Shown: positions 1 to 24,853 of the stretch, piece by piece
How the letters are laid out: every line of letters begins with the position of its first letter
Numbering within the stretch: position 1 is the stretch's first letter
NCBI GenBank assembly: GCA_900555345.1
Contig: USKS01000003.1
Location: 1 to 24,853 of the forward strand
Source: an uncultured Eubacteriales bacterium
Lineage (GTDB): Bacteria; Bacillota_A; Clostridia; Oscillospirales; CAG-272
Direction: 5' to 3'
DNA: 24,853 nucleotides
The notes under the pieces: model-generated
The model's database searches: none
Told to the model about the DNA's origin: nothing
What the model saw: the letters and a program-made list of their open reading frames with translations, nothing else
Made by a program: the position numbers and the translations under genes

Positions 1-1
1 G

Positions 2-46
2 CTGTTCTACAAAACGTTAAAACTGCCCACAGAGGCGGGAAAATAA
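2..46 (+). CDS. C-terminal end of an unidentified gene (partial)
   Basis: Reading frame 2 is open from the window edge and ends in TAA, giving the C-terminus LFYKTLKLPTEAGK. It ends 14 bases before the holin start and just ahead of the holin ribosome site, as expected for the preceding gene of a phage late operon. The fragment is too short to identify. Frame 1 is also open here, so the choice of frame rests on the stop position and spacing. Confidence 0.45.
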   Translation: MFYKTLKLPTEAGK

Positions 47-60
47 AGGAGGATATTAAA

Positions 61-258
61 ATGAAATTCAACTGGAAAAGAGTTCTGAGGACGCTCATTC
101 AGAGCGCGGCAGGCGCGGGTATTGCCCTGCTCACCGCAATTACCACCGATTTTTCAAAAGCGGCGGTTACAGCGGCGGTTATTCAGTTCGGCACTACCGT
201 AGCGATCGCGGTACTCATGAACATTCAGAAGCAGACCGAAGGTGACGGGAATGAGTAA
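61..258 (+). CDS. phage holin-like small membrane protein
   Basis: This 65-residue protein has a basic N-terminus (MKFNWKRVLR), a hydrophobic stretch at about 11-28, a second one at about 33-53 (VTAAVIQFGTTVAIAVLMNI) and a short charged tail. Size, topology and the directly following endolysin match small holins of Firmicute phages, which form lesions in the cytoplasmic membrane that let the endolysin reach the wall. A clear AAAGGAGG lies upstream of the ATG. Its last codons overlap the amidase start (ATGAGTAA), so the two are translationally coupled. The family is inferred from size, membrane pattern and context, not from a diagnostic motif. A small unrelated membrane protein is possible but less likely. 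Confidence 0.75.
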   Translation: MKFNWKRVLRTLIQSAAGAGIALLTAITTDFSKAAVTAAVIQFGTTVAIAVLMNIQKQTEGDGNE

Positions 259-1030
259 TTCTGCTCTTATTTCGGAAACCGTCCTTGCCAGCTCCAACAA
301 TTATTGGGGAGACCGCAAGGGCGCGAAGATCAACAAAATCATCGTACACCATATGGCGGCGGTATGGACGGGAAAACGCTGTGCACAGTCTTTTCAGGAC
401 CCGAAGCGCGGCGCATCGGCTAACTACTGCATAGGCTACAACGGCGAAATAGTGCTCTGTGTGCCGGAAGACCTTTGCGCGGGAACAACGGGCGGATTTG
501 AAATCGACCGCTATGCGGTTACAATCGAAGTGGCAAACAGTAAAATGGGCGAGCCGTGGACAGTCTCCGGCAAGACGCTTGACAGCCTTATAAAGCTGTG
601 CGCGGATATTGCAAAGCGGAACAGTCTCGGACGGCTTGTTAAAGGGAAAAATCTCTGCTGGCACCGCATGTATGCCGCTACTGCCTGTCCCGGTACGTAT
701 CTGCTCTCAAAGATGGACCACATCGCAGAAAAGGCAAATGAAATAAATTATCCGAAAGAGGTGAAAATCAGCATGGGTGAAATCACGGGCATCAATACAA
801 GCAGAGGAACGAATGCGCTTGTCCTCATTACGGACGGCAGAGCGACAACGGGCTTTAACAAGTGGGGTGTCGACGTTATCGTCAACGGCAAGGGCATAAT
901 TACGCAGATCGTTGACGGCAAATCCAACACGCCTATCCCCAAGGGCTGCATCTGTCTGTCCGGTCACAACAATGCCGGATGGTATCTTAAGCAGCATTGC
1001 AAGGTTGGGGCAAGACTCAAAATAGGCTGA
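251..1030 (+). CDS. N-acetylmuramoyl-L-alanine amidase (phage endolysin, Amidase_2 type)
   Basis: The enzyme cleaves the amide bond between MurNAc and L-alanine in peptidoglycan and would act as the phage endolysin. Residues about 10-165 form an Amidase_2/PGRP-like zinc domain. The ligands are visible as His33 in IIVHHM, His138 in CWHRM and Cys146 in TACPG. A second domain, about 173-259, contains a WG motif and a LSGHNNAGWYL motif; it resembles accessory domains seen in some clostridial wall hydrolases and may bind the wall, which is inference. I chose ATG 251 because AAGGTG sits at a good distance and ATGAGTAA couples it to the holin stop; an in-frame GTG at 242 would add three residues. 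It ends 22 bases before a 17-bp-stem hairpin, so it is probably the last gene of the lysis operon. Confidence 0.9.
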   Translation: MSNSALISETVLASSNNYWGDRKGAKINKIIVHHMAAVWTGKRCAQSFQDPKRGASANYCIGYNGEIVLCVPEDLCAGTTGGFEIDRYAVTIEVANSKMGEPWTVSGKTLDSLIKLCADIAKRNSLGRLVKGKNLCWHRMYAATACPGTYLLSKMDHIAEKANEINYPKEVKISMGEITGINTSRGTNALVLITDGRATTGFNKWGVDVIVNGKGIITQIVDGKSNTPIPKGCICLSGHNNAGWYLKQHCKVGARLKIG

Positions 1031-1052
1031 CGGGAGATGTTTTGATGTGAAA

Positions 1053-1095
1053 AAAGCACCCTGCAAATGACCTATTGCCATTTGCAGGGTGCTTT
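1053..1095. terminator. bidirectional intrinsic terminator between the phage lysis genes and the cotJ operon
   Basis: Two perfect 17-base arms (1053-1069 AAAGCACCCTGCAAATG and 1079-1095, its exact complement) enclose a 9-base loop. Read on the minus strand the stem is followed by six T residues, a classical terminator for cotJ. Read on the plus strand the T tract is only three bases, but the stem should still stop the convergent lysis operon. Confidence 0.88.
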
Positions 1096-1121
1096 AAAAT
1101 TATAACTAAATGCATTTCGGA
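1096..1121. other. phage/host junction inside cotJC (candidate attachment site)
   Basis: Reading cotJC on the minus strand, resemblance to the CotJC family continues to the Gly-Gly-Pro codons at 1126-1118, then stops. The next codons (Lys, Cys, Ile, TAG) are not what the family has here, where an acidic residue and then GEL normally follow. Beyond lies AT-rich sequence, the terminator and phage DNA. The switch therefore lies at about 1112-1121. No att core repeat can be identified because only one end of the element is in the window. Confidence 0.5.
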
Positions 1122-1213
1122 CCTCCGAGTTGGCTGACTATGACTTTCGCTGCTGCCGCGTTGGGCGTTTTAATGTTTACGGGGTATTGAAGCTTCTTTT
1201 CGTATTGCCACAT
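1106..1213 (-). pseudogene. cotJC: cotJC, 5' fragment only (manganese-catalase-like spore coat protein)
   Basis: The minus strand from ATG 1213 encodes MWQYEKKLQYPVNIKTPN, continues AAAAKVIVSQLGGP, then KCI and a TAG stop, 35 residues in all. The first 32 match the N-terminus of the CotJC family, which is normally about 190 residues with a ferritin-like dimanganese catalase fold. All metal ligands of that fold lie downstream and are missing. The ribosome site AAGGAG (1226-1221) overlaps the cotJB stop with seven bases to the ATG, so expression signals are intact. The gene is third in cotJA-cotJB-cotJC, the usual order. The break coincides with the edge of phage DNA, which suggests integration into the gene rather than decay. 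It is either a dead remnant or one half of a gene restored by excision. Confidence 0.88.
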
Positions 1214-1225
1214 ATTCTTTCTCCT

Positions 1226-1507
1226 TCATCTCGCGCGCCCGGAGCACGTACAGTCGTTCTGCCAGGGCCACGGGCCGTCTGTCCAGCTCCATGAGCCGTC
1301 CGCGGGGTCGGCGAAAGCTGTCATGGGACCGTATTTGTTCTCATATTCTTTTACAAGAGCGCACAGCTCGTTTCTCCGCACGCGGAAAAACTCAAGGGCG
1401 TCTCTGTCCGTCGGGTGGGTGTCCAGAAACAATGCTGCCTCGTGTACGCAAAGTCCTACTGCGCTTATTCTGTTTATAAGCGCATTTCTTGTTCTGTCGG
1501 CGGTCAT
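1226..1507 (-). CDS. cotJB: spore coat protein CotJB
   Basis: CotJB is a small spore-coat component made in the mother cell and encoded between cotJA and cotJC. The 93-residue product shows the family signatures: the motif ALFLDTHPTDRDALEFF, then EYENKYGPMTAFA, and a C-terminal W-x-W...PWPWQ. The start at 1507 is set by AAAGGAGG just upstream and by an ATGA overlap with the cotJA stop; a longer reading from 1528 would place the ribosome site inside the gene. The C-terminus ends in an extra Cys-Thr-Cys (NDCTCSGRAR), which parallels the cysteine enrichment in the neighbouring CotJA. Length is normal for the family. The stop overlaps the cotJC ribosome site, so the three genes form a tight operon. 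Confidence 0.93.
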   Translation of the reverse strand: MTADRTRNALINRISAVGLCVHEAALFLDTHPTDRDALEFFRVRRNELCALVKEYENKYGPMTAFADPADGSWSWTDGPWPWQNDCTCSGRAR

Positions 1508-2004
1508 ATGCTGCGCCTCCTTTGACATCCTTCGTTATTGCATGGGGTGGGGTAGAACGGCAAAACCAGCTCGCCGAACAGCGTGCCGTTTGCAAGAGCG
1601 TCCTTGCAGTCCAGGATGTCTCTCCACTGCTGCATCGGCACATACGCCATGGCAAGGCTCGGGGCGGGTATGCGTCTGTCGGGGCAGCCGTCACCGGCAT
1701 TTCTGCCGCTGCCGCTGCGTGTTTGCGCGGTACGGGAGGTCTCACCGCGGCCGCATCCGCAGCCGCAGCCGGAGGTACGCGTCTGAGCTGTGCGGGCGGC
1801 ATTTGCGCATCCGCAGCCTGTGGTACGGGTCTCGGCAGTACATGCGGTATTTGCGCATCCGCAGCCGGTGGTACGTGCCTGAGCGGTACGGTTGGCGTTT
1901 CCGCATCCGCAGCCGGAGGTGCGCATCTCGGTGCCGTATTCAGAGAAAAACAGCTCGGCGGAGATTCTGTCTCTCGGCGTGCTGTTCTCATCGCAGTAAT
2001 TCAT
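1504..2004 (-). CDS. cotJA: spore coat-associated protein CotJA with a Gly-Cys repeat extension
   Basis: The C-terminal third (about residues 108-156) is a recognisable CotJA domain: PSLAMAYVPMQQWRDILD, then ALANGTLFGELVLPF. CotJA helps assemble CotJC into the spore coat. The family is normally about 70-80 residues, but this protein has 166. The extra part, residues 28-95, consists of four repeats of R-T-[ST]-G-C-G-C-[GA]-N-x-x-x-T-A-x-[AT], three of 16 residues and one expanded to 20 with GCGCGCGRG. The start ATG 2004 has AGAAAGGAAA upstream. It leads the minus-strand operon and overlaps cotJB by four bases. Paired cysteines in a flexible Gly-rich setting would suit disulfide cross-linking or metal binding in the coat; that is inference. 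Family assignment rests on the C-terminal domain and on gene order. Confidence 0.9.
   Translation of the reverse strand: MNYCDENSTPRDRISAELFFSEYGTEMRTSGCGCGNANRTAQARTTGCGCANTACTAETRTTGCGCANAARTAQTRTSGCGCGCGRGETSRTAQTRSGSGRNAGDGCPDRRIPAPSLAMAYVPMQQWRDILDCKDALANGTLFGELVLPFYPTPCNNEGCQRRRSI
1720..1923 (-). repeat. 48-bp in-frame tandem repeat inside cotJA
   Basis: Four direct units encode R-T-[ST]-G-C-G-C modules. Three are 48 bp and the one nearest the CotJA domain is 60 bp, enlarged by extra Gly-Cys codons. The DNA is very GC-rich with recurring GGATGCGG-like cores, so copy number could change by slippage without shifting the frame. Confidence 0.9.
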
Positions 2005-2039
2005 CTTTTATATTTCCTTTCTTTACTTTTATCATTCGG

Positions 2040-2068
2040 GAGCGCCGCGGCGCTCATTACAGTATATG
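2040..2068 (-). promoter_or_regulatory. leader palindrome and possible sigma-E -10 element upstream of cotJA
   Basis: A perfect 16-bp palindrome, GAGCGCCGCGGCGCTC, occupies 2040-2055, about 36 bases upstream of the cotJA start. Just beyond, on the minus strand, CATATACT (2068-2061) matches the sigma-E -10 consensus CATACAAT closely. I could not find a convincing -35 partner at the right distance. Sigma-E control is expected for cotJ operons from Bacillus work, but here the element is only a candidate. Confidence 0.35.
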
Positions 2069-2110
2069 AACTCCCGCTGCCGCGTGCAAACGGCACGGCT
2101 GTGCTGTATA

Positions 2111-2139
2111 TTGACAATTTTGTCGTATTGTGATATAAT
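2111..2139 (+). promoter_or_regulatory. consensus sigma-A promoter for the zinc-ribbon protein gene
   Basis: TTGACA (2111-2116) and TATAAT (2134-2139) are separated by 17 bases, with an extended -10 TG at 2131-2132. It lies 57 bases upstream of the ATG at 2196, which has AAGGAG (2182-2187). This is a full match to the vegetative consensus. Confidence 0.92.
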
Positions 2140-2195
2140 CTGATAAATTATAAGTCGGTTACGAAAAAACTATATTAAATTAAGGAGAACAGAAA

Positions 2196-4388
2196 ATGTA
2201 TTGTGCCAAATGCGGTCGGGAGATCGACAGTAACGCAGCATTTTGTCCCTATTGCGGTGAAAAGACAGGGTGTGCCCCCGCAGAGAAGAACAACGATGTA
2301 AAGACCGAGAACGCGAAGGAAAATACGGTAGGAATAACTGCAGCGCCCGAGACTCCCGCAGCGGAAACATACGCGGCACCAGTAGCGCCCGAGGTTCCCG
2401 CAACAGAAACATACACCGCACCCGCGGCACACGAGGCTCCGGCAGCGGATACATACGCCGCACCCGCGGCGGGCGCATATGCAGCGCCCGAACAGGGCTA
2501 TTATCAGCCCGCACCCGCGCCGACAGCTCCCGAAACACCCAAGAAGAAAATGAAGCTGTGGCTGAAGCTGCTTTTGTTTATCGGCATTCCCGTAGTTGTA
2601 ATCGCCGCGCTTATTGCAATAAACTTCAACGCGCTTAAAGGGCTGTTCGTAAAGAATTTCATGTCCGCCGACGCGTATATCGCAACGGTCGAGGGAGATT
2701 CTCTCAAGGAATATTACGATGCCGTAACAAATATTTACGCCAAAGGCGTGGGCACAGTCGTCAGCAGCACCTCCGATGGCTCCGCATCCGCCGAACTGAA
2801 TTTCAGCCTTTCCGACAGCTTTGCCGAGATGCTCGGCGATTCGGCATACATCGACCTTTCGTGGCTGTCCGACATAACCGTAAAAACGGCTTCATCCTCC
2901 GAAAACGGCGTAACTGCCACGGATGTGGACATATTGCTCGGAGAGCGCAAGATCACGTCGTTTACGCAGACGATCGACACAGAAAGCGGCAAAACGTATC
3001 TGTCCGTTCCCGATCTGTCGTCGCAGGTAATCGCAGTTGACGGCGCTGCTGTCGATAACGAGTATTCCGTTTCCGATATAATTGAGTTTGTTTCAAAGCT
3101 CCCCGAGGCGGAGCGGCTGAATGCGCTCCTCGCAAAGTATGTTGAAATCGTTCTCAGAAATATCGAGGGCACTCAGATGGCCGACGGCACCATCGCTGCG
3201 GGCGGCATTGAGCAGCAGTGCACCGAGCTGCGCCTTGAGTTTGACAAAGCGCTTCTGCAAAAGATATTCACGGCTGTTATTGAAGAGATGAAGAATGACG
3301 GCGAGCTCAAAGATATAATCATTTCGCTGGAGGACAGCGGCAACGAGCTTTTCGGTACAGACGACGTCAGCGGTGAAGAGGTATACGACAATTTCCTGTC
3401 CGCCCTTGACGATCTGCTTGACAATGTGAATAGCATTGACGGATCCGAGCTCGGAGACAAGGTGTTCACGCTTACGGACTACGTGGATTCTCACAATAAG
3501 ATAATCGGCAGAAAGATTGAAACAGCCGAGGACGGCCGCACGTATTTTATCGGAAAAGCCACGGCAAACGGCAAAACGGGCATTGAGCTCGACCTTGACG
3601 GCGAAATAACCGTAAAGGGCACCGGAAATGAAAAGGGAAGCCTTATAAACGGAGATTATGTTCTGTTCGTGCAGGGCAGCGAGATCCTCAATTTCAGACT
3701 TGAGGACTTTGATACCGACTCGCTGAAGAACGGCATGATAAACGGCGACATCACGCTTGAACTCGGACGTGTAGTCGACGGTATGTTCTATTACGGCTCC
3801 GAAGATAACGCCCTCGCGATGCTCAGACAGTTTGCGTATAAGATCTCCGCCCGTACGGATAACGATTCATACAGTCTTTCTCTCAGCGCTCTCAGCGGAG
3901 ATGAAGAAGCTATCGCCCTGTCCGTTTCCGGCGGCACGAAAAAAGGCTCCGGAAAAGCGGTCATTCCCGACGCGGATATAGAATGCGAGCACGGCGACGG
4001 CAATGCTATAGACGCGTGGATCGACGGCATGGACTTCGTCTCTCTTGAGAAAAAACTTGAGGATGCGGGAGTGCCTTCGCAGTTCGCGCCATATCTGAGA
4101 TACTACCTGACGGATGCAATGTATTCTCTTGCCGGAGTTGTGGAGATCTACGATGACGGGAATGACGGAGATTGGTACTATGACGATCGGAACGATTACG
4201 ATTGGAACGACGACTGGTATGACGACAATGATGATTGGTACAATGACGACAATGATGACTGGTACAATGACGATAATGACGATTGGTACAATGACGACTG
4301 GTACAATGATGACAATGACGACTGGTACGACGATTGGTTCGGCGACGACAGTTCGGACGGCATCGGCTCGGGCAACACGCACATCTGA
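2196..4388 (+). CDS. zinc-ribbon, single-span membrane protein with Asp-rich repeat tail
   Basis: Function unknown. The 730-residue protein begins with a zinc ribbon: Cys3/Cys6 and Cys17/Cys20 in YCAKCG and FCPYCG. Residues about 50-115 are a Pro/Ala-rich linker with three 14-residue repeats. A basic patch (KKKMK) precedes one membrane span at about 121-143. Residues about 155-645 form a large, probably extracytoplasmic region with no domain I recognise, rich in beta-type and acidic sequence. From about 650 the protein becomes D/N/W/Y repeats (DDWYNDDNDDWY). By the positive-inside rule the ribbon is cytoplasmic and the acidic tail outside. Zinc-ribbon plus one membrane span is a common architecture for uncharacterised Clostridia proteins. 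It has its own strong promoter and is followed by a 30-bp palindrome 18 bases before the ABC exporter genes, so limited read-through could link them. Confidence 0.85.
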   Translation: MYCAKCGREIDSNAAFCPYCGEKTGCAPAEKNNDVKTENAKENTVGITAAPETPAAETYAAPVAPEVPATETYTAPAAHEAPAADTYAAPAAGAYAAPEQGYYQPAPAPTAPETPKKKMKLWLKLLLFIGIPVVVIAALIAINFNALKGLFVKNFMSADAYIATVEGDSLKEYYDAVTNIYAKGVGTVVSSTSDGSASAELNFSLSDSFAEMLGDSAYIDLSWLSDITVKTASSSENGVTATDVDILLGERKITSFTQTIDTESGKTYLSVPDLSSQVIAVDGAAVDNEYSVSDIIEFVSKLPEAERLNALLAKYVEIVLRNIEGTQMADGTIAAGGIEQQCTELRLEFDKALLQKIFTAVIEEMKNDGELKDIIISLEDSGNELFGTDDVSGEEVYDNFLSALDDLLDNVNSIDGSELGDKVFTLTDYVDSHNKIIGRKIETAEDGRTYFIGKATANGKTGIELDLDGEITVKGTGNEKGSLINGDYVLFVQGSEILNFRLEDFDTDSLKNGMINGDITLELGRVVDGMFYYGSEDNALAMLRQFAYKISARTDNDSYSLSLSALSGDEEAIALSVSGGTKKGSGKAVIPDADIECEHGDGNAIDAWIDGMDFVSLEKKLEDAGVPSQFAPYLRYYLTDAMYSLAGVVEIYDDGNDGDWYYDDRNDYDWNDDWYDDNDDWYNDDNDDWYNDDNDDWYNDDWYNDDNDDWYDDWFGDDSSDGIGSGNTHI
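2349..2474 (+). repeat. 42-bp tandem repeats encoding the Pro/Ala linker
   Basis: Three 14-residue units, ETPAAETYAAPVAP, EVPATETYTAPAAH and EAPAADTYAAPAAG, lie between the zinc ribbon and the membrane span. The pattern is E-x-P-A-x-[ED]-T-Y-x-A-P, a likely flexible cytoplasmic tether. Confidence 0.85.
4198..4338 (+). repeat. tandem repeat encoding the DDWYND tail
   Basis: Near-perfect repeats of about 24 bp (TGGTACAATGACGACAATGA plus four bases) code for W-Y-N-D-D-N-D-D units, with shorter 15-bp variants (W-Y-N-D-D). Third-position changes between GAC and GAT are scattered, so the copies are not all recent. The antisense strand reads as a Val/Ile repeat that is clearly a shadow. Confidence 0.88.
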
Positions 4389-4411
4389 TAAAACAAACCG
4401 ACAATAAAACG

Positions 4412-4441
4412 CAAATGAGCCGATATATATCGGCTCATTTG
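4412..4441 (+). terminator. 30-bp perfect palindrome, terminator or attenuator
   Basis: CAAATGAGCCGATAT is followed at once by its exact complement, giving 15-bp arms. It lies 23 bases after the zinc-ribbon gene and 17 bases before the ABC ATPase start. No long T tract follows, so termination may be partial. I see no promoter between it and 4459, which suggests read-through into the exporter genes. Confidence 0.65.
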
Positions 4442-4458
4442 TATATGCGGAGAAGGCT

Positions 4459-5136
4459 ATGACGGCAGAAGTAAGAGAAATAAGCAAGAAATACAAAGAT
4501 AAAACCGTGCTTGACAAAGTTTCATTTGAGGCGCGCTCGGGAGAGTTTGTCGGCATTATCGGCGCAAACGGCTGCGGAAAGTCAACGCTTTTGTCCGTTC
4601 TTGCAGGTGTTGCGGAGCGCGGCGGCGGAGACTTTCTCATAGACTCGGTATCGCTTTTCAGTAAAGGCGGAGCGCGGCTGCGGAGCGCTGTCGGCTATGT
4701 GCCGCAGGGAGATCCGCTGCTCGAAGAGCTCAGCGCAAAGGATAATCTCAGAATGTGGTATTCGGAGAAAGAAATCAAAAGTGCTGCCGCTCCCGGGGGC
4801 GTTCTGTCCATGCTCGGCATAGACGCTTTTATGAATAAGCGCGTATCCCGTATGTCGGGCGGTATGAAACGCCGCCTGACCATTGCCTGCGCGGTCGCGG
4901 GAGACCCGAAGGTGCTGCTTCTGGACGAGCCGACGGCGTCTCTCGACGCCGAATGCCGCAGCAGTATATACGCGTATTTCGACAGTCTGAAAAAACGTGG
5001 CTGCATACTTATAGCCGCGACCCACAGCATTGCCGAGATCGGTCGGTGCGACAGGGTGTATCTGCTGAAGGACGGAGCTGCCGCACCGTACAGCAGAACG
5101 CCGGAAAGTCTTACCGAGCTTGCGGAGGATCTTTGA
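4459..5136 (+). CDS. ABC transporter ATP-binding protein
   Basis: This is the nucleotide-binding subunit that energises an ABC exporter at the membrane. In 225 residues it has Walker A GANGCGKST (35-43), a Q-loop VPQ (81-83), the signature MSGGMKRR (132-139), Walker B KVLLLDEP (151-158) and the H-loop His189 in AATHS. The SGGMKRR form and the D-loop SLD are typical of ABC-2 exporter ATPases such as the DrrA/CcmA group. The ATG 4459 has GGAGAAGG just upstream. It is directly followed, within two bases, by the first of two ABC-2 permease genes, so the three genes encode one transporter. The exported substrate cannot be read from the sequence; drug, lipid or peptide export are all possible. Confidence 0.93.
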   Translation: MTAEVREISKKYKDKTVLDKVSFEARSGEFVGIIGANGCGKSTLLSVLAGVAERGGGDFLIDSVSLFSKGGARLRSAVGYVPQGDPLLEELSAKDNLRMWYSEKEIKSAAAPGGVLSMLGIDAFMNKRVSRMSGGMKRRLTIACAVAGDPKVLLLDEPTASLDAECRSSIYAYFDSLKKRGCILIAATHSIAEIGRCDRVYLLKDGAAAPYSRTPESLTELAEDL

Positions 5137-5137
5137 T

Positions 5138-6394
5138 TTGAAAAGATACGGTATGTACTTTTTGATGCAGCTGAGACGCGCGGCAAAAATACTTCCCGCC
5201 GTTCTGTGCGTCAATCTGGTGCTTTGCGCGCTGGCGGCGGCATCTGTCGGAGTGCTGTCGGGCAGAAATACCGCGGAGGACGGTAAAAAGCGGCTGCGCA
5301 TCGGAATATCCGGGGACGCGGGGGATACATACCTCGGCTTCGGCATAAACGCGGTTTCAAAGCTTGACTCCTCGCGATATTATGTGGAGTTCGCGCAGCT
5401 TGACGAAAAGGACGCCGCGTCGGAGCTCGACGCTGGCAGGCTGAGCGCGTATGTCGTGATACCGGACGGATTCGTTGACGCCGTGTCGCACGGCGAGATC
5501 ATGACCGTAAAATACGTAACGTCCCCGTCCGAGAGCGGGATCGCCGCTATGCTGCGTGAGGAAATTCTCGACGCGGTGACTGTAATGCTGCGCGAATCTC
5601 AGCTGGGGGTATACGGCGCGGCGGACGTCCTGCGTGACACCGAGCCTGAGAGAAGTTTGGGAGAGGTATACGACAAAGCCTTTGTCGAGTACGCCGACTA
5701 CATACTCAGCCGAGGAAAAATATGCGCCGTTGAGACGGCGGACAGCGCCGTGTCGGTATCCCTTCCGAAGTATATGATATGCGCTCTTGCGCTGTTTTCC
5801 GTGTGCCTTGTTTCAATGGCGGCTTCGCCGCTTTTTGCGAAGGACAAAACGGATATAAGCGCGTTTCTCATGTCAAAATGGCACGGTGCAGCGCCCATGG
5901 TTTTGCCGGAGGCGCTTGCATATACGCTGCTTATCGCTGCGGTGTCCGCAGTGACATTCGGTGCGGCAGCTGCGGCATTTACCGCCGTGCCGCAAAAGCT
6001 CGGCATAAGCCTCGGCATCGAAGCGGCGGAAATTTTCAGCTTTGCGGCGCGCCTTCCCTTGTGCATTGCCTCTTTTGCGTTTTGCCAGTTTCTTATATAT
6101 GAAGTCTCCGACGGCATCTCCGGCGGAGTTGCGGCTCAGTTTTTCTGCGCTGCCGCAGGTGCGTATTTCGGCGGGCTCATATATCCCATAAGCTTTTTTC
6201 CGGACGCGATGCAAAGCCTTTCTCATTATATCCCCACGGGAGCTGCAAGAGAGTTTCTTTTGCACGGCACTGCGGGAGTGATGCGCCCCGTGTTTGTTAT
6301 TCTGATATGGGGACTTTCGGCGCTTTGCGTATCCGTTTTGCTGCGCCGCCGCAGAATACGCCTCGGCGGAACGCTTTGGAGACGGGGGCGGTGA
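5138..6394 (+). CDS. ABC-2 type transporter permease
   Basis: Membrane subunit of the exporter encoded with the preceding ATPase. The topology is one N-terminal span (about residues 17-42), a large extracytoplasmic section of roughly 170 residues, then a cluster of about five to six spans (including YMICALALFSVCLVSMAAS and a C-terminal VILIWGLSALCVSVLL). That is the ABC2_membrane_3/YhgE-like layout. I place the start at TTG 5138, two bases after the ATPase stop, because GGAGG (5123-5127) lies ten bases upstream; ATG 5153 is an alternative and an upstream TTG at 5120 is less likely. The stop overlaps the next gene in GTGA, so translation is coupled. Substrate unknown. Confidence 0.85.
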   Translation: MKRYGMYFLMQLRRAAKILPAVLCVNLVLCALAAASVGVLSGRNTAEDGKKRLRIGISGDAGDTYLGFGINAVSKLDSSRYYVEFAQLDEKDAASELDAGRLSAYVVIPDGFVDAVSHGEIMTVKYVTSPSESGIAAMLREEILDAVTVMLRESQLGVYGAADVLRDTEPERSLGEVYDKAFVEYADYILSRGKICAVETADSAVSVSLPKYMICALALFSVCLVSMAASPLFAKDKTDISAFLMSKWHGAAPMVLPEALAYTLLIAAVSAVTFGAAAAAFTAVPQKLGISLGIEAAEIFSFAARLPLCIASFAFCQFLIYEVSDGISGGVAAQFFCAAAGAYFGGLIYPISFFPDAMQSLSHYIPTGAAREFLLHGTAGVMRPVFVILIWGLSALCVSVLLRRRRIRLGGTLWRRGR

Positions 6395-7731
6395 AGGGTA
6401 TGAAAAGAGTATTCAAAGAGGCTGCGGCAGCGCTTCGCCGTATGCTTCTCATTAACAAACGGCTTTTGAAAAAGCCCGGATTTATTGCGTTCCTTTGCCT
6501 TATCCCGCTGCTTGCGGGGGCGGCGTCCCATATGGCGCAGCTTGATTCCGGTGTGCTGACGATAGCTCTTGCCTGCGAGGATCCCGACGACGCGACGGCG
6601 AATGATATTATAGAAAGCCTTGAAAAAGGGTCGCAGATGCTGCGCTTTGTGCGCTGCGGGCAGCCGGACAAGGCTAAAGAGCTTGTGTACGGCGGCAGAG
6701 CCGACGCTGCGTGGATATTCCACGCTGATATGAGGGCGGCGGTGGACAGATACGTGAGAAACAGAGTTCCGAGCAGCGCCGCCGTTACCGTTATAGAAAG
6801 AGAGGAGAGCGCAGCCCTTGCCCTCACGCGGGAAAAGCTGTGCTCGGCGCTGTATCCCTATGCTTCGTACTCGCTGTATCTTCTGTGCCTTGAGGAGCTC
6901 GGTGCCGACACAAACGCTCTGGGCGAAAAACAGCTGAGAGAGTATTACGCTGGAAGCGATGTGGACGCCGATATGTTTGAGGTCGTGTACCCTGACGGGG
7001 AGCGCCTGTCGGCGGGCGGCGATGAACGGACAACCGACGGCGCGCGGGGCGACGACAGCGCGGACGGGCAGAGCGGAGAAGCCGCGGACGGCGCGCAGGG
7101 CGAAAGCGGTGCGGGCGCGCGGGAGGGTGATGACGCGGGCAGCGCGGCAGCATCTTCAGAGGCAGCGCGGGAAAGCTATCTTGTATCTCCCGTTCGCGGC
7201 ATACTTGCCGCGTGCGTTGTCGCTGCGGGACTCGCCTCTGCAATGTACCTCGGCGACGATATGAGCGCGGGGCGCTTTGCATGGCTGGCCAAAAGGCGCA
7301 GAGCGTTTGTTCCGGCGGCATACATTTTCGGCGCCGCCATCGATACAACGGTCATAATGTGCCTGTCCCTTGCGGTTTTCGGGCTTTCGTCTGGCTTTGC
7401 AAGGGAAGTGTCCTGCGGTGCGGCGTTCGCTTTTGCGAGTGCGGCGTTCTGCATATTTGTAAGGGAGCTTTTGCCGAACAATAAGCTGCTCGCGGCGGCG
7501 CTTCCGGTGCTTTCGGCATCGTCTCTCGTACTTTGCCCCGTGTTTCTGAACTTTACAGCCGTACGCCCGCTGAGCCTTTGCCTGCCGGGATATTACTATC
7601 TTTTGTCTTTCAGAGACATAAAGTATCTGCATTTTATGCTTTTGTATGCGGCGGCGGCACTTGCGGCGGCAGCGTCGGTGCACACATTGCGCGCGCTTTT
7701 ATTGCGCCGGTTAAAAAGCAGGGAATCGTAA
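6391..7731 (+). CDS. second ABC-2 type transporter permease
   Basis: Partner permease, about 446 residues, with the same design as the first: an N-terminal span (about 25-45), a long extracytoplasmic loop and about five to six C-terminal spans (from RGILAACVVAAGLASAMYLG onward). The two probably form a heterodimeric channel. The loop contains a low-complexity insert at about 208-263, composed mainly of Gly, Asp, Ala, Ser and Glu, just before the membrane cluster. I prefer GTG 6391, which overlaps the previous stop (GTGA); ATG 6400 is an equally plausible start nine bases on. It ends the exporter operon. A weak stem (7740-7745 with 7753-7758) follows but has no T tract. Confidence 0.82.
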   Translation: MKGMKRVFKEAAAALRRMLLINKRLLKKPGFIAFLCLIPLLAGAASHMAQLDSGVLTIALACEDPDDATANDIIESLEKGSQMLRFVRCGQPDKAKELVYGGRADAAWIFHADMRAAVDRYVRNRVPSSAAVTVIEREESAALALTREKLCSALYPYASYSLYLLCLEELGADTNALGEKQLREYYAGSDVDADMFEVVYPDGERLSAGGDERTTDGARGDDSADGQSGEAADGAQGESGAGAREGDDAGSAAASSEAARESYLVSPVRGILAACVVAAGLASAMYLGDDMSAGRFAWLAKRRRAFVPAAYIFGAAIDTTVIMCLSLAVFGLSSGFAREVSCGAAFAFASAAFCIFVRELLPNNKLLAAALPVLSASSLVLCPVFLNFTAVRPLSLCLPGYYYLLSFRDIKYLHFMLLYAAAALAAAASVHTLRALLLRRLKSRES

Positions 7732-7880
7732 GGCGATTTTGCCGCTTTTTCGGCGGCATATTGCCCGATATTAAATTTATCGCAGCTTTTTTAATAAGCT
7801 TAACAAATTATTATTATTTTAAGCGGTGTGTGCGGGATCGGTGCACTGTAAAATTATAAACCCCGCCCCACACAGCGGGC
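7732..7880. other. non-coding region with competing short stems
   Basis: No reading frame here looks real. The sequence has an AT-rich section (7776-7822) and then GC-rich elements that can pair in alternative ways: GCGGG at 7832-7836, CCCGC at 7862-7866 and GCGGG at 7875-7879, with GTGTG 7826-7830 also complementary to CACAC 7869-7873. No gene follows on the plus strand, so a riboswitch role is not supported. Confidence 0.3.
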
Positions 7881-7990
7881 CTTTGCGACCCCGGAGCTGC
7901 AAAACCTAACCTACACGGTGAGACTTTGCGACCGCAGAATCGCAAAACCCAACCTACACGGTGAGACTTTGCGGCTGCAGAACCTCAAAA
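7881..7990. repeat. 43-bp intergenic tandem repeats
   Basis: Two complete units (7881-7923 and 7924-7966) and a partial third (7967-7990) start with CTTTGCG. The full units share ACCTACACGGTGAGA at their ends. The second can fold through TTTGCGA/TCGCAAA (7 bp) and the first through TTTGC/GCAAA, while the sequence between the arms differs. The unit pattern suggests a mobile or dispersed intergenic element. No spacers are present, so it is not a CRISPR array. Confidence 0.8.
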
Positions 7991-8029
7991 AAGAAGCAGC
8001 GGGCACGACCGAAAGGTCATGTCCGCTGC
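7987..8029 (-). terminator. terminator of the minus-strand lipoprotein gene
   Basis: Arms 7996-8010 and 8015-8029 pair at 13 of 15 positions plus one wobble around a four-base loop. On the minus strand the stem is followed by a T-rich run (complement of AAAAAAGAA). It lies 18 bases beyond the stop of the 8048-8506 gene. Confidence 0.85.
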
Positions 8030-8047
8030 GTATTTCATTAATTGTTC

Positions 8048-8506
8048 TTATTTTTCAGTATCGGTGCCGTTCCCCTCTTCAAAAGCGTTATGAAGATCAA
8101 GACCGAGGTTGAATTCGTCGAAATTTACATCTTGAATCACATAGCTTTTGGGCGAATCTCCCGTGAGCGTAAACTTTCCGTTATTATATAAAAAGCTTAC
8201 ATCCGTACCGTCGGCTTTGTCAAATGTAATACATCCCAAACCGTAAAGCAGTTCGCCTTTTTCGTTCGTGGTACGCAGATGCTCATTGGTCTCTTTCAGT
8301 TTCAGACTTTTGAGATAACGTATGACAGGTGCCATCTGCTCGCTGCCTTCTGCAATGCCGGCGACGCAGCGTATACGGACCACATCACTGAAAAACTCAT
8401 CGGTAAAAAGATCGTTTGCGGCAGCTTCTTCTTTATCGCTTTTTGCGCAGCCGCAGATGCCGAAGATCAAAACCGATACAAGTAAAAATGCCAATATTCT
8501 TTTCAT
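8048..8506 (-). CDS. predicted lipoprotein, function unknown
   Basis: The 152-residue product starts MKRILAFLLVSVLIFGICGC, a typical lipoprotein signal peptide with the lipobox ICGC and probable acylated Cys20, followed by a charged linker (AKSDKEEAAAND). It should be exported and anchored to the outer face of the cytoplasmic membrane. The rest is a compact alpha/beta-like region with several Gly turns (GELLYGLGCITFDKADGTD), which I cannot assign to a family. A longer open frame begins at 8728, but I chose ATG 8506 because AAAGGA precedes it and the signal peptide starts there. A sigma-A promoter lies at 8680-8652, leaving a leader of about 140 bases, and a good terminator follows. The gene is monocistronic. 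Confidence 0.85.
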   Translation of the reverse strand: MKRILAFLLVSVLIFGICGCAKSDKEEAAANDLFTDEFFSDVVRIRCVAGIAEGSEQMAPVIRYLKSLKLKETNEHLRTTNEKGELLYGLGCITFDKADGTDVSFLYNNGKFTLTGDSPKSYVIQDVNFDEFNLGLDLHNAFEEGNGTDTEK

Positions 8507-8651
8507 AGTTCCCGTCCTTTCAAAATGTTTTATTATTTCGGATGTGTACGGTACCATCGAGATCAGCGCCACATCCTCTGCTATGCGGCATTGCCGCAGA
8601 TATCCGTTCACCGTTGAGTGTTTATAAGTTATAAGTGCTTTTTTTAAAATA

Positions 8652-8680
8652 ATCATACTATAAAATATTTGCAATTTCAA
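8652..8680 (-). promoter_or_regulatory. sigma-A promoter for the minus-strand lipoprotein gene
   Basis: On the minus strand TTGAAA (8680-8675) and TATGAT (8657-8652) are 17 bases apart. The predicted start of transcription near 8645 leaves about 140 bases of leader before ATG 8506. The leader contains a small GCGGCA/TGCCGC stem near 8585-8597. Confidence 0.72.
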
Positions 8681-8756
8681 CCATGCCGCACGTTTTTTAC
8701 CTTTAGAATGAAACTTTATTGTGAACATCGGAAAACGCCTGTATTACCTTTATATC

Positions 8757-8783
8757 GCGGCGCGCCCCGCGGACGGGCGCCGC
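8757..8783. other. GC-rich hairpin in the divergent intergenic region
   Basis: GCGGCGC (8757-8763) pairs with GCGCCGC (8777-8783) between the promoters of the lipoprotein and rnhA. No T tract follows on either side, so it is not a standard terminator. The 375-base interval 8507-8881 otherwise holds only the two divergent promoters; I see no gene in it. Confidence 0.4.
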
Positions 8784-8816
8784 TGTGATGGCAGTGTGCA
8801 TTTTGCCCGAAAACGG

Positions 8817-8845
8817 TTGCAAAAGATATATTTGCGTGGTAAAAT
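8817..8845 (+). promoter_or_regulatory. sigma-A promoter for rnhA and following genes
   Basis: TTGCAA (8817-8822) and TAAAAT (8840-8845) are separated by 17 bases, 37 bases upstream of the rnhA start. It is the only good promoter I see before the three-gene group rnhA, lipoprotein, DUF1015. Confidence 0.7.
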
Positions 8846-8881
8846 ATAAGTTAGTACCACCCACGGCGGAGGAAATGCATT

Positions 8882-9322
8882 TTGAAAAATGTGGATATAT
8901 ACACGGACGGCTCCTGCAAAATAAATCCCGGTCCCGGCGGCTGGGCGGCAATTCTCGTGTACGGCAGCGCCGAAAGAGAGATATGCGGCGGAGAGGCGGA
9001 TACCACCAACAACCGCATGGAGCTTAAAGCGGTCATAAACGCTCTTAAAATGCTGAAAGAGCCGTGCAGCGTCCGCATTACCACCGATTCGCGGTACGTA
9101 GCCGACGGCATCGGAAAGGGCTGGGCGGCGTCATGGAAAAAGCGCGGCTGGAAAAAGGCGGACAAATCTCCCGCGCTCAACCCCGAGCTGTGGGACGAGC
9201 TTCTCGGTCTTTGCGAAACACACGATGTGAGCTTTGAGTGGGTAAAGGGGCACGCGGGTCACCCGTACAACGAGCGCTGCGACACCCTTGCTCAGACCGA
9301 GGCGGAAAAATACAGAAAATAA
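8882..9322 (+). CDS. rnhA: ribonuclease HI
   Basis: RNase HI cuts the RNA strand of RNA-DNA hybrids, such as R-loops and replication primers, in the cytoplasm. The 146-residue protein has the normal length and all catalytic residues: Asp9 in YTDGSC, Glu47 in NNRMELKA, Asp69 in TTDSRYV and Asp134 in ERCDTLA, plus the His124 loop in [10 protein letters not shown]. The basic handle region ([11 protein letters not shown]) is present, as in the Escherichia coli enzyme. The start is a TTG with GGAGG (8868-8872) nine bases upstream; the nearby ATG 8875 is out of frame. It is first in a short plus-strand gene group, 38 bases before the lipoprotein, and a short GC stem (9331-9346) lies in that gap. 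Confidence 0.96.
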
Positions 9323-9360
9323 TTAAAATACCGCGCTGCGGCGCGGCAAAGGAGAAACCT

Positions 9361-9855
9361 ATGAAAACAAAGATCATTTCGCTTATTCTTGTGTCGGTAT
9401 TTGCGGCGGCGCTGCTTATGGGCTGCGCTTCTTCCGATGTTGCCGCCGAGACCGCATGGGTCGACGTAAACTCCGGAAACGTCAGAAAATGCACCCATTC
9501 CGAAACTCAGGCGGAAACCGCGCCCGATACGGACGCCGACGGCAATCTTCTTCTGACCACCGACGAGAACCGCCTCGTATACCAGACAGAGTACGGCTGC
9601 GAGGTGCTCGTGTTCAACGGCACATATGTAAGTAAGATTTATCTTGTATATACTTTTGCGAGCGCCGACGATGCCTCGCAGTATCTGAGCAGCCAAGCAA
9701 ATGACATTATGTCCGCGGGAGACATTACGGATATAAAGCAGCAGGATAATATACTTATCCTGAACCCTAAAATGTCATCTCAGAACTATATCAAATACCT
9801 CTCCATGACACGAGAGCAGGTTGAAGAAGAGTTCGCTTCTTTCAAGAAGCAGTAA
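9361..9855 (+). CDS. predicted lipoprotein, function unknown
   Basis: The 164-residue protein opens with MKTKIISLILVSVFAAALLM and the lipobox LLMGC, with Cys22 the likely lipid-modified residue. It should be exported and held on the outer face of the membrane. The mature part begins with an acidic linker and continues with alternating strand-like segments (CEVLVFNGTYVSKIYLVYTF) and a Ser/Asp-rich helix. I do not recognise the family. The start ATG 9361 has AAAGGAG just upstream, and in-frame sequence before it overlaps rnhA and lacks coding character. It is followed 17 bases later by the DUF1015 gene and probably shares its transcript. Confidence 0.85.
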   Translation: MKTKIISLILVSVFAAALLMGCASSDVAAETAWVDVNSGNVRKCTHSETQAETAPDTDADGNLLLTTDENRLVYQTEYGCEVLVFNGTYVSKIYLVYTFASADDASQYLSSQANDIMSAGDITDIKQQDNILILNPKMSSQNYIKYLSMTREQVEEEFASFKKQ

Positions 9856-9872
9856 TTTCAGAGGAGATATAT

Positions 9873-11084
9873 ATGGGAGAAACCATTTTCGGCGCAGCCG
9901 ACATACTCCTGCCCCCCTTTGACGACCCCGCAGAATGGAGCGCGTATTCGGTTATAGCGTGTGACCAATTTACAAGCGAGCCGGAGTACTGGGAAAAAGC
10001 GGAGAAGCTGAGCGGCGCACTCTCAACGCTTGATATGATACTGCCCGAGGCATACCTCGGTACCAATAAAGAGGCGGCGGCTAAATGGCGCATTGCCGAA
10101 AAAATGCCCCTTGCTTTGCAAAAGCTGCATTGCTATAAAAGCAGCATGGTGTATGTGGAGAGAGTTCTGCCGGACGGCGGAGTTCGCCGCGGAATTGTAG
10201 GCAGTATCGATCTTGAAGAATATGACTATACGCCATCCTCGGCATCCCCTGTCAGAGCAACGGAGAAAACCGTCGTGGAGAGGATCCCGCCTCGCGTGGA
10301 GATACGCCGAGGCGCTCCGATAGAGCTTCCGCACGTCATGGTATTTGCCGACGACAGAAAAGGTATGCTTATACAGTACCTTTGCGATCGCAGAGAGAGT
10401 CTTCGCCGCCTTTACGATTTCGATCTCATGCTCGGCGGCGGACATATAACCGCATACCTTGTTGACGGTGAGATACTCAGAGCGCTCCTTTGCAATATTG
10501 CGGACTATGAGGCGGAAAAAAGCGGCTCCGTCGTGTACGCAATGGGCGACGGCAACCACTCGCTCGCAAGCGCAAAAGCATACTGGGAACAGCTGAAGGC
10601 GGACGGGGCGGCGCCCGATCATCCCGCGCGCCGCGCGCTTGTTGAACTTGTTGACCTCGGCGACGGCGCTATCGCCTTTGAACCTATATACAGGCTTATC
10701 ACAAACTGCGATACCGAGAAGCTTATATCGGCGCTGCGCGAGAGCGCCGAAAAACACGGCAGCAAAAAAACTGCCGTCGCTGTGACGGCTGACGGAGAAA
10801 GGGAAGTGTCCCTTCCCGATCTTCACCCGCTTGCGATCGGCTGCCTGCAGCAGTTTCTCGACACCTGCGGTCTTACTTTCGACTGTGACTATATCCACGG
10901 CGAGGATACTCTGCGCACTCTCAGCCGCCGTCCCGACGCGGTGGGATTTCTGTGCGGCGGTATAGAAAAAAGCGAGCTGTTTGACTATGTGACGCGCCAC
11001 GGCGTTCTGCCCAGAAAGACATTTTCCATGGGTGAGGCGCGCAGCAAACGCTATTATCTAGAGGCAAGAAAGATAACTTTCTGA
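9873..11084 (+). CDS. DUF1015 family protein
   Basis: The 403-residue protein matches the DUF1015 family, which has about this length. Landmarks are the N-terminal PPFDDPAEW and YSVIACDQFTSEPEYW segments and the central YAMGDGNHSLASAKAYWE motif near residues 221-238, which carries the conserved D-G-N-H core. Characterised relatives include the archaeal free-serine kinase SerK and the staphylococcal SbnI, so a small-molecule kinase is a reasonable guess. Whether this protein phosphorylates serine is unknown. It is cytoplasmic, with no signal peptide or membrane span. GAGGAG stands eight bases before the ATG. It is last in the group after rnhA and the lipoprotein, and a bulged hairpin follows at 11113-11169. 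Confidence 0.85.
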   Translation: MGETIFGAADILLPPFDDPAEWSAYSVIACDQFTSEPEYWEKAEKLSGALSTLDMILPEAYLGTNKEAAAKWRIAEKMPLALQKLHCYKSSMVYVERVLPDGGVRRGIVGSIDLEEYDYTPSSASPVRATEKTVVERIPPRVEIRRGAPIELPHVMVFADDRKGMLIQYLCDRRESLRRLYDFDLMLGGGHITAYLVDGEILRALLCNIADYEAEKSGSVVYAMGDGNHSLASAKAYWEQLKADGAAPDHPARRALVELVDLGDGAIAFEPIYRLITNCDTEKLISALRESAEKHGSKKTAVAVTADGEREVSLPDLHPLAIGCLQQFLDTCGLTFDCDYIHGEDTLRTLSRRPDAVGFLCGGIEKSELFDYVTRHGVLPRKTFSMGEARSKRYYLEARKITF

Positions 11085-11112
11085 AGACGGAATACATAAC
11101 ACATCCGATTAT

Positions 11113-11174
11113 AGGCGGCTGCATAAGGGTTTTAGGGAAATGTGACAAAGGAACCCTGCGCAGCTGCCTGTTTT
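11113..11174 (+). terminator. probable terminator after the DUF1015 gene
   Basis: An outer stem of ten pairs (11113-11122 with 11160-11169, one wobble) encloses an inner six-base stem AGGGTT/AACCCT (11126-11131 with 11152-11157). GTTTT follows directly. The large loop makes it less typical than the other terminators here. Confidence 0.6.
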
Positions 11175-11384
11175 GCACTTGCCGAAGCCCGAAACCGGCG
11201 ACGGATTCGACAAAAAATTACATTTTTATATATATAATAACCAAACACGATTTTTTGCGTGCCCGATAGATAAATGCTTTTCGTCATATGATTCGACATA
11301 AAAACCGTGCCGAAAAACGCAAAATACTGCATTTTAATATCAAAAATGTGAACATATTGTACACGCACTGTGCAATTTGAAAAA
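11175..11384. other. AT-rich intergenic region upstream of the cohesin protein gene
   Basis: No gene is visible. The nonamer GATTCGACA occurs twice in direct orientation, at 11204-11212 and 11290-11298, each followed by an A-rich stretch, a possible regulator site pair. AT content rises sharply toward the promoter at 11420. Confidence 0.35.
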
Positions 11385-11419
11385 TTAGGGTAAATTTTTA
11401 TTTATTTTTTTATAAACTA

Positions 11420-11448
11420 TTGACAATGCGGGGGCAGAAAAGTATAAT
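11420..11448 (+). promoter_or_regulatory. consensus sigma-A promoter with AT-rich upstream element
   Basis: TTGACA (11420-11425) and TATAAT (11443-11448), 17 bases apart, match the consensus exactly. The 35 bases before it are almost pure A/T with phased T runs, like an UP element. An AGGAGGT site (11466-11472) follows six bases before the ATG. All signals point to high expression. Confidence 0.92.
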
Positions 11449-11478
11449 GTAAGTACCAATATTTTAGGAGGTAAGCTC

Positions 11479-14400
11479 ATGAAAAAATTACTTTCTGTAA
11501 TTGTAATTGTCACTATGCTTGTGACCGCAATGTGTCCTGCGTTCGCAATCATGGCAGCTGACACGCTTGACATTTCCGCCGAAAACACATACTTTACAAA
11601 GAATGACGACGGAAACGGCGAGTCAACTATGACTGTTTCAGTTACAAACAACCCCGGATTTTCCGATCTTACATTTGTGGTGTATTACGATACCACCTAT
11701 GTAAGCTCCATTGAACCCGATACCGCAAGTTCCGTGTTCGGTGACGATTTCATAACTGTAAACGGTGCAAGAAAATCAACTGTTGCAGCTGTGAAGAAGC
11801 TTTTCACCGCTGCAGGCCTTGCGACCGGCGCTACGATCTACGCAAGGCAGATCGACGTTAATTATACTGATGCAAACGGCGAACCGCTGAATACTGCCGA
11901 GCTCGGCGAGATTCTGAAGTTTGTCGTAACATCTGCCGGGACTTATGATGAGATCCCCGACAAAGCAGTCACTGTCGGCTACTTCGTTGCGTCTGCTTCA
12001 AACGTGGGCGGCGATAATCTGGAGTTCAGCGCTCCCGGCACCTGCGCAATAGAGAAAGACCCCTGGGCTTCTTTCGAGACCGAAAAGACGTATGACAATT
12101 TCACACTTGCGGCCGGCGATATGAACGTTTATGCGGGCACTACTACCGTTGACGTTCCCGTAAGAGTCTACAAAAATACTAATGAGTATGGCTTCTTGTC
12201 AACGGCACTCACCATTGTTTTCCCGAAAGAACTTCATCTTGATTCTCTCATTTTCAACACAAAGGCGCAGTCCGTAAACCCCATTAAGCGTATTAGTGAC
12301 GATGCACACACCGACTATGCTATTCAGGATCATCTTGATAATTTCAATGAACAGTGCCAGGGCGTGTTTGAGCAGAATAACATCGACTGGAGAACCCTGG
12401 ATGCAAAGTGCGAATACTTTTTGACAGAGCCTACCGAGCCAACTGTCGAAGGCAGTATGAGAGAAACCGACGCTTTGTTCTACACGCTCAGATTTGTGCT
12501 TCCCGAGAACGCAAGACCCGGTACAAAGTATGATATTAAGGTTTACACCAGAGTCAGAGACGGCGTTGTCGGATTTGTCGGCGGTACCGAGAATGAAAAT
12601 ATCGTTTCCATGACACACAACCTCGGCAACGGTTCCATTAAGGTCCTGAGCAAGTCCGCTTGTGACCACTCCGAGACCGAAGAGCAAATCGTAACTCCCG
12701 CAACCTGCACATCCGTCGGTACAAAGAATATCGTCTGCAAGCTTTGCGGCGAGATTATTGATACCGTTGAGATCCCCAAGATTGACCATACATACGAAGC
12801 AGTTGTTACAGAGCCTACCTGTGAAAAGGGCGGCTACACCACATACACCTGCTCCGTATGTAACCACAGTTACACCGGCGATGAGACCGCTGCTCTCGGA
12901 CATGTAGCCGGCGAAAAGAAAGTTACCGTCGAGCCTACATACGAAGCAGAGGGTACATACGAGATCCGCTGCACAAGATGTGACAAGGTTCTCGAGACCG
13001 GTTCTATCCCGAAACTTGTAAAGACAACTATTACCGTAGGCGATGCGTCTACAAAGCCCGGCAACGATATAGTAGTTCCCGTAACTGTTGCAGACAACCC
13101 GGGTATGTTCATTACAAGACTTACAGTTAAATACGACGCAACAAAGCTTACCTTCGTAGAGGCAGTTAACGGCGAAGTATTTGCAGACGCTACAAACGTG
13201 CTCTTCACTAAAGTAGAGGACGGCAACCTCACTCTGTATTTCGAGACAGCAGACGAGGCCGATACTTCCGTAAATGGCGTTCTTGCAAACCTGAAGTTTA
13301 CTGTTAACTCCGATGAAAGCATAGTAGGAACAACCGATATTACAGTTGAGGTTGAGGACGCAGTCAACTATGCAGGCAAGGATCTTGACATCGTTACCGC
13401 AAACGGTACCGTAACCATCGCGGCTAACCAGAAGATCACTGCCGAGAGCCGTGAAGTTGAAATCAACAAGACTGTTGAAGTTCCCGTTGCAATCGCTGCA
13501 AACGAGGGCGTTTGGGCACTCCGTCTTGAGGTTGCATATAATGCGGATCTCATAACTCTTGAGTCCATCAAGTCCGGACTGCTCTCGCTCGAAGAGGGCG
13601 TGAACTACAGCGTAAAAGACGGTGTCATCACTATCTTCAAGGACGCTGACGATCTTGCTAACATTGAAGCAGACGGCACACTCTTTACCCTCGTATTCAA
13701 GGCAGGCGCCGCGACCGGCGAGTCTGCTGTCGGTATTACAGTGCTTAATGCTATTAATAACAAGGGCGAGGACCTCTCCATTAAGATATTCAACGGTGCC
13801 GTAAAGGTTATCCCCTGCACGCACTCTGAATACAAGACCGAAGTAACCAAGGCTCCTACAGTTGAGGAAGAGGGCGTTCTGTCCTACATCTGCACCAACT
13901 GCGGCGAGACCTTCAAGACCGAGCCTATCGCACGTCTTGCAGGACTTACTATCGGTAAGGTTACTGCCAATGCAGGCGGCGCAGTCGCAGTTCCCGTAAC
14001 TGTTTCTTCCAACCCCGGCACATACTCCATCAGAATGGAATACAGATATGATGCCGAAGTTCTTACGTTCGTAAACGTAACCAGCGGTATCTTCACTGCT
14101 GACGAGTTCAGTGCTTCCGTACATGACGGCGTTGTTACAGTATATGTAGAGGCTGACACGGTTGCCAACATAACCGATGACGGCGTTGCATTTACCCTCA
14201 ACTTCACCGCAGCAAGCACTGCTGAGGGCACATACGAGGTTGCCGGTACTCTCCTTCAGGACAGCACCGTAAATGTTGACGGCGATGAGATCGCTTACAC
14301 CGTTGTAAACGGCGAAGTTGCAATCACCAATAACTTCGTAGCAAGAATAGGCGATAACTATTACACCGACCTTAAGACCGCATTCGATGCAGCAGTTGAC

Positions 14401-16080
14401 GGCGACACTGTAGTTATCACCAAGAACTTCAGCTACGGCGTTGACGAAAGCTTCGCCATCTACGGCGTACATGTACGCAGCAAGAAGGTAACTCTTGACC
14501 TTAACGGTCACACTATTACCACCGACTTCGGCGAGGGCAACAATAACTGGTGCGCGCTGTACCTTAATAATGCCGAACTTACCGTTACCGGTGACGGCAC
14601 AATTACTGCATATGCTACTACAGGCGGCTATGTATTCAACCTTGTTAATTCCAAACTCTATATTGAGAACGGTACATTCAGCGGTAATCCCAGTGTTGTA
14701 AATGTTGAGTCCGGTACGGCATATATCCGCGGCGGCAGATTCTATACCGACGACGAGAATAAGAACTTCCTGGTCAACTGCATCGACAAGGCATACAAAG
14801 AAGGAAAAGCCAACATCGAAGTAACCGGCGGTACGTTCAGAGACTTTGACCCCAACAACTGCCTTGCAGAAGGTAAGGGCACTGACTTTGTTCCCGTAGA
14901 CTACAAGTCCGTAGCTTCCGAGGAAGAGGGCTGGTTCAATGTAGTTCCCTGTGATCCTCACGAGTATGAGGTGAGCGAGAGAGTTGAGTCCACCTGTGTA
15001 GTTGCAGGTCACATTACTTACACCTGTAAGAATTGCGGCAGAAGCTATGATGAGCCTCTGGAGCTTGCAGATCATACTCCCGGCGAGTGGACCGTTGAAA
15101 AAGAGCCTACCGCTGGTGCTCCCGGTCTCGAGGTGCTTCGCTGTGCAGTTTGCGGAGAGATCCTTGATTCCCGCGAGATTCCCGCTCTCGGATTCATCAC
15201 CAAGGTTTCCGCTAACAACTATGTCAAGTCCGCAACTCTTGACGGTACTGTAATCAGAATCGTCACCAGCGGCACTGCAATCAATACAGCAAGATTTGCA
15301 ATTGGATACACCAAGGGCGTTACCTTCACGACCGAAGGCTGCACCGCAGCTCTCGTTCGCGGCACTTGGGCATACATCGACCTCGATCTGCCTTGCGAAG
15401 GCGGCAAGATCATCTGCACCGATACAGCCGGCAATACTCAGGAATACACCGTTGAGGTTACCTCCTCTCCTTCTTCCTACAAGTATTACACCGCAGTAGC
15501 AGGCGGCTATACCGTTGACAGAGTTGACGATACGACCGCAGCAGATACGTTCTATGTATACGCTAAGCCGAACATGAACAACGCAACCCTCATGCTCCAG
15601 ATTCCCGCAGCTAACACCTATACCTACAGCGAGGGTCTGACGCTTGTTAAGGCAGGTAATAAGGTATACTTTAAGGCACTCTCGACCGCAGATACCCACG
15701 AGTACACCATCACCATTACTACTCCCAACGGCGTAGCAAAGACATACACTGTATACTACGTATTCGATAACACCAACATTGCAGACTGTCTGGGCGGTTA
15801 CATGGTAGACAGATGTGAGATGAACGGCGACGTAATCAACCTTACCGTAAGTGCTGATTACACATATGCTTCCTTCAGATTTATATTCAACAACACCACC
15901 ACTACTCTTGTATGGCCGGATGATGTTGATGTAGTAATGGGAGGTAAAGGCGGCATCCACTGGTTCAAGATCTACAACGACGGCACAGGCGCTGTAACCA
16001 AGCAGTTCACTGCAAGAGATACAGCTACCGGCGTAGTTGAGACCTATACAGTTAACGTTACTTTCGGTGCTCTCAACTGA
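11479..16080 (+). CDS. secreted multidomain surface protein with cohesin-like domains
   Basis: A 1,533-residue exported protein. A signal peptide (1 to about 25, ending CPAFA or IMAA) is followed by cohesin-like beta-sandwich domains at about 30-195, 205-388, 517-652, 653-778 and 820-950; the last three are clearest, with V-x-V-P-V-x-[VI]...NPG...Y-[DN]-A-x-x-[LI]-T-[FL]. Between them are CxxC modules (395-511, 780-820, 1158-1238) of the type T-C-x(3)-G-x(3)-Y-x-C-x-x-C-[GN]. Residues about 951-1157 look like a right-handed beta-helix. The C-terminus (1238-1533) holds about three beta-sandwich repeats. I see no dockerin, SLH domain, LPxTG signal or C-terminal membrane anchor. Cohesins bind dockerins in cellulosomes, but cohesin-like folds also occur in other surface proteins, so scaffoldin function is only a possibility. 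Codon use differs visibly from the neighbours (AAG for Lys, GTT/GTA for Val), as in highly expressed genes. Confidence 0.88.
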   Translation: MKKLLSVIVIVTMLVTAMCPAFAIMAADTLDISAENTYFTKNDDGNGESTMTVSVTNNPGFSDLTFVVYYDTTYVSSIEPDTASSVFGDDFITVNGARKSTVAAVKKLFTAAGLATGATIYARQIDVNYTDANGEPLNTAELGEILKFVVTSAGTYDEIPDKAVTVGYFVASASNVGGDNLEFSAPGTCAIEKDPWASFETEKTYDNFTLAAGDMNVYAGTTTVDVPVRVYKNTNEYGFLSTALTIVFPKELHLDSLIFNTKAQSVNPIKRISDDAHTDYAIQDHLDNFNEQCQGVFEQNNIDWRTLDAKCEYFLTEPTEPTVEGSMRETDALFYTLRFVLPENARPGTKYDIKVYTRVRDGVVGFVGGTENENIVSMTHNLGNGSIKVLSKSACDHSETEEQIVTPATCTSVGTKNIVCKLCGEIIDTVEIPKIDHTYEAVVTEPTCEKGGYTTYTCSVCNHSYTGDETAALGHVAGEKKVTVEPTYEAEGTYEIRCTRCDKVLETGSIPKLVKTTITVGDASTKPGNDIVVPVTVADNPGMFITRLTVKYDATKLTFVEAVNGEVFADATNVLFTKVEDGNLTLYFETADEADTSVNGVLANLKFTVNSDESIVGTTDITVEVEDAVNYAGKDLDIVTANGTVTIAANQKITAESREVEINKTVEVPVAIAANEGVWALRLEVAYNADLITLESIKSGLLSLEEGVNYSVKDGVITIFKDADDLANIEADGTLFTLVFKAGAATGESAVGITVLNAINNKGEDLSIKIFNGAVKVIPCTHSEYKTEVTKAPTVEEEGVLSYICTNCGETFKTEPIARLAGLTIGKVTANAGGAVAVPVTVSSNPGTYSIRMEYRYDAEVLTFVNVTSGIFTADEFSASVHDGVVTVYVEADTVANITDDGVAFTLNFTAASTAEGTYEVAGTLLQDSTVNVDGDEIAYTVVNGEVAITNNFVARIGDNYYTDLKTAFDAAVDGDTVVITKNFSYGVDESFAIYGVHVRSKKVTLDLNGHTITTDFGEGNNNWCALYLNNAELTVTGDGTITAYATTGGYVFNLVNSKLYIENGTFSGNPSVVNVESGTAYIRGGRFYTDDENKNFLVNCIDKAYKEGKANIEVTGGTFRDFDPNNCLAEGKGTDFVPVDYKSVASEEEGWFNVVPCDPHEYEVSERVESTCVVAGHITYTCKNCGRSYDEPLELADHTPGEWTVEKEPTAGAPGLEVLRCAVCGEILDSREIPALGFITKVSANNYVKSATLDGTVIRIVTSGTAINTARFAIGYTKGVTFTTEGCTAALVRGTWAYIDLDLPCEGGKIICTDTAGNTQEYTVEVTSSPSSYKYYTAVAGGYTVDRVDDTTAADTFYVYAKPNMNNATLMLQIPAANTYTYSEGLTLVKAGNKVYFKALSTADTHEYTITITTPNGVAKTYTVYYVFDNTNIADCLGGYMVDRCEMNGDVINLTVSADYTYASFRFIFNNTTTTLVWPDDVDVVMGGKGGIHWFKIYNDGTGAVTKQFTARDTATGVVETYTVNVTFGALN

Positions 16081-16116
16081 TAGTACGGATGCAAAAGTCA
16101 AATAATTGAGAAACGG

Positions 16117-16146
16117 TGCACCCCGCTCCATATGGAGCGGGGTGCA
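16117..16146 (+). terminator. 30-bp perfect palindrome, terminator or attenuator
   Basis: TGCACCCCGCTCCAT is followed directly by its exact complement, giving a very stable GC-rich stem 37 bases after the cohesin protein stop. TTTG follows, a short T tract. The first exopolysaccharide gene starts only 19 bases later with no promoter in between, so either some transcription passes through or the start lies elsewhere. Confidence 0.75.
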
Positions 16147-16165
16147 TTTGAGAACGGAGATTTTT

Positions 16166-17293
16166 ATGGCAGAACGTATACTTTGCGTGCTCGGCAAGCT
16201 GCGTGCCGGCGGAGTCGAAAGCATGATGTACTCATATTACCGCGTGCTTGACAAAAGCCGCTGGCAATACGATTTTGTATATGAGGAGGGCTCGGAGTTT
16301 GATGTGCCCGCAGAGCTTACCGCTATGGGCGCCGGTGCATATAAGGTGCCCTCTGTATCGTCACCGCATAAATACATAAAGGCTATGAAAAAGCTTATAC
16401 GCGACGGCGGATACCGCATAGTTCACACAAACCTAAACACGCTGTCGCTGTTTTCGCTTTGGGCGGCTAAATGCTGCGGCGTGAAAATACGTATACTACA
16501 TAACCATTCCACATCATCGGGTGTGGAGAAAAAGCGTGATATAATTAAAAAAGTCCTGCGCCCGTTCAACAGAATGCTCACAACGCACCCATGCGCCTGC
16601 TCGGAATACGCAGCGCGCTGGATGTACGGTGACAAAGCTGTCGACAGCGGGAAAATTAAGGTTTTTCCGAACGGCGTCGATACGGAAAAATTCAGTTACG
16701 ATCAGGGATTCCGGAATGAAATACGGCGCGAATTCAATATAGAAAACAACACTGTGATAGGTCATATAGGAAGGTTCAATACACAGAAAAACCATAAATT
16801 CCTTATAGACATTTTCAGTGAGTATCATAAAATCGACAAAAACGCATACCTCCTTTGCGTCGGCGGGGGAGAACTGATGGATGAGATCAAAGAGTATGCG
16901 AACAAGTGCGGCGTGGCGGACAGAGTAATTTTCGCAGGATACCGCAACGCCGATGTTCAGAAGTTTTACAGCGCATTCGACATTTTTGTACTTCCGTCGC
17001 TATATGAGGGACTGCCGGTCGTAGCGGTCGAAGCCTGCGCCGCGGGACTGCCTGTGCTCATGTCAGAACACGTTACGAAAGAGGCTCTCATAACCGACAG
17101 ATGCGAAATGCTTTCCATAAACGGCGAGAATGACGCTTCTGCCTGGGCAGAGCACATAAAGTCGGCACTCGGCGAAAACGACCGCGCGAAAACCGCCGCT
17201 CAGATGGCAAACGGATGCTTTAATATCAGAAACAGCGCAGCGGAGCTTGAAAACTACTATGCGGCATGTGCAGCGGAGCTTGACAGGGCATGA
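16166..17293 (+). CDS. GT4-family glycosyltransferase
   Basis: A 375-residue cytoplasmic or membrane-associated enzyme of the GT-B fold, GT4 family, which transfers a sugar from a nucleotide donor to a growing lipid-linked glycan. The N-terminal domain begins with ILCVLGKLRAGGVES, the usual acceptor-side Gly motif. The C-terminal domain has VIGHIGRFNTQKNH and the retaining E-x7-E motif in YEGLPVVAVEA near residue 280. The pattern resembles EpsF-type transferases of exopolysaccharide clusters. The ATG 16166 has GGAGA upstream; a longer frame from 16106 would run through the palindrome. Its stop overlaps the next gene by ATGA. Donor and acceptor cannot be predicted. Confidence 0.92.
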   Translation: MAERILCVLGKLRAGGVESMMYSYYRVLDKSRWQYDFVYEEGSEFDVPAELTAMGAGAYKVPSVSSPHKYIKAMKKLIRDGGYRIVHTNLNTLSLFSLWAAKCCGVKIRILHNHSTSSGVEKKRDIIKKVLRPFNRMLTTHPCACSEYAARWMYGDKAVDSGKIKVFPNGVDTEKFSYDQGFRNEIRREFNIENNTVIGHIGRFNTQKNHKFLIDIFSEYHKIDKNAYLLCVGGGELMDEIKEYANKCGVADRVIFAGYRNADVQKFYSAFDIFVLPSLYEGLPVVAVEACAAGLPVLMSEHVTKEALITDRCEMLSINGENDASAWAEHIKSALGENDRAKTAAQMANGCFNIRNSAAELENYYAACAAELDRA

Positions 17294-18324
17294 AAACAGT
17301 AATACATTTTCTTATAACCGATATATACTCCGGTGCGGAAAGCGTCGCCGCTCATATTATAAAAAATCTCCCCTCGGGGTGGGAGGGGTACTATGCGGCG
17401 CCTGCCGGCAGCGGACTTGAAAAAGTCAGTGCTATGGGTATAAAAACGATAGAGTGCAACACCTCCGATATAAACGATATAAAGCGGGTGTGCAGAGAGT
17501 ATTCTCCGGACGCCATTCACGCACATGATCCTCATATGAGCTTTAACTGCGCGCGTGCGGGCATTCCGTTTGTGGCGCATCTGCACTGCAACTGTCCGTG
17601 GCTTTCAAAGCTTTGCCCCAACAGCATAGCTCTTGCGTATGTCTGCCTCAGAGCCTCAAAGGTCATATGCGTTTCAAACAGCATAGTTGACAGCTACATT
17701 TTCAAAAACATCCTCAAAAAAAAGGCGGCTGTCCTCAATAACTGCATTGACGCCGCCGAAATACGGGACCTCGCGTTGGAGCCGTGCGGCGAAAGCTATG
17801 ATATTTGCTTTACGGGGAGGCTTGAGGAGGAAAAAGGCCCGCTTGAGTTTGTCAGGGTCGTGGCTGATGTTAAGAAGGCTCTTCCTAATGTGTCCGCTGT
17901 TATGCTGGGAGACGGCAGCCTCAGAAAGGCGACTTCGGCTCTCATCGGGGAACTGAACCTTGGCGCAAATATCACACTCAAGGGTTTTGTGGATAATCCG
18001 TATAAGTATATGATGGCTTCAAAGCTCGGCGTCCTCACCTCTGTCGTTGAGGGCTTCGGCCTTGCGGCGGCGGAGCAGCTGTTGCTGGGGCATCCGTTCT
18101 TGGCATATCCCGTGGGCGGACTTACGGAGATCGTAAACGACAGGTGCGGCAGACTGTGCCGGTCAAGAAAAGAGATGTGCGCGGAGATCGTCCGCCTGCT
18201 TTCGGACAGCGCCTACTACGCCGCGAAATCGTCATATGCACCCATGGCGGCAGCACGCTTTGCCGATATGAAAAGTTATATGGAAAGCATTACGTCATGG
18301 TATTCGGCGCTGCCGAAGGTTTGA
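17290..18324 (+). CDS. GT4-family glycosyltransferase
   Basis: The second GT-B transferase, 344 residues. The N-terminus FLITDIYSGAESVAAHII matches the GT4 start motif. Later come ICFTGRLEEEKGPLEFV, the donor domain opening, and VVEGFGLAAAEQLLLGHP with the E-x7-E pair near residue 254. It overlaps the previous gene by four bases (ATGA), so both are translated together and probably add successive sugars of the repeat unit. It is somewhat shorter than typical GT4 enzymes (about 360-400), mostly in the N-terminal domain, but no key motif is lost. The operon seems to break here: 109 non-coding bases with a good promoter follow. Confidence 0.9.
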   Translation: MKTVIHFLITDIYSGAESVAAHIIKNLPSGWEGYYAAPAGSGLEKVSAMGIKTIECNTSDINDIKRVCREYSPDAIHAHDPHMSFNCARAGIPFVAHLHCNCPWLSKLCPNSIALAYVCLRASKVICVSNSIVDSYIFKNILKKKAAVLNNCIDAAEIRDLALEPCGESYDICFTGRLEEEKGPLEFVRVVADVKKALPNVSAVMLGDGSLRKATSALIGELNLGANITLKGFVDNPYKYMMASKLGVLTSVVEGFGLAAAEQLLLGHPFLAYPVGGLTEIVNDRCGRLCRSRKEMCAEIVRLLSDSAYYAAKSSYAPMAAARFADMKSYMESITSWYSALPKV

Positions 18325-18370
18325 CGGCTTCTCGTATTTTTTGCCGAACCGTGCCGCACGCGCGCGGGGA

Positions 18371-18399
18371 TTGACAGCTATTTCGCAATGTGATAAAAT
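18371..18399 (+). promoter_or_regulatory. sigma-A promoter inside the exopolysaccharide locus
   Basis: TTGACA (18371-18376) and TAAAAT (18394-18399) are 17 bases apart with an extended -10 TG at 18391-18392. It lies 34 bases upstream of the polymerase gene and could drive the four genes to 23785 independently of the two glycosyltransferases. Confidence 0.82.
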
Positions 18400-18433
18400 A
18401 TTAGAAAAGCAACCGAAAGGCACGGGCTGAACA

Positions 18434-19810
18434 GTGGAGTATATACTTTCATTTTTGCTGCTCTTACTCAATCTTGTGAACTATGAGCACCGTATAAATA
18501 AAGTAGTATTTTTTGCTGCGGGACTCGTGCTTTTTTGCGCACTTTTCGTTTTTTGTATGCGAAAGGCGAAAAACTTTCTTGCCGCGTGCATCATGATGCT
18601 GTGCCACACATGGCAGATATCGTGGATAAACATTTTCGGCGATCCTTCGACGAGCCTGCAGTTGCCGTGGTTCTATTTAACGGGCGTGCTGATAGCCGGA
18701 TACGCGCTTTTCAACATCCGCAGCATGATGAAAACAAAGGTGGGCAGTGTACTGCTTGCGTCCTTTGCGGCAATTTTTCTTATATTCACGTACCCTCTTG
18801 CCACTTCACATTCCAAGTCGGAGGGACTTAAGGAATATATAATGATCGGATTTTTCCTTGTGCTCACATTCATTGCGGTGCTGTTTTCTTCAACTGTTCC
18901 GCATGAGTGCAAGCGTCACATAGAAAACGCATTTATGTTTGCCGTTGTCGTTTCATCGGCACTGCTCATATTCCAGTACGTATACTACACGGCGACAGGA
19001 CAGTTTATTTTTAAATTTGCCGTCGGTCAGTATAACGGATCGAGCATGCGCAGCGCAAAGCTGTTGATGGAGGACACCAGCTGCTCTACCCTTATGCTCG
19101 GCTGCGGCGTGTTCTATATGCTGGACAGGCTGAACAAGAAAAACTGGGTTTTGTACGGCGCGATGATCATGGTGACCGTTGTGGGTCTTGCGTTTACCAC
19201 AAGACGTACAAGTGTGGTCACTTTGATGATAGTGCTTGTACTGTATGTTTTGCTCCATTATAAGGGAGCAATGAAAAAGGCGCTGATGCTCTTAATAATC
19301 TGCGGCATTATAGCGGTAATGATAACATATCTTCTCGCGGCGCGTCCGGTGGATGATATACGCCTCGTTTTTGACGAAAACGGACGTGTGGAGTATTATC
19401 GGAACAGCCTTGAGGTGCTGCTGAAAAATCCGCTGGGTATAGGATACGACAACAATTACCTTGTTGACGTTGTGGGCGGCATAGTTCCGCACAATACTGT
19501 GCTTCGCTGGCTCGTAATGGGCGGCTATCCGTTTGCCGTGCCGATGGTGGCGATAATGGTGCTGATTTTGCGCGAGTCGTACGTAAAGAAGTTTTCCGCC
19601 GAGTTCTGGATAGTGCTTTATACGCTCATCGGCTCAAACTTTATACCGGATATACTCAACGCGCGGTTTTTCGTTATACCGTGTATGACGATATTCCTTT
19701 TCGGGCGTGCGTCAGAACCGGTCGCGGGAGCAGAGCCGCCCGCGGCTCCGGCCGACGGCACAGCTGTGCAGGATGCCGATTCTGCACAGACGGAACAAAT
19801 CAAAGCGTGA
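18434..19810 (+). CDS. O-antigen ligase/Wzy-like polysaccharide polymerase
   Basis: A 458-residue integral membrane protein with about eleven to twelve predicted spans beginning at residue 3. Between the later spans is a hydrophilic extracytoplasmic loop (about 298-345) with ENGRVEYYRNSLEVLLKNPLGIGYDNNYL and then VPHNTVLRWLVMGG. The G-x-G-x-[DN]...H-N pattern is typical of the Wzy_C/O-antigen ligase superfamily. It would join flipped repeat units into the polymer on the outer face of the membrane. The start is GTG 18434; GAAAGG stands 13 bases upstream, rather far, so the start is slightly uncertain. The C-terminal 30 residues are a cytoplasmic Ala/Glu-rich tail. The neighbouring Wzx-like flippase supports the role. 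A WaaL-type ligase is the main alternative. Confidence 0.85.
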   Translation: MEYILSFLLLLLNLVNYEHRINKVVFFAAGLVLFCALFVFCMRKAKNFLAACIMMLCHTWQISWINIFGDPSTSLQLPWFYLTGVLIAGYALFNIRSMMKTKVGSVLLASFAAIFLIFTYPLATSHSKSEGLKEYIMIGFFLVLTFIAVLFSSTVPHECKRHIENAFMFAVVVSSALLIFQYVYYTATGQFIFKFAVGQYNGSSMRSAKLLMEDTSCSTLMLGCGVFYMLDRLNKKNWVLYGAMIMVTVVGLAFTTRRTSVVTLMIVLVLYVLLHYKGAMKKALMLLIICGIIAVMITYLLAARPVDDIRLVFDENGRVEYYRNSLEVLLKNPLGIGYDNNYLVDVVGGIVPHNTVLRWLVMGGYPFAVPMVAIMVLILRESYVKKFSAEFWIVLYTLIGSNFIPDILNARFFVIPCMTIFLFGRASEPVAGAEPPAAPADGTAVQDADSAQTEQIKA

Positions 19811-19823
19811 CAATATACATTTC

Positions 19824-19842
19824 TGCCGCAGCGGATGCGGCA
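19824..19842 (+). other. short intergenic hairpin between polymerase and pyruvyl transferase genes
   Basis: TGCCGCA (19824-19830) and TGCGGCA (19836-19842) form a perfect seven-base stem with a five-base loop in the 64-base gap. No T tract follows, so it is more likely an RNA-processing or stability element than a terminator. Confidence 0.4.
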
Positions 19843-19874
19843 CAAATCAGAAGTTTGAAAGGCACGACTCAGAT

Positions 19875-21089
19875 ATGAAAAAAGTTCTCATGTATAACCA
19901 CGGCAGCAGCCAGAACCACGGCTGCGAAGCGATAATAAGAACGGTTTCGGGCATAATATCCCGCCGCTATCCCGACTCGCGCTATACTGTCTCCTCCTTC
20001 AGACCCGGCGACGACATGGAGTTCATCGGACCCGACGGCGGAAGATATAATTTTGTGTATGCCGACAGACTGAGCCGCAGGGGAAACTATGCCATGCGCA
20101 CAAAGATAATCGGCGGCTTCAGCCAGTTTTTTCACCGCATCCCCGCGTTTTCGTATCTGTTTAAGGACACCGTCAACGCCGCAAAAGAGGCGGATCTCAT
20201 AATTTCCGTCGGCGGTGATAACTACTCCTACGGACGCAGCCTCGGACTTACTACCATCGACAACCGTCTGCGCCGCATCTGCAAAAATTCCGTGCTTTGG
20301 GGATGCTCCATAAATCCCGAGCTTCTTGAGGGCAAAAAGCAGGAGTATAAGCTTGAGGGACTCCGCCGCTTTTCGCTTATAACCGCCCGCGAGAGCCTTA
20401 CATACGAGGCACTTAAAGCCCACGGGCTTGATAACGTAAAGCTGTATCCCGATCCGGCGTTCACCCTGCCGACGGGTGAAGTGAAGGAACCTATGTTTGA
20501 CAACGACCGCGACATAGTGGGAATAAACCTGAGCCCCCTTATCCGCAGCTACGAAACGGGAGACGACATAACGCTCAAATGCTACGTCGCTCTTGTGAAA
20601 TACATACTTGAAAATACCGATTTCAATATTGCTCTTATATCCCATGTAATAAACCGCACGTCCAACGACAGCGACGCCGCGCGCGATATAATGAAATTTT
20701 TCCCTGACTGCGGCGACAGAATGAAGCTGTTTGACCGCGGCAACGCGATTGATATAAAGGGATGTATCTCAAAATGCCGCTTCTTTGTGGCGGCGAGAAC
20801 TCATGCATCGATCGCGGCATATTCAAATTGCATCCCCACCCTTGTCGTGGGATATTCCGTAAAGGCAAAGGGAATAGCAAAGGACCTGTTCGGCACGTGG
20901 GACGGCTATGTTATTCCCGTAGACAGCCTATGCGAGGAGGACAGCCTTATTTCGGCGTTCAAAAACCTTTGCAAAAACGAAGAGAGCATCCGCGCGCATC
21001 TGGAAAGCATAATGCCGGAATATATAAAGCGTGCCGACGCGGCAGGCGATGAGATAGTTCGTCTTCTCGGGGAGGACGACCGTGCTTAA
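19875..21089 (+). CDS. polysaccharide pyruvyl transferase family protein
   Basis: The 404-residue protein fits the polysaccharide pyruvyl transferase family (PF04230; CsaB, WcaK and EpsO are members). Features are the N-terminal MYNHGSSQNHGCEAIIR, the ISVGGDNYSYG motif near residue 113, ITARESLTYEALKAHGL, YPDPAFTL, and the C-terminal VAARTHASIAAYSNCIPTLV with the conserved Arg-x-His. Members move a pyruvate ketal from phosphoenolpyruvate onto a sugar, though many in gut bacteria are untested. ATG 19875 follows GAAAGG by 12 bases; the longer open frame overlaps the polymerase gene. It overlaps the flippase gene by eight bases. The FrhB-type protein two genes downstream is its common genomic partner. 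Confidence 0.9.
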   Translation: MKKVLMYNHGSSQNHGCEAIIRTVSGIISRRYPDSRYTVSSFRPGDDMEFIGPDGGRYNFVYADRLSRRGNYAMRTKIIGGFSQFFHRIPAFSYLFKDTVNAAKEADLIISVGGDNYSYGRSLGLTTIDNRLRRICKNSVLWGCSINPELLEGKKQEYKLEGLRRFSLITARESLTYEALKAHGLDNVKLYPDPAFTLPTGEVKEPMFDNDRDIVGINLSPLIRSYETGDDITLKCYVALVKYILENTDFNIALISHVINRTSNDSDAARDIMKFFPDCGDRMKLFDRGNAIDIKGCISKCRFFVAARTHASIAAYSNCIPTLVVGYSVKAKGIAKDLFGTWDGYVIPVDSLCEEDSLISAFKNLCKNEESIRAHLESIMPEYIKRADAAGDEIVRLLGEDDRA

Positions 21090-22617
21090 TCAGCGCCGCA
21101 GCGGTGCGGTGCTTTCGTATGTCTATATAATCGTCAATATGCTGGTCATTCTCGTGTACCAGCCTTTTGTGCTGCGCACTCTCGGCTCATCCGAGTACGG
21201 ACTGTACCAGCTTGCCGCCTCTGTCATAAACTATCTGACGGTAATGGATCTCGGTTTCGGCAACGGCATAGTCGTATACAGCACAAAATACCGCGCTGCA
21301 GGCAGATACGAGGAAGAAAAGCGCCTATTGGGAATGTTCTCCGTAATATTTCTTGGCATCGGAGCGGTGGCAGCCTGCGCGGGAGTCGTTATCGCGCTGA
21401 ACGCGGGCAGGATCTTTGCCGCCTCTCTTACAGCCGCGGAAATAGCGAAGAGCAAGATACTCATGCTTATTCTGTCAGCCAACGTGGGCATGACATTTGC
21501 ATTTACCATATACGGCAATATAATAATTTCGCACGAGCGTTTTGTGTTTTCAAAGCTTGTGACCATACTGCGCGTGCTGCTGAATCCCCTTATAATGCTG
21601 CCTCTGCTTCTCCTCGGCGCCGATTCCGTTGCCATGGTGTCTGTGCTTGCGGCGGTAAACGTGGGCTGCCTGTTGTCAAATTACATATACTGCCACAAAA
21701 AGCTCGGAGTCAGAGTGCGTTTTTCGGGCTTTGACAAGAAAATATTTCTTACGATATTCTCATTTTCCGTTTTTATATTCATGACGGAAGTGGTCGATAA
21801 GATCAACTGGTATGTCGATCAGGCGATACTGGGCGTTGTCAGCGGAACGAGGGAAGTAACGGTATATTCCATGGCGTCCAACTACAATCAGATGGTGCTG
21901 TTGGTTTCGTCCGCCCTTGCTTCCGTAATGCTGCCGAAAATTTCGGCAATGGTCGCGCGCGGCGAGGGTGACAGAAAACTCAGCGACGAGTTTATAAAAG
22001 TCAGCCGTCTGCAGTTTTTCACGGTGTTCTTTATAGCAAGCGGCTTTGTGCTTTTCGGCAAAGAATTTGTAGTCTGGCACGCGGGTGAGATATGCGCACG
22101 CTCGTATTACGTCGCCGCTCTTCTCATATGCGGAGCGCTCATTCCAATAACGCAGACGGTCGCCACAAGCATAGTGCAGGCTAAAAACCTTTTCAGGCCC
22201 CGCGCGTGTATAACGCTTGTAATGGCATTATTTAACGTGGCGATAAGCATTCCGCTTGCCATGCGCTTCGGCAGCGTCGGCAGCGCGGCGGGTACGGCAC
22301 TGGCGCTTGTGATTGCAAACGGAGTTGCCATGAATATATATTACGCAAAATGGTGCGGCATAGATATAGCCGGATACTGGAAAAATATTCTGCGTATCCT
22401 GCCGGGGGCGGTTGCTCCCATCACCGTGGGTGTGCTTTTCAGAGTGTTTGTACCTATTAACGCCGTGTGGAAGTTTATTGTCGGTGTGGCGCTGTATTCC
22501 GCAATATATGTGCTGTCCATGTGGCTTGTAAGCTTCAATGCTTATGAAAAGGGAATATTCAGGGGCGTTCTTCGTAAAATTACAGGGGGCAAAATAAATG
22601 CAGATAGAAACGCTTGA
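21082..22617 (+). CDS. Wzx-like polysaccharide flippase (MOP superfamily)
   Basis: A 511-residue membrane protein with about fourteen predicted spans, which should move undecaprenyl-linked repeat units across the cytoplasmic membrane for polymerisation. The opening is typical: a short basic N-terminus, then SYVYIIVNMLVILVYQPFVL and RTLGSSEYGLYQLA, the conserved polysaccharide-transport signature. A later INWYVDQAILGVVSGT segment is also characteristic. The start is GTG 21082, with GGGGAGG six bases upstream; it overlaps the pyruvyl transferase gene by eight bases. The last 20 bases overlap the following FrhB-like gene. Close coupling with polymerase and transferases places it in a Wzx/Wzy-type pathway. 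Confidence 0.92.
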   Translation: MLNQRRSGAVLSYVYIIVNMLVILVYQPFVLRTLGSSEYGLYQLAASVINYLTVMDLGFGNGIVVYSTKYRAAGRYEEEKRLLGMFSVIFLGIGAVAACAGVVIALNAGRIFAASLTAAEIAKSKILMLILSANVGMTFAFTIYGNIIISHERFVFSKLVTILRVLLNPLIMLPLLLLGADSVAMVSVLAAVNVGCLLSNYIYCHKKLGVRVRFSGFDKKIFLTIFSFSVFIFMTEVVDKINWYVDQAILGVVSGTREVTVYSMASNYNQMVLLVSSALASVMLPKISAMVARGEGDRKLSDEFIKVSRLQFFTVFFIASGFVLFGKEFVVWHAGEICARSYYVAALLICGALIPITQTVATSIVQAKNLFRPRACITLVMALFNVAISIPLAMRFGSVGSAAGTALALVIANGVAMNIYYAKWCGIDIAGYWKNILRILPGAVAPITVGVLFRVFVPINAVWKFIVGVALYSAIYVLSMWLVSFNAYEKGIFRGVLRKITGGKINADRNA

Positions 22618-23785
22618 TAAAAGATGTACCGGCTGCGGCGCCTGCGCTGCGGCGTGTCCCATAAGTTGCATAACCATGACGCCTGACAAAGACGGATTTC
22701 TGTTTCCTCAGGTCAGCGACTCCTGCCTCGGGTGCGACCGCTGCACGGATGCCTGCCCCGTTATAGGCTTTCGCAAAAAGGCGGCAGAACGTCCGACGGC
22801 GTATGTCGCATATAACAAATGCCGCGACGAGAGAGAGACATCGTCCTCCGGGGGCATATTTGTGCTGATTGCGAAAAAGATCATCTCCGAGGGCGGAGCG
22901 GTGTACGGCGCCGCTGTTTGCGAAAATATGGAGGTGCGTCATGTGCGTGCCTGTACGAATGAAGATATAAAGCGCTTGCAGGGTTCAAAATACGTGCAGA
23001 GTATTGTCAGCCGGGAAATATACGAATCGGTGAAAAAAGACCTTGAGAACGGCAAAAAAGTGCTGTTCAGCGGCACGCCTTGTCAGATTGCCGCAGTGAG
23101 CCGTGCGGTAGGGCAGCGAGAAGGATTTTTCACGGCAAGCTTTATTTGCCACGGTGTGCCGTCTCCGAAGATCTGGGCTGACTACGTTGCCGACAGAGAA
23201 GAGAAGGCAGGCGCGCGTATGACGTCCGCAAGCTTCAGAGACAAGAGCGCGGGTTGGGAGCGTATTTCAATGAAGACCGGATACGACAACGGAACGTTTC
23301 ATGCGGCAACGCTTGACAAGGATTTGTATCTGCGGGCGTTTCTCCGAAATCTGTGTCTGAGAGAAAGCTGTTATGAGTGCATTTTCAAAGGCGACGGCGC
23401 ATATATCGGCACGGATATACTTCTGTCCGACTGGTGGAGCGCCGCAGACGGCGTTCTGCCGGAAAAGCTTGACGGGCGGGGAGTTTCGGCTTTGTATACG
23501 CTGACCGAAAAAGGCAGCGCCTTGTGGGATGCCGTAAGCGGTGACTGCGTTTGGGCGGCAACTGAGTTCGGCAGGGCATCGGGCAACAATTCGTCATATT
23601 TTTCGTCCGCGCATAGACCTTTGGCAAGAGACGGATTTATGTGCGAGTGTACGCCTGCAACGTTTGAAGAAAGCATTAAAAAATACGCCCGCACGCCCCT
23701 TAAAGCAAGGATGCGCGCCTCATTTATCAGATTGGCAAAAAAGCTGAAGATATATCAGCTTTTGAAGAAGCTTTGCGCCAAATGA
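22598..23785 (+). CDS. FrhB-like 4Fe-4S protein (coenzyme F420 hydrogenase/dehydrogenase beta-subunit family)
   Basis: The 395-residue protein has two ferredoxin-type cluster motifs at the N-terminus: Cys10, 13, 16, 20 and Cys43, 46, 49, 53. They are followed by the FrhB/FdhB beta-subunit domain, with SSSGGIF, FSGTPCQIAAV, FICHGVPSPKIW and SDWW. A further Cys group (CLRESCYEC, near 250) may hold another centre. FrhB proteins pass electrons between Fe-S centres, flavin and F420. Relatives in capsule loci are widespread next to pyruvyl transferase genes but their reaction is not established, and clostridia generally do not use F420. A flavin-dependent redox step on a glycan is inference. AGGGGGC precedes the ATG, which overlaps the flippase gene by 20 bases. 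Confidence 0.88.
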   Translation: MQIETLDKRCTGCGACAAACPISCITMTPDKDGFLFPQVSDSCLGCDRCTDACPVIGFRKKAAERPTAYVAYNKCRDERETSSSGGIFVLIAKKIISEGGAVYGAAVCENMEVRHVRACTNEDIKRLQGSKYVQSIVSREIYESVKKDLENGKKVLFSGTPCQIAAVSRAVGQREGFFTASFICHGVPSPKIWADYVADREEKAGARMTSASFRDKSAGWERISMKTGYDNGTFHAATLDKDLYLRAFLRNLCLRESCYECIFKGDGAYIGTDILLSDWWSAADGVLPEKLDGRGVSALYTLTEKGSALWDAVSGDCVWAATEFGRASGNNSSYFSSAHRPLARDGFMCECTPATFEESIKKYARTPLKARMRASFIRLAKKLKIYQLLKKLCAK

Positions 23786-23792
23786 TATAATG

Positions 23793-23811
23793 TTTTGCCC
23801 ATTGAGCAAAA
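23793..23811 (+). terminator. weak hairpin after the exopolysaccharide operon
   Basis: TTTTGC (23793-23798) and GCAAAA (23806-23811) form a short stem seven bases after the FrhB-like gene stop. It has only two GC pairs and no T tract, so it is a doubtful terminator, but it is the only one before the rubredoxin promoter. Confidence 0.3.
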
Positions 23812-23826
23812 AATAGGAAAAAACTG

Positions 23827-23855
23827 TTGCATACCGCGCCGCTCCGTGCTATAAT
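23827..23855 (+). promoter_or_regulatory. sigma-A promoter for the rubredoxin gene
   Basis: TTGCAT (23827-23832) and TATAAT (23850-23855) are 17 bases apart, 51 bases upstream of the rubredoxin ATG. Confidence 0.78.
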
Positions 23856-23906
23856 CTCATCTGTGATTTTAAGAGACGAAGATAGCGAAAGGACAAAGAG
23901 AGAAAA

Positions 23907-24065
23907 ATGAAGTACGAATGCACTGTCTGCGGATATGTTTATGACGAAGAAGAGGGCGATCCCGATAACGGCATTGAGCCGGGCACGGCGTGGGAAGATA
24001 TACCCGACAGCTTCACCTGCCCCATCTGCGGCGTGGAAAAGGCTGATTTCGAGCCGGTTGAGTAA
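23907..24065 (+). CDS. rubredoxin
   Basis: A complete 52-residue rubredoxin, a small cytoplasmic one-electron carrier with a single iron held by four cysteines. The ligands are Cys5 and Cys8 in YECTVCGY and Cys38 and Cys41 in FTCPICGV. The conserved aromatic and acidic core ([20 protein letters not shown]) and the length are standard. In anaerobes it usually feeds oxygen- or peroxide-detoxifying enzymes (rubrerythrin, flavodiiron protein). It has its own promoter and a strong terminator, so it is a single-gene unit rather than part of the exopolysaccharide operon. AAAGGA lies 13 bases before the ATG, somewhat far, with an A/G-rich stretch between. Confidence 0.97.
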
Positions 24066-24077
24066 TACATACAAAAT

Positions 24078-24109
24078 AAAAGGCTGACATATAGTCAGCC
24101 TTTTGTTTT
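24078..24109 (+). terminator. rubredoxin terminator
   Basis: AAAAGGCTGAC (24078-24088) and its exact complement (24094-24104) form an 11-bp stem with a five-base loop, followed by GTTTTT. It begins 12 bases after the stop. Confidence 0.95.
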
Positions 24110-24285
24110 TGCCGTACTTATCCTGCCGCGCGGCGGGCGTGTATTCATAACGGCGGACAGATACCGTGCGCGGGCGACTGCGGCGGCGCCCGTCGGCATC
24201 TGATCTATCGCGCGGCGCAGCGGCAGACACATATCGGAGAGCGGTCAGACGTCTACCGGGAGCGGTGCGTTTGCGCATTACGGGA

Positions 24286-24322
24286 AAAATACCCGTGCAG
24301 GGCAGCCCCGCACGGGTATTTT
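24286..24322 (-). terminator. terminator of the flotillin-like gene
   Basis: AAAATACCCGTGC (24286-24298) pairs perfectly with 24310-24322 around an 11-base loop. On the minus strand it begins seven bases after the stop codon and ends in TTTTT. The 180 bases between here and the rubredoxin terminator are GC-rich with no supported feature. Confidence 0.85.
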
Positions 24323-24329
24323 GTTGTAT

Positions 24330-24853
24330 TTATGCTTCGGCGTCCGCTGCGGCGTCTGCCTTTGCCGACGTGTCGGCGGTGTCTGTTTTCTTGCCGAGTA
24401 TTTCGGGAAGCTGCATACCTGCCATGGAGAATACCTCTTCAAGAGGAGGGACGGATTTCATCATGCCCGAGAGAAAGTTCGCGGTGGCGTTCTTGCCGTC
24501 CGCACCCTGACCGTTATCCCAGACGGTGACCTTGTCGATCTTGATGTTCTTGATAGCGTCTACCTGAACCCTCATAAGATCTTCAAGCTTATCCGCAATC
24601 AGCAGCTTCAGCGCGGCTTCCGCGTCTCCGCCGGCGCTCTTGACTATCTCCGCAAAACCTGCGGCCTGCTTTTTCAGAATTTCCTCAGCGCCGCGCGCTT
24701 CGGCAGCCATCTTTGCGTATATTGCGTCCGCTTCACCCTGTGCCTTGCGGCGGGTCTGCTCTGCCTCTGCCTCGGCTTCAAGCTCCATCTGGCGCTTCTT
24801 TGCCTCGGTGCGCACGATTATGTCGGCTTCAAGCGTTGCCTGCTCCTTGGAGC
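24330..24853 (-). CDS. flotillin-like (SPFH) protein, C-terminal part
   Basis: The minus-strand frame is open to the window edge, so the N-terminal SPFH domain is missing here. The visible 173 residues begin SKEQATLEADIIVRTEAKKR and continue with Glu/Ala-rich coiled coil (ELEAEAEAEQTRRKAQGEAD), which is the hallmark of flotillins. Then come ALKLLIADKLEDLMRVQVDAI and IDKVTVWDNGQG, the conserved post-coil segment, and a short Ala/Asp tail. Flotillins are membrane-associated scaffold proteins that organise ordered membrane microdomains; FloT (YuaG) of Bacillus subtilis is the studied case. A terminator follows directly, so this is the last gene of its transcript. Assignment is firm from the coiled coil and the VWDNG motif. 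Confidence 0.92.
   Translation of the reverse strand, partial: SKEQATLEADIIVRTEAKKRQMELEAEAEAEQTRRKAQGEADAIYAKMAAEARGAEEILKKQAAGFAEIVKSAGGDAEAALKLLIADKLEDLMRVQVDAIKNIKIDKVTVWDNGQGADGKNATANFLSGMMKSVPPLEEVFSMAGMQLPEILGKKTDTADTSAKADAAADAEA

Follow-up and report, generated by a model that had tools for sequence, protein, structure and literature searches.

Programmed DNA removal is known for a handful of sporulation genes, listed in PMC10747680 as sigK, spsM, spoVFB and gerE, together with yabG. In both Bacillus subtilis and Clostridioides difficile, sigK harbors skin, an LSR-encoding element whose excision restores the gene (PMC5025042, PMC10747680). SP-beta of B. subtilis is a full prophage located in the spore-envelope gene spsM and excised during sporulation (PMC4191935); gin, found in gerE of Bacillus cereus, is a non-phage element that has serine recombinases and, within a short coding region, a core of 9 bp common to both ends (PMC5595907). 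The elements yin, in yabG of Clostridium botulinum, and vfbin, in spoVFB of Bacillus weihenstephanensis, are prophage-like and occupy late sporulation genes (PMC10747680), and phi027 of C. difficile adjoins a CotJC-like gene (PMC11222575, PMC12122855).

The present work concerns a 24,853-nucleotide stretch of DNA (the window) from an uncultured Eubacteriales bacterium. The cotJC family is known for its role in sporulation, and in the window the coding region of this sporulation gene is interrupted after codon 32, an event encountered repeatedly in relatives. The B. subtilis CotJC protein has been placed in the inner coat (PMC12122855). As in the case of skin, the LSR-encoding elements of relatives lie inside a mother-cell sporulation gene, but the target is a coat enzyme instead of a sigma factor, and three points and several LSR families are involved. 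The window prophage resembles SP-beta in residing in a spore-envelope gene; the gene is a different one, however, and many cotJC elements are small, several of them carrying non-phage genes. The serine-recombinase elements with a short core in cotJC of relatives recall gin, although gin is one element at one point, whereas cotJC is struck at three points, up to three at once. A prophage-like insertion in a late sporulation gene is also what yin and vfbin represent; in contrast to yin, which is unique to one strain according to PMC10747680, the cotJC splits recur across the class. Finally, phi027 is described as lying beside a manganese-catalase coat gene, whereas the window prophage lies inside cotJC. 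In the partly accessible literature searched, from which most subscription journals fell outside, we found no report of an element inside cotJC.

The cotJ operon and the phage side of the window

The minus strand of the window carries a cotJ operon made up of cotJA, cotJB and the first 32 codons of cotJC (1213 to 1118). The operon order is kept, with CotJA (1504..2004, minus strand; PF11007, E 2.7e-14, residues 117-150) and CotJB (1226..1528, minus strand; PF12652, E 9e-25) encoded upstream of the cotJC fragment. The window CotJA has an N-terminal Cys/Gly-repeat extension of about 100 residues, with Thr-Gly-Cys-Gly-Cys repeats, outside the Pfam match. The cotJC fragment (1106..1213, minus strand) starts with an ATG behind a purine-rich ribosome site, AAGGAGAAAGAAT, and its translation reads MWQYEKKLQYPVNIKTPNAAAAKVIVSQLGGP, followed by KCI and a stop; residues 1-32 align with positions 1-32 of the 284 of PF05067 (E 3.4e-7). 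Thus, both the normal start with its ribosome site and the CotJC homology that gives way to foreign sequence after codon 32, as stated in the preliminary description of this DNA, were confirmed.

On the host side, a gene divergent from cotJA (2196..4388, plus strand) belongs to a homology group shared with genome G016 (L206), where its homologue, cotJA, cotJB and cotJC follow in the same order and cotJC is intact. The window CotJB showed a 97% match over 93% of its length, and as a probe against viral and genome contigs it found no relative. Among the matches listed, the G016 CotJC was closest to a Candidatus Avispirillum sp. protein (98%), which makes the window host a probable relative of Avispirillum, and the best counterpart of the window DUF1015 protein among 80 loci listed was that of Ca. 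Avispirillum faecium, with 57% identity.

A search with the G016 CotJC, considered over the best 120 of 7999 homologues, led us to two proteins, P0128 (47 member sequences) and P0137 (9), that are identical to the window CotJC over 32 of 32 N-terminal residues, the next-best homologue reaching 29 of 32. P0128 is a normal CotJC of 207 residues, and both proteins run on as CotJC from Gly-Gly-Pro-Asp-Gly-Glu. The existence of full-length proteins that match all 32 residues and continue as CotJC implies that the break in the window is not due to chance, and P0128, P0137 and the window are likely to come from one species. P0137 and P0128 are identical up to residue 149, near the third of the split points described below, beyond which the C-terminus of P0137 is a different one; P0137 may be an assembly chimera or the product of recombination near that point, so that P0128 is the safer intact allele.

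The sequence facing the cotJC fragment is of phage origin. An N-acetylmuramoyl-L-alanine amidase endolysin (242..1030, plus strand; PF01510, Amidase_2, E 8e-16; phrog_7698, endolysin, E 3.5e-41) ends 75 bp from it, and a 65-aa ORF in the usual holin position (61..258, plus strand) had no Pfam family match and a single PHROG match, to the unknown-function group phrog_4316 (E 1.7e-5). Of the holin-endolysin module proposed earlier, the endolysin was upheld by Pfam and PHROG and the holin was not. A lysis gene adjoining the att site, a feature of temperate tailed phages, is present, in agreement with the earlier placement of such a gene at the att end and of the integration inside cotJC, which falls at codon 32. 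Between the converging endolysin and cotJC fragment there is a 17-bp perfect inverted repeat (1053-1069/1079-1095), read from the sequence, that is probably a two-way terminator; a terminator scan with loops of 3-8 did not list it.

The crossover core of this site (site A), GGAGGTCC, occupies 1119..1126 on the minus strand, and GGAGGTCCT is the exact core common to both junctions in G003, G004, G009 and G019. The window shows a single copy of the core, the far end of the element being off the window. The adjoining 25 bases (1094..1118, minus strand) form a putative attL arm of the element, which matches arms beside A-family recombinases at 18 of 25 bases (IMG/VR L264), 17 (G123) and 16 (G215); when 5021 AT-rich 25-mers were compared with 12 arms as a chance control, a single one scored 18 with any arm. 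The agreement of the window arm with those of G001, G003, G004 and G017 was only 8-9 of 25, the chance level. With blastn, positions 1-1220 had no match among 50,697 phage records. The endolysin has three relatives in viral contigs (40-51%) and matches in 63 of 395 family genomes, the best of them (44-58%) all in the genus of G004; as these best matches lie off the contigs with cotJC pieces, no second copy of the prophage was located in the family genomes. The insertion of a prophage in codon 32 of the window cotJC has good support, and so has the hotspot described in the next section.

Recurrent split points and the maintenance of the pieces

Of the first eight genomes tested with PF05067, five had a split CotJC. 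We extended the search to a family draw of 395 genomes (313 matched, 75 without a strong full-length match re-searched) and a class draw of 291 (193 matched, 47 re-searched); genomes with a full-length best match were left out of the re-search in both. CotJC fragments ended at three recurrent points, at codons ~33, ~62-68 and ~148-151, the window representing the first (A). Among the matched genomes, 68 of 313 in the family and 37 of 193 in the class had fragments at these points, and 40 and 25, respectively, had both sides of a point. The family counts are the 58 and 34 of the 75 re-searched genomes plus ten G004-genus genomes from the same draw (17 of that genus searched, 13 matched, 10 with a fragment ending at one of the points), and the class counts are the 36 and 24 of the 47 re-searched genomes with G004 added. 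Four class genomes with a full-length best match (G420, G454, G596 and G637) were found split too, so the both-sides counts are likely too low; single-fragment counts may be inflated by unseen contig ends. The internal ends fell in three clusters (108 of 121 3' ends and 106 of 116 5' starts), and G555 has four CotJC pieces, one per interval between the three points. N-fragments with GGAGGTCC at codons 30-32 were present in G001, G003, G004, G009, G017 and G019.

Several rows were dropped from these counts: G461, G642 and G661, whose pieces lie -28 to +2 bp apart and look like frameshifts; G226 and G586, with both pieces in one open frame; G264, which is probably a paralogue; ends directed at the start of a contig (first base <= 20), far-end contig cuts being still counted; and low-score matches typical of remote Mn-catalase or ferritin-like proteins (e.g. 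G063, G161, G249, G608). A few counted genomes rest on one weak match (e.g. G466 and G665, below the family cut-off). A looser count had given 59 of the 75 and 41 of the 47 genomes re-searched.

The spoIVA ATPase domain (PF09547) served as a control: of 196 family genomes searched, 161 gave a match, in every case with a best E <= 4.6e-98, and the matches listed span nearly the whole 237-position model. Moreover, ordered same-strand pieces lie on single contigs of 4,068,724 bp (G531), 2,974,379 bp (G588) and 3,135,972 bp (G432). The control and these megabase contigs rule out MAG fragmentation as the sole cause of the split cotJC. Among 32 adjacent pairs on the same contig, 31 were ordered on one strand and one (G004) was not; three of the 31 had no insert, and the lengths of the other 28 inserts ranged from 3.8 to 157 kb with a median of 8.8 kb; 21 of the 28 were below 20 kb, which is small for a tailed phage.

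An exact 8-18 bp core joined the pieces in frame at the expected place in only 18 of 42 adjacent pairs; in the remaining pairs the repeat was shorter, diverged or misplaced, and six had no join at all. Nine of 100 downstream fragments had a flagged stop, which in G003 and G004 immediately precedes the core, so that decay of some copies is possible. The preliminary description had suggested looking for a 3' half of cotJC, a serine recombinase beside it and a short shared repeat, and all three were found in same-site relatives, the 3' half resuming at Gly-Gly-Pro-Asp-Gly-Glu and the repeat being the core. Its reading of a single case was right in kind and too narrow, given a recurrent hotspot with three points per gene.

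The detached pieces are under purifying selection, as judged from pairwise Nei-Gojobori estimates, in which distant pairs are saturated. Several species of the Avispirillum clade agree in the genes that flank the N- and C-pieces, which points to a split they probably have in common. Between the C-pieces of G003 and G004, which lack a start codon, we counted 55 synonymous changes and 4 nonsynonymous ones (dN/dS 0.014), with a dS of 0.82 in comparison to 1.11 for the flanking LSR and 1.01 for FakA; those of G009 and G019 differ by 15 and 1, and the C-pieces of this clade have dN/dS values of 0.014-0.019. In Ruminiclostridium, C-piece comparisons gave 13/0 (G596-G637), 28.5/4.5 (G531-G596) and 26.5/7.5 (G531-G699) synonymous/nonsynonymous changes, and 14 versus 0 in a further one, with dN/dS of 0-0.1 among G531, G596, G637, G699 and G700; the LSRs of this genus have 0.10-0.15. 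Even an isolated 28-codon middle piece between two inserts showed 13 synonymous versus 3 nonsynonymous changes (G531-G699), and 11.8 versus 10.2 for G531-G637, where the G637 piece ends differently. Rejoining is the best explanation for purifying selection on pieces that by themselves could not be translated, and the upkeep of these detached pieces suggests that the gene is stitched together during spore making.

Recombinases and cargo at the split points

Of the 56 split points in the loci examined, 46 had within 2.6 kb an ORF of 250 aa or more that a motif search marked as LSR-like, and at 39 of these points it lay within 100 bp; the 56 points include the window itself, G264 and the contig-cut ends of G019 and V687 (point C). 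When ten LSR proteins were compared with Pfam, all had Resolvase and Recombinase domains and nine also a zinc ribbon. In a tree of the 46 LSRs, all nine from point C formed one clade (100/100), 15 of 17 from point A another, and the 20 from point B two clades of ten; G531_A and G571_A fell elsewhere, on long branches. None of 200 label shuffles agreed with the tree as well as the real point labels. As the clades track the points, each point has recombinase families of its own. The skin-like nature proposed in the preliminary description is supported as a kinship in kind. An A1-type LSR probe found no relative in viral contigs.

Some of the elements carry phage genes. Among IMG/VR records lying inside cotJC of other hosts, terminase genes occur in G692 and G693 and a tape-measure gene in G693, a prophage of ~33 kb with CotJC flanks at both ends. 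In G688, the end with the CotJC C-piece also has an A-family recombinase, and an amidase endolysin is encoded close to the opposite end, the layout that would be expected for the window element; in other A-point elements the recombinase lies beside the N-piece, so the layout varies.

Several other inserts carry non-phage genes. The G588 insert (L242:5480-8780) contains apparent CRISPR arrays, with a 30-nt repeat, GTTTCAATTCCTTATAGGTAAACTTCAAAC, at ~66-bp spacing, and has an rve transposase gene between the arrays and a recombinase to the right. The genes of the G354 insert (L155, ~8672-12712) resemble what we take to be a branched-chain amino-acid ABC transporter operon.

In the genus of G531, Ruminiclostridium, the N-piece is present in all 11 genomes and ends at codon 32-39, three of the matches lying below the family cut-off; a downstream CotJC piece was found in 10 of the 11. 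The site-A insert with a GH44 gene is common to G531, G699, G700 and G637 (89-93% protein identity), and G596 has the same site-A LSR with an adjoining GH44 that reads into the end of the fetched stretch; the second-point inserts vary by species in recombinase and length, the first-point GH44 insert being shared (L309-L320). In G531 (L241) the inserts encode a GH44 with dockerin and a GH5 with CBM17/28 and SLH, which match Cel44O and Cel5I of Ruminiclostridium cellulolyticum; a resolvase-annotated gene lies upstream of Cel5I in that species (PMC4976890). Hence, we infer that G531 is R. cellulolyticum H10, a laboratory strain for which PMC4976890 describes a mutant made by ClosTron insertion, and observe that the genes matching Cel44O and Cel5I sit inside its cotJC inserts. 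PMC3656788 reports that Ccel_0428 and Ccel_0429 showed no expression on any carbon source tested.

G004 departs from the general arrangement, as its N- and C-pieces (L094 G004:C3:54039 and L099 G004:C3:162490) lie in opposite orientation and 108 kb apart, an arrangement that may be due to an inversion between att sites. The N-piece adjoins the host gene fakA, a neighbour it has in six genomes; fakA homologues are found in 16 of 17 genomes of the G004 genus, 14 of them at >= 64% identity. A type I restriction-modification gene lies upstream of the G004 recombinase.

With regard to regulation, neither sigK-like promoters (2, versus a shuffled mean of 0.77 and maximum of 4) nor sigE-like ones (2, versus 1.65 and 5) were enriched upstream of the 46 LSRs, and neither pattern was found upstream of the window cotJA. 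General sporulation-promoter control of the LSRs was therefore dropped as support. A sigK-like motif precedes the site-A LSR in all five Ruminiclostridium genomes aligned, ahead of an apparent small ORF that overlaps the LSR start, and a similar one lies upstream of the G531 cotJA; given the relatedness of the five genomes and the conservation of the entire stretch, this motif is weak evidence. In known systems some recombinases are expressed constitutively and control is exerted through the directionality factor (PMC5595907), so the negative promoter result does not decide the matter.

Probable fate of the interrupted gene

We consider it quite probable that a serine-recombinase prophage occupies a skin-like docking gene, cotJC, which is rebuilt in sporulation, the timing of excision being the conjectural part. 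The prophage would have entered codon 32 through a site-A family LSR acting at the core, the window being its attL end, with the lysis gene at the visible end and the LSR and the 3' part of cotJC at the far one. In the mother cell, during sporulation, the LSR and a directionality factor would excise the element to give an in-frame cotJC, and the forespore would keep it. Across Clostridia, cotJC would then act as a docking gene with three points, each with its own recombinase families, whose separated coding pieces the host would keep functional. The insertion itself is observed in the window, and the sites, recombinases, in-frame joins and purifying selection are observed in relatives; what the window element has at its far end, the involvement of a directionality factor, and when and in which cell excision would take place are inferences.

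The element could instead be an ordinary prophage, LSR phages landing in dispensable late sporulation genes and leaving only on induction, with a lysogen devoid of CotJC. Prophage-sized inserts, the existence of such records in IMG/VR and the lack of sporulation-promoter enrichment at the LSRs are in line with this idea, and some strains have another full-length Mn-catalase, so cotJC may be dispensable. Nevertheless, a merely broken gene would decay, whereas C-pieces devoid of start codons are held at dN/dS 0.014-0.019 in the Avispirillum clade and 0-0.1 in the G531 group, the splits are common to several species and the N-piece is kept in 11 of 11 G531-genus genomes, which makes this explanation unlikely, though less so for the window considered by itself. 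Still less likely is a dead window element whose cotJC piece is a pseudogene: only one end is visible and stops do occur in 9 of 100 downstream fragments of relatives, but the N-piece equals the intact alleles over its 32 residues, and the endolysin ORF, the start codon and the ribosome site are whole.

Two further explanations seem to us very improbable. The window is a single contig, which an assembler could have made by joining phage and host contigs; however, the break falls exactly at the core of the relatives and is followed by an attL-like arm, and split pieces are found on megabase contigs too. Selection on all pieces might reflect separate polypeptides that assemble with no rejoining of DNA, a notion to which we give hardly any credit, because the downstream pieces inspected lack an in-frame start, some with a stop immediately ahead of the core, and in many instances follow the stop codon of the LSR at once, and because cores join the pieces at the DNA level in 18 of 42 pairs. 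The exit of the window prophage from cotJC at the time of sporulation is thus put forward as the most likely reading of the sequence.

A broader proposal, to which we give an even chance, is that cotJC is a docking gene with three recombinase-specific ports that mother cells of Clostridia routinely rebuild from two to four pieces by one to three recombinations, so that phage or cargo elements (cellulase genes, CRISPR arrays) would cost the spore line nothing. The Avispirillum clade may undo its split by inverting a segment of ~108 kb; inversion instead of excision is suggested there because the G004 pieces are inverted and one of them has the host gene fakA as its neighbour.

Should mother cells indeed rejoin the cotJC pieces, the gene would be an unusually widespread and fragmented case of programmed DNA removal, present in what we take to be a named and genetically workable organism. 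For annotation, it is a warning that coat-gene fragments beside serine recombinases may be working genes. Furthermore, it would open to testing what leads recombinase elements to mother-cell genes, how the action of several recombinases within a single gene is timed, and whether an element gains from a terminal cell line that passes on no genome.
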